Origin: Medicago truncatula
Lineage: Eukaryota; Streptophyta; Magnoliopsida; Fabales; Fabaceae
Assembly: GCF_003473485.1 (NCBI RefSeq)
Contig: NC_053048.1
Span: forward strand, 49,287,755 to 49,351,754
Direction of reading: 5' to 3'
Length of the DNA stretch: 64,000 nt
Below the pieces are notes generated by a model. That model ran no database searches. It was not told where the DNA came from and worked only from the letters and a program-made list of their open reading frames with translations. The stretch's first letter is position 1, and each line of letters opens with the position of its first letter. Below are positions 1 through 64,000 of the stretch, one piece after another. The position numbers and the translations under genes were made by a program.

Positions 1-270
1 AATGTTAAATGTCTTGTGCCGTTAAAGAGGCAACAAAAAAGAAAAACAAGAAGGAATCTACTCCCTAACACCCATACAAAGTAAAGGGTGCCGCCACCGG
101 TCGTTATAACTGAAAGCGGAAGTGGGCATATTAGCTTTTAACCATAAAAAAGACATAAATTTAACACTATCCAATAATTTGCATAAATCCGCAGCTTTCC
201 GCTTGAAAATCTCGCTGTTTCTTTCCTTCCAAACAACCCAAACACAAGCATGCCAGATTACTTTAAGGAA
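1..270 (-). mobile_element. LINE ORF2 C-terminal remnant (zf-RVT tail)
   Basis: On the minus strand one frame across about 150-260 reads ACVWVVWKERNSEIF followed by KAADLCKLLDSVKFM. This is the conserved stretch after the reverse-transcriptase zinc-binding region of plant L1-type LINEs (the WKERN motif). Reading continues toward position 1 with LWLKANMPTFAFSYNDRW before stops appear. The element enters the window from the left and is degraded. No intact ORF, poly(A) or target duplication is visible here. Confidence 0.65.
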
Positions 271-732
271 AGGATGTGTAAATGTTATTAATATCTTTAG
301 TTCACTTTAGTTGAGAGACAATGATCATGAATGATTCCCTCATAAAAATGATGATGAATGATTAAAATAAATTATTTAAATGAGTGAGAATGAATAATTG
401 CCACTCTAGACCCTATTTTGGATAAAATTTGAAATTGGAATCGTAATACTCCCTCCATATGGAAACTAACCCATAATAGACTTCTCACTTAAAATTTGTC
501 CTTGAAGCAAGTTCATTTTTCAATCATTGGAGCAAGTTCTGTAATCTAAGATCTTGCTTCATATGAGTGGTTAAACTAGAACATTTTCAGTGTTTACAAT
601 GATATTTGGTCAATTTCGAGCACATTGGTCTACAATGTTCTTAGTCAAGCTTAATACATAGACAAATTTTCTCGTCTACGCAGTATTATTAATTTTTTTG
701 GTCGCTTCTAGGGCGAGACTCAGTTTACTTTA

Positions 733-1124
733 GGTTTTGTTTGAGAGTTTGGTACAGAGGATAATGAAAAGCTTTGGGGGTGAAAAATATGAGGGAAAAT
801 GATAAATTTTTAACATTTTTTGAAAAAATAATTTTTTAGAGAATGATAAATTAATGCTTATGTTTACTATATTTTTAATTTTAAGAATATTATAACAACA
901 TAGATTAAATTTGAAGCATTCATATAAACCCTAAAAAACCTTCCAAAACCTTCCTCCAATACAATTTTTGAATTCTCCAAATGATAAGAGTTTTGTATTA
1001 TGAAGAAAAATTAACTCCTAAAATCCTCCCCTCCCATTTAACTCTACTTCTTACACTTATTCATTCATTTTTTTTTTTCAAAATTCTCCCCTCCATTCCC
1101 CTCCAAACTTGCAAACAAAGCCTT
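733..1124. mobile_element. MITE-like element with imperfect terminal inverted repeats
   Basis: The left end (GGTTTTGTTTGAGAGTTTGG) is an imperfect inverted match to the right end (CCAAACTTGCAAACAAAGCC). The interior is AT-rich and non-coding. The 'gtttgg...ccaaac' ends resemble hAT-type MITEs seen elsewhere in this window. The target duplication is unclear, so the boundaries are approximate. Confidence 0.45.
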
Positions 1125-1997
1125 AAAAGTGGAATCCAAAAAACTCACATTTTCAATCAACAATCCAATTTTATTTTACTATAAAAAATGAAAACATTTA
1201 CGATTCTCACACACAATTGTGTCCCTACATCTACATCTCCTATCTAAATGAATTCATCAAAATTGAATACACATTTTGGGGTTGATTTCAATGCTGGAAA
1301 TAGACTATTTAAATGAATTTGGTTGGGATTTTCCGATCTTTCGTTGAATACACGTTTTTAGAATTTTCTATGCAATGCTTCTTTAAAAAAAAAATTATCT
1401 ATGATTTCTTTTGAATTAGTTCTTGGGTCTTGGTCCAATATACGTGTTTTCATTTCTCGGCTTGACATTGGTTTAGTCTTTCACATAAAAAAATCCTGCT
1501 CTCCCCATGCATTTTTGGCTCGCGCTCTGCAGCCAATATCAAATGTCTAAATCCGTCCGCTCATGCAGTATCATGTATAAAATTATGAAGATGCTCTCAT
1601 TTTTTTCCAAATAAATATGAGACATGATTCAATCTAAGTATGTAATTTTTATGGCTCTTCAATGAGAGACTTAAGAGCTCTCATGGATGATAAAAATGCA
1701 TGAATCCTTAAAAATCACCATACTTCTTTAGATGTTATTAACACCACTGATGTTATCTCTCCCCTTAACATTCTTGTAAAATTCAGGTGAATTGTGTTTA
1801 TTATCATCTACAAAAGAGATTCTCACATCAGGAGAGGAATTTGTGGGTCTTTGCCAATAGAGTTGACATTTATTAACTTTTGTCATTTTTATAAGAACCT
1901 TTTTAAATATCAAGATGTATCAATTATTACTATTATTTTTTTATGTTACTGAAACACCCTTAATTTAGTAAAAACAAAGTCCCTAATTACCTAATAG
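1125..1997. other. Intergenic, no gene seen
   Basis: AT-rich sequence with no ORF showing protein-like composition. The only longer frame, on the minus strand at 1728-1913, looks random. Nothing further can be supported. Confidence 0.6.
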
Positions 1998-2158
1998 AAT
2001 TAAAAGATAAAGGTGTCCGAGAGCTGAACTCAATTGATCGGAACATTGCATAATTTATACAGGGATCGAGGTTCGAACTTCAAACACCCCAGTTCCCCAC
2101 ATTTAAACGTATGAGTTCAAGTCACTAGGCTACTAGATAAAAAAATTAAAAGATAAAG
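1998..2158 (+). mobile_element. tRNA-derived SINE with 15-bp target-site duplication
   Basis: The body (2013-2143) carries a degenerate Pol III A box around GAACTCAATTGATCGG and a B box GAGGTTCGAACTTC, as in tRNA-derived plant SINEs, and ends in an A-rich run. The same 15 bases, AATTAAAAGATAAAG, occur at 1998-2012 and 2144-2158, which is a perfect target-site duplication. It is not a tRNA gene: the cloverleaf is incomplete and the insertion is flanked as a retroposon. Confidence 0.8.
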
Positions 2159-3200
2159 ACAAAATTTCACCGGAGGTCTTTTGTATTTACTACATTTGAG
2201 TTTTTTTTTTTTTTTTTTAACATTTAGGTCATTTATCTTTTAAAGCGTACGTATAAATTAATCTTTTTTACATTTATTTCTTAATCATTGTAGAATATTT
2301 TTTTTTTTAAAAGTATAAACATTAGCAAATTTAATACATACTTCTTTAAAAATACAAATTTAATACATACTAAAAAAACAAAATTTATATAAAAGTGATT
2401 TCTTAATTTTGTATTTTTCTTAGTGAAGTTCTTAAAAATATCTTTCATGAAACAAGTTGAAAGATCAAATTCGTAAAAAAAAAAGTTGAAAGATCAAAGA
2501 AACAACAAAATTCACTCATTCAATGAATCCATTCCTCTTATTCCGTTTTTGTTAATGAAAATTTTGTTTACTTTTTTTTATCTTCTCTTCTAACTTCTCA
2601 ACCAAGTACTTTGCCGATAATCTTGTTCCCATCACACCACTAGATAGATAGGAACGACCCCACCAACCTCCCACTCTCCAACTTGGTGCCACGCCTTCTC
2701 TCCATAGATGCATCCACTCCAACTCTTTTTTTCATTAGATATTAAAAAAACAAAAATTCATTTATACAAGGGAAAAAAAAGGTCAAATTCTTGAACAAAA
2801 AAAGTCAAATAAATTAAATGTATTTGATGTTAATTTTTAACCAAATACATTAATATTCCCCTAAAAAAACAAATACATTGATATTTGTAAAAAAATTAGA
2901 TGTATCTGGTTTTAATTATTAACCACATACATAAAAAATAAAAAAAATCAATCTATGAATTCTCTCAATTACGTCTATTTTCATTGGGTGATAAATAAGA
3001 AATTACGTTCTAAGCCGCTACGATACGATCTTCACCACCACACCACTGCCGCTGCCGTCACAGCCAGCCTGTCTTTTGTTCTAATCCCATACATTAAATA
3101 ATTTACCATTTTTTAATTAACCAAATCAACACTAATCCTCAAACACAACTGTTCATTCTTATTCTATTAATTAACTAATATTTTCTTTGAAAACGATCAT
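2159..3200. other. AT-rich upstream region of the SAP gene
   Basis: Poly-A/T rich DNA with no coding frame. A GC-richer patch near 3000-3080 and pyrimidine-rich DNA from about 3220 mark the approach to the transcribed region of the downstream zinc-finger gene. Confidence 0.4.
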
Positions 3201-3227
3201 AACAATTTGTCCCCTTTCGCCGTTTCT

Positions 3228-3502
3228 TCCTCTCTCTCTCTTCAATAACCTTTCCGACTCTGTTATCATCATTCTTTCTCTTCCTTTTCCCTCTCCCTTA
3301 TCTCTTCTTTCTCAATTTCCTCAACGACTCTTTCTCTTCATTCAGGTACAATTTCTCTGAATAATAATTCCTGTATTATAATTCGATTATGTTTTAGTAT
3401 TTTGTAAAATTTTAAGATTCATCGTTTCTATTATTCCTTGAATTTCATAGGAATCTAAACGCGTTGTGAAATTGAATATTCTCGTTGTTGAAATTTACGC
3501 AG
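3228..3502 (+). promoter_or_regulatory. 5' UTR exon and leader intron of the SAP gene
   Basis: A CT-rich leader (about 3228-3345) ends in a good donor at TTCAG|GTACAA (exon ends 3345). The matching acceptor is TTTACGCAG|GATAAG (exon resumes at 3503), 43 bases before the ATG. A leader intron just upstream of the start codon is common in plant A20/AN1 genes. The transcription start was not determined. Confidence 0.6.
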
Positions 3503-3545
3503 GATAAGAATCTTTTCATCTGAAACCACAGATCTATCACCATCT

Positions 3546-4052
3546 ATGGCGGAAGAGCACCGATGTGAAACTCCAGAAGGCCACAGACTCTGCGCAAACA
3601 ACTGCGGCTTCTTCGGCAGTTCAGCTACGATGAATCTCTGTTCAAAATGTTACAGAGACATTCATTTGAAGGAGCAAGAACAAGCCAAAACTAAATCAAC
3701 AATCGAAACGGCTCTCTCCTCAGCCTCCGCTTCCACCGCCGTGGTCGTTGCTGCTTCGCCGGTTGCGGAAATCGAATCTCTCCCTCAACCTCAACCACCG
3801 GCGTTGACCGTACCGTCGATCGTGCCAGAAGCATCGGACAATTCATCAGGACCGGTTCAATCGAACCGGTGCGGGACGTGTAGAAAGCGGACCGGGTTAA
3901 CCGGGTTCAAGTGTAGATGTGGAATTACATTTTGTGGGTCCCACAGGTATCCGGAGAAACATGAGTGCGGTTTTGATTTCAAAGCGGTGGGGAGAGAGGA
4001 GATAGCGAAAGCGAATCCTGTGATCAAAGCTGATAAGCTCAGAAGAATTTGA
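3546..4052 (+). CDS. SAP: A20/AN1 zinc-finger stress-associated protein
   Basis: The protein is 168 aa, encoded in one exon. Its N-terminal A20 finger has Cys16, Cys20, Cys32 and Cys35 (C-x3-C-x11-C-x2-C). A low-complexity Ser/Ala/Pro linker follows (about 45-105). The C-terminal AN1 finger has Cys109, Cys112, Cys123, Cys125, Cys130, His133, His139 and Cys141, and the tail ends in KADKLRRI, typical of plant SAPs. Members of this family bind ubiquitin or act as E3-type factors and modulate abiotic-stress responses; that role is inferred from the family. The start is the first ATG after the leader-intron acceptor, and the length matches the usual 160-175 aa. The coding region is clearly GC-richer than its flanks. 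All zinc ligands are present, so the gene looks functional. Confidence 0.95.
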   Translation: MAEEHRCETPEGHRLCANNCGFFGSSATMNLCSKCYRDIHLKEQEQAKTKSTIETALSSASASTAVVVAASPVAEIESLPQPQPPALTVPSIVPEASDNSSGPVQSNRCGTCRKRTGLTGFKCRCGITFCGSHRYPEKHECGFDFKAVGREEIAKANPVIKADKLRRI

Positions 4053-4884
4053 TTTGATCTCAGCCGTTGGATGAATGAGAAGTTGATCTGGACCGTTTGT
4101 TGCGTACCTACTCATACGAATCTTGCATGATGATTCAACGCTAGCTTGATGAAATGAAATGTATAAAATCTTTATCTATTAAAAAAGGTTGAATAAGTCT
4201 TTTTTATTTTTTATTTTACGTGGCTTTTGCTTTGTAGTAAAGGGAAAAAAAAGTGATTTTTCTTATGTTGGATGGAATTGAAGATTTTAAGTCCACGCAA
4301 GCGCGTTTGGAAATTATTATGGTGTGGTCCAAATGTAAAGCGTTGCCGTTTAATTTAATATTCTACTAGTTTATATTGGCAAAATTTATAGTGGGTGGAG
4401 CATTTGGTTTGTGTGAAAATTGAAACAAGTCGTTCTCGTTTCTTTTGTTATCACTAGTGTTTGTCTATAATCCAGATGGTATACTACGATTGAAAGAAGA
4501 GAATAAGTCAAAATAGGCACCTCTAAAATTTAATTTTAATTGAAAAGAAAGCATGCTAAATTCATCGAAACAAAGATATAAAGGACTTAATACAATACTC
4601 TCTTCGATTTTACTTTTTAGATTCATTTTAAGTAATAATGTATATGTATGCGGTCTATAATATGAACTACATACGGAGAAATTATGTCTATATCATTTAA
4701 AATATTCTAGAAGAAACATTTTAAATTATGTCTATATCATTTAAAATATTCTAGAAGAAACATTTTTCACGGCATATTTATTGCTTGATTATACATTATT
4801 GCTTTAAACCAGTTGGGTTTATTTCAATCCCGTTGGTATGCAGAAAAGGGTTAATCTAGAGGGGGTGTTATTTAAGAAGACTTT
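4053..4884. other. Intergenic with a short direct repeat
   Basis: 3' flank of the SAP gene. A direct repeat of about 43 bp (TTATGTCTATATCATTTAAA... with ATTCTAGAAGAAACATTTT) occurs twice back to back, near 4680-4722 and 4725-4768. No gene is seen. Confidence 0.5.
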
Positions 4885-5957
4885 GGGTGTGTTTGGTTGT
4901 CAGAAGAAAGTGTCTAAAGAGAGAAAGATGTGAGAGAAAGTTAGAAAAGAGAGAAGTTGATGAGAAAAAGAGTAGATTTGAGATATTGTTTGGTATAAGA
5001 GAGAAAGAAGAGAAATAGAAGAGAAAGAAGTGTGTTTATTTTTAAAAAGACTAAAATACCCCTATACTAAAAATGTTAATATATGAATTTAATTTTCATA
5101 TAAACATTAATGTAATTTTTTATATTAATTTAATCAAGAATAATTAAACCACATTTTTACATAGAAATTGAGTAAATTATTTACTTAACTAATTATTCAA
5201 GATATTTGAATTTAATCGATTAAATTAATTCTTTTTTGGCTAAATTTCATTTTTCGCCCTCTAAGTTTCAAAATGTTGCGATTTTGGCCTCCTATTAAAA
5301 AAATGGCAAAAGTGACCCCCTATGTTTAGGGAAATATGCTCTTTTGACCTCCTAACATAAGGGAAATATGCTTTTTGACCCCTTATGTTTACAAAAAGTT
5401 GCGATTATGGCCCTTTTTTTGGAACACGTGGCGTCTTCTCAGCAATTTTCGGATGAAGGGGGCCAAAATTGTCATTTTTTTTAATAGGGGGCAAAAATTG
5501 CAACATTTTAAAACATAGGGGGCGAAAAGTGCACTTTAGCCTTCTTTTTACACAGTCATTTAGCTTAAATTAATTCATTGGTTAACTAATCAGTAAATTT
5601 CAATGGTTTAATTTTGTTTTACAAGAGAGATCAAATAAGGAGAAGCATGTAGTTGCTTAGTTTCCTTCTCAACTTTTGTTCTCGACCTGCTACAACAACA
5701 AAAGAAAAAAACTTGAAAACAAAATGATAAATAATACCAGTAGCCACTGTATATATCATTGAAACCAGGGAGAAATGTGGAAAAAAGAAAAAAGTTTATG
5801 TCTCCACTGCATTTCTCCGCACATAAGGAGAGAAGTGAAATAGGCATGGGTCCCACAACATTTTGTCTATCTTCTCAACCAAAAAGATTTCCCATCTCTC
5901 TCCAACTTCTCTCTCCCTTCTTTCTCTCTTTCGTATTTCTCTCCTACCAAACACAGC
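4885..5957. mobile_element. hAT-like MITE with long purine-rich inverted ends
   Basis: The left end reads GGGTGTGTTTGGTTG followed by about 80 bp of GAGAAAG-type purine repeats. The right end is its inverted counterpart: pyrimidine repeats ending in CCTACCAAACACAG. The GTGTTTGGT terminal motif fits hAT-type MITEs. A Mutator-like MITE (5238-5541) is inserted in its interior. Short frames inside it, such as 5759-6067, run across the right inverted repeat and are not genes. Confidence 0.6.
5238..5541. mobile_element. Mutator-like MITE nested in the 4885-5957 element
   Basis: The ends are GGCTAAATTTCATTTTTCGCC and its inverse ...GAAAAGTGCACTTTAGCC. The inverted repeats continue inward through 'ttgcgattttggcc'. 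Flanking 9-mers TTCTTTTTT (left) and TTCTTTTTA (right) match at 8 of 9 bases, as expected for a 9-bp Mutator-type target duplication. A related copy lies at about 37165-37351. Confidence 0.7.
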
Positions 5958-7288
5958 GTAAGGAAGGGAAATTTTACCAGATGCCCCTACACGTATACTC
6001 TCACCCCCTACATTTTAGGGGAATTGTCTATTTTACCCATCAATATAAAATTAAAGGTTTTTTCTAGATTACCTTTGAAGAATGGTGGCTAATGTGTATT
6101 GATTGAGGTAAATTACCCATAATTCTTCCATGATACCCTAGTTGTCACCAAAATTAAAATACCAATTTTTTTCCTCCAAAAGTTGCTGGTTCACCCTACA
6201 ATGAAAAACCTACCGGAAAACACATTCTAAGTGTTCCGGGTAGGGAAAAGCATCAAATTCATCGTTCCTCTTTAAAATCTCGTCCTCTTGTTCAACGTCT
6301 TCCGGTCTAGATACTGAGTTTCCCCATAATCAATTCTTTGCATTTCAATTTGTCTTTCCTTTACATACTAGATCTGGATTATCGGATTTTATTTCAAATT
6401 TGCTTTCGGATGAGTCACCAATAATGAGTTTTCCAAATCAATTCTTTGTCTTTTCGGAAAACTTAAACCATCCCGTTGGATTCAATTGTTATGGTGAGTA
6501 TTAGTGAAACCTACTTTTATTCAATTTAATAGCTTCTTCACACTGTTGTTATATGAACAGTGGTTATGATGAATGATGAACTGTGGTGATACCAGCTGAG
6601 AAAGAGAAAGGAACCCCAACAAAAGAATAAATTTTTCAGGCTCATAGACATCAATTAGTTAAAAATACATATCCAAATTATTGGTTATGATCTTATAATA
6701 AATTACGTATCCAAATTATTACGGTGACCGGTGACCTAATTTGAAAGATGGGGATCGACAAAATACCAGAGATTATTTGATTAAAAAAGGTTTCTGAAAA
6801 CCATGAGGGGGTGAACTCATATGGACAGGGAAATGTTGAAAGTGAGGGTGAAAAAATGTCTAAATAATTAAATGACAAAAGGTTAATATTGGATTTTTTT
6901 GATAAATTGTAGGGGTGAAGGTACGAATGTAGGGGTATAGGGTAAAACTTCCTTAAGGGATGGTGTTATTTAAGAAGACTTTAAGGGAGGTGAATGTAAG
7001 TTGTCTTAAAACTAATGACAAGCGTTCTATGTAAAATCTTGCAATTGATTTAACTTGGATTCAAATTAGGAAGAACAAAAACGTGGTGAATTGAGCTCCT
7101 GTATAATATCAAAGAAAATGAAATTTAGAGAATTGTGTACATATTTCTAAGGAATGAGATTAAAAAAATTATGCATAAAAGTTGTTTAAAACGATAAGTT
7201 GTTTTGAGTAGCTTCAAAAATAACCCGTAATAAACAGGTCCTCAACTTTACATTATTTGTGCAACAAATATTGCTCAAAATTGAGAAT
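5958..7288. other. Intergenic, no gene seen
   Basis: Several short frames (for example 6693-6878 on the minus strand) have no recognisable protein character. The last about 100 bases before 7289 are probably the 3' UTR of the minus-strand phosphatase. Confidence 0.5.
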
Positions 7289-9555
7289 TTACAGCTCTTG
7301 ATGAGCAACTTGTTGGTTTGGCGTCTCTGAACATGCTTTCAAGTTGCTTAAGCTCTCTATCCAGATTCCATCAGCTACAATTGCATCCTTGTCGTTGTTG
7401 CGATGCCATGACCAATGTGCATGAGTTTCATTCAGTATTCGTAACCTTCCATGACCGAAGCTTGGCTCTCGAAACAATGAGAGTGGACTTGGAGGATTCT
7501 TAAACCTATGATCAGCAAGCAATATATAATAATATTTCAGGTCCCAGAAGAAATTTACATTGACTAAAAACAAAAAATTATATGTGTGCATAGACCAAAA
7601 ACATATTTAAACCTATATAAAATATACTTCACCTTAGTGCAAGTCCCTCGCGGTTTCCTCCATCCCCAATTGTCACATACATTGGACCGCATGAATCAGC
7701 CTTGTTATTGTAAATTCGAGTCTGCAATGAATTCAAACAGTTAACCGAAAAAAATTATTATCATATCAATTTATCTGTGTCAAAATGATATGAATAAACA
7801 AAACAATAGTAGTGAAAAACATGACATACAAATCGTTCATACGCATGAACATGTCCAGCAAAAACCAAATCAACACGAGCCTTAAAAAGCAACTCTTCCA
7901 TAGCTTGTCTCATGGATTCACCTTCACCTTGATGTGCCTCATTAGTAGTATACCAAGGTGCATGAACCATTGTAATAACCCAAGGTGTCTTCACCCTATC
8001 AATCTTAGTAAGGTCTAATTGAAGCCACTCATATTGTTGTGATTCAACACTAAAATCAGCATATGAACCCAGCATAATAATATGTACCCCAGCAACCTCA
8101 AAAGAGTAATAGAGATTTGAGTTTGAACCACTCTCTTGAAATGGCATTGGCCAACGGGTATTGTAAGCCTCAAAGCCTTTTGGGTATATAATTGGAAAAA
8201 TCTCAATTTCGTGGTTTCCTTCAGTAACCATCCATGGTCTTTTACTAGCATATGGTTCTACTAAACGACCAAAAGAATCCCATAATGGTTGTTGTGAGTC
8301 TGCATATGATAGATCTCCTGGTATCAAGAATACATCGTAGTCGCTTTTGTCGACATGTTTTAGGGTTGATGCAGTCCATTCAGTTTGTCCCAAGTCTCCT
8401 ACATATCAAAATAATATGTACATTGTTAAAAAAAAATCAATTTATTGTATGGTACTACTCCTACTGTTTTAGAGTATGGGACACTTTACGTTCATACGTT
8501 CTTATGAACGTTGATTTTTTTCGTCAACACTTTGAAAATAAAATTCATATAAATTAGTGTGACATACATTGATTTCATCAAATAAAAGAGTAACTGTCAA
8601 ATAGAGTGTTTAATAATGAGTATCGCTAACATTCCTCTCGCAAACAATATCACGTTTACTTTCTCCTCAAAGGTGATTTTATTGGTAAGTTCTGTGACTA
8701 TCTAATGATCTTGTACACTTTACGCACCCTTCAATTATTAAAACCTTATCTTAAGCATTGTCGACCATTGCGTTGGCTTGAAGCAGTCATTGCCTCCAAG
8801 TAACAAACCCAACTAACTAATAAGCTCAATAGGACAATAACATAACTCCAAAACCAATAAACAATAATAGTAATATGAAACCAAAACCAAACCTTGAAGC
8901 AAAAGAAACTTACCAACAATGACAAATTCAATAGGAAACTTAGAGGGTGGTGTCTTGAAGGAAAACTCAGGACCCAAACCTCCACACCTGTAGAAGTAAG
9001 TTGTGTTTGGCTCCAAAGGTCCAATCACAGCATTGTGTATTTTTCCAGAATTGTAGAAAAAATATTGGTACGATGTATGCTCCCCCATTGTTTTTTCACT
9101 ATACTCCCCTGCTTTGGTTCCATACTCAACCATAGTTTCTGTTTCCTTGTCTTCCGTTATCCATGACACTCTCATCTTATCTTTCCCCACCAATGAAATA
9201 TGCACCTACAAGCAAAAAAATGTCACAAACAACGTCACTAATCTTAAAATGACCAATTTAATGTATGATTATAGTCAAATTTGTTTTGAATTTTTTCACT
9301 AAATGAGTTTGTGACTGGTTTATTTAGTGTGACAAAATATATGAATTTATCAATGAGTTAAGGTAACTAAAATTTATAATGAACCTGTTGAGGTTCTGAA
9401 TTGGAGCGTTGATGGGGAGTGATGATGAGCTGACTAGCTGGTTGACGAACAAAATTGTTTTCTTGAGACATTAGAGGTTGTGGGAACAAAAGGAAGCATA
9501 TAGTTTGCAAGAGGATTGGGAACATAACTAGAGACTTTGTGCATTTTGCCATCAA
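7289..9555 (-). CDS. Purple acid phosphatase 1 (PAP20/22-like, secreted)
   Basis: Five exons by splice-site reading: 9385-9555, 8914-9205, 7830-8398, 7633-7721 and 7505-7289. They sum to 1338 nt, giving 445 aa in frame. A hydrophobic signal peptide (about 5-28) is followed by an N-terminal fibronectin-like domain (VHISLVGKDKMRVSW onward). The metallophosphatase domain carries the five family metal motifs: GDLG (about 155-158, split by an intron), GDLSYAD (Asp183, Tyr186), GNHE (Asn216, His217), MVHAPWY and GHVHAYERF. Plant PAPs use a Fe-Zn or Fe-Mn centre to release phosphate from organic esters in the cell wall or rhizosphere. Two adjacent Met codons begin the frame; I chose the first. Paralogue of the gene at 24381-27270. 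Confidence 0.93.
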
Positions 9556-9600
9556 GTTGTTTTGGCTTAGACTTGTACAATTGGTGCAATTTTTGAGCTA

Positions 9601-10317
9601 AGAGTAGGTTTCTTTAAATGGAGTTGCGGTAGGAAGAGAAGAGAATATGGAAAGCATCAAAATATGATACTACATTACGTGCAGGTTGTTGCAATGGCTT
9701 TGAAGTTTGAAGAAGATCTGTGACAATCTATTGTCTTAAAGCAAGGACCACACGCTTTATTGTACTTGCTTTCTATTGCCTTTGCCAATTTGGACAATAT
9801 TATTGGACACGTATGGATGCCTACAAATTACATGTCGGTATTCTTATTTACAAGGTTGAACTTCTCATTTATGCAGTATGGAATCAACTTAGACTATCAC
9901 AAAATTAGTAGAATATCCTTTTCTATTTTTTTCTTCTTGTGTAAATCGGATAGGATAGGGCCACATGATGAGACACCTCTCTCTCATATTTTTAAGAGAA
10001 ATGATATTTGTACAACTATTTTCTAACAATTTTTTGATAACTTTCTCTCTTATACTCATATTTTTTTTTTTATTCTCTATCTTTATTTTTCTCTCTCTAT
10101 TATTTTTGACCTATCAAATGAGAGAAAACCAAAGTTGCCATAAAAATTGTACAAATATCACTTGTAGAGACGAGGTTATATCATCAATGTGCTCTTGGAT
10201 TAAAAATTAGTTAATTTGATACACGCCCGTCTTAAATTATTATTACAAAATTAAATTGAATTTACAATTAAAAATTATATTTGAAATTTAGGAATAGCGA
10301 ATTATTTTAAGAGCCAT
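9601..10317. other. Upstream region of phosphatase 1 and intergenic
   Basis: Holds the promoter side of the minus-strand phosphatase. No clear TATA box was picked out. Short frames at 9720-10210 are AT-rich and unlike protein. Confidence 0.4.
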
Positions 10318-11460
10318 TTGAAGGAATGTATATAGAGTGCCGGTGGTTTTATTCGGGACGATAATTGTATTTGGTTTGCTAGATTCTCCTTAAATGATGG
10401 TCAAGGTGATATGTTATTTCTCTAAAAAAAAAAGGCTTAAATATGATTTTCGTCTCTGTAATTTAGACCCGTTTTGATTTTCGTCCCTGTAAAAAAAGAA
10501 GTTTGAAAAACATCCCTGTAAAATTTTTTTTGTTTGAAAAAGGTCCCTGGCCCCATATTTTTGATGATATGGCATGGGTTTTGCCACGTGGCAGTTGCTG
10601 ATTGTGCAACTTCTGCCACGTGGCGCTGACGTAACATGCCACATAATATTAAATTTTTAAATTTTAAAAATTGTTTTTAAAATTAAAAAATCGGAAAAAA
10701 AATAAAAAAAAACATTTTAAAAAATCTGAAAAAAAATTCAAAAATCATTAAAAAAATTCGAAAAAAAAAACTGTTAAAATTAAATTTTCGACCATTAATT
10801 TTTTTTAATTTGAAAATTATATTTTTTTCTTCATATTTTAAAAAAAAAATTATAAAAATCATTTCATTTTTTTTTCGAAAATTTATATTCAGAAATTTCA
10901 GATTTTATAATTTAAAAAAAAAAATATTTTTGAAAATTATATGATAAAAATAATTTCAGAAAATTATTTTAATATTTTTAAATTTTTTTCAGATTTTTTA
11001 AAATGTTTTTTTTTATATTTTTAAATTTTAAAAAATATTTTTAAAAATTTAATATTATGTGGCATGCCACGTCAGCGCCACGTGGCAAAAACCATGCCAC
11101 TTCAACGTTTTAGTGGGGCCGGGGACCTTTTTCAAAAAAAAATTACAGGGATGTTTTTCAAACTTTTTTTTTTAAAGGGACGAAAATCATATTTAAACCA
11201 AAAAAAAAAAGGTGATATGTTATTTGATGAGCTTTTTGAAATTTATCATGGTATCACTGTTGTGTTTCAGTATGGGCATTCAAGAGCAATCATAGAATCA
11301 GAGAGCCTAGAGGCTATTCAGTTGTTGACTCAAAAATGAGTGAGTTTCATGAATACCGTTCGTTACTGCTAAGGATTATCAATTTGATCGACCATGCACC
11401 AGATTTGATCTTGCATCATATATTTTGAGAAGTTAATCTCAGTATTGATTGGTTGGCAAA
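10318..11460 (+). mobile_element. LINE RNase H remnant interrupted by a younger insertion
   Basis: Before the interruption (10318-10419) the frame reads GGFIRDDNCIWFARFSLND then GQGDMLF. After it (11209-11460) the frame resumes GDMLFDELFEIYHG, then SRAIIESESLEAIQLL and, after stops, a DWLAKY-like piece. Together these give the RNase H domain (RVT_3 type) found at the C-terminus of plant LINE ORF2. It is broken by stops and by the insertion. Confidence 0.75.
10420..11208. mobile_element. Inverted-repeat (Mutator-like) element in an A-rich insertion with 17-bp duplication
   Basis: The 17-mer AAGGTGATATGTTATTT occurs at 10403-10419 and 11209-11225, flanking the insert exactly where the LINE reading frame is broken. 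Inside it are CTCT plus A10, then an inverted-repeat element (10434-11199). That element begins GGCTTAAATATGATTTTCG and ends with the inverse of GGTTTAAATATGATTTTCG, and is followed by A11. The inner arms contain matching GCCACGTGGC-type blocks (10580-10640 and 11060-11100). The nesting suggests a Mutator-like MITE that landed in the poly(A) of a tiny retroposed insertion. Confidence 0.7.
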
Positions 11461-12521
11461 ATACGAAAAAAAATCCGCTATAGGTGTCACAGCATGCTCC
11501 TTTACCTCCTTTTATCTACTAATTATCATATTATCATAGTACGTATGTTTAAATAAGGTTGCTTTTTATTTTCTGAATGCAAAAATTAGGTTGCTTTTAT
11601 TTGATAAATTTGTGAATAAAATACAAGTCATTATCGATTTTAGGCAAACCTATTTTAGTACGCATGTTAGGCTATAAACAATGACTTTGGATTTCAAATG
11701 TTGCCTTATTGTTTGCGACACGTAATGTATTAAAATAGCTTTAGAATATGCTTCCACAAAATTAGAAAATGCTACTGAAAGTAGCATCAATCACGCTACA
11801 TTTTGTCTTTATAACTTGTACCCTAAACATCTGTTAAACAATAAAAAAGTAAAATTTTATTTTGAAGAAATCAACTTTTAAATGTTTAAAAGCTGAACAT
11901 TCAACTTCCAAGACAATTGTGTCCTGTTTCAAAAAAAAACGAAGACAATTGTGTCCTAACCAAGTTAAAAAGTTTTTTTTTTTTGAATTGATGATGAAAC
12001 ACGTTATTTGCAACTAAAAATTACTTTTTTTTTTGTTGCAAAAGAGGGTAAAAAATAATTTTAACTTGCATATGATGGCCATAGTTGGCATAAAAAAAAT
12101 GTCATTGTTGTTTAACAGCAAATATAAAAGTTGGCACTATCAATATGGAAAGTCTTGAGGAAGAATAGGTTTTAACTACGGTTAAACTGTGGCTAATGTG
12201 ATATGTTTTAATAAATACATTGGGCCATCATTCATATGCCAATTATTTTAGATAAAAAAAATTACTAATCCAAAAAAAAAAAAAATCAGTCAACATTAAG
12301 ACTTCATCACCTACAAGTCACAACACAGCTATGACTTAGCACTGATCAATTTCACACAAAAAATGCTTACTTTTGTTACTTTATTGCATACATACCAATT
12401 CAAAAATTTCTTCTATTCTCATGAAAAAAGTGGAAGAAAATAATGTTAGTACAAAGATTTAGATAAACTAATAATTGAGAAGATAATGTGAGTACTCCAA
12501 TAGGATAAGAAAACAAGCTAG
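11461..12521. other. Intergenic, no gene seen
   Basis: AT-rich sequence with homopolymer runs near 11930-12040 and 12255-12290. No coding frame is convincing. Confidence 0.5.
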
Positions 12522-12791
12522 TTAGATAAACCAATTATATTTGTACATGCATTGTGAGGACAGTATCCCTTTGCATAGAGGTCCAATAAAACAAGCACCA
12601 ATGAAGCTTGCTAATGACATTACAAAATCCTCTAACAAGAACTGGGATTTGGATAAAATTTCCACAGGTTGTGATGTTCCTGGCCTTGATGCCATCCATA
12701 TACCTGCTCCAATTACTAGTATAGATGCTAAAAGTATGAACAATTTCAAGAACCCGATCACTGTGTTGTTGAACTTATACACATTGATCAC
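12522..12791 (-). pseudogene. Tetraspanin-like N-terminal fragment
   Basis: An 89-aa frame starts NTVIGFLKLFILLASILVIG then AGIWMASRPGTS. It later has SLASFIGACF, resembling the first transmembrane helix, the GIW motif and the GACF end of the second helix of plant tetraspanins. The frame then ends in unrelated residues. The second helix itself is poorly preserved, and the large extracellular loop with CCxxP is not found nearby. I read it as a decayed exon-1 fragment. A small orphan membrane protein cannot be excluded. Confidence 0.45.
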
Positions 12792-13702
12792 TTGTAAAGT
12801 TGCATTACTTTAATACATTTCCGAAAAGAACAAATACACAATAGTATCCCAAGTAAATCAATTACTACAAGGATCATTTTGCATAGTGAACGATAATCAC
12901 TCAAAAACTTAAACCAAAACCAAAAGAGAGAGAAAGTGTACTCACAATAATGTCTTTTACACTCAATCTATATACTAGAAATAAATATTGTCATGAGAAA
13001 TTAGTGATAAATAGAATGAAGTATGAAAACTGTATGTGGGAGTTGTGACGAATTCGGCTCTCAAACCAAAATCAAGAATAATGCTTTCCCGAACTAGGGA
13101 ATGTGAGGGTTAAAATCCAATTACTTCAGATTACTCGAAGTGGAATTTTTACCCATTTGAGCAACTAAAAATTGACGATGTACAAAAATACACCACTTAT
13201 AACTATTAATTTGACTTCAGAAGAAAGAAAAACTAATAAAAAACCAAATTGTATCTAGATCGTACATAAATATGTTGTTGGACAACAAAATAGTTGTCCA
13301 AATAACATTTCACTTTCTCTTAAATTAACATAGTACAATATAAGATATGTCCTTTCTTTCATTCATTGGCGTTTTTAGTTGGTCAAGGCCACCGATAACT
13401 GCATAAAGGAATCTTTCGGTACTTGCTGGTAAACAAACTTATTACAAGCACTCTCTAATCTTTGCAAAAACATACCAATAATTGATGGTGAGTGGATGCA
13501 AATAATCAGAGACATTGCAGGTATCTAGTTAGTGTCATTATTCTTACATGTAAAAAGCATGAAAAACGATAGGCATTGGAGGAGTCCAATTACATTGAAT
13601 GAAATGCCAACTCAAGTTAAAATATCCAATAACTATGAAGTACTGGAAACACCGAACAGGGAAGACATTGAAGTCTATAAATGGACAAAATCTGCAAGTA
13701 AA
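12792..13702. other. Intergenic / 3' flank of the PAB-like gene
   Basis: No independent gene is seen. The plus-strand frame 13532-13816 overlaps the last exon of the minus-strand gene and is a shadow of it. Confidence 0.5.
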
Positions 13703-16700
13703 TTATTGTTTGTAAAGAATGAATTTTGCAATATCGTCGAGTCCTCCTTCCTCATAACATTTGCCAATCCGTTCCAAATAGCCGTCCCAATTTCCCTCTA
13801 TAGAAGCCAAATCTAACAAGAAAGCTGCTTCATCCAATACAACCTGCAATTGATTTGAAAGTGAAAATAAGAAAAGATTAGCATGAATATCAGCAGGTGC
13901 CCTTGTCATTCATTTTTTATGTTGATAGACATTATATTCAAATGTAATCGATAAATAGTTGAAAATATACGAAACCTGTGCAGGCGCCTTCCCTTTTTTA
14001 AGATCTTCTTGCCTTCCCTCTTCAGTCACCTTCTCCTTAATATACTCAATTTGCTCATCGTCCCATTGAGCTATATCAGCAACGTCCTAAGCAAACAAAT
14101 TTGACGGAAGAAGTACCCGAAAAGTATGAAATAGATGGGAATAAGTACGGAAATATAAAATATGAATGATAAAATTACACATAACTAAAAAATTCATACC
14201 CCTTCTTTCAAAAAAAAAAAAAATCATACCCTGTACATGCAGCCTAGAGTCCACCATGGTGATTTTAAAGCTCCCCTGGCGGCATCTTTAGCTTCTACTT
14301 TACGCCCAACCCTATAATTGTTTTTTTCCAGCAACAATAGCTCCTTAGAAGTTGAGAAAAGTAGGTTCACATTTATCATTTTGACCAAATTCGAGATGTA
14401 ATAGAAAGTATTTACTACTACCAACCTCAACATAACCTCAGCATTGAACACAAAAGGTCGTGCAAATCCTGGAAAATGCTCCTTCTTTGTATAAAATTCC
14501 CCCGTCACTAAAGCTGAAACCTTCCACACACAGACATAGCCAATATGTATCAATTGACTATGACTAACGCTCGAGGAACAAATAAAATGTGAAAGAATTT
14601 TATAGTGTTATATTACCTGATCTCCTTCATCAAAATGCCGCTTCACTTTGCGCTCTAAGACATCAGGAAATATACCAACCTAAAAATAGATTAGGTTCTT
14701 GCAATGATTGATTGTGAGAGTGAACAATACAAGTTTACAAATTTATGAATACCTTTTTCAGAAGATAGCTGTCTAAGTTAGAAATCCCAGACTCGGCAAA
14801 ATCACCCTTTCTATAAAGCTTTTCTCCAACATCAGCTGAAGCATGAAAGAGTTCTTCATTTCTCTCTTGACTGTCCTTCGCATCTTCTTCAACCAATATC
14901 CTGTGAATATATTGGTCTACCTGTATGAAGCAAATAAACAGCTTGCATTAATCAATGTATATTATCGACTATCATATTCTTCAATCACATAGTATCGTCA
15001 CAATAAACACAAAATGAAGTGTCCATTAGTCTATGTGTGTGTATTATCAATTATCAACAATAGCCACCGTGATGTAGTGTTTCCCTTACAGTCTTAGCTA
15101 AAAGCCACACTCCGTGTTTTTTCACTTCCACCACCGGCATTTCCAATCTGTAGGTGTTTGCAACTATGAGACTATAAGATTCAGAACAATAAATTAACCA
15201 TGAAAAAGGGATGAACATGGAGCCTCACTGGGGTGGAGCTGTGGGCCATCGCAGCAGTGCAATTACAGAACCTGTGAAGAAAATAATCATAGAAAGTTTA
15301 TAAACAATACCACAGAAGTTTAAGATTTAGGACCTATTGGATTGATGTATTTGAGTTTCTCTGATGGCATAACCATATGCGCCAAAGTTTAGGAGAGCTT
15401 ATAGAAACAGCTTATGACATGTAAATAATTTGTTTTCAGCTTATTTCTATAAGCTCTCAGTGATAGCTTATGAAAACAGCGTGTACTTTGACTTCATTTT
15501 ATTGTTTGTCATAGAAATAGCTTATACATTAACACTCATATGATAAACACTTAATTGAGTTGTTTATCCTAACAAAACCCTATTTCTAAAAGCTATTAAC
15601 TCTTAAATCCTTACCGGAGCTGTTTTTTGACAGGGGAATAGCAAGGGGGATTAATCCTTGCTTGGCACCCGGAGAAATAATTGTTTCCCCTGTTATACAC
15701 AAATCATAACAAACAAACAAATAATTATCACCTAATTAATATCAAACCGTAGAAGTACTTCAAATTTCAAACCAAATATGTTTATATACTCTAGCATGGT
15801 TTCATACACCATATTAATGAGTAAACACCCAAATTGGTCCTTGAAATTGTATAATTGTGTCAATCTAGTCTCTCACATTATCAATATTTCAAAATGATGG
15901 GTCACGAGTGGATTCGGGGGATCATCCATATTGGATCAAGAACAATCATATAAAGATAATTTGACGCCACATCTTTACGCAAAACCTTAAATACATTAGG
16001 CTTATGGGTCCTTTCACTTATAAAGTGTTCAACCTCCACTTTTCTAAATCACACTTGCTACACAACACAAAATAATCTCTAAAATTTCAATTTTTTAATC
16101 AAGTTACCCCTCTAAAAGGATTTTTAGGGACTGAAATGAGATTAAGTCCCGTTAATGGTTATTCCATTAAGGGAGCATATAATTTTCTAACATCAGTGGA
16201 CGAACCTATTGCAAGGGGATTGTTCGATGACGTTTGGCATACGAAGGTCCCGTTAAAGGTATCAATTTTTGCGTGGCGACTTCTCTGTAACCGTCTTCCG
16301 ACAAAAGATAATCTTCGGCGGTGCCGTGTCCTTCAGCATGACGATAACAGATGTGTAGGAGGGTGCGGTGGTGAGGAGTCAGTAGGTCATCTTTTTATTG
16401 GTTGTACTACTTTTTGCAGTGTCTGGTATATCTATTTAATTGGTTAGGCATCAACTTCGTGGCTCCAGAAGCGACTGGCGAACATTTTCATCAGTTTGGT
16501 CACTTTTCCGGGTTAGCGCGATCTACTTATCCGTTTCTCAAATTGATATGGCCCGCGTGTGTTTGGATCATTTGGAAGGAAAGGAATAACAGAGTTTTTA
16601 ATCAAAAGGCATTGGTTCCAACTCAATTAACAGACAAGGTAAAAATGTTATCTTTCCATTGGTTGAAGGCGAAACTCATTATCTTGTATGGGTCTAATGT

Positions 16701-17656
16701 TGTAATTAGTGTATATTTCTTTCCTTGTAATTTCGAGCAGCTCTAGTATGAGATATTTGTGACTGTCTTGTTCAAACTTTTGGGTGTTTCTCTTTTGCAC
16801 GCCTTGTGGGAGATGAATCACTCCCATTGATATAATATATTGCATTTTGGCTTGTTCAAAAAAAAAAAAAAAAAGTTGGTAATATCGATAATCCATTTGA
16901 AATCAAGGGTCTGTTTGGGAGGAGGGTTTTGAAGGGCTGAGTCTACATCTTGATATATAATTGATATTTAAAAAAAAAATGAAAAGAATGTCATGATTAA
17001 TGTTTATATATTAGTTTAATTATACTTGATTGATTTAAGAAAATATTCTATAGTGTCCGTAATTCAAAAATGAAAAGTAAGTCCTTCCTCACTTCCCCTC
17101 CAAATCCTCCATCCAAACAAAGCCTAAGTGAATAATATCAAAATGCATTTTGTAATTTGATTGATCGTCATTTAAGAATATTGATAATGTGTGGATTAGT
17201 TTGATACATCTATACAATTACAATGACAACTTGGATATTTATTCCCAAAATAATCGAAGTCACATATTCAACTAACTACATTCACAAAACACAAATTCAT
17301 AACTGTTCTAAAGTTGAGTACAACAAATAAGCTGAATTTGAAGAAGAAGAAGAAGAAGAAGTGGAAAATGGTACCTCTAGTTTTCAAGATAGTCAAGAGT
17401 TGTGAGAGATGCTGAGGAGGTTGAGTTACAGCTACATCTTTTACAAAAGAAACATGCTCTGCAACAACGGAGAAAGTGAAGAATGGAAAAAGCCAAACAA
17501 TAAGAAATTTGGAATGAGATGAGATGAGAGAATAGTGTTACCAGGAATGGAGGAAGAAGAAGAGATGCGAAGAGAAGCTGCACGGTGGTTGAGAAACAGA
17601 GGCACGGCGTTGCAACGTGAACTTCCGCCACACAATACTCCGCCGCTCATCTTCAT
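13703..17656 (-). CDS. Chloroplast ATP synthase biogenesis protein, PAB-like (formerly 'cyclin delta-3')
   Basis: Eleven exons: 17542-17656, 17375-17458, 15615-15689, 15229-15271, 15090-15147, 14753-14920, 14617-14679, 14422-14520, 14230-14343, 13976-14086 and 13703-13843. They total 1071 nt (356 aa), and all junctions keep frame with GT-AG introns. The Ser/Arg-rich N-terminus (RCNAVPLF, ASLRISSSSSIPG) looks like a plastid transit peptide. The mature part contains EHVSFVKDVAVTQPPQHL, SPGAKQGLIPLAIPLSKN, a VDQYIHRILVEED block, AKDAARGALKSPWWTLG and DVADIAQWDDEQIEYIKEK. From memory these match a plant-conserved protein long labelled 'cyclin delta-3' and later described as PAB, an assembly factor for the chloroplast CF1 ATPase. 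The family name is recalled, not searched. Intron 2 (15690-17374) contains an antisense LINE fragment. The gene looks intact. Confidence 0.85.
16090..16875 (+). mobile_element. Truncated LINE 3' end (zf-RVT) in intron 2 of the PAB-like gene
   Basis: The frame at 16136-16447 contains YSIKGAYNFL, VWHTKVPLKVSIFAWRLLCN and RLPTKDNLRR, then CVGGCGGEESVGHLFIGC, which is the zinc-binding region after plant LINE reverse transcriptases. After a frameshift near 16405 it continues with WPACVWIIWKERNNRVF. The 3' end reads GCACGCCTTGTGGGAGATGA... ATTTTGGCTTGTTC and finishes in an A-run at 16859-16874. It is 5'-truncated and lies in the opposite orientation to the host gene. Confidence 0.8.
16907..17125. 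mobile_element. hAT-like MITE of about 220 bp
   Basis: The left end GGGTCTGTTTGGGAGGAGGG is inverted at the right end as CCTCCATCCAAACAAAGCCT. A similar element lies at 40244-40474, and both share the interior motif 'atagtgtccgtaatt'. It sits beside the LINE tail in the same intron. Confidence 0.6.
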
Positions 17657-18296
17657 TTCTCTAGTTTTTTATTCTCCTCCACACTCCCTATATCTGTTTT
17701 TCTTTTTCCGTTTCCAAAAGTTTTGTAAAATTAATAAATAAATACAGTAATTAATAGTTAATGTAACTTAATAGAAGTGTTTTGGGTTTAAAAACAATTT
17801 AATTGAAGTTTTTTTTTTTTTTTAAGGTCAATGGGTTTGAATCCCGAACCTTCGTATATATTATACATTATTCATATCAACGTGGATTAAGCTCACGAGA
17901 ACAATTGAAGTGTTTTGTGAAAAAGAAAATTTATAATTATGTAGATCAAACCTATAAAACTTCATGAGAAAACTATATGATATTTTATCATATTATCAGG
18001 ATATATTAACATATTAATATTAATAGGTGCTGAAATTGTTAGAAGTTTTGTTTACATAATCATCAACATAAGCATTTTGATTGATTTAATTTTTCTTTTA
18101 TAAAGAGTTATTAATGGTGTAAGTATGTTAAGTTTGACCGCAATTGCCAATGAACTCGAGCTCTCCGTCTTAAATATATTATGAATATATATTACATATA
18201 GTATATAATTGTTATTGATAGAATTTAATTTGTATGTATCCCTAATGAATATTCAAGTAATAAGAGATTTAAGCCTCTCAAGCTACCATGAGTTTG
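17657..18296. other. Upstream of the PAB-like gene; SINE-like remnant
   Basis: At about 17824-17905 a minus-strand SINE-like piece carries GGTTTGAATCCCGAACC and GATTAAGCTCACGAG (inverse of the A-box region), next to a T-run. The rest is AT-rich with no gene. Confidence 0.45.
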
Positions 18297-18304
18297 ATCT
18301 TTGA

Positions 18305-18926
18305 TAGGGATGGCAATGGGTATTTAATGGGTAGGGTACTACAATGCCCATTCCCATACCTGTATTTTTAAAAATTATCTGTACTCGTGCCCGTACTCTC
18401 GTGGGCAACAACTTTAGTGCTCTTCCCCATATCATATGGGTATCTAAATGCACATACTCGCACCCATTATCCACACTTTAACTATGAAAAGACAATAAAA
18501 ACATCACAATTGAAATAAAACTATGAACAAAATATTTTAAAATTAACTCATAAAATAATATGAATCGTAGTATTTAGTCAAATTAAAAACATTCAAAATA
18601 TCTTTAAAATATTGTACACTAACAGGATGTAATTGTTATTGTATTAAGTAGTTTTTTGATTTAGGTTTTAGTTTAGGTTTAAATAGCTAAATAAATTATT
18701 TAATTATACATTAAAAATAAATAAATTACTTATGATATTAAATAAATATGTATATGCGGGGTTGCGGGTCTGGGCAGTATAGTACCCTTATCCGTGCCCA
18801 TGCCCATTAAAATTTGTGGGTATTACCCGGATCCATCCCCAGACCCATGATAGCGGGGTTTTACTCTCCCCATTGTAGCTATTTTATGTGGGTATTCATT
18901 GGGCCTGGGTCCAAATGTCATCCCTA
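18305..18926. mobile_element. hAT-type MITE (622 bp) with perfect 8-bp target duplication
   Basis: The terminal inverted repeats are TAGGGATGGCA and its counterpart TGTCATCCCTA. The element is flanked on both sides by the same 8-mer ATCTTTGA (18297-18304 and 18927-18934), the size expected for hAT insertion. The subterminal regions are rich in 'gggtat/gcccat' motifs in inverted orientation. No transposase frame is present, so it is non-autonomous. Confidence 0.85.
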
Positions 18927-18934
18927 ATCTTTGA

Positions 18935-20120
18935 CCACTGTGTTTAAAGAAAATATGATCGAGAGGGACAAATCCACTTTATGTGTTTCACAATTCTCAA
19001 CGAAGATTAATCATCGATAAAGAGTAAAAAAAACTCTTACCTATGGCTATAACATGGTTGCTCGAAAGAAAAGAAAAATTGTATGTGTCATCGGTATAAA
19101 TAAGTTTTAATTACATGTTCAGTAAAATTTCACTATTTAGACTTGCCGTTGTCATGGTATTATTTTTCTTAATATATATGTATATAAAACTAAACAGCGG
19201 GATATGATTAAATGTGTGTAAAACTATTTTAGTTGCACTTTTGGTCATAAAATCACAAAAATAGCTTCAACTATTATGGAATCGAACTTAATTTTTTGTC
19301 CATCAATTATCACGTTTGTTGTAATTTTGGTCTCAACTCCTATTTTGACTTAAAAATTGATTTTTAGCCTAAAAATTGGCAATATAATGCCCAATTTGGT
19401 GTCAAAATCGTAAAAATGTGATAATTGATGGAATGAAAATGAGTATAAAATGGGAGGACAATTTTCGTAAATAAGGTGTAGTCCCGACACTTCTCCAACT
19501 TTCACGTAGCATAATGGAGAGAATCATATAATTTTTGCAGATAAAACAAACATTTTAATTTTAAGTACACATTTTAATCCCTACTTTATTTCGTGAAGAA
19601 GAAAAAAAAGTGTCCATATTACATTTGTATTAGTGTGAGCGTATTTATTTTAATCTTATTTGTAATAATATTTGTAATATGGACAACTTTTTTTTTGGTA
19701 CAAATGATCAAAACATCTATTGGAAATGAATGTCATTTTAGTCAAAAATAATTGTTTTAAAAATGAATGTCACTTTTAAAATGAGTGTCGTTTTTGACAA
19801 AAATAATTGTTTTAAAATGAATGTCATTTTCAGTTTCCAATGCAATAATAATTTTTTCTTTTCAATTATACCCTTCAATTAATACTATGCACACAACTTC
19901 CAAAGTATTACTTTTAAAACCGACCAATAGTTAATAAGGATAATTTGGTAAAATAACAATTCTCTTTATTTTAATCATTGCATTTCTTAATATGTTTGTA
20001 AAAACCTTAAACGACATTCATTTTAAAACGGAGGGAGTAATGTTTTGATCATAATGTAATAAATGTCGAAATTAATATTTCTTTTTATATAAAATATTGC
20101 TTAATATAAAAGCGGACACA
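18935..20120. other. Repeat-rich intergenic DNA
   Basis: Several 20-40 bp direct repeats of the type AATGAATGTCATTTT occur between 19720 and 19830. The motif ACGGAGGGAGTA near 20022-20040 looks like the right end of a Stowaway-type MITE whose left end I could not place. No gene is seen. Confidence 0.45.
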
Positions 20121-20175
20121 TGGTATGGGGTTCAAACCCCATCTACCACAAAAAAAAAAAAATAGAAGCGGATAC
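20106..20175 (+). mobile_element. 5'-truncated SINE tail with target duplication
   Basis: A B-box-like GGGTTCAAACCCCATC followed by an A12 tail (about 20122-20160) lies between near-identical flanks AAGCGGACACAT and AAGCGGATACAT. This is consistent with a short truncated retroposon. Confidence 0.5.
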
Positions 20176-20214
20176 ATAAACATGCTATTGCTCTGAAAGA
20201 GTAGAAAAAGAGTC

Positions 20215-20346
20215 CCCGTGAGTATAGCTCAGTTGGCATTGGCAGGGACAATGCATTGTTATATGTAGGGGCTGAGGTTTGAACACCGGACACCCCACTT
20301 ATTTACCTTATAAGGTGAATTCTAACCAATAAACTACCTGACAAAA
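20215..20346 (+). mobile_element. tRNA-derived SINE
   Basis: The A box is in GTATAGCTCAGTTGG and the B box in GAGGTTTGAACACC, about 40 bases apart. A conserved tail, 'cccacttatttaccttataaggtgaattctaacc', is followed by an A-run. The same tail recurs without the head at about 22555-22620 and 23365-23435. Not a tRNA gene. Confidence 0.7.
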
Positions 20347-21211
20347 AAAATTGAAAAAGAAACGTTATTAATTAATGTATTATTATGTTCAAATCATCGA
20401 ATCGCTATCACCGTGGCTAAAACTCTATCTTATGGAATTTTTTTGGACAGGATCTTGTGGAATGCTTTCATGTAAGTTTAAACGTTTTGATCACTCACGG
20501 AAAGATATTAATTAATTACTAATTAATCATCAATCACTTCAAAGAGTTAAATGATTGATTTATTTCAATATTTTGTTATTGTTTTTTTATTTTTTTGGTC
20601 TAGTATATTTTGTTATTGTTTAATTATTAAGTCTTGCTATCCAACGTCCAGAGCATCTACAATCATACGTAAACTAACAAGGATCATTCAATGAGTCAAA
20701 CATGTACATGTTATTTGTTTATCATAAGTAAACTAAAAGGAGTATGTATTAAGGCCTCAATAACTTTAATGGTACTAAACTAAAAAAAAAAAACCTTAAA
20801 TAAGTTCATTAATATGTGCATTTAGAAAATAAATAATAAGAAATTGAAAAGTGAAAGAATCACATGAATTTGAGATGGTGAGACCAACTTTTATATACAT
20901 TATTTTATAATTTGTGAGACTCTCATTAGTTGATGAAGAGAAGGAGAATCTATATAGTTGTCGGCTAACTAATAGATACCTATTTTTTTTCTTATTTCAA
21001 TAGGGTCCTTAATAGGTTGAGATTCTTTTTAAGTAAAGGATTCCACATTGTACACAATAGTACCAATAATGATGATATTTAATGATATAATAATCAAGCC
21101 TTTCTCTCTATAAAAAAGATACTCATGCCTAAATAGTGAACCCATGCCATATCTTATTCATTCCATATTATAACTTTGAGATTCAAAAATATGAATTTAT
21201 AATTTATACAA

Positions 21212-21771
21212 GACTTAAATGCTCTTTTGGTCCCTTAACTATTTAATTGGTATCGCTTTGGTCCCTTAATTAAGAAAAATATTGTTTGAGGATTTTAAGC
21301 TTTTTTTTAGTCTCGTTTTTGTCCCTTCTGTTAGGTTTCCGTTAGGGTTTTAAAAAAAAATTAACTCCTAGACACGTGTCACCTTGCCATTGGCTCTGAG
21401 TTTTTATTTATTTATTTTTTTTACAAAAAAATTATTATTTTTTTAAAATATATTTTAAAAAAAAATCCCAGAACCAATGACAAGGTGACACATGTCACTT
21501 TGTCATTGGTTCTAGGGATTTTTTACAAATATATATATATTAAAAAAATTAATTTTTTTCATAAAAAAAAAAAAAAAAAATCTCAGATCCAATGGCAAGG
21601 TGACACGTGTCCACACTTAACGGCTTTTTATTAAAACTAACGGAAACCTAACAGAAGGGAGCAAAACGAGACTAAAAAAAAACTTAAAATCCTCAAATAA
21701 TCTTTTTTTTTAGTTAAGGGACCAAAGCGATACCAATTAAATAGTTAAGGGACCAAAAGAGTATTTAAGCC
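21212..21771. mobile_element. Mutator-like MITE (560 bp) with perfect 9-bp duplication
   Basis: The ends are GACTTAAATGCTCTTTTGGTCCC and the inverse of GGCTTAAATACTCTTTTGGTCCC. Long inverted arms continue through 'cctaacagaaggga' and 'tgacacgtgtc'. The 9-mer TTTATACAA flanks both sides (21203-21211 and 21772-21780). It is non-coding and could fold into one long hairpin. Confidence 0.85.
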
Positions 21772-22184
21772 TTTATACAACCATTAAGGAGAAGGAGGTG
21801 ATATTTTTTAGGAAGATGCATAGATAACTATTCACCATTACTCTTTGTTTTCTGGAAAGTGCAGCGATAAATGTTCATCTCTCATCCAAAACAGAAAAGA
21901 AAATACGGAGGCATTAAAATGTTTCTTAAAAATTTATTCATAATGAAAGATAACATTCCTCTTCAGGAATGTTGTTCAAAGGTATGTCAATTCTAAATGC
22001 GAGACCGTTGAAAGAAGGACAAATGTATGAGAAATTAATCATGTTTCTTTATTCTTAGAATATTTGAGCCTGACACAAAATTGATTTGTATGGTAATGAC
22101 CGTCTCATTTACAAACATATTGTTAGACTCTATCTCATTCAATATGACATTCTCTATAGATGATCAAACATATTTTCGATAGAC

Positions 22185-22640
22185 TGTAATATTATTTAAA
22201 TTTGTAGTTGTGGTTGTGTCTCAACCTTGCAAAATCAATTTATATGATGGGGATTATCCTCACTTATAACACTTGTTCATGTCATACCACTTTCAACGTA
22301 TGACTCTTAGCACACATCCTTCTTAAAATTTATGGTTGAGCCTAACAAATCTCCACATTGTCGGGCCATATATCATTCAATGTAGAACTCTTTGACGCAG
22401 CCCCTTACACTCAGGACTGAAGATGAGATTGTGACTCGAGTTATCCGATAACGAAAACCTGATAGTCTGTGACTCAATAATTCCAGATAGACTCGTATAT
22501 TATCTTAAATTTGTAGTTGTATTTCTTCCTAATGCGATATGCAGGAGATGAAATGTAAACCCCAGATTCTCCACTTATTTATCTTAAAAGGTGAATTTCT
22601 AACTACTTGACCAAAAAATAGAATTGATTATTAAAAAAAA
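22185..22640 (+). repeat. Dispersed LTR/TRIM-like repeat fragment plus SINE tail
   Basis: Contains 'gtctcaaccttgcaaaatc', 'acttataacacttgttcatgtcat' and 'gactgaagatgagattgtgac'. Related text occurs at about 60350-60700 ('tctcaaccttacaaaatt', 'tataaacatacgttcatgtcat'). The family is not identified; an LTR or TRIM is possible. A SINE-type tail follows at 22555-22620. Confidence 0.45.
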
Positions 22641-24230
22641 AAAACCTTATAAGTGTATATCATTTGATAGTTTCATGAACGGAAATTAATTTATAGTTGT
22701 GAGTGTAACCGCCAAATTGCTTGAAAAAAATAAATGTAATCAATAACCACTATGTTCTACAAAGACCACACATTAGAAAATAGACTAGAAATTGAACTAG
22801 TCATGGTTCGTAAGTGTGAAATTGAAATTGAACTGAAATATGAATGCGGTGCTGAGGCCAGTAGGCCAGTAAAATAGACTAGAGCTGGTCCCATACATCT
22901 ACGGCTATAGCTGCATGTACATATTGTTGTCTTGCTAATTAAGTACTTCCTTCGTTTTTAAATATAAATAAAAAAAAAATTAAATTAATTTATTTAATTA
23001 TGATTGTGGTTCATAATATAAATTACAAGTCTTGTGAGACTCAAATAGACGATAAACTTTCTATAAATTTCTTAATGATGTTGTATATCTAACACTGATT
23101 TGCCAGCTATAACAGACCTTGGTTAAAATCACTCATCTTACCACTACATTGTTTGAAAGAAAGAAAAAAAACTACAATTATATAATATTTACCACGTTCT
23201 TTCAGAAAAAAAAATTACTACATCTTAAAATGTTTGTTGTGTTAGATTTCTCATATAAATGTTCTGCTGATACTTTTTTTTTATGGAGCTTTGTCGGTAC
23301 TTGGCAGACAATTTTTCATATTTCAATTAGTATTGACAATGTATTTTAATATTTAGGTATTGGGGTTGAGGTTTTAAATCTCACTTATTCAGCTTTAAAA
23401 GTAAATTTCTAATCATTTGATTATTTGACCAAGGAAAAAATTATCATAGAATTAATTTATAATTTTAAAAAATTATTACTATCAATAATCATTTGTTATT
23501 AATTATTATTTACATAAATTTTGTCAAAACAAATGATAACTACAGACACAAACACGTGAGATGTCTTACGAATATAATTTACTTAGAATTTTACGAATAG
23601 TTTGTACCGAATAAAAAAAAATACGAATAGTACTCATTTTAAATAAAATATCCATTAGTTAACAAAATAACGGAGGCCATAATTAAAAATAAGAATGGGA
23701 CTACCTTTTTTTAGTCAAATATTGTAATGGTAAGAATATCACATAATTTAAGGTAAAATAAAAAATAAAAAATTACGGTTCGATCGTGCACATCATCAAA
23801 TTATCTATATAATGATGATATAATCAATCAAGTTTTACCCTTTTTATACCGCAATAGAAAGAAAAAGAAAAGGCTTGACAAAAAAAAAGAAAAGGACATT
23901 TACTTGCCAGGATAAACTAGTTTCACATTCACTTTAGATGTCAAGTATTTCTATTAAAATGTATTTTTCGTACAAATGATAAAATACAGTTTTGTAAAAA
24001 GTAGTTCATAATTTTTCGTTTTCATATAAAATTAATATATATTTCTCAATTTAGTACGAATGAAATAATACATAATGAGACAAGTATTTTTTGACATAAC
24101 ATATTCTATATATTTAGTTTGGACAAAAGTATTTATTTTTTATTTCCTATTAATATATATGATATGTCAAACAAATTCCTATTAATGTATATGGACAGCT
24201 AGTTATTTCCGGGGGAAGTTGGTATTTCAT
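22641..24230. other. Intergenic upstream of phosphatase 2
   Basis: AT-rich DNA with a SINE-tail remnant at 23365-23435 and no convincing gene. The frame 23119-23349 is low-complexity and lysine/phenylalanine-rich. Confidence 0.45.
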
Positions 24231-24235
24231 TTGTG

Positions 24236-24243
24236 TATAAATA
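24236..24243 (+). promoter_or_regulatory. TATA box of phosphatase 2
   Basis: TATAAATA lies 138 bases upstream of the ATG at 24381 and is followed by pyrimidine-rich leader DNA. The position fits a plant Pol II core promoter. Confidence 0.6.
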
Positions 24244-24380
24244 TAGTGCTGCTCTCGTCTTCTTCCTTCAACTTCAACCTTTATCCCTTCTATCTAGTGT
24301 TGCAGGAAATTTAAAGGGAAAAAAAGCCAATATTATTTTATAGTGTAAAACACTACACACCAAAATTTGAAGAAAACAAA

Positions 24381-27270
24381 ATGAGATTCAAGGGAACACA
24401 TTTTCCAGGCTTGGCTTTCTTGATTTTGGTATGCTTAGGATTTGACGCCGTTTATTGCTACAATCGACCACCGCCTCGTAAAACCATTTTTGTTCCTCAC
24501 GATCATGATGACTCATCGCCACAACAGGTACATTTCTTTTCTGCTTTAAAATCATTAAATGCTTCACGACAAAAAACTGTTCAATCGTATTCATTGTTAT
24601 AAATTTTCTATTAAATCATATCATGTGCTGCCTCTCAAACTTTCATTTACCATATACAATTGTTTGAGGTCGGTGGTTAGGTGGAGAAGACAACAATATG
24701 GATTACCAAATTGAAAACAACATGGAAACCATTGGCAGTTAAGATTGCCAAGTGGGAGAAGTAACTGTTTTTTTTTTTAATTAACATTAAGAAAGCTTTG
24801 CAAAACTTGACCAAAAAAAAATAAAGAAAGCTTTGCAAAAGTTATTACGACAATTTATTGACTAATTAATCGGATCATAGTGACCAGGTATTGTATTATA
24901 TTTGGAAAGGAAACTATTTTTTTTGACCAGATAAATGAAAAAATTGTTGTCTTGACCAAAATAAAGAAAAAATTGTACTTAGAAAGAAAAACTATTTATT
25001 TATTACTTTATATTGTTGTCTTGACCAGAAGAAAAACATATTTACACTAACTTTATTAAAAAAAAACATATTTACACTAGGTAAGAATAAGGTTGAATTC
25101 ATTTAAAAAAACAAGGTTGAATTTTCAATAAGGTTATGTTAATAAGTGCTTTTAGAACATTTGATGAGGAAATCAAGTAATATATTTGCATTGGATTCAA
25201 CAATATTTTAACTTTTAAAAAAATAAAATTTATTATTTTTCACTATTTTTCCAATACAATATTTCTATTTTTCTCCTTTTAATCAATGCAACAATGTCAC
25301 ACTTTAGCATTTCCTTTTTCAATATACATAAATCTTTTCCCTCCTAAATTGAATGAAAAATAAAGACAGTAGTTAAGATCATTCTAATCTAATATTTTAC
25401 AACATGATATATACTATTTCCGGTCACATTTATAAACAACTTTTTCTTTTTCAAATTTATTAAACAATTGGTGTATCTGGATTATAATATTTATTTTGTA
25501 AATCTAAAAGAGTAAAAATTGCTTATAAATGTGACCAAAAAGAGTATATATATATCATGCTCTAGGGAAATGGTTATAAAAACAAAACAAAAATATACTA
25601 ATATGAACCTGATCCCAGAATTACCAAATTCTAAGCAAGTAATTTCTTCAATTTGCTTAGAATAAGGGATATCATACACTCTCATTTGAGTCTGGTTCAG
25701 TTATCGTAGTGTTCATGGTTCTAAAGGATTGTCTTCCTCTTTAATCCTTAAGATAAAGGATTGATAGGCAAACAAATAGAGCATGAGTTTTAAAAAGAAA
25801 TGTAATAATAAGATTGTGTGGGCCTTGTAGGTACATATATCTCAAGTGGGCCAAGACAAGATGAGAATATCTTGGATAACTGAAAGCCCAACTCCAGCAA
25901 CAGTACATTACGGCCCATCTCCTTCAGCAAACGCACTTTCTGCTACTGGAATCACCACTTCTTACCATTATGCTCTTTACGAGTCTGGTGAAATTCACAA
26001 TGTCGTAATTGGTCCCCTCAGACCTAATACAGTCTACTACTACCGTTTGGGTGACTCAGAAAAAACATACAATTTTAAGACTGCACCAGCTCATTTTCCA
26101 ATCATGTTTGGAGTAGTTGGTATGTCCTCTACATCCTCATTAAAGCCACACTATAGTGAAAACTAGTTTTTCATCTCATATGTCTATAATTAAAAATGTG
26201 CAGGAGATCTTGGACAAACAGAGTGGACAGTTTCAACATTGAAGCATTTAGGTGACTCAAATTACGATATGTTATTATTACCAGGAGATTTATCCTACGC
26301 AGATTTTTTACAAAATCTATGGGACTCTTTCGGTCGTTTGGTTGAACCATTAGCAAGCCAACGTCCATGGATGGTCACTACAGGAAACCATGATGTTGAG
26401 AAGATTCCAGTTGTCCACGAAGAGCCATTCACAGCATACAATGCAAGGTGGCAAATGCCATTTGAAGAAAGTGGATCAGATTCTAACCTTTATTATTCTT
26501 TTGATGTGTCTGGTGTTCATGTTATCATGTTGGGTTCTTATACCGATTTTGCACCGGATTCTTCACAATACAAATGGCTTCAAGGGGATTTACAGAAGAT
26601 TAACAGGGGAAAAACTCCTTGGGTAGTGGTGTTGGTTCATGCTCCTTGGTATAATTCTAATCAAGCTCATCAGGGTGAGGCTGAATCTGTTGACATGAAG
26701 ACTGCAATGGAAGGTTTGCTCTATAATGCACTTGTTGATGTCGTTTTTACAGGGCATGTTCATGCATACGAACGCTTTGTAAGTATTTTTATTTTATTTT
26801 ATCATTATTAGTCTAGTTGAAGTGCTGGTTCAATCGGGTTGAAATCACGATGCAGATAACTCACTCACATACTAATTATTCTTTTATTTTCTTAGACACG
26901 GGTTTATAAAGATAAAGGTGACAATTGTGGTCCAGTGCATATTACCATTGGGGATGGAGGCAATCGTGAAGGCCTAGCCACAAGGTAATTAATACTTTTA
27001 TTCTTTTCCTAAACATTACCAAAGGTGGTGTATATAGTAGTAATAAGTCATGATTTTAAATAATTTTATGTGGTATGTGATGATAGGTACCAAGATCCTA
27101 AGCCGGAGATATCAATATTCAGGGAGGCTAGCTTTGGACATGGAGTATTAGAGGTGGTTAATGCATCACATGCACTTTGGAGTTGGCATAAAAATGATAA
27201 TGAGGAACCTGTTGTTAGTGACTCTGTTTGGCTAACAAGCCTTTCCTCTAACCCCGCTTGTAAAGCTTGA
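24381..27270 (+). CDS. Purple acid phosphatase 2 (PAP20/22-like, secreted)
   Basis: Exons 24381-24527, 25831-26119, 26204-26778, 26896-26984 and 27087-27270 sum to 1284 nt (427 aa), all in frame with GT-AG introns. A signal peptide (FPGLAFLILVCLGFDAVYC) precedes a His/Asp-rich stretch and the fibronectin-like domain starting VHISQVGQDKMRISW. The metal motifs are all present: GDLG at the exon 2/3 junction, GDLSYADF, GNHD (Asp replaces the Glu of phosphatase 1), LVHAPWYN and GHVHAYERF. The C-terminal domain is EASFGHGVLEVVNASHALWSWH. Exon number and phases equal those of the gene at 7289-9555, and exon 4 is 89 nt in both, so the two are duplicates. Expected role: secreted phosphomonoesterase in phosphate scavenging (family inference). 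Confidence 0.94.
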
Positions 27271-29046
27271 TATACTACTACTTTGGAAGTTAAATAAATA
27301 AATTGTCCTAGGAACAATGATATCAACGGCATGCCTGGGTTAAGGTGTTATCTAAGTTAATTATTCTCAACAAATAATATTATAAATATCTTTCGGTGCA
27401 GTTACCATAATTTAGAGTTCATAAGCCGTAACAAAGCATGAATAGCACATAATCAAAGTCATTGTATATGTCATCCAATGTCGATTTATAAATTATTTTT
27501 GTTACGTAAAACTGAAGAATACACACACAAGTTCCACATTCATAAGCCAGTAAAGAAATACTAGATAAGCTAAATGGTGTTAGATAGCTCAATTTTTTTG
27601 AACTAAAGGTTAAAAAGTTTGAGGTCTTAAATTCAAATTTAGAAAAAATAACAATTAATTATTACCATTTGTCATCCGCAAAAAAGTTAGATAAGCTAAA
27701 CACACTGCTACTAAATCTTACTCCTGTTGAAATAACCAAAGTCTCCACCCACACACTGAACCACTAATTAATAGTATTGTTTGAAAGTAAAAAAATTATC
27801 ATTCATTTTAAGACAAGTTTTTTTTATCAACACGTCTCTTATTGCGAGACGGAAAGTATTGAATTTGAAGTCAAGTAAATACCGACCAAATATTGTTTTC
27901 AGCAAGTATTGAACTTAGTTTTTTTTTCTTTCTAGAGATGTATTAAACGTAAGCTTGAAATTAACAAATCATGAGTATCCTTTTATCAAGTAAATCCTAG
28001 AAAATTAGAAAAACAAAGGGCTTGTGTCAAAAAAAAAAAAAACAAAGGGCTGAAGAGATCAAGAAACTGTGTTGATGTTTACCAATATTTCAAAGTAGTT
28101 CATGTTTTTATCAAATATTTCTTAATTTGTTCACTCTGATGGTATACTATTAACTGTATTGATGTGTCACGGTAGCTGCCACGTGAACAATGGCATTACA
28201 CTTTTGATTAGTCTTGACTAGTCAATGGTCAACTTTTTCTCTCTTCTTCTCCAACTATCTTCTTGTTCGTTGTTGTCCAATCTTTTTCTCCCGTCTTCTT
28301 CATCTAAATTATTTATTTCCCTCACTAATCTTAATCTTATTTTCTCATCCTTTATGTTTGTTTCTTAAATCTATAAATTTTTAAGTCCCAAAATTTCTCA
28401 AACCTATGAAGAACCATAAATCCCAAAATTTATATAGAAATTGAATAAAGATAAGGATTAAAATGACACTAAGTGGATAAAGTTAGAAACGATACGATTT
28501 TGACAGAAATCTCAAACTAACCAAGTTAACATGCCAAGTCAGCATAGTTAACAGTATTAGATAACATATAATAATGGGGACCAAATTGAATTTTGTTTGA
28601 CAAAGACAAAGATTATTTTAAAATATTCATAAAGTTGAAGACTAGTTTGAAAGTGAACTACAAAAACAATGACTAATTTAATATTTTACTCCTTTTTATA
28701 TGTGATTTATGAGTTATAACCACGTCCATTCATTATACTACTAATATATGATATGATAAATGTTTAAAAAAAAAGGTTATTCAAAAAGATAAATTTCACG
28801 TCAATCCATCGCAATAATGTTTAAATTTTTGTAAAATAAGTAAATAATTATCATAATATTTGATCGATTAACATGACTTTGATAACTCAAAAGTACTTGA
28901 ATGAGATGATTTTTTTTTCTTCGAAGAAACTAAATTAGCTCATTTAAATTGACACCGAGGATAATCGAATTTGAGACCTTAAGATGAACATATTTTAAGG
29001 TTTCGAACCAACACCACTAAACCAACTCAAGTGGGTTTACTTAGAT
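27271..29046. other. 3' flank of phosphatase 2 and intergenic
   Basis: No gene seen. At 28960-29035 a short piece with GTTTCGAACC and CACTAAACCAACTC resembles the 3' half of a minus-strand SINE. Confidence 0.4.
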
Positions 29047-29322
29047 GTGATGATAAAAGATTTCATAAAAGCGGCGTCAAGCAAAATGGCCAAACATAAG
29101 AAAGCTTCTTCTGACAATCAACATGTTTTTATACCATTTGTTTTTTATACTTTCGGTTTCCTAACACCAGGGGTTGTTGACCTTCTACATAGCGTTCAAA
29201 ATATCATGCATAACATTGTCATGTCTCCTAGGTCCATGAATCTTGTGTTTACGATGATTAGTTTTGTTATCCAAAAAGACTTGATAACGTTGTCCGCTTG
29301 CCTTCTATTCAAATATAAATAA
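29047..29322 (+). pseudogene. Fragment of a repeated legume ORF (retroelement-associated)
   Basis: The 91-aa frame has DFIKAASSKMAKHKKA, SDNQHVFIPFVFYTFGFLTP and VMSPRSMN then FVIQKDLI. From memory, this block (DNQHvFiPFaFDTFGFLaPe) recurs many times in legume genomes next to reverse-transcriptase-like sequence, sometimes labelled 'auxilin-like'. The element is not identified with certainty. No start context or introns suggest a working gene. Confidence 0.4.
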
Positions 29323-30359
29323 TGGTTTATATCATATATCCTATTATTCAAATTCAACCATGTAAATACTTCAGTGTTAAATTTTTTGAAGGGTTCACAA
29401 AGGATACTTGATTAACAAAAAAAAAAAAAAACATAATTTTGATGGTTTTTTTTTAATCTAAAATGATGGTCTATTTGTTGATTCTCTAGCCGATAGAATC
29501 ACACACTCAGCCATGATGAGCTGATATAATAACTACTACTGTGGGGTGAAATTTCAAAGGCATCACGTGTGTTGATAGTTGATGTTCCACGTTCATAATT
29601 TACTTTCCTTCTCACAGAGCGTTGCACTGCATTAATCATCCCCGAAACTCTCTCCAAAAATTAAAGATTGATATCATTACACCCTGCATAATTGTAATTA
29701 TAGAAGAAAATGTACATGATGAAGATGGCTATTCATGAGTGCAAATTATACATCTAGCCGTGAGTAATAACTTGCGCACATCACAAACATTTATGAACAG
29801 GAAAAAAGAAGTACTAGTGAAAAACAGTTCTAGACCAAAATAAATCATGAATGCACCGGTTTTCATTAAATTATTAAATGTGGAGTGACACAATGTTGCA
29901 GGGGTAAAAGCAAAAGGACTTTCTAAGAGGGACTATTAAGGATTATTGTTGGGGCATTCTCATGATTGTTAGTTTCTGACGAGATTTACGAAAAACTTTA
30001 ATTACTACCTATGGCTTTGCTTTTGGAGGATACCCTCCTTTTGCCCCCTACACTTACTGATTGTACCATTGTTATCAGAATTGAATTTAGGGAGTTGTTG
30101 ACCAAGCTCAATTTGAACATTTGATGGGATAGGAAATCATGAGAGGCTACAACTTTGGTTGATCAAATCAAAGCCATAACTTTGCTGTAGTTATGTGGTG
30201 GCTTAAATAACAAGGGTAAGGGGACTCAATTTCTATAGAGCTGCCGAAATATAGAGCTCCCCCCCAACTACTTAAATAATTGTTTTTTTTTTTTTGGTAG
30301 ATAAAGTGGCTTAAATAACAACGTTGGTTTTTTTAACAAGTATCGTTGCTATGCTTCAG
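29323..30359. other. Intergenic / probable LINE debris
   Basis: Contains no supportable gene. Its right part leads into the RNase H remnant at 30360 and may be decayed upstream LINE sequence. Confidence 0.35.
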
Positions 30360-30600
30360 TCATTGCTTGTGTTTAGGATTTATTGAGAATGGATTGGAAG
30401 GTGCATTTATGCCACTCTCTCATAGAAGGGAATGTTAGTGTAGATTTTTTTGACTAAATTGGATGCTGCCAGCAATGACAAATTCAAGATTTGGGACTCT
30501 CCTCTGAAAGATTTGAATTCTTTTCTTTTAAGTGACTCCTTGAGGGTTCTTTATCCTCGGGGCTAGGCTTTTTTTTTTTTTTTTTTCTTTTTCTCTTTTT
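30360..30600 (+). mobile_element. LINE RNase H C-terminal remnant
   Basis: Reads MDWKVHLCHSLIEGNVSVDF, then after a +1 frameshift TKLDAASNDKFKIWDSP and NSFLLSDSLRVLYPRG before a stop near 30567. This is the conserved end of plant LINE ORF2 (HSLREGN, ADFLAKLGA, WDSPP). A T/C-rich tract follows. Confidence 0.65.
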
Positions 30601-32068
30601 TTAAGCATATATACCAAAAAAACTAACGCATGAAATTGCGAGATTTTGGATTCAAACTTTGATACAATTATTCAATTTAGCTTATATATCAATTTTGGTT
30701 GATTTATTTGTCTTTTATAAAAAAAATATGATAGAGAGAGTATATAACTTATAGGATATAACCCAAAAAGATTAAACTATCAAATTACATTATTTATATT
30801 GTATATAAAACAAATTAAGATCGTTTTGTTCCATAAAAAAAAATTGTAAAGATTTGTTGTATTGTGCCAATAAAAACTAAAGATAGATGTGCAGGGACAA
30901 AAATATACACATTAATAACGGTTGTGCTATTTTTTTACGTGTCTTTTGGTTGTTTAGTGTTTATAATTGTCAATATAATAGGTAAAATATGTCCTCTTTC
31001 CTTCTTTTTTGGATGATCGAGGTTTGAATCTCAGACCTTGTATATTTTAGACATTGTCTCTATCAACTGAGCTAATTAAGCTCACGAGGACATATATTTT
31101 TGTCCTTATAAATATACCAAATTTTCGTTTTAATTCCTCTAAAAAAAAAATAGATTTTTAGTCCATCAATAAATTTCCATCATCATATTTGGTTCATACT
31201 TTTTAATCGACTCATGTTTAGCTGTCACATTTGAATGAAACTTATCATAAATGGGTGGAGTATTTTGACAATCTCCCCCCAAAAAAAATCAATTTTTAAC
31301 AAAATATGAACTAAATGTGAATTTTTAAGCACAAAAAACATAAAAATTCATATTTAACCTATAAAATATAAAGTTGTTCATAACAAAATTGGTGTAAATT
31401 AGCAAATTGAGTGTAAATTAACAAACTTTCTTTAATGAAAGTTGCAAAATTAACCCTTAATTAGATACGAAATTGGTTTTTTCAACCAAAAAAAATATAC
31501 TCATGGACTCTCGTCATAGACTCGCGAGTCTATGCGAGTATGTAGGAATTAACCTGGGTCTAACACAAGAACAATTATATGCGTGATTCACTCGTTTTTA
31601 TCTTCTAAACCTGTAAATTCATATAAGTTTATTCTCGAGTTTTACGATCATGTTTCTAATTTGTATTGAGTTTTATACATTACTATCATTTGCAATATAA
31701 GAGTTTTATACATTACTCTCTAAGACTCTTTGTCACGAGATGGAACAAATTCATATAGTAAGTTTTTTGTGGGGAAATATGGTTGGAATGTTTGCTACCG
31801 TCAAAAGAATAGAAGTGGGTTAGGTCTTACTATACCTCCAAATATAAAATGATGTTTTTCTCCTGAAAAGGCTTTGGAACCTGTTCAACAAGAAATTTGT
31901 TCTCTAGTATGGTTATTTTATACTCCCTCCATCTTATTTTAAATGATACAGTTGACTCTGTTTCGTTTATCAATGGACAATTTTGAACTTAAATATTTTT
32001 AATAATAATATATTAGAAAAAAATATGAAAAAATTGATATTTTAAAAATATTCATCAAGACGAATCCA
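30601..32068. other. Intergenic with a minus-strand SINE remnant
   Basis: At 31013-31092 GATCGAGGTTTGAATCTCAG and CAACTGAGCTAATTAAGCTC are the inverse of SINE B and A boxes. Near 31926 'actccctccatcttatttt' resembles the left end of a Stowaway MITE without a visible partner. No gene is seen. Confidence 0.45.
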
Positions 32069-32360
32069 ACCCTCCGTCCCTAATTATAGGATCCTTTTGA
32101 AAAAATTACGGGAATTAAGATAGTGGATATTTGTATTAAATATGTTTATAATTACTATTATTTTTACAATTTTATCCTTTAAGAGAGAATTGGTTTATGT
32201 TTTCAACATGATATTTATTGCTGATTGAAGAAAATTATGTATAATAAATAGGGGCATGCATGTAAAGAAATAATTAATATAGTTGGAAATAGCAAAGGGG
32301 TCTTATGAAAAGGGACAAAAAAAATTCACAAAAGGGTCTTAAAATTAGGGACGGAGGGAG
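32069..32360. mobile_element. Stowaway-like (Tc1/mariner) MITE
   Basis: The left end CCTCCGTCCCTAATTATAGG is inverted at the right end (TTAGGGACGGAGGG). The length of about 290 bp and the CTCCGTCCC motif are typical of Stowaway elements. A TA target dinucleotide is not obvious on the left. Confidence 0.7.
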
Positions 32361-33293
32361 AAGTAAATATTTAGCAACGAAAAATATTTTTTGAACTTTT
32401 AAAAAGTTGAATTAATGTGTGATTTTTAAAGCGAATATTTATAATTGGTTTTTTTTATGTGTCCTTATTTTGCTAAACAAACCTGCCTTATGACATGTGC
32501 ATTAGTCGTGGCCAAGATTTTATGAGGGAGCTAAATATAAAAAAAAAAAATGAAAAATCTTGTCTTCTCAATTTTTGTTGTCGACAAAGATATCTATTTT
32601 TTATTTTTTTGAAAACAAAGATATCTACTTAGTTACTTTAAAGACAGCTAATCTCAAAATAAGAAAAACAAATTTATCTATCATGTGATATTATTTTCAT
32701 TTGTTAACTAGTTACAAACTCGTGTTTTACACGGGTTGAATAACGTATCTTGTAAAAAAATTGTTCTAAACAAAAAATGAACTAATTAAGGAATATTGCA
32801 CAAACATTATAAATATTTATCAAAACATTACCAGGTCTTGATTCTTGAAAAGAGCATATATTTTGTCCATGAGATCAGGAAAACAACATAATAATTAAGA
32901 TTAAACTAATTGGAACCAATGATGTGCAAATTACGATTACATTTGCATGACACAGAATGAACCAAAGAAACATCATTTCTAAGTTAAGATAGTTTTAGAT
33001 TAGAGTTAAGGGTAAGTCCAAAGTATTATCATTCAAGTACCATACATGCTAGAGGATAGAAGTTCATGAAGAACAAAATGAGTAGGAGTCCAGCAGAAAA
33101 ATAAAAGTATCTTTAAATTGACAATGATGAAATGAATACTCATTACCCTGTTCGTAAACTCTTTCTTCAAATAAAGAAAAACAAAAACAAAAATTAAAAC
33201 CCTCAAAACTCTACCCATCATTTCTTCACTTCATATCATATTTTTCTTCTTTCTAATATTCCATTCTTTTTCTTGCTTGAAAATTAGTCTTAA

Positions 33294-34560
33294 TTACTTC
33301 CTAGCTCTCCAAGCTGTTGTTGAAAACAAAGACATATCCTGCCAGCAAGTTACTATACATCCATTTTCTTCTCTCCAGCACAATCTCAAACTCTCCAAGA
33401 GAGTTACATTTGATTTTAGCGTTAAGTCCTGATAATTTACTTCGCTAGGATCTAAATTTTGAACGGGGACAGGACTGGATGTTGTCAGCACAGAATCTAA
33501 AGACCATGCTATTTCCTAAATCCTGAGGTAATTCAAGAAATGAGATATATATCACTAATAATTCAGGTATTCTTATGAAGTTATGACCACCTTAAATATA
33601 AGAATCGCCTCAAAGAAAAATACTCTCTAAGTTTCCAATTACATTGCTTCATGAACTCGGTATAGATTGCTTCGGATCGAAATTTAGCAACAACAGATCT
33701 GGATGTACAGTATCCTTGCATGGAATTAAATGACATATATTAGTGAATATATACTCTTAAACATGTATCGATAAATCTAGCAAATACACTATTAAATTAA
33801 CAAATTTGTTTGACGCATTAAGGCCACATTTTCTTCTTTATTTATATTTCTCAAGGTGAAAAGGTGAGATTAGCTGAAAGGAGATATGACTACTACCTTC
33901 TAGATAAGCCAAGAATTCCAAGCTTGATTTGTAATTTTTCAAGAACTCTGGTCTTCCAGGAGAAAATGCACCTGGTTTTCCCTTCTGAATAGTAAAGAGA
34001 ACCTCTCTAAGGATTGAATTGGCCAAGAAGTCAAAGACATGTAAATCTGAATTTTTCCGCACCAAATACCAAACTTTAGATATGTAAATATAATGGTTTG
34101 ATATGCAAGCATGATATATGTTAGCACAACCACAAGCATGACCATAAATGACCTAGCTAACAGTACATGTATGTGAAAGGTGGTTTAATAAGTTTTAACT
34201 TTTAAAGACCAAAAAGAACTAAGGATTGCCTCAGCAAGTACTGACATGGTCCAAGAAACCAATGCAGTATGACAGATTAAGGCTCATAAGGATCCTAAAC
34301 TTAAAGTGGTAAGTAAAAGTTAGATGAGGTACCAACTGAAGAAATATCCAACAAAAATTTGCAATCTTTATAAATGCGCTTAAAGGGACTTTACCAAATC
34401 CACAGGAATCAAGTATCATAAACCATTTATCAAGTTTTTCATGTATTTCCTTTCTTTCAGCTCATGAACGTAATTTGCTGAATTTTTGCGTTTTTCTGAA
34501 CGTAATGCAAGACTGCAGCCCGACCACTGAATGGAAGATTTTGCAATTCTAGGAAACAAA
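33294..34560 (-). pseudogene. COG2 (conserved oligomeric Golgi subunit 2) captured fragment
   Basis: Pieces in colinear order on the minus strand are: LPFSGRAAVLHYVQKNAKIQQ and, in another frame, VHELKERK (34430-34560); SDLHVFDFLANSIL then KGKPGAFSPGRPEFLKNYKS and SLEFLAYLEG (about 33890-34065); and VQNLDPSEVNYQDLTLKSN then LLESLRLCWREE (33360-33491). These match my recollection of plant COG2, a subunit of the tethering complex for retrograde Golgi traffic. Frames are interrupted by shifts and stops, and much of the protein is missing, so it is non-functional. Confidence 0.7.
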
Positions 34561-34667
34561 AAGAAAATTAAAGTTTCTCACAATTAAATCCATTTAAGCA
34601 TATTTGACATCTTTGTCAAGAAAAGTATAAACCTCACATTCTTCGAACAGATTCGGAAACAATTTAC

Positions 34668-34982
34668 CTTAATCGCACATCCTTCCCCGATAACACTATC
34701 AGTGATATCAACATCAAGCATCTTCGACGGAGGCAAATATTGCGATTGAGTGTAAACTGAAGATGAACGATCATAGAAACTGAAATTAAGATCCATTGAC
34801 ACCATGACCAAGATGCTCTCATAGAGTGCATTGACATGACAATATGATGATTATATGGAAGATAGCCTATTTATTTACCTGAAGTCAAGTACATGCTTTT
34901 TGGCGATTCCGAAATTCACATTATAGAATGCCTCAATGGTATCAATGTCTTCCCGGTAGCCATCATATAAGTAAGCTTATAC
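34668..34982 (-). pseudogene. ADP-glucose pyrophosphorylase small-subunit fragment (two exons)
   Basis: Exon 34879-34982 (acceptor ATAG|GTATAA, donor TTCAG|GTAAAT) encodes AYLYDGYREDIDTIEAFYN then VNFGIAKKHVLDF. Exon 34668-34779 (acceptor TTTCAG, donor AAG|GTAAAT) encodes FYDRSSSVYTQSQYLPPSKM then LDVDITDSVIGEGCAIK. Joined across the intron, the frame is preserved (DF-S-FYD). This is the start of the beta-helix region of the starch-synthesis enzyme's small subunit. A TAA stop stands where Gln is expected just before AYLYDGY, and no other parts of the gene are nearby. It is a captured genomic fragment, because the intron is retained. Confidence 0.8.
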
Positions 34983-35006
34983 CTATGAATTTTTCACAAA
35001 ATTACC

Positions 35007-35201
35007 TTAGATCTTGATATTTAAGCTATGAAAGTTCCAAAGCAAGATTATACAGGTCAATCCAATATGATGCACATATTTATCAAACTCAGATTCTCCA
35101 CCACAATCCATATATTGTTTCAATCCAATTTTTTCAAACTCACATTCTTTACCACAATCCATATATTGTTTCAATCTAATGAATTTAGTGGCACACATCA
35201 T
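35007..35201 (-). repeat. Tandem duplication of about 51 bp inside the Helitron
   Basis: The motif CCACAATCCATATATTGTTTC occurs at 35101 and again near 35152, each followed by AATC(C/T)AAT. The duplicated reading on the minus strand gives LKQYMDCG twice. It is probably a local slippage duplication, not a gene. Confidence 0.55.
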
Positions 35202-35510
35202 ATTTATTGCTTTAAGTCTCTAAAACTGCAACATGGTAGCTTAAAAATCTTAACATACATCATCCTAAGGATTAACAAATGAAGATATTTGACAGATAAA
35301 AATGCAACAAATGATGCTTGTTAATAGACTTGAAACTTACCAAATACAACAATATTAGAAAGCTAAGCTAAGACCATGATGAAATTCAATGCACACAAAG
35401 AACAAAATTGATGCACATGCCAAAAACAATATATTAATTTAAAGAAGATTAAAGAAATCCAAAATAGAGAATTTAAAGAAGAAGCTCAACTTACCCAATC
35501 TAGAAGATAT

Positions 35511-36900
35511 ATAAAATTCTCCTCTTTTGTGCTATTTCCCTTTCCATCATCACCTGCTCATTTGTTTGCTCTTCCTGCAAACACAAAATATGAAATTACT
35601 TATCAAAGCAAAACAAACTTTGAGGTGGAATAAGTTATGATATCACATCGTATAATCATTTTAAGTTATGTTACAATATTATCTACACAAAAATCCATAA
35701 CATTGAAATCTACCACCAATAAGGAGGAAAGGAAATAAAAATCGATAAATAGTTTCAATTCAGCCCCGAGTTGAAGGGAGAAATCATCAACAAACATATT
35801 AAGATTTCACATCACATGAACTTAATATTCTCTATCCTAAACTGCCAAGCCAAGACAAAATATTCCCTATAATTTCTTTTTTATAAGTAAGCTCTAATAT
35901 TTTAGTTTGAATGCAGAATTTTGAATAGGCAAATAGAGAAATTGGTTCTTTCATACGAAGTAATTATATTCGAGACATTGGACAGTAAATATGAACAATT
36001 TCTTAGTCGATATTCGAAATTTAGTTTGCCATGTTGGATTTTGGCTACATTTCATAAGTGTATTCAAATACTTATGCTAATAACATAATACTACCAGAAC
36101 TGTTTACGTCACACATAAATTGAGCCTAAACAAACTTTCATAGATACCCTCTTAATCATCAATCCTTTACTCTGAACAATATGTCAATTGGAGCATCTTT
36201 AGTAGATACCTAAGGCTGAGTTAGATACTTAATTATAAGCCTGAAACTAAGAGTTTTCACGCTATAATAAATAGTATAGATGTAAGAGTACTCACAGAAA
36301 ATGAAAGAAAGTAAAAGGAATACAAAAAATGAAAGATAGTAAAATGAATACAGAAAATGAAAGAAAGTAAAAGGAAAAGAATGAAGGAAGCATAAAGTAT
36401 AATAGTGATGATGATGAATTGAACTAACTGTTGGGATGATTTGGTACGGAAAGTCTGTACGCCGAGAGAAAGACACGCAATCCATTTGTCCTTGAATTGC
36501 ATCTCCGTGTAGAGGAGGGCGAAGAGAGCGATTCCGGTGAAGTTGGCAGCAGAGAGTAGTTTGTTAGTACTACCTTTCAGAACGGAGTATATCTTACAAA
36601 AAATCCAGATAAATAAAACAAAATCAAGAGCCTTGTTTTATCTCTTCTCAATCCCTTGCATAATGGTGTTAGAGAATTGAATTAACAACTTAAATAAAAG
36701 GATTCATTGAAGAATTTAACAGGACTTGGAGACAATTTCAAAGCCTAAATATAAAACACACATTTGTAACCCAAAAAGAACATGAGTTGTAAAAGTAAAT
36801 CCATGAGGCATTCGATCAAACATGTAAAATAAGAAATAATTGAAGATGGAAAAATTACCCAAAAGCTGATGAATCCAAACAACATCTTGAACAGGGGAAA
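35511..36900 (-). pseudogene. Unidentified captured exons within the Helitron
   Basis: Three exon-like pieces lie on the minus strand. One near 36840-36900 reads MQRYVISPVQDVVWIHQLLG and then a GTAATT donor. One at 36437-36589, after a TTTTTGTAAG acceptor, reads IYSVLKGSTNKLLSAANFTG then IALFALLYTEMQFKDKWIAC and LSLGVQTFRTKSSQQ, with a hydrophobic segment. One at about 35511-35576, between AG and GTAAGT, reads EEQTNEQVMMEREIAQKRRI. I do not recognise the protein. The donor after SSQQ is TT rather than GT, which would break splicing. It could be a third captured gene or a decayed resident gene. Confidence 0.4.
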
Positions 36901-37164
36901 TAACATATCTTTGCATTTCTCCAACTCATAAAAAAGGATTGAAAATAGACATTATAACCTTAAGCCAAAAAGAAAAAAACATTCTTCAAAAAGGATTACA
37001 GAGACAAAACAAATCAATAGACACAAAATCACCAAACAACAAACAAAAAAACTTCAATATTGGAAATTCACTTCTAATTTATTTCATGAATCAATCCCCC
37101 TTTTTTGAAAATTAAACTTTGAATCCTTACAATGAGTCTAATACAGAGAAACAACATTAATAAT

Positions 37165-37351
37165 ATAAGGGAAATATGATCTTTTGACCCCTTATCTTCT
37201 CAAAAACTTGCGATCATGACCCCTTTTTGGGACACGTGGTGTCTTCTCAGCAATTTTGAGACAAAAGGGGCCAAAATTGTCATTTTTTTAAATAGAGGAC
37301 CAAAATCGCAACTTTTTGAAACTTAGGGGTCGAGAAGTGCAGTTTAGCCTA
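37165..37351. mobile_element. Partial Mutator-like MITE, same family as 5238-5541
   Basis: Shares 'gacacgtggtgtcttctcagcaattttg', 'gccaaaattgtcattttttt' and the right end '...agtgcagtttagcc' with the 5238-5541 element. The left end is shortened. It lies inside the Helitron, so it either inserted after capture or travelled with it. Confidence 0.65.
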
Positions 37352-38657
37352 AATTTTAATGATTCAATTGCAAAATTCAAAGAGATTAATGCAAAATTAG
37401 GACAAATATAACTGTACCTTCAACTAAACACTACCAGAAGGAAAGGACATCACATAATTCTTACCTACCAACTACCTAATTCATTGCCAAAAACAATATT
37501 TATAGAAAATTGAAACAAAACCATCCATATCAATTTACAAAATTCTCCATTTTTTTTTATCAAAAATAAAAATAAAAATCATCTAGATGAAGCTTACAAT
37601 GTTCCACATCGGTTCTATCACAAAATCAGACATGAAGAGAGAGAATTTCACAATAAAACTTTAAAAACTAACAATGCATTCATTTGGGGGAACGAATCAC
37701 TAAAACAAACCTTAAAATCAAACCCAAAACCAAAAAGACAATGCAATTGATCTTACAACAAAAATAAAGACATAAAACATGCAGTAACATGCTTTCAACT
37801 TGAATCATGCGAGTTTTGTTGAGTTACGTCATCATTTTTCTTTGAAACAAAAGAATGAAATAATATGAAAAAACATAAACAAATATTAATCTTTTTGCAT
37901 ATTTGGCTTATTAACATATAAAACAAATTGTGAGGTGAAGTAATAGAGACAAATTTTATAGTATCAAAATTAAAATACAGTAAAAAAGAAATTAAATTCT
38001 TTAAGCCTACAAATTTCACTAAGAAGCAATAAGATACATCATGAGAGAAAAAAGGTAGGAAGATGAATAAAATAAATTTTGAAATTTGAAATCGAATTTG
38101 AAAGTGAAAAAGAAGAGAAATGGAGGGAATAATACCTTGAACTTTGACATATGAATCCTGACAACTATCTGGTACATATGTATGCGAAGTGAATTTAGTT
38201 ATTTTAGTGTTCATATACTCTATTTTCTCAATATTTTCTCTTTAACTGTCTATTTCAATTACTAACATTCTTTACAGAGGTTATTTTTTATCAACTTCAA
38301 AATAGATATATACATTCCTTCAAAAAAATTAGATGTATACAAAAACATGTTAAAGTTATGAAAGTATTAAATGAGATCACAAAGGACCTATGTGGAGCTT
38401 GAGCATGAAGGTTTGATGAAGTTTGACATGGTTAAGGTGGTGAGGGTGAGGGTTGAATTTTTGGTGTAGGAGGAGAAATGGAGAACGAAGGAGAAAGAAT
38501 TGGGCTTGGCCCATTAAAAAAAATCTTGAGTGAATTTATTTTTATGAGGTGGCACTCACCTAAGTCTAAAAATTATAGAATTATTAAATTACCCCCCATG
38601 AGGGCAAAAATGTAAAAACATGAGATATTTCTTTTAATGTATAGTAAAGTAAAGTAG
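37352..38657. other. 5' part of the Helitron, non-coding
   Basis: No recognisable gene. The minus-strand frame 37795-38214 is Phe/Ile-rich and looks random. Near the 5' end 'gccacctcataaaaataaattc' (minus strand) resembles subterminal Helitron sequence. Confidence 0.4.
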
Positions 38658-38847
38658 ACTAATCTTTTAAAATACTTATTTGAGGTAGCTGATTATTAAA
38701 ATACTTTTGTTTAGCAATGACAAAACTAATTCATTTCATGAAAGATTAACTGGTACAAATGAGATGGTACGTCGTAAAAAATATGGGGGTTTCATGAAAC
38801 TCTAGCTATGTTATAAGATACCTTATTTGTTTGCCTCCTCACATAGC

Positions 38848-39600
38848 TCAAAATAAAATTATTGTGAGATGACAATAGATCCATACATCTAGAAATAACA
38901 TCTCCGAACTCATTATGTGGAGTAGAGTTGGAGTTAATGTATCAGCAAGTAACCTACAGTCATATTTAAATATAACAGATGTCATTTGACGATTAATAAC
39001 AACGTTTATAGCCTCAAATAAGCCTAACACTTCAGCTTCTGAAGGAGTAGAAATGAAATAGGAATACTTCGAGAAGTCTAACAACAACGCTCCGGAGGAG
39101 TCTCTAAAGCATATGCCAAGACCCGTAATAGTGTTGTTATTAAAGAGTGCGCAATCCAAATTACATTTCACCATGGGAGACGAATGTTTTTCCCAAAAAG
39201 TTTGTTGGTGTGTACCCTGACTCGGTTGCGTTGTTTTTTGCATACACATCCATTTATGGAGAGAATTTTTAGCACGTTGCACAATAGACCTGGAAGATGT
39301 GTCTGAACCGAGACCCGTTTAATGAAATCTAAGAGAAAACTAGTAAAGTCGTTAGCGGTATATAGTAAATTACAAACAATGTTGTCTAACTCAATTAATT
39401 CTCAACACTTCATGACTTTTGGGCACACGAAAAAAGTGTGAATATGTGTTTCAACAAGCTGTTCACAATGCACACAGGTATCGTTAATTAGGAGACCATT
39501 CTTTAACAAACGGGAACGCGTAGGAAGACAACTGCGAGCCATATCCGATAACATAGACCGGATTCTAGGAGGGATTTGTTGTGAATGTGTACTTAAATTT
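38848..39600 (-). mobile_element. LINE ORF2 relic (zf-RVT plus RNase H)
   Basis: On the minus strand 39570-39283 reads MARSCLPTRSRLLKNGLLI then CVHCEQLVETHIHTFFVCP, the zinc-binding region, with a stop soon after. The frame at 39282-38848 then reads MVKCNLDCALFNNNTITGLG, ICFRDSSGALLLDFSKY and STPSEAEVLGLFEAI, an RNase H domain. It is broken by stops and has no visible poly(A). Confidence 0.75.
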
Positions 39601-40243
39601 CAAAATATACTAACTTATTAAATTTATATAAATTAAAAATAAAGGGATAGCCAAGGATATCTTATAGACACGCTTGCTAACCCTGGTGTTAGTGAGTACA
39701 TGCTAGCATTTGTCATATAACTCACATCTCTGAAGAAAATATGGCGTAAAAGATAATTCAATCTTACTTTTTATTTTCCGACTCCATTGCATGATTCCAG
39801 AATCGAACACAACACCTCAAGGTTGTTGAAGGTATAAATACTTCAAGCTATTTATTTTAGGGAACAAATGTATATATAATATTTTAATCATAAATAGTTA
39901 ATAAATTTTAATGGAAAAATTAAATTAGAGTATTGTGTAATTTTTTTTTACCTTCGTTTCCAAGGAAACAAGCAAATAAAATCTGTTCAAGAAAATTCTA
40001 TCTGATAATTCGTCATTTGAAGAAGCTCATTATTCAAAAGTATATTTGAACATAAAATAAGAGGAATGCGTAATATTCACATCTCTTGTTATCTTAGAAG
40101 AAGTGAGGATAATTACGACTTTATAACTATATCATATAATTTAAAAGGGTAGTGTTAACTTGTGCCCTTAGAGCACATGTTAAGAAACTCAAAAGAAGAA
40201 ATACTCTCTAAAATTTTGTGCATTCAATTCATTAAAAAGTTAA
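39601..40243. other. Intergenic, no gene seen
   Basis: AT-rich DNA without recognisable features. Confidence 0.5.
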
Positions 40244-40474
40244 GGTTGTGTTTGGATTGAGGATTTAGGAGGGAAGGGTTTGATTTTCTTTTTTAAATTA
40301 CCGACTATATAACATGTATTTCTAAAATAAATTAAGCGTGATTGGAGTATTATATGTTTATGAGGTTAATATGCTAACTTTTTAAAAAACATTTCATAGT
40401 GTCCGTAATTTAAAAATGAAAATTAAACCATCCCCTCAATTCCCCTCCTAAACCCTCAATCCAAACACACTTTA
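40244..40474. mobile_element. hAT-like MITE, family of 16907-17125
   Basis: The left end GGTTGTGTTTGGATTGAGG pairs with the right end CCTCAATCCAAACACACTTT. The interior 'catagtgtccgtaattt' is shared with the 16907-17125 copy. The length is about 230 bp. The target duplication is not clear. Confidence 0.7.
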
Positions 40475-42100
40475 AAGATTAAATGCAATGCACGCATTTC
40501 AATAAATTATTTCTATATTTAAATCGTTAACTTGTGCCTTGAGGGCAGAAGTTAGCATTTCCCAATTTAAAATCAGTATGCATATTCTCGTTTTCATAAC
40601 AAGCGCAAGAACACAAGAAAAAGGGTGATTATGAATCCTAAAGCTAAGGTATCAAAGATTGATACAAGCAAAGTCATGGACATACATAATAGAAAGAGAA
40701 ATGAACAAGCTACACCAAAGGTAACCCCATGACCAGCTAATTGACATTTGATTCCTATAAGGAAGTTAGGCACATCCAAAATTCCATGTGTCAACTATGA
40801 TGTTCACGTTATGCCACTCATAATCCATGAGGGGATTGGAAGCTACCTGGCCCCAACCCATCCCCTCCAAAACGAAAAAAAATCATGCTTATATCCTGAA
40901 TTTGGCAAGAAAATAAGAACTTTAATTATGATGATACTGCCTTTGCCTATAATTACCAAGTATCATTATAATAACGTAAAACAAAATACCATCAATGGTT
41001 TCAAAACGCTCATTAGCTCACACACACTCACACAATTTATGGTAAGATAAGATGTGTAATTTATATAACCGATTTGATTGAAATTCCACTAAAAGTAAAA
41101 ATAGATTCTCAGAAGGAACTTCAACTTAAAGAACCTTGCTTTAGTATAATGACATTGCATTACACCCCCTTTTTGTAGTACCCTTTTAATGATTTCACAT
41201 CCATTTTTTAAATCTTTTTTTTTTTTTTTTGGACAAAACCATTTCATGAAACTTAGCATTGTCTTTAACATCGACTTAATACATCGAATTAATGCATTTG
41301 ATTTAAAATTTGCACTGAATACATTGACTTATACGAACTCTTTTTAACTTATATTTTGGGATCGAGAGTATAATAATAAGGGTATATATGAGCAATTATC
41401 GACAAGACCTGCAACTTAAGTAAGAGATTCTGACAATCTACTATTCTTACTAAGAACAAAATTTGGTAATTACTCAAATGTAAGAGAAACAAAGAAACAA
41501 ATTGCAGAGAAAGTCTACAAAAAATTATGCAAAAAAACGAAAACCGCGTTTTTTCAACAAAAGGAATAATAGTATTACGGCAATTCGAATGATTATTGCC
41601 AACACTGCCCAACACATGGAAATTGCAAAACAAAAGTGAGAATCATGAAGACCTAAAAATAGAAGAAGCATAATATAAAATAAATAATAATAAATAAAAA
41701 CAAAAGAGCAATTGATGGGAAGAGAAGAGGGTTTTTAAGACCCAATCCAAATCATGATTGCAAATCTTGGGATGGCCTAGCCCACCATCATTTTTTACAA
41801 AACCTATAAGTAAGACCCATTATTGTCCCTCTCTGTGTCCATTATAACCAAAATTAAATTTTGATATTATTATTCCTATTATACCCTTTTGAAAACAGAA
41901 ACAAAACAACTCCATTCAAAATAATCATTCACATGACGCCATAACCATAATCATGATCATAATGAAACCGAAACATGAAAATCTTTTAGGTTCTTATAAC
42001 AAGCCGCCTTCTATGCTTACACAATGCATGATAGTTGTGTCAGATTGAGGAGAGACACGTCCTTCCCCCCTAACCCCCTCCCTCCCTCTTTCCTTAAGAA
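40475..42100. other. Intergenic upstream of ZPR
   Basis: Several AT-rich frames occur. The minus-strand one at 40594-40794 is hydrophobic but unrecognised. Pyrimidine-rich DNA (42060-42110) leads into the ZPR promoter. Confidence 0.4.
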
Positions 42101-42112
42101 CCTCATTTTCCT

Positions 42113-42120
42113 CTATAAAT
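42113..42120 (+). promoter_or_regulatory. TATA box of the ZPR gene
   Basis: CTATAAAT follows a C/T-rich tract, about 90 bases before the leader-exon donor (CCCTAG|GTAATC, exon end 42210). Confidence 0.6.
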
Positions 42121-42210
42121 TCACATTCACATTCTTCATTTTCCATTCACTCTAACTCATCCATTTTCTTCTTCACCTTCTATACTTTGTTTCCTCATCC
42201 AATTCCCTAG

Positions 42211-43069
42211 GTAATCTTTTAGTGTTTTTGTTTTGTTAAATATTTGTTTACTTTTAATACTTGTTTTTATGCCAAATCATCCTTATTCTATATCTTCTAT
42301 TAGCTTCTTCTAACTTTTATTTAGATTTTCAATTTCATAGCCTAAATCTTTTACTTACATTTAATTATTATTATTTTCATTGATACTAGAAGATCCTTTC
42401 AATAATTTCTTTGTCTTTCTCTAGCTCTAAGGTAACATTATTTTATACATATAGATATAGCTATGTAGGGATTTAATTAAGGCCCCCCTCTTATTTATTA
42501 TTAGTACTATAAGTCTTATAACTTTTGGCTATGTAGGTGTTAAATATTTGAATATTATTAATGTGTACTGAACAAGAACTTAGCTTGTCACATAGACAAA
42601 CATAAGAAGATCTTCCTATGAAGTTTGTCTCTTTAATGTATGAACTTTATCCTTTTCTTCAATTTTGGGACAGCCGAAAGAAACCATTTTTTATGTGCTT
42701 TCAAGTGAATGTAGTTAGATTTGGTTTTTTATTTCCTCTGTGTCTCTTTCTTTAGTTATATGCAGAGACAACCCATATGGTCTATTTATTTGACAGGGTG
42801 GTCCAATATACTTTTTTCCCCCATGGTAGTTGATTTCTTTGTTTAAATGTCATAATTGTTTCTACCAAAGCAAACCATAAAGCAACACATTCACAAGGAA
42901 GCTTGTAAAAATATTTAGTTATACTAATTTTATTAATGATGACATTTCCTTTTGCTTTTTTTCAATCATACTCACTCATACACCTTCATGTTTTACACGA
43001 TGTGATGAATATTTATTTACAAATATTTTTACCTTTCTCATTTGTTCTGATACCACATATATTTTTCAG
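42211..43069 (+). promoter_or_regulatory. Leader intron of the ZPR gene
   Basis: The donor CCTAG|GTAATC (GT at 42211) pairs with the acceptor ATTTTTCAG|GTTGTG (exon resumes at 43070), 18 bases before the ATG. An 859-base leader intron in so small a gene could hold control elements, but none was identified. Confidence 0.6.
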
Positions 43070-43087
43070 GTTGTGATTTTCGTAGCA

Positions 43088-43321
43088 ATGGAAAGATTGA
43101 ACACAGAGTTGTACTACCAAAACTGTCACATAATGAAAGAGAATGAAAGGCTTAGGAAGAAAGCTCAAATTCTGAATCAAGAGAATCAAGCACTTTTGTC
43201 TCAGCTTAAACAAAAGCTCTCAAATGGTGCTGGTAACTCAAAAACCAATGCACCAAACAACATGCTTGACCTTAACCTTGGATCAGGTTCAAGTCAAAAT
43301 GCTTCCAATTCCAGCAATTAG
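43088..43321 (+). CDS. ZPR: LITTLE ZIPPER (ZPR3/4-like) microprotein
   Basis: The protein has 77 aa. The leucine zipper (about 4-45) reads LNTELYYQNCHIMKENERLR then KKAQILNQENQALLSQLKQKL, nearly the same as recalled Arabidopsis ZPR3/ZPR4. A polar Ser/Asn tail containing NMLDLNLGSGSS follows. Little zippers heterodimerise with class III HD-ZIP factors (REVOLUTA, PHABULOSA) and block their DNA binding, acting in shoot meristem and leaf polarity; this is known for the family and inferred here. The start at 43088 was chosen over the in-frame ATG at 43073 because MERLN is the conserved family N-terminus. The 'NLDL/LDLNL' tail resembles an EAR-like motif and is worth noting. A decayed copy lies at 46312-46498. 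Confidence 0.93.
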   Translation: MERLNTELYYQNCHIMKENERLRKKAQILNQENQALLSQLKQKLSNGAGNSKTNAPNNMLDLNLGSGSSQNASNSSN

Positions 43322-43954
43322 AGATAAGAAGTATCATCATCAACATCATGACCCAACTAGGAGACTTTTTATTTTGTGAAAAAACCAAAGTGTTCAATGT
43401 AGTGGTTTCAGGGTACTAATATTTCCATTTACCTTCTTTTATCTATTTTAGATATGAATATGAATATGAATTTCTGAACATGGATGTAATGATGTATTTG
43501 ACTATCTTTTAGAAAGGAATATAATTTTATATGTTCATCTTGCATTGCCTCTGTTTCTTTGTGCAGTTTATGATTTGCTTGGACTGTTATCTTATAAGAA
43601 TTTAATTTAATTTTTTTTATATCATCATTATACAATAAGAAGAGGCAACTTCTTTGAGATTGAATTATATGTTATAACAATGTGTAGTCTAAAAAATGTG
43701 AATTTAGTGCAAGACTTGCACATTTTGCTAAGTAGGATGCTTGTAATTTCTTACACTCTTTTGTTGGCATTTGCATAACAAACAAGTAACCGTTACCTGC
43801 ATATTACTGTATTATTCATATAAATTTTAAATTAAATATGTTGACTAATGGAAACTTCTTATAATTTCTAAACTTTTATGGATTAACTATTTGTTTATTT
43901 TTTATTCAAATTTTTGAGGATAAAATAAAATGTTTGAATGTTCCAATAATGTGG
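43322..43954 (+). other. 3' flank of ZPR
   Basis: Probably 3' UTR to around 43520-43540, by spacing. No further gene. Confidence 0.4.
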
Positions 43955-44425
43955 CGAGTCAACATCACCGATGCCAATCTATAACACATTATCGCGTTTG
44001 AAATTGTGATCATATTTCACAAAAGATTTGGGATATTATCAGTGAACATCACCAATGTCAATCTATAACACCTTGACGCGTTTGAAGTTGTTATCATATT
44101 TCACAAAAGATTTGAGATATTGTCCATGAGAGAAAGTCTTGCTTGGGCACATACCCAACACCTCAATTTTGGGCACATATTCACATAAAACTAACAAAAT
44201 TAAATAAAAAGTATTTAGTCATATCAATTGATATATTATAATTTTATTTTCTATTAACTTTTTATTGCTTTTGTGTATGTGCCTAAAATTGAGGTGTTAG
44301 GTTTCTGTCCAACCAAGACTTTCTCTATCCGTGAACATCATTGATGTCAATTAATAATATAACAACTTGCCGTATTTAAAGTCAATATCATACTTTACGA
44401 AAGATTTGAGATATTATCCTTATCT
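43955..44425. repeat. Degenerate tandem array (about 80-bp unit, three copies) split by a MITE
   Basis: Units start with GTCAACATCACCGATGCC (about 43967), GTGAACATCACCAATGTC (about 44042) and GTGAACATCATTGATGTC (about 44331). Each continues with 'tttcacaaaagatttg(a/g)gatatt' or a close variant. The third unit is separated from the second by the element at 44129-44326. Confidence 0.7.
44129..44326. mobile_element. MITE of about 198 bp inserted in the tandem array
   Basis: Terminal inverted repeats AGAGAAAGTCTTGCTTGG and CCAACCAAGACTTTCTCT are near perfect (one mismatch). The inner arms CACCTCAATTTTGGGCACAT and ATGTGCCTAAAATTGAGGTG also pair. The superfamily is undetermined, and the target duplication is unclear because the host array is itself repetitive. 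Confidence 0.75.
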
Positions 44426-44966
44426 AAATTCAACTTGATGATTCAATGTCTTTTTTAATTAAATGATATGGATGGAAAAAAATGTTAAATATATTTTATA
44501 AAAGAAACTTTTAAAAAAAAAAAATTGAAAAAACAACTTACTTTGAAGACATTTTAAAAAAGTCCTAGAACAACTCATTTTCAAGAGAAGAGAAACATTC
44601 TTTCAAAAAAAAAAACAGAGAGAAGAAAAACATAATTAAACCAAAGATCGCCTAAGATGTTCAACACTAACAACAACATTGGTAGGCTACTCATATAATT
44701 TCATCTCCATTGTGCAAAACAGTTTTACCAGTGTACATTATAGTCAAAACTTAAAACCACTACCCAAAATGGCTTTTGTTAGGCAGAGTCTCATTCTCTT
44801 CCGTAAGAATAAGTCTAAAGTTTTTTTTAGAAATCAGTCAAAGTTATACAATATTATAATATATATATATATATAAATTTAAAGATTTTTTAATAAACCA
44901 TATAAGTACATTAATATAAACTATAAATGCATAAGATGTACCAAAAATAAAAAGTACACTTGTCAA

Positions 44967-45499
44967 AATACAATTAACCAATCTCCCTCTCCAACAAGCC
45001 GACCCTAATTTTCTCTCTCTAGGTTTTCTCTTAGAGTTTCTTCACTGAGGGGTGGTTTTGGGTCAATTCTTGACCTGAAATCATCCCTCTTCATCATTTT
45101 CTCTCTATTTCAATCTAAATAAGTGATATTCACATAGATCTAGGTTTTTTTCTTTGTGATTTCATCATTTAAGTGTGGCGGTTTGTTGTTCGTCGTCTTA
45201 TGCAGCGTTGTTTGATTTTCCGTCTTCGTGCGATGTTCATTTGATTCATATTGAAAGATCGATTATTCAATCAAAGATTTGGCCGTCAACGTTGCAGATC
45301 CGGAGGTCATGGATATTCCGGTCACTTTAATTTTATCATATATTTTTGTACGCATTATGCCGTTATATGCTATTAACTTGGATGCTGAGTTTGTTCGCAA
45401 ATTCATCCTTTACGTTTCTAGCAGTGTTGAATAATGTAATCTCTCGATTTGAATAAATGAATATCATTTTGTTTTTATAAAAAAAATACAATTAACCAA
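44967..45499 (+). mobile_element. Short retroposon (503 bp) with perfect 15-bp target duplication
   Basis: The body 44982-45484 is flanked by AATACAATTAACCAA at 44967-44981 and 45485-45499, and ends in A-rich sequence after TTTTGTTTTTAT. The 5' half is CT-rich ('ctctctctaggttttctcttagag', 'gaggggtggttttggg'), resembling the 5' leader of plant L1 LINEs. The 3' part contains 'gaataaatgaatatc'. There is no ORF. It is best explained as an internally deleted, non-autonomous LINE. Confidence 0.75.
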
Positions 45500-46280
45500 A
45501 TCATACCAAAAAAAAAATTCTTTAAAAAAATTAAATACACTTAACCAAATCATACCAGTCTTATTATTGATAATATTTTTTCCCTTTTGTATTTTTTTTC
45601 GTTTTAGTGCATTGCCCTTTTGTATTTGAATCAAATTTTTTTTTTGAGGAAAAATCAATTATTATAAGGTGCTTCTTCATTTTTTTAATGATATATATAT
45701 ATATAGGCAGATCTTGGGTACGCAAGCAGCTCAATTAAGTCGGGCCTCCAAAAGTTACGGGCCTCAAAAAAATAAATTAAGTCTAATTTCCACACTCCAC
45801 TTAAATAAATAAAAAATACGTCATTTTTTATTTTCGTTATACGTTTGAGTTTTTTCTAGACTCTAATTCTCTTTTCTGGACATAAATCTGATGTTACAAA
45901 CTACCCTCGATTTGTATAATCACTTGATTAGTCAATTTGAAAAGCTATTTCATTAAAAGAATCACAACAGTCATTTATTTTTCGCTTAAATAATTCGTTT
46001 TCCCCTTTCCACAACGGATGAGCGACAAATCTAAACGACACCGTTAAGTAAATTTCACCTCTCTTTCACTTAATTTTTTTTTTATTTCGTTTCATGTTTA
46101 GAAGTTCTTCTGATTCTAATTTTTTAATGAAGCTTAACTACACACAAAAAATTGTGTTTTTATTTTACAGTGGACCTATTTTAAAAAGAGAGTCGAGTCT
46201 TCTATTTCATAAGAACGGCTATGTATATATACACACACCTGTGTGTGTGTTGATACCAAGCATTTTTTTATTTTTTTTTA
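45500..46280. other. Intergenic, no gene seen
   Basis: AT-rich; a short (TA)n run near 45691-45704 and a (CA/TG)n patch near 46231-46250. Confidence 0.5.
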
Positions 46281-46281
46281 A

Positions 46282-46498
46282 GTTGTGAGAGTTGCTTCGT
46301 TTCTTATAGTGATGGAAAAATTGAAGATAAGAGTTGTACTACAAAAATTGTCACATAATAAAAGAGAATGAAATGTTAAGGAGGAAAGGTCAACTTTTGA
46401 ATCAAGATCAAGCATTTTTGTCTCAACTCAAACAGATGTTCTCAATTGGTGCTAGTAACCCTATTTCGTTTAAGCAATTTGAGCAACAGAAACTGTAG
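46282..46498 (+). pseudogene. Decayed LITTLE ZIPPER copy
   Basis: Starting at ATG 46312, the DNA aligns along its length with the intact ZPR coding region at 43088-43321. A one-base insertion after the sixth codon region (AAGATAAGAGTTG against AACACAGAGTTG) shifts the frame and leads to a stop near 46371. An in-frame 3-base loss occurs in the zipper (CAAGATCAAGC against CAAGAGAATCAAGC). The Ser/Asn tail is not preserved past GASNP. About 20-30 bases of 5' flank (46282-46311) also resemble the ZPR leader-exon sequence, so this is a DNA-level duplicate, not a chance match. Confidence 0.85.
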
Positions 46499-46638
46499 TG
46501 CTGAAAGTAGCTTTAGTATACAAAGCTCATTTTCTTCCATATGAATAATACACTTTTTGTTATAGTTTATTTTAAGTAAATCATTTTTCTATTATAGTCA
46601 CGTATGAGTAATATACTATTTGTTATAGTTTATTTTAG

Positions 46639-47046
46639 GCTAAATTACACCTGAGGTCCTTTAAGTTTGAGGTTTGTAATATATTGGTCATTTAAGTTAT
46701 TTTGGTCACACATAAGTCCTTTAAGTTTGAGATTTGTAATAGATTGGTCATTTAGTTTATTTTTGTCACACATAAGTCCTTTAAATTTGTAAAAGTTTTC
46801 AATTTAGTCCTTATACGACATCATCATTTTGGTTAACATAAAGACTAAATTGAAAAACCAAAATAACTTAAATGATCGATCCGTTATAAATAAAAAACTA
46901 AAAAGACTTATGTGTGACCAAAATAATTTAAAGGACCAATTTGTTACAAATATCAAATTTAAAGGACTTATGTGTGACCAAAATAACTTAAAAGGATCAG
47001 CCTGTTACAAACGTCAAACTTAAAGGATCCCAGATGTAATTTATCC
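46639..47046. mobile_element. Mutator-like MITE (408 bp) with perfect 9-bp duplication
   Basis: Ends GGCTAAATTACACCTGAGG and the inverse of GGATAAATTACATCTGGG; both arms contain repeated 'acataagtcctttaa' / 'ttaaaggacttatgtgtgacc' blocks. The 9-mer TTTATTTTA flanks both sides (46630-46638 and 47047-47055). Frames inside the right arm (46829-47023) are repeats, not genes. Confidence 0.85.
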
Positions 47047-47332
47047 TTTATTTTAAATAAATCATTTTTCTAATATAGTCCCGTTTATTGTATCTTCTTT
47101 TTACCATTTTTTAAGTAGAATCTAAAAAAAAAATCAAACTCATTTACGTTGGTTTGGTGACGTTACTTGAAATCTTAAAACGTATTTCTTTAAAGTTTCA
47201 GGTTTAATACTCTCTAGTGTCTATATAGGTGAGCTAGTTTACCTTTAAAAAAAACAATTTCTAAGGAAAATTTTGTAAAAAAGTTATTTTTTTTTTTAAT
47301 TTGGTTAAAAAGCCCTTAATAATTTTTTTTTT

Positions 47333-47425
47333 GTCCTTCGTGAGCTTAGTTTAGTTGACAGGAACAATACATAATATATGTAAGGCTTGGGGTTCAAATC
47401 GGTCACCACTAATAAAAGTAACTTC
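47333..47425 (+). mobile_element. SINE fragment
   Basis: GTGAGCTTAGTTTAGTTGACA (A-box side) and GGGGTTCAAATCGG (B box) are spaced as in the SINE families at 20215 and 31013. The A-box region is degenerate. Confidence 0.6.
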
Positions 47426-47499
47426 CAATTTTTTAGCATAAAAAAAACTTCCATTTCTTTTAACGTATCTCTGAAAAATAATCTATAAATTACTTAATA

Positions 47500-47670
47500 T
47501 GTATGGGTGTTATGGAGTAATGTTTTTTTCCTTCTTTCTGTGTTTGCTCTTGGGCAACATACAACTGGACCTTGTATTCTTTTGAGGATCGTTTATCTTT
47601 GCACGCCTTGTATAAGATGAACTATTTTTGGTGATTATTATTTCATTTTGGCTTGTTAAAAAAAATGGTT
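47500..47670 (+). mobile_element. LINE 3'-tail fragment
   Basis: TTGCACGCCTTGTATAAGATGA ... TTTCATTTTGGCTTGTTAAAAAAAA matches the 3' end of the LINE at 16780-16874 (GCACGCCTTGTGGGAGATGA ... GCATTTTGGCTTGTTC plus A-run), so this is a short 5'-truncated copy of the same family. Confidence 0.7.
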
Positions 47671-48093
47671 ATATGAATTTTTTTTAAGAAGTCGTTATAT
47701 GATTTTTTTTTTGACTCATCGACCCATTAGAAATATTTACATTGCAATTTTTTTTTGTCCATATTGCAATATTTTGTTTTTGGTCAAGTATTGCAGTTTT
47801 TATTTTATTAATTCCGTAACAAATTTTAGGAAGTCGATATATTATTTTTAATGATTTAAAACTCATATCATAAGTGATTAAATGTGTTCCAAAAAAAAAA
47901 AAAAATGATTAAAAAATACAGAAGCTTCAAAGGAAGAGATCCAAGAGGAAAAGGTTACGTCACACAACTCACACATATTCTGCAACACACTCCACGAACA
48001 CAATATAGAAGAAACCCCTAATTTTGAAGATTCAATTTCAAAACCCTAATCTCACCACAGATTCAATTCCTTCAACCAGATCTCATCAAAATC

Positions 48094-48831
48094 ATGGAGA
48101 AAGAATTCAAAGTCCCACCGGTATCCTTCGCCTCCGTCGGAAACCCCGCCGGGCAAAATCTCCAAAACCGCCGTGTACCCATTCCACCATTCCAACCAAA
48201 CTCCGGCATCCCTTTCATGTCATTTGATATCGGCTCCGCCGCCGTTTCCACCTCATCCGGTCCAATTTACTCCGGTCCCGGAATCGGCGGTGGTGGTTCC
48301 GTCAACTTCGACGACGAGGAGCCTCTTCTCGACGAGCTCGGTATTCATCCGGATCAAATCTGGAGCAAAATCAGATCGGTTCTTAACCCGTTTCGCGTGA
48401 ACCATACCGTTCACAAAGACTCTGATCTTTCTGGTCCGATTCTTCTCTATATGGCGTTTTGTCTCTTTCAATTACTCGCCGGAAAAATTCAATTCGGTGT
48501 GATTTTAGGTTGGATTGTGGTTTCTTCGATCTTTTTGTATGTTGTTTTCAACATGCTCGCAGGTCGAACTGGGAATTTGGATCTGCACACTTGTACCAGT
48601 GTTGTTGGTTATTCTATGTTGCCGGTGGTGATTTTCTCTGCAATATCACTTTTTCTTCCACAGGGTGGTTTCTTTGGGCTCGCGATCGCCGCGGTTTTTG
48701 TGTTGTGGGCTACCAGGGCTTCAACGGGGCTTGTGGTTTCTCTTACTGATGGTGGTGATGAACATCGCGGGTTGATAGCGTACGCCTGTTTCTTGATTTA
48801 CACTCTGTTTTCGTTGCTTGTGATTTTTTAG
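48094..48831 (+). CDS. Yip1-domain Golgi/ER membrane protein (YIPF5/YIP1-like)
   Basis: The protein has 245 aa in one exon. A Pro/Gly-rich cytosolic N-terminus (1-75) is followed by DDEEPLLDELGIHPDQIWSK (about 74-93), the conserved Yip1 lead-in. Five hydrophobic segments follow, between about 115 and 245: ILLYMAFCLFQLLAG, FGVILGWIVVSSIFLYVVF, VVGYSMLPVVIFSAISLFL, FFGLAIAAVFVLWATRAS and LIAYACFLIYTLFSLLVIF. Yip1 proteins bind Rab GTPases and act in ER-Golgi vesicle traffic (family knowledge). The ATG at 48094 gives MEKEFKVPPVSF; an upstream frame at 48024 is out of phase. The coding region is GC-richer than its flanks. No odd features. Confidence 0.92.
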   Translation: MEKEFKVPPVSFASVGNPAGQNLQNRRVPIPPFQPNSGIPFMSFDIGSAAVSTSSGPIYSGPGIGGGGSVNFDDEEPLLDELGIHPDQIWSKIRSVLNPFRVNHTVHKDSDLSGPILLYMAFCLFQLLAGKIQFGVILGWIVVSSIFLYVVFNMLAGRTGNLDLHTCTSVVGYSMLPVVIFSAISLFLPQGGFFGLAIAAVFVLWATRASTGLVVSLTDGGDEHRGLIAYACFLIYTLFSLLVIF

Positions 48832-50889
48832 GGATGTGTTTAGTGCTGAGATTGTTTGGATCAAAGTGCTTATTTTTTTTATTTTTTTTTGGATTTAGTT
48901 AACATTTATGTCTTTTAACTTTGCATTATGAACCTTGTGATTTTTCTATTTCAGTCATATAATGATATATAGAAAATGGAGCTATTGCACTTGATTTAAT
49001 GTTTTCGTTTAAAATGTAATTCCTAGGCTACAATTTATATGTGATTGTTTATGTCTGTGTCTGGAAGCATATATAGTTAAGTTATGTTGCTTTAGGTTCT
49101 CAGTAGATGCCCCCTCAGACTAGTACTTTACGCAAAGCCCAATCCGGTTAGGGTGTTTGTATGTAGGGTTGCCAGAAACACATGTCAAATTGGATTATGT
49201 ATTTGACCAAATCATGCTCAGTTTAATGATTTTGGTACTTAAATTTATCATAGTTAAACTCGAAATAAATTCTTAGCAATGCAGCTTGAGCAAGGAGATT
49301 TCAACTAAGCAGCTGCATACTAAACTATTTTGCATACTTGAGTTGCAACATTGCACCTCGGGTATGTAATTTGTTTAACATGGGTGACTATGTATCATTT
49401 TGATGGACCGATTTGTACAAAATGTATTTACTTATGTTAAAACATCCACACCAAATGCGTATATATCTTGAAAAGCTAGACTGCTGTCTTTTAGTTTTAA
49501 AAGACCTTAAAGTTTGTGCATGTTGCTCTTGAGAGTTGTAGTCTCAAGATTCTCAACTAATTTCACTGTAAAAAATCTTCCAACATGCAAACTGACCTTT
49601 AGAAGTTCAGTTGTCAGCATGGTGAAGCCTACTGACTAAATTTTATCCTTATTGGATTGGATTGTAAATTGTAATCAGAGAAAAATTGATTAGTGTATTT
49701 TTATCTTTGAAACTTGACCGGTTCAAGCACAGATGGTAATTTTAACCCTTTCTGGTTTATTTAGAAGTGTAGATCTGATCTAGAATACGGGTTCTGTGGT
49801 TTGAATCTAAATTGCCAAGGACAAATGATACCAATATAAAAATGTGTATAAATTGAATGATTATTAGAGCATACTCAAAGAATTAAATTTCTTAGGAAGA
49901 TGATTTTTGCAGTTTCAATTGTCATTTAGTCATCAAACTGTAATATACTCATTAGATATATTGATCGACTTTTCTAGAGTTTTAGATATTCTATGGTTTG
50001 AAATTATGCTTTCTTTTAATTTTTTTTTTATATTTTTTTTATGGGATATCATGACAAACAATCCATCTGAAAGTTAGGTGGAAATATTTACATTTTGGCA
50101 CTGGTAATCATGCATCCTGTTTCCTTTTATATCTGTGGAAAAATTTGCCTGGCATTTTCAAGACTACTATGTCATACATAGGAGAATTTTGTTTCATTCA
50201 TGATATTGCTCGTACATCCCTTTCCCCCTGTGTATGCCCTTGTTCTCTGTGAAATTCATCCAAATTTTCAACTTCTAATTCATGCCAAAACTTCTAGTAC
50301 AGTAGTTCATTCAGCTTTCTTAATCTTTTGCGGGTGTCAATGTTGGGACTTTAGGTGTTGTCTATTCTCCTTACTTAGCACCCCAATGCTAACTATGAAT
50401 ATGATATAGATAAAGTGATAAACTAAGATTGACAAGATTATAACAAATTTGATTTGACAACAAAGGAAATTCTTTGCCAGCCAGATAGTTTTGAATTGCT
50501 TATTTAATAATCAATAGTAATACCATATCTAATTAAGAGCTAGTGCTAGAAGTCCTGCTGCCTATAAACTCTAGGAATTACGGATGCCATTTTTTACATT
50601 CTTTATGATCGAGGTATTTTATAATTATATTTTTATACAACATTGACACGTTTTATTGTTAGTAATAACATCATACAAGCAAATAACATTTACTTTTTTC
50701 ACATGGTCAAATAACATTTGCTGAGATCAATGAATTGGGATGAAATGTTGTTATATGATAAAATATTAAATAGTACTGTACTAATGCTGCTTCTGTTGTT
50801 TGTTAACTGTCGCATAACAATCTTGTAGCAAATAATAAAATAATAATTAGTAGAGAAGGAAATCAAGTCATTGAGTTATATATTAATAA
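48832..50889. other. 3' flank of the Yip1 gene and intergenic
   Basis: Less AT-skewed than other gaps and without clear repeats. The near part is 3' UTR; I see no separate gene. The frame at 50200-50409 is not recognisable. Confidence 0.4.
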
Positions 50890-50898
50890 TTTAAATAA

Positions 50899-51590
50899 CA
50901 ATTAGGATCCGTTGACACCAGGTATGAAACTTTAGTTTGATACCAAATCTCAGCTGTCTACTTTTTAAATCTAAAGGCCCGTGATTATTTGTTAATTTAA
51001 GTAAAGGCGAGCCTTTCTCTCTCAACTCTCTTAACAACAAGCTTTTTCTTTTTGGCCCGATATTTGTTAACTTTACAAAGTTTGAAACAGAACAAATTAA
51101 AGCATCTATGTTCATAATGATCTCCACTACGAGTTCAATTTTATTTGGAAGGTTTTCTATTTTACCAAAACCACCCAACTGATTTTAAATATATGTTTTC
51201 AGATATGAAATTGCTGGGAGTATTTCAATTATTAAATCAGCAAAGTTTGTGCAACTCATTCCCAAACCTTAAATTCCATCAATCGAGAAACACTCATTCA
51301 AAATAACTTCCTCTACGTGTAATTGATTTCATAAATTTTACATGAATTGTCTAATTAGGTTGCAATTCATTTGAGAAATTAATCAATGTGAATGAAGTTT
51401 GATTGATTGCATATAGATATCTGATGAGTGGATATGGCACACTTTCAAGTTTGATTGACTACACTTACGAAATAGAGACTCGTGTGGGTTAATTTATAAA
51501 ACTATTATTTTCCTTTGGATTAAAAAATTAAACAGCTGAGATTTGATGTCAAACTAAAGTTTGACATGTGGTGTCAACTGACCCCGACTC
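50899..51590. mobile_element. Mutator-like MITE (692 bp) with perfect 9-bp duplication
   Basis: The left arm (GGATCCGTTGACACC, AACTTTAGTTTGATACC, AAATCTCAGCTGT) is matched in inverse by the right arm ending GTGTCAACTGACCCCGACTC. The 9-mer TTTAAATAA flanks it at 50890-50898 and 51591-51599. No transposase. Confidence 0.82.
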
Positions 51591-51599
51591 TTTAAATAA

Positions 51600-53140
51600 T
51601 AGCTAAACTATAATGATATTATACAATATTAAGTAGTCAACTAGGCACTAACCATGGGGCTGTAATTTTTGTCATTCTGGTCGGAAGGGGTTTGTCATTT
51701 GAGTATTTATTAGGAGGTCATACACTTAATAATTGTCACTGGTGTAAAAAGGGTGCCAGTGTTTTCTTACCAGTGCTTTTTTTATTAAAATGAAAACCTT
51801 ATCAAGTATGGGAAATATTATTGGATTGGGTCTTCAGCTATTCTTGAAAAACAAGATACATTGTCCTGATGGAGAGATAGTCATAACTTTTTTGGGCCTG
51901 TTCCATTTGTTCTATTGCGGACCTTTTTTATGTTTGTCTTTCTTTAGTCTCTTGGGCTAATGACATAAAAAGGGGAATATAATTTGTTTGTCTTTTCATT
52001 GACTTAGTTAAAACAACTTGGATTATAAATTGGAAAAAAGGGAATAACATCAAGAGATCAGAAGAAGGAAGACTGTTTTCTTTCTTTTTCTTCTTGAATG
52101 ACAATTGAGAAAAAATCTTCGAGTGAGGGATCAAAGGTTTCAGAGAAAATCTTCGAGTGAGGGGTCAAGGGTTCAAGAGAAAATCTTCGAGTGAGGGATC
52201 AAGGGTTCGAGAGAAAATAGAGCGTAGAAAGCTTGAGTTCTTTGTTGTTCATCCTGGACATAAAAGGGGCAAGAGTTATCTGTAACCGAATTCATGTGGG
52301 TTCATTTCCTTCTCTTAATTAATGTTGCATTTAATTTTGCATTTTATTCTTGCTGCTGCAATTTGATTTCTGTGATCCTTGTTATTTCCTGCTGCTACAG
52401 TGCATTCTGTTTTTCATTGCTTTGTTTCTGCACCTATCATGCCTTTTAGTTTTATGAGTTTCTGTCAATTGCGCTGCTGCTGCATATTTTTCTGGTTCCG
52501 TGTTTCTGCATAATCTGCAATTGCTGCGCAAATTTGCTTCTGATGTATTAGTGATTCTAGTTTTGGTGCTTTTGGTTTGTGTCAGTTTCTGCATACCTGC
52601 ATGCGTTTAGGCTTCCTCGTAGTTTCTTGTTTAATGCAAATACTGCATAATTGCATTTCTGTTTTCACATTTCTTCAGTTAATGTTATTGCTGTTTTTGG
52701 ATTTCATTTGTGCGTAATAAATTCTTTAAGTTCTTCTAATTGACTGGTTAGAACCAACAACTAAATATAAAGGACAAAATTTGGCTATCCATGATAATTT
52801 GGCTGAATGGATTTGTCAGTTAGTCTATAGGGATTTTTCAGTTGTATGGTTATCCATGAAAATTTGGTGGAATGGATTTGTTGTCCGACTCTAATCTCCT
52901 TTGCTGCAACTTTCCCTTTACCCTCGGAACTTATTTTTCATCATGTGGGCGTGACTTGGGGTGAAAACTGAAAGTAGTTGGGTGTTGATATATGCGGTCA
53001 AATATTCCACTTGTTTGTTTAGTAATTTCGCAAGTGTTTGATAAATGAAGGGATTTCATTTTCGCTGGCTGCTCCACTTGTGTTAAAAACTTAATGTGCT
53101 GAAAATCTTGGCCTGTTAAATAGAGTTTAAGCTTTACTAT
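51600..53140. other. Intergenic with a small tandem repeat
   Basis: Transcribed-looking but non-coding: 52230-52700 is T/C-rich with many 'ctgctgc' and 'tgcat' words. The source element was not identified. Confidence 0.4.
52107..52217 (+). repeat. Three-copy tandem repeat, about 38-bp unit
   Basis: GAGAAAA(A)ATCTTCGAGTGAGG plus 'gatcaa(g)ggtttcga'-type text is repeated three times in a row, with few differences. Confidence 0.8.
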
Positions 53141-53145
53141 TCCAC

Positions 53146-54010
53146 TCTTTTTTTTTTTTGGTCAAACAAGTAGATATTTCATTCATTGATAGCTAAATAG
53201 CTAGTGATTACACTGTGTATAGAAAAGTGCTCACTATTGGGGTCAAGTACAGCATCACTGCAAAATCCAACAAATACATCATTAAACAATAGACTTGCTC
53301 CTGACTTATGCATCTAACAAATCATGGTAACATAGCTTAGCTAAGAAAAAAATACCCACGTACATCAAAGGGCATCATGAACCCTTCATAATACAACACA
53401 GTTTCAAGATAAACTCCTAATAAACAAGAACAACATATACACCAGTATAGCTGATAAAAAAGAAACAAACACAAATGGAAGATGTTTTGGAGTTATAGCA
53501 TCTTCTGGTACCGCAAAAGCTTGAAGGCCGATGTCTCAAACCCAAAAGTGAGCGACCTGCATAGTAGATGTTAGGCAGTAGATCCAGCTCAAAAGAAACG
53601 GCAAACGGTGACCCTGTTTAAAAAACATCAGATCCGAAAACAACTTACAAACATAGGACGAAAAACAACTAAGATTAAGATAGATCTATATTAACACTTA
53701 AAATGGAGACCACACAGAGAAATAAAGGCAGATCTGGTGGATCTGGCTTTCAAAGGGCCGAATCCAGATGGAGGGGTGGTGGGGGTTTCGGTGGCGGACG
53801 GTACAACGCAAGTGGTTGTATGGGTGGTGGCTCACCACCACCACCGTTAACCGAAAGAATCGCAGCAAACAGAGAACACAACAACGGTATGCTTCACATG
53901 AGAGAAAGCGTCAAAGAGTGGAGAGAGAGACGAGAATGAATGGTAGAAAAAACAGTGTTTATTACACAAAAAAAAAACTAGCAACCTAGTGGAAGCGGCG
54001 GCTCTAGGGA
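53146..54010 (-). mobile_element. Non-autonomous LINE / retroposed sequence
   Basis: Read on the minus strand, it starts near 54010 with 'gtttcttccctagagccgccgc', the usual leader of plant L1 elements, and ends at 53146 in TTTGACC plus a poly(A) (T13 on the plus strand). Between them is no reverse transcriptase. The plus-strand Gly-rich frame 53703-53939 is antisense to it and is probably not a gene. No clear target duplication was found. Confidence 0.6.
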
Positions 54011-55110
54011 AGAAACCCTAAACCGTGAAAACAACTCTTGAGCTAACACAGCGTGTATAAACTTTAAACTTGCTCATCATTTAGCGCACTCCCCTTGAAT
54101 GTGAATGGGTTTGTTGTTGGGTTATGACAAATTTGTAGGCTAGCTTATTCCCAAGTTTGTTGGTTGTTTACGTCCCAAGTTTGAGCTTAGCAGCTTTCCC
54201 ATTGGCTTGGGGTGTGTTTAGTTTGGCGTTTGGAAACGCACATCCAGTTTTGTTTTGCTATGATTTCCTATAAGATACAAAACAAAGCTTCTTCGTAAAA
54301 GCGATGGCTTGCTGCAAAAATCTACATAGACGTAGTAAGCTTGCTGCAAAACCAAACATATAGTTAATGATTTATAATTGTTGAATAGTGGAGAAACAAG
54401 ATCAAAGGGTGGCATTCCGTAAAAAAAATAATTATAATAATCAAAGGATGGCATGAAAAGTTGTTTACTTGTATTATTTTTCTTTGGACTGAATGTTGTG
54501 TGACAAAAAATGAAAACTAGATTTGCATATGGCTCATGTGAAAATTGATATTATTACGTGCATTAAATATTAACATTTTTGCTAAAAATCATTTGTTTAT
54601 TTATGTTTTCGTCCTACAATAACTATTCAACTTTTTTAATTATTATTATTATTACATAGAGTCGTGATTTTTTTTATTTCTCCAAAAGCCACAAGCAGTG
54701 ACAAGTCATTGCCCAAATGTCCTTCCACTCGACCTACATTTTTCAATCCACCTTCATATTAAATCTAATCCAATGATTCAAGTCTCCCATAAAGAAATTA
54801 TCTCTAGCATTTACACGCTTCACATTTAATTGTCATTCAATTTTATTATCGTAATCGACTGGAGGTTCCATATGTCACCAACTTTCCTCCGGATTTCAGA
54901 CCTTCTCACGATACTACTGCAATTCAAAACCAAACCCTCGCAATTCAAAGCATGTGCATATATTAGACCAACAATAATAGCAGCACAGCCGCACCTCAAA
55001 AACCCCACATCAAAACTTCAGCATTGGATTCTTTTGAAAGAGAGCATTAATGTAGGTTTAGACGGTTACGATCACTAACACGTTTGTATTAATAACCTAT
55101 GACTTGTTTT
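54011..55110. other. Intergenic, no gene seen
   Basis: Short frames on both strands lack protein-like character. An inverted pair ('atggcttgctgcaaaa' and 'gcttgctgcaaaacc') near 54300-54350 is a short direct repeat only. Confidence 0.4.
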
Positions 55111-55114
55111 AGGT

Positions 55115-55124
55115 TATAAATAGG
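55115..55124 (+). promoter_or_regulatory. TATA box without a following ORF
   Basis: TATAAATAGG followed by a pyrimidine-rich, leader-like stretch (CTTCATTCTTCACTTCACC) looks like a plant Pol II core promoter. The next ATG (55187) opens only a five-codon frame. About 100 bases downstream lies the inverted repeat 55223-55299. Confidence 0.5.
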
Positions 55125-55222
55125 CTTCCATCTTCAACAAATATCTTCATTCTTCACTTCACCTCTTTTCTTCCATTTTCTTCGAATGTTTTTAGTTTTT
55201 TAGAGGTGTCGGTGGTTTCATG

Positions 55223-55299
55223 GTCATTGTTGACCGTTCATATGAACCCTGCAATTGCATTGCAGCTTGTGTGTGGTTCATATAACGGTCAACAAAGAC
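55223..55299 (+). ncRNA. Candidate MIRNA-like hairpin
   Basis: The 5' arm 55223-55248 (GTCATTGTTGACCGTTCATA then TGAACC) pairs with the 3' arm 55275-55299 (GGTTCATATAACGGTCAAC then AAAGAC). Over 25 bp there is one bulged base and one mismatch, and the loop is 26 bases. A TATA box lies about 100 bases upstream and there is no ORF, as for many plant MIRNA genes. I do not recognise the arms as a known microRNA. It could instead be a relic of a small inverted-repeat element. Confidence 0.25.
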
Positions 55300-56031
55300 T
55301 CTTGACATAAAAAAAAGACATAAAAAAGCACATAACATCTTGTCTGAATTTTGTTTTCCGGATATCACTAACAATCTGATCTGGATCGCGCGAGAAAGCA
55401 GCAGGTGGAAAAAGTAAAACTTCCTATATTATGTAGACTGAGGCCTAAATTTAGAGGCTTCTTGAAATTGGCCCCTCTACACAACAAGATTGACCATCTT
55501 CAACTACCACTCATCTCTTGTTGAGATTCAAACTAGTAGGAAGGCGACTTAAGAGCATTTGTCAAGATAAAATAATCACCTTAATTGGTGCAAGGCTTTC
55601 CCGAAGTTTTTTCAATAATAATCCTTTTCCAGGTTCCAAATAAGAAGATAGAGAAGAGGAGATTGTATTTGAGAGATAAACATAAATTGCATTAACCGTA
55701 AAAATACCATTGTCGTTGATTTCATAAATCCACTCATCTTCCTCCATAGATAAGTTTATCGGCAACATTAGTTCCATGAGCAATGCAAGGCTTTCTTTCT
55801 CCTACAACCCCTTTTGTTTGACTGAACCTCCATTGATAAACAATATTTTTTCCGGTAGAATAGATAGACGAAAAAATGACAATAATATGACAATAATCAT
55901 TGAAAGCTCACACAAACAAGCATATGAGGTGGGGTTCAAACCCCGATACAACGTCCAACCTATCAATTTTAACATTTTTATCAATCGAGGTAAGTTTTTG
56001 GACCATATAAACAATATTTAACATTCAAATC

Positions 56032-56099
<68 letters not shown>

Positions 56100-58477
56100 G
56101 TTAACTCGATCAAAAGTTCTTCCACCTAGGAGTTGAACTTAGGTTCTTCTAACCAATTCATCTTTTGTTGAAAATCATTAACCATTTGAGTTCAATTTTT
56201 TGATTTGTATATAGTATATACTCTATTCTATATAAAATAAAAAATAATTTCAAATAATTTATTTCATACTCTGAAAATTTATGTCATAACAAATAATTAA
56301 TCGAGTATTTAATTTTTAGTTTATGATTTTTTTAAAATAAATATATTTGATAACCGTTTTTTATCTTAAGAGAATTAGTAATCATCCAATAAAAAAAAAA
56401 GAGAGAATAAATGATCAACTTCACAAAATTGACAGTCATTGATATTTTTTTATTTCATATATCTAATAAATAAGTTTATTTGCAACAGTGTGGAGTAAAT
56501 TTAAATTCCAAATCGAAAAATAAAATAAAAAATAATTTAAAATGTATAGAAAATATTAATAAGAATTTATTTCCTGGTCATAACTTTTTTTTAAGAGCAT
56601 CTTATTCCTTTACCGGAGGTAGGATACCTTTACGTAGTATCTCCTAAATCTGGTTCAACTGCGAAGAGTCTATGATGATCATAAACTCATAGTACTTCTA
56701 TGATAAAAACTTCAAGCAGTGTGACTTGTGAAAATGAAAACTTATTTATCACATTCAAGAAAAGTTTGTACTTGTATTTGAATATGAGAAAGTGCAAGTA
56801 CGCTTTAAAATGCCACGTTTCTATTCAGGAGTGGTTCACATTTCAAACAGAATCGATATTTGACATTTTTTTTTGTGAACGGTCCAATCTGCAGATTTAT
56901 TTCAAAAGGATGTTTTTGTTGGATAAGTTTATAAGTTTGATTTTTTCAAAATAAGAAGAAAAATCCAAGTCTTGCGTTTAAAAGATATAAAACATAAAAA
57001 TGTTTTGTATACACATCTCATCCAATAATTTTGTTTTGTATGAATACGCTATGAACAACTCAAAATTTAAAATTATTGTAAATAAAAAATTCAAAACTTA
57101 AATGGTAATTAAAGTTAATGTACCAGCTTCACACCATATTAGCATCGAAAAACTCTAAGTGTCAAAAAGAATTGGACAAATTATGTCCACCGAAGAAAAA
57201 AAGTTGGACAAGTTATTATGATTGCATAAGAAAACCAATAAAATGTTTATTTTAAAAATTCAAGATCATAAAGCTTGAATTTGATACAATTGTTAAAATG
57301 ACTTTTAGTTTATATAAAATCAGTCATTTGGTGAGGGTCTACCTTTAAACCGTTTTTTAGAGATCTATAATATTTTAGACAAATCCATAAAAATGATCTA
57401 TAATATTTTTCTCAGATTTTCTACAAAATGAAACTAAAACAAAATTTTGATGCCTAAAAAAATGGATCTATGACCTAGTGGAACACAAAGAACTGCTTGT
57501 TTTTTCTTAATCCTCCTAATTTTAGGTGAAAGAGACAATGAAAATTCAGAATTCTACTTACTAGAAGGTAAGAAGAGATTTGTGAAAGATTGTTTTGACC
57601 ATGAATCAAACTCAAATACCCAATTTGTTAATCACTCAAGTTCATTAACAATTTGAGTTAAACACATGATTAGTGTTTGCACCTAAAGAGCATGCATGTA
57701 TAAATGTGATTTTTTTTTTTGACATATTTAATCAAAGCTTCTTCACATTGCCAAGTCTCGAATCAAGTTTCACGAGTTTGAAGTAATTATCTTTCAACCA
57801 AGGGACCTCTCAGGAAATTGGCATATAATTGTGATTTTAACACTTAGATTAATATAAGATGACTAATTTTATATCCCACTGTTTTCAATTTCTTATGGTT
57901 AACTTTCAATCTTACTTTCACATTGTTACTCACGTACAGTTCGGTTCTCCTACTTGAATCAAATCCATAATGAAAAGCTTGAACTCCATTATATTATGAC
58001 AGTACTTAACACTTTTTCTGAAAGAAGTACTTAACACTTCTAATATAGTAATCACACCAATTATATATTTTTTATTTGGATTAAGAGGCATGACAGAAAA
58101 CATAAAAATGTAAACGAAACCCTAACTAATTAAAGTAAAAACAAGTTTTATTTCTTGATATGTATAATAAGACAAGATAAAAAGATTACTACTTTGATAC
58201 AAATACGACACATAACGAAGAAAACAGTACAATAATATTTATCCAATGGACAGTATAGCAAGCTAGCAAAACAGAAAATGATTCCCTTTCTGCGACACAC
58301 GTACGTGAAAACACAGAGTTTCTAGAACTAAAGAAACTCTCTTTCATCCAATAAGATTAGAGCAAACTAGGTTATACCATATACTATATAGTATAATAAT
58401 ATAATTAATATTTAGCCTTTATTTAATAATTAATTATAGTTCCATGGCTTCAAGCTATAGGTGCTATGGCTATGTAG
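55300..58477. other. Long AT-rich intergenic region
   Basis: No convincing gene. Short frames (for example 55776-56021 and 56700-56954) look random. Contains the (AT)n tract at 56037-56096 and a SINE-like remnant near 57720-57810 ('gtctcgaatcaagtttcacgag'). Confidence 0.45.
56037..56096. repeat. (AT)n microsatellite
   Basis: About 29 uninterrupted AT dinucleotides. Confidence 0.95.
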
Positions 58478-59524
58478 CTAGCGTCTTCTTGCAGCGGTTT
58501 CTCTCTGAGCATTGAAGTAAACAGCAGCAACAGGGAGACCAAGATCATTCTGTGAAGCAAAATTGCGAGTGTTGAAGTAATCCCTTGAAGATGGTGATGC
58601 TGTCACTGATTCTCTATTCTTTTGTTTGAATAGAACAAACACAAACCTGTGTATACCTATATTTGGCTTTGGTATCTCATAGCTCACTACTTCTTTCCCT
58701 GTGTGTGATACAATTTCAATATGTCATTATATTCTCTCTCATCATATATATATATATATATATATATAGGCATTTTTCAACCATTAAAATACCTACCAAA
58801 TGTAGCATCTGTTGTTCCAGGAATATCTGTCACAATCCTGTATTAAATAAATACAACAGAATTTAATCAAACAAAATAACTGGTTAATTTCTAGATATAT
58901 GGTACTATATCTCATTATATATTATATTTACCAGTGCAAGTGTTCTCTTAGATAAGGATCACTAGGGCCAGGAACATCAGGGTCTGTCATCACCTACACC
59001 AACCAAATATGTATATATTAGCTCAGTCATTTAGGTTTTGTCAATACCATTCCAATAAAGCACAAATGATAGTTGTTAGTTTGTTAGAGAGATGGATGTT
59101 TGATGTTGTGAGAGATTAAACAATATGAAACTAATTAAACAAATCTCTGACTATATCTAACAAGGTGAAATATGTTTAGCGAAGAATATTGAACTCTGAA
59201 CCCTGCATATAAATACTTCGATGTTCCAGCTTAAACTACTTGGCTATTCCTACAAGGACAGACACATAGCGTGTTTGTGTGAGTATGTCTGATAATAGAA
59301 AACAACAAAAAATATATGTATACCAGTGTATAGAAGGACCTCATGTCACCACCATCAATCTCAACTTTGGGTTTGGTGTTGATAGTGGAAGGGAAAAACT
59401 CATGGCCATTGAAGACTTGCTTCTTGTTGTAACTCACAGTCATTTTCATGCTTGTGGTAAAGGAATCAAGAACTTCTCCTATCACTCTTCCAACAATGAG
59501 TGGTTCTTGAGACATTCTTGCCAT
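58478..59524 (-). CDS. TFL1: TERMINAL FLOWER 1-type PEBP (floral repressor)
   Basis: Exons 59324-59524 (201 nt), 58932-58993 (62), 58797-58837 (41) and 58478-58698 (221) give 174 aa. The 62- and 41-nt middle exons are the classic FT/TFL1 gene structure. The protein starts [20 protein letters not shown] and contains the PEBP signature [19 protein letters not shown]. His85 (equal to TFL1 His88; Tyr in FT) and Asp141 in SRDYFN (equal to TFL1 Asp144; Gln in FT) both place it in the repressor TFL1/CEN group. It ends [13 protein letters not shown]1 proteins compete with FT for the bZIP factor FD and keep the inflorescence meristem indeterminate (family knowledge). In legumes the close homologue is pea DETERMINATE; that orthology is an inference. 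A (TA)n run lies in intron 3. It is intact. Confidence 0.96.
58745..58767. repeat. (TA)n run in TFL1 intron 3
   Basis: About 11 TA dinucleotides between exon 4 and exon 3 of the TFL1 gene. Confidence 0.85.
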
Positions 59525-59621
59525 TTCACAAAAGAGTGAAAAAGAGAAAAGAAATTTGAGTGGAAACTTAAGAGTACAACTCAGATAATTCTTCTTGTTG
59601 AGGAAAGGAGTTATGTTGAGC

Positions 59622-59635
59622 TTCTTATTTATATT
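59622..59635 (-). promoter_or_regulatory. TATA box of TFL1
   Basis: On the minus strand AATATAAATAAG lies about 100 bases upstream of the ATG at 59524, a suitable core-promoter position. Confidence 0.55.
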
Positions 59636-59639
59636 GTCT

Positions 59640-60859
59640 TAAAAGTATCTTTCAAGGTTAAGTGTTATTTTTCCCATTTTAAATATGTTACATGCAAGAT
59701 ATAATTTAATTAGATCTATAGAAAAGAGGGATTCTATAGGGTGTAAAAATACAGGTTCAGGTGCTCCCACCACTCTTGATATTGGTTTGGTTCTGTTCAT
59801 TTCAACTAGCTAGTCCCTCAGGAATGTTTCATGTTAGTCATGTTACATTAGATGACAAATCAAACAAACCCCTTTTACTCTCTTTGTCTCTCCCCTACAC
59901 GTACACAATGGGGAATAATTCCTAGCAAATTGGCATAATCTAAAACTTTTTAATATTTTATTGATTATTCTTAAAAAAACTTTAGAATAATATGAGTTTT
60001 TTTACAATAAGAAAAACATAAGTTATTTTGGGTTTTTGTTTGTCATAAATTATATGTTTGTAAGTCATGTACGAAAATGAGATTTTAAGAGAATTTATAC
60101 TAAAAAATATTATAATTTGAAACAAGTTTATATATATATATATATATATATATAAGTAGATATAGATTTTTTGTTTAAATTCTAACAAACGGATAAAAAC
60201 TCCATGAATTGATTAGTATTGATTATTTTCTTTAAAAAATAACAATTGACCAGATATCATATGTTTTTTTCCCTTCTAATAAGGTATATGCACATTGTGG
60301 AGACTATTCATGAAGTAAAACACATGATTAACTTAAGAGAGATTATCTAACTATTTTAGTCGGGTGTATGTATCTCAACCTTACAAAATTAGTCTGTAAA
60401 GGAAGAATTATCTATATTTATAAATATATGTTTGTCATCTCTTATTTAACGTGAAACTCTTGACATACCCTCTCACGCCCAAAACTATATATATGGAGCA
60501 TGATTCAAGTGGACTGATAGTAGAAACCTGATAGCATATGACCCAAATGATTTTTGATAAACTTTAATATCATCTTATAATTTAGGTGGGGTCTAACTTA
60601 ACCTTACAAAACTGGCTTGTAAGTTGAGTTCACTCCCTTTTATAAACATACGTTCATGTCATCTCTCATCCAATGTAAAACTCTTAAGAGATTAACCTTT
60701 TCGAACAGGTATTTTTATCCAACATCAATTAGGAAATTAGTGAATCAATTTTTGTCCCTCTCTCTTTCTCTTTTCTATTGTTTTAGTGGTCAACACATAA
60801 TAAAATAAAAATGCATAGAGCAGAAATACGATGACCCAAATTCAAACCTGATTAAGGCT
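59640..60859. other. TFL1 upstream region with LTR/TRIM-like repeat
   Basis: Contains a (TA)n run (about 60129-60153). A repeat copy at about 60350-60700 is related to 22185-22545 ('acaaaactggcttgtaagttgag', 'cataccctctcacgccc'). Within 60350-60700 the 'tctaacttaaccttacaaaa' theme itself occurs twice, suggesting two partial copies. Confidence 0.5.
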
Positions 60860-61788
60860 CTGTTTGGTAAAAAGAAGCTATAAACTGGCTGATAACTGAA
60901 AAGCTAGCTTATAGCTGATGACTGATAGCTTATAGCTGAAAAGCTTGCTTATTAAAAATAATGTGTTTGATAAAATTAACTGTTGAAATGACTGATACAT
61001 ATAAAATGACAAAAAAAGACATGTTTATTTTTTTTTTTTAAATTATATACATAATTTTTTTTACTTAACTTATTTCTTTTTAAATATTCAAATTACTTTC
61101 ATCTTCAAAACTATAAATGTGTTTTATGAATTCAATTAACATTTTTTTTTACTAAACATTTTCTTCACTACTTATTGTATATTTTATGTAAAATTATAAT
61201 TATATTATATGAATTTAGAGCAAGGTAATAAGAAAAGGAACAAAGAAAATATAGAAAAACTCATTGCTAAACACATAGGCTCTGTTTGGTAAAAAGAAGC
61301 CATAAGCTAGCTGATAGCTGGTAGCTGATAGCTTATAGCTGAAAAGCTTGCTTATTAAAAATAATGTGTTTGGTAAAATTAGCTGTTGAAGTGGTTGATA
61401 AGTATAAAATGACATAAAAGGACATGTTTTTTTTTTTTTAATATACATATAGACACACACATTTTTTAATGTATTTATTTTTTAATATTTTTAATTATAG
61501 TTAAATATGTTTTTTGTCCCTATAAATATTCAAACTTTTGGTTTTAGTCTCCATAAAAAAATTCTTCGACCTTTAATCCTAAAAAAAAATTCACTGACAA
61601 TTTTGATCTCTGCTTTATGAGTCCCAAAAATAAGAGAAAGGTGGAAACAAAATGTGAGGTAGAATATATAAAATTTTAGAACGTACAATAGACTAGTTAT
61701 TTTTTCCTTTAAAAAAAAATAGGCTAATTATTTTTTTTGTGGTGTACGGCAGGTTAGTTATAACAAAATATAAAGCATTTCCATAAAA

Positions 61789-61857
<69 letters not shown>

Positions 61858-63541
61858 GCTCCTTAAAAAAACGACATTTTATTTAAGAGAAAAAATGGGA
61901 CGGTTATAAAGATGAACATGGGTACTTGTTTAATTAAAAAAATAATTAATTTAAATTAATAGGGTTAAAGTTGGAAGAAAATATAAAAAGCTACCAGCTA
62001 TAAGCTAAAAAGCTACTTGAAATAGCTTTTCAAAAAACGCTATAAGCTCATAAAAAAAGCTTATTACCAAACTCGTCACATTTTCATCTAACGAGCTTAT
62101 AAGCTAATCCAACAAGCTTATAAGCTAATTCAACTAGCTATAAGCTAGCTTTTTGTTGTTACCAAACACAGTGTGTTTGGTAAAAAAAAGCTATAAGCTA
62201 GCTGATAGCTGAAAAGCTAGCTTATAGCTGATGGCTGATAGCTGAAAAGCTTGCTTATTAAAAATAATGTGTTTGGTAAAATTAGTTGTTGAAGTGGCTA
62301 ATAAATATATAATGACATAAAAGGACATGTTTTTTTTTTTAATATACATATAGACACACACAATTTTTTGTAATGTATTTATTTTTTAATATTATTAATT
62401 ATAGTTAAATCTGTTTTTGGTCCTTATAAATATTCAAACTTTTGGTCTTAGTCTCCATAAAAAAATTCTTCGACCTTTAATCCTAAAAAAAAAATCACCA
62501 ACAATTTTGATCTCTACTTTATGAATCCCAAAAATAAGAGAAAGGTGGAAACAAAATGTGAGCTAGAATATATAAAATTTTACAACGTACAAAAGATTAG
62601 TTATTTTTTCCTTTAAAAAAAAATAGACTAGTTATTTTTTGTGTGGTGTACGGCAGGTTACTTATAGCAAAATATAAAGCATTTCCTTAAAAAAAATATA
62701 TATATAAAGTACTCCTAAAAAAAACAACGTGACATTTTTTTTAAGGGAAAAAATGGGGCGGTTATAAAGATGAACATGAATAGTTGTTTAATTAAAAAAA
62801 TAATTAATTTAAATTAATAGGGTTAAAGTTGGAAGAAAATATAAAAAACTACCAGCTATAAGCTAAAAAGCTACTTGAAATAGCTTTTCAAAAAACGCTA
62901 TAAGCTCATGAAAAAAGCTTGTTACCAAACACGCCACGTTTTCATCTAACGAGCTTATAAGCTAATCCAACAAGCTATAAGCTAGCTTTTTTGTGTTACC
63001 AAACACAGCTTTAGCTGATTAAAATTAAAAGTGTTTGGTAAAATTAGCTGTTGAAGTGATTATAAATATAAAATGACATAAAAGGACATGCTTGTTTAAT
63101 ATCATATATATAATTTTTATTACTTAACACATTTATTTTTAAATATTTAAATATATTTTAAATTATTTTCATCTCCAAAATAATAAATGTATTTATGAAT
63201 TCAATCAAAAAATTTTATTTAACAATTTTTATTTTATTTTTATGAATTTTATTTAACTAAACTTGCTTCACTATTTATTATAAATTTTATATAAAATTAT
63301 ATATTATATGAATTATGAGCAAAGTAAAAAAAAACAAAAAAGTGGATAAGAAAATTTAAAAAGCCATACATGGTTAACGTGGTTAGTTTAAGAAGATAGT
63401 GGGTCCTTGAATTAGCTTCTTAAAAAACGCTATAAGTTAGTGAGAAAAACTTTTTACCAAACGCATCTCATTTTATCAAAGCAAGCTTATAAACTAGTCC
63501 AACAAGCTATAAGCTGGTTTTTTTGTGTTACCAAACACAGC
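60860..63541. mobile_element. Cluster of nested/tandem hAT-like MITEs
   Basis: Repeated heads 'tgtttggtaaaaa(a/g)aagc(t/c)ataa' (60867, 61284, 62173) and tails 'ttaccaaacaca' (62159-62170, 62996-63007, 63530-63540) delimit at least two full units, 61280-62170 and 62171-63007. These are flanked by a left piece (60860-61279) and a right piece (63012-63541). The two full units share their interiors block for block ('ggtgtacggcaggtta', 'cgacctttaatcc'). The outer pieces share a different interior ('aaatgtgttttatgaattcaat' / 'aaatgtatttatgaattcaat'), suggesting one older element split by a younger pair. Confidence 0.75.
61793..61853. repeat. (AT)n microsatellite inside a MITE
   Basis: About 30 AT dinucleotides within unit 61280-62170. 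The sister unit has only a short (TA)n at about 62697-62706, so the tract expanded after duplication. Confidence 0.9.
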
Positions 63542-64000
63542 TAAGTATCCATACGGCCAAATTGCTAATTAGCCATTTTGATACATAATTTGACATCAAA
63601 TTTTGGCAATAATTTGATGGTTAACATATTTTAAATACTTATATATAACTAGATTTAATGAATGGTGACTGAGTATAACAAGGTACCGTGTCTAAATCAT
63701 TATTATATCCACTAAACATTTTGAATGTGATTGATTAATTGTGCTTGGTTGATGATAATTAGTTACACCAAACAAACAATTGAACAAAAATGGATAATAA
63801 GATTCACCAAATAAAAATTATTCAAAAAAATCTAAATGAAATAATTTTTGATTAGTCTATCTCTAAACTCCAGATTACCAAGAGCCAAGACCCTTTCTCT
63901 AAAAATCGATGGATTAACAAGGAAAAAAAAGATATAATTAATAGCATATTTAATCTGATTTATTTTCGAAGTTTTTTTAAGATCATTTCCACCTAAAGAA
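63542..64000. other. Intergenic to window end
   Basis: AT-rich, no gene or repeat recognised. Confidence 0.5.

Follow-up and report, generated by a model that had tools for sequence, protein, structure and literature searches.

A non-autonomous Helitron of Medicago truncatula that combines fragments from four or more unrelated genes

HelA-type Helitrons of maize are reported to capture genes stepwise (PMC3288121). Helitrons of rice and Arabidopsis were found to carry few captured genes, with reported mean lengths of 441 and 950 bp, and the same 2008 comparison considered multi-gene capture to be a feature of maize Helitrons that is maybe not common in other plants (PMC2575219). We analysed a stretch of 64,000 nucleotides of the Medicago truncatula genome (the window) and identified positions 32708-38658 as a non-autonomous Helitron. 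This element is a further case of a known kind, which resembles the gene-shuffling Helitrons of maize and combines pieces from at least four unrelated genes. It is notable since the 2008 comparison described the capture of several genes as uncommon in plants other than maize (PMC2575219). In the limited literature searched, we found no published account of this element or of multi-gene capture by Medicago Helitrons. The features of the element, in its own orientation and in window positions, are as follows.

32708..38658, minus strand: non-autonomous gene-capturing Helitron of 5951 bp, 5′ end at 38658 and 3′ end at 32708
38629..38658, minus strand: 5′ terminus, TCTACTTTACTTTACTATAC..., flanked by G
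37361..37667, minus strand: probable 5′ region of an RRM-domain gene, presumably Mei2-like, sense, 92% identical to C3:48.489 Mb
37160..37358, minus strand: short interspersed MITE-like repeat, from genome search matches
36435..36566, minus strand: PSD-like exon piece of 132 bp, sense, 90% identical to C2:1352751-1352882
35510..35784, minus strand: 3′ splice site and start of an exon, 94% identical to C7:38.058 Mb, a locus close to a RhoGAP frame
34505..35060, minus strand: AGPase small subunit piece covering two exons plus introns and the beginning of a third exon; sense, 88% identical to C5:43.657 Mb
34464..34504, minus strand: filler of about 41 bp at the AGPase/GRAS junction with TTACGTTCA twice, from the alignments and by eye
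34378..34463, minus strand: GRAS piece 1, from the upstream side of the region encoding the C-terminal end; sense, 93% identical to C5:2.099 Mb
33367..34380, minus strand: COG2 gene piece inside the GRAS exon, sense, 85-86% identical to C4:50.78 Mb
33294..33515, minus strand: in-frame COG2-GRAS fused reading frame of 73 aa, closing at the GRAS stop
33030..33375, minus strand: GRAS piece 2, running from the last codons through the stop codon into 3′ sequence; sense, 91% identical to C5:2.099 Mb
32708..32740, minus strand: 3′ terminus, CTAG with an imperfect hairpin (32717-32737), then T

The element opens at 38658 with TCTACTTTACTTTAC and closes at 32708 with ...ACCCGTGTAAAACACGAGTTTGTAACTAG, followed by a T at 32707. 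The 3′-end pattern gave 395 matches in the genome at up to 3 mismatches and the 5′-end pattern gave nine, and the reversed-pattern control of each gave 0. Two of the nine 5′ matches (C3:8.51 and C6:16.45 Mb) were left out of the locus comparison. A first reading of the window, made from the sequence only, had proposed a search for sister copies sharing both ends, and we found both ends at seven loci, the window among them. This joint recurrence, together with the empty controls, speaks against a chance pattern. Six of the seven, including the window, begin with TC (C6:40.74 begins with TT), and six, again including the window, end with CTAG (C1:38.14 closes with TTAG). A T follows the 3′ end in all seven, and an A precedes the 5′ end in five, the exceptions being C6:40.74 (T) and the window, where base 38659 is indeed the G that the sequence-only reading had placed there. 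The 5′ boundary of the sisters lies approximately between A and TCTACTTACTATCTATTAAAARAAATG, and the window copy departs from this sequence through a short insertion and several base changes. Of the proposed extent of about 5.95 kb, the 3′ boundary at 32708 holds, with the sisters stopping at the identical base, but the 5′ boundary is accurate only within a few bases. A hairpin lying about 10 nt inside the 3′ end was found in the sister type and is weak in the window copy: among the three sequences folded overall, one sister-type hairpin reached -10.2 kcal/mol (z -4.9), that of the window -4.6 kcal/mol (z -1.8, with 15 of 200 shuffles equally stable) and that of the C5:2.38 sister -3.4 kcal/mol (z -0.9), weaker even than the window's. 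The hairpin followed by CTAG and T that had been proposed is thus present, but its stem is weakened in this copy.

An empty A/T site, which had also been proposed as a check, was identified for the sister at C3:25928213-25932963 (C3:25.93 Mb) but not for the window insertion. The joined-flank search scored the best 40 of 809 candidates; all 40 belong to this sister, and in each the joined flanks bridge the insertion point, at 92-98% identity. The joined query also held the flanks of four other sisters, for which nothing was listed, a result that is uninformative since the 40 scored matches all belonged to the first sister; the flanks of C6:40.74 were left out of the query. The four empty sites of C3:25.93 Mb that were examined place the element precisely at an A/T junction, and the target is not duplicated. 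For the window insertion, no match spanning the joined flanks was found among the best 40 of 59 candidates scored. Its left flank matches only itself among the best 40 of 59, and its right flank is repetitive only from about 46 bp outwards. By eye, no similarity among the sisters was seen beyond the ends in the flanks compared, and the translated frames of the unshared parts of six sisters held no confident gene. Taken together, the sister copies, the empty site of a sister and a COG2-GRAS join shared between copies support the initial view of a gene-capturing Helitron.

By sequence comparison, the captured set is assigned to AGPase small subunit, COG2, GRAS and PSD-like genes, that is, to at least four source genes. 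The AGPase piece (element positions 3599-4154) matched solved AGPase small subunits in phmmer (E 8.2e-17) and shows 88% DNA identity to the gene at C5:43.66 Mb. Another candidate source, C4:64.71 Mb (91% identity), was rejected as by eye a mere AGPase fragment; the family end pattern was absent in the 9.5 kb examined around it. The COG2 piece is 85-86% identical over about 1 kb to the C4:50.78 Mb gene, whose first frame matches Pfam COG2_N (E 4.1e-28); it aligns in two blocks, with about 135 bp from the middle of the source gene missing, and its frame gave no match in a PDB search. The PSD-like exon matches a C2 locus where, 5-6 kb further along the same strand, PS_Dcarbxylase (PF02666) is matched twice, and we infer a single phosphatidylserine-decarboxylase-like gene that includes both the exon and the domain. 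C6:14.6 Mb was rejected as a source of this exon, where by eye no gene continues and the exon is merely part of an 84% match. The stretch at C3:48.489 Mb lies upstream of same-strand frames, one with an RRM domain; because it is only upstream of the recognised frames, the piece at 37361..37667 is graded as a probable part of this RRM-domain gene, and the secure count stays at no fewer than four genes. The RhoGAP-side source is uncertain, since a 3′ end of the family type, with 3 mismatches, is found at C7:38.058 Mb itself, some 4.2 kb downstream. The sequence-only reading was therefore right in naming AGPase small subunit and COG2, and what it had left as unidentified exons now includes the GRAS piece and the PSD-like exon, and probably also the Mei2-like 5′ region. 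The MITE-like repeat has matches of about 190-215 bp (86-92% identity) at no fewer than 10 further loci, most of which have an inverted partial partner nearby. Pfam matches on the element's own frames were all below curated cut-offs; the weak ones to LbH_GLGC, GRAS and COG2_C served as leads only, until confirmed by sequence comparison, and one to CD34_antigen was discarded as chance.

The AGPase, COG2, GRAS, PSD-like, probable Mei2-like and uncertain RhoGAP-side pieces are all sense to the element, and for the four clear ones this agrees with the single orientation first described. The AGPase and COG2 pieces align across introns and the GRAS alignment passes the stop codon into 3′ sequence, which supports capture from DNA, as had been concluded from the retained introns. 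The AGPase, GRAS and COG2 source genes sit elsewhere in the genome with their domains. The captured GRAS exon is interrupted by the COG2 piece, and about 62 bp of GRAS is missing there. At its join to GRAS piece 2, the two overlap by a 9-bp microhomology, GAGAGAAGA, and an in-frame COG2-GRAS exon results; the other join has an overlap of about 2 bp. COG2-GRAS, the sole gene-piece join searched genome-wide, gave 8 matches at up to 3 mismatches, all at family loci, and its reversed-pattern control gave 0.

Plant Pack-TYPE elements are also reported to capture and shuffle coding DNA (PMC8903248), and a Pack-MULE or other terminal-inverted-repeat transposon with gene pieces was considered. Such an origin has a negligible probability in our view: the ends are TC and hairpin-CTAG and do not form inverted repeats (as such they agree at 7 of 30 positions, with a longest exact inverted match of 7 bp that is out of register), no direct repeats of 2-12 bp abut the element, and, for the family, the clean insertion between A and T at the C3:25.93 Mb empty site counts against it. 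We give just as little credence to the idea that segmental duplications, or a gene cluster that decayed long ago, only mimic an element. The 85-94% identity of the pieces to their sources and their altered coding parts would be in keeping with such decay, but the mosaic joins recur between the same ends on different chromosomes, and the source loci are spread over several chromosomes.

Within the Helitron reading, it was considered whether the exon fused from COG2 and GRAS is a new coding unit under expression and selection, as its in-frame fusion, native GRAS stop and open frame in 3 of 8 copies might suggest. A stop, frameshifts or a deletion break the frame in the other five, so that selection is not evident, and four coding stretches of the window differ from their sources by 24 non-synonymous and 12 synonymous codons (67% non-synonymous, where about 78% would be expected if there were no constraint; exon edges are approximate). 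A selected coding unit is thus very improbable; the fused exon is probably without function, and there is no sign of a working new gene made by the element. Read-through of the 3′ end, shown experimentally for the reconstructed bat Helitron Helraiser (PMC4778049), could have replaced break repair inside the element as the route of capture. It would be expected to extend the end, whereas COG2 sits inside the GRAS exon with the family 3′ end further downstream. We regard this route as unlikely but deserving some weight, and read-through may be the source of other pieces.

We are highly confident in a non-autonomous Helitron that would transpose replicatively by the rolling-circle mode, with RepHel supplied in trans by autonomous relatives carrying a matching 3′ end, and that would have gathered its gene pieces from genomic DNA over several steps. 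Capture may have proceeded by break repair with template switching, to which the 9-bp microhomology at a single join and the single stretch of filler point. None of the 126 listed PF14214 matches in the genome lies in the window and none was found in the 10 of 102 frames tested; the copy is filed as non-autonomous, a class without need for RepHel. Relatives with a Rep domain do exist, and one of them, a candidate autonomous relative, has its Rep domain (PF14214) at C7:13.222 Mb and, roughly 7 kb downstream in the same orientation, a family 3′ end without mismatch. Its resemblance to the window element is confined to the final 63 bp, of which 50 agree, and no 5′ end of the element's type was found near it at up to 6 mismatches in 19.8 kb. 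Given its weakened 3′ hairpin and the G at its 5′ flank, the window copy is probably dead and incapable of further movement. A bolder proposal is that a Helitron lineage outside maize builds mosaics stepwise by inserting pieces into captured exons through microhomology, and that at least one of the eight copies with the COG2-GRAS exon transcribes and splices it; we hold this to be quite improbable.

As a legume family with at least four source genes in one element, shared joins and varied sister states, these copies offer a natural series for tracing stepwise capture, and they allow capture by internal break repair to be weighed against capture by read-through at the end. With the maize Helitrons described in PMC3288121, the element shares the CTAG 3′ end, several gene fragments per element, sisters with differing piece sets and internal loss, and multiple 5′ ends in one copy, here at C1:38.14. 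It differs from them in its Medicago host and in having one piece nested in the exon of another. With the rice and Arabidopsis Helitrons (PMC2575219) it shares the multiplication of a single captured set by transposition, but it is longer (5951 bp) and draws on more source genes. With bat Helraiser and HelibatN it shares the 3′ hairpin, the CTAG and mobilised host gene pieces, and unlike Helraiser, for which PMC4778049 describes capture by 3′-end read-through, the window element displays an internal insertion.

We searched the 429.9-Mb assembly (42 contigs) with the whole element at window 32708-38658, and obtained at least 70 matches (best 40 of 1514 candidates scored). After fetching and aligning the best matches, we found both ends of one type at seven loci including the window, which bears out the Helitron proposed in the sequence-only reading. 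Loci elsewhere in the genome are named by contig (C1, C2 and so on) and position in Mb; the window itself spans C7:49287755-49351754.

Copies with both ends
Window, minus strand, 5951 bp
C5:2.38 Mb, 8491 bp
C3:25.93, 4751 bp
C6:40.74, 4302 bp
C1:38.14, 3736 bp, counted from the outer of two 5′ ends
C2:1.70, 2638 bp
C1:27.71, 2635 bp

Four more loci held a single end within the fetched stretch, the 5′ end at C6:19.83 and C3:33.96 and the 3′ end at C5:39.24 and C7:30.03. The 3′ end pattern (34 positions, ≤3 mismatches) matched the genome 395 times (reversed control, 0), whereas the 5′ pattern (27 positions, ≤3 mismatches) matched 9 times (control, 0), which places a small 5′-end subfamily within a large 3′-end family. 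Seven of the nine were examined (all but C3:8.51 and C6:16.45), two of them lying within one copy (C1:38.14); the pattern misses the window, C5:2.38 and C3:25.93, since their 5′ ends diverge further. The two subfamily 5′ ends in the one copy (C1:38142891-38143033) are about 116 bp apart and resemble the multiple termini described for maize Helitrons. Around C6:19828919-19828974 (approximate; within C6:19828700-19829950), a family 3′ end (hairpin, CTAG) abuts a 5′ end without its first few bases; this head-to-tail junction could be a tandem rolling-circle product or one element inserted at another's end.

The base 3′ of the element was T in all seven both-end copies, and the base 5′ was A in five; the exceptions were T in C6:40.74 and G in the window, where the G noticed earlier was seen again and the 5′ flank is altered. 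An empty A/T site, suggested as a check, was found for the sister C3:25.93, and none was found in this genome for the window insertion among the best 40 of 59 candidates scored. The two 110-bp flanks of C3:25.93, when joined, gave at least 40 matches at 92-98% (best 40 of 809 candidates scored), all 40 crossing the insertion point (shortest, query 19-220); this copy landed in a repeat. Four empty sites, fetched and aligned, read ...AAAATAA|TGT... at the join, with zero duplication and zero loss. AGPase, GRAS and COG2 are all represented in this copy (el 3000-5951, where el runs from 1 to 5951 in the element's own direction and window position = 38659 − el), so A|T insertion is shown for a copy with these pieces. 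The element's two ends do not form inverted repeats (they agree at 7 of 30 positions), and no direct repeat of 2-12 bp abuts it, both of which speak against a Pack-MULE in place of a Helitron. An RNase H-like frame (by eye; window 38848-39318, minus) lies in the Helitron 5′ flank and partly overlaps a many-copy repeat. Two purple-acid-phosphatase-like frames (by eye; window 7761-8405, minus, and 26194-26811, plus) stand in opposite orientation about 18 kb apart.

Captured pieces with matched donor loci, and an internal repeat
el 992-1298, sense, probable Mei2-like 5′ region, 92% to C3:48.489
el 2093-2224, sense, PSD-like exon, 90% to C2:1.3528
el 2875-3149, sense, RhoGAP-adjacent piece (uncertain), 94% to C7:38.058
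el 3599-4154, sense, AGPase small subunit, 88% to C5:43.657
el 4196-4281, sense, GRAS piece 1, 93% to C5:2.099
el 4279-5292, sense, COG2, 85-86% in two blocks to C4:50.78
el 5284-5629, sense, GRAS piece 2, 91% to C5:2.099
Window 37160-37358, short interspersed repeat inside the element (genome search)

The donor alignments confirmed the AGPase small subunit and COG2 fragments and the single orientation claimed for them, 6/6 donor-matched pieces (GRAS counted once) being sense relative to the element. The GRAS donor is a 489-codon open frame (Pfam GRAS, E 2e-122), the Mei2-like donor stretch lies upstream of same-strand frames, one with an RRM domain, and the PSD-like donor has two PF02666 matches 5-6 kb further along the same strand. 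The RhoGAP-adjacent piece is uncertain because C7:38.058 has its own family-type 3′ end. The template was DNA, as previously claimed, since the AGPase and COG2 alignments cross introns and the GRAS alignment continues beyond the stop codon into 3′ DNA. At C4:64.706 Mb, a separate fragment of AGPase exon (91% identical to the window piece) stands upstream of FAD monooxygenase-like and AP2 domain-like frames (by eye) and is possibly another gene-fragment carrier. A second COG2 copy at C3:51.857-51.866 Mb, in which one stretch is repeated internally (a single part of the element matches it twice, with overlap), is perhaps a pseudogene.

The GRAS exon is interrupted by the COG2 piece, with about 62 bp of GRAS missing. 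At the COG2-to-GRAS join, 9 identical bases (GAGAGAAGA) present in both sources overlap (chance of ≥9 about 1 in 10,000 under a simple base-composition model); the other GRAS/COG2 join has an unremarkable overlap of about 2 bp, and the AGPase-GRAS gap is about 41 bp of filler containing TTACGTTCA twice. The COG2-GRAS join had 8 genome matches (≤3 mismatches; control, 0). Seven of these are the both-end copies, and the eighth is C4:17.9, which resembles the element until just short of the hairpin. In C5:2.38, el 3283 is fused directly to el 5116 with a 4-bp overlap, so that AGPase, GRAS piece 1 and most of COG2 are missing; we read this as a deletion.

In the window, the fused COG2-GRAS frame is 73 aa long. 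Three of the eight copies keep this frame open (the window, C6:40.74 and C4:17.9), and the other five have it broken. Over four coding stretches, the window element differs from its sources by 24 non-synonymous and 12 synonymous codons, a non-synonymous share of 67% against about 78% expected if unconstrained; nothing here points to a function. The 3′ hairpin has a folding energy of -4.6 kcal/mol (z -1.8) in the window, -10.2 (z -4.9) in C3:25.93 and -3.4 (z -0.9) in C5:2.38. Over el 5144-5629, K2P was 0.074-0.092 between the window and its six both-end sisters, 0.079 to C4:17.9 (longer of two aligned parts), and 0.006 between C1:27.71 and C2:1.70. At a substitution rate of about 1e-8 per site and year, the window lineage would be roughly 4 million years old and the youngest pair about 0.3 million, both being rough figures. 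The subfamily moved fairly recently, because that pair is only 0.6% apart over about 485 bp.

The Rep domain PF14214 had at least 126 genome matches (best 150 of 154 candidates scored), none of those listed falling in the window. At C7:13.222 Mb, a helicase-like frame (by eye) comes after a Rep match, and a perfect family 3′ end lies downstream at 13229433, on the same strand. This locus is only a candidate helper, because it resembles the window element over no more than the final 63 bp (50 identical) and the 19.8 kb fetched around it showed no window-type 5′ end at ≤6 mismatches.

Taken together, these results support well a gene-capturing Helitron, ordinary in kind but a rich example. Given the nested COG2 piece, the common join and the loss in C5:2.38, capture, copying and internal loss seem to have alternated in the family's history, a pattern also described in maize Helitrons (PMC3288121). 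The value of the element lies in its host outside maize and in a nested capture with a traceable sister set; multi-gene capture by Helitrons is reported to be uncommon outside maize (PMC2575219).
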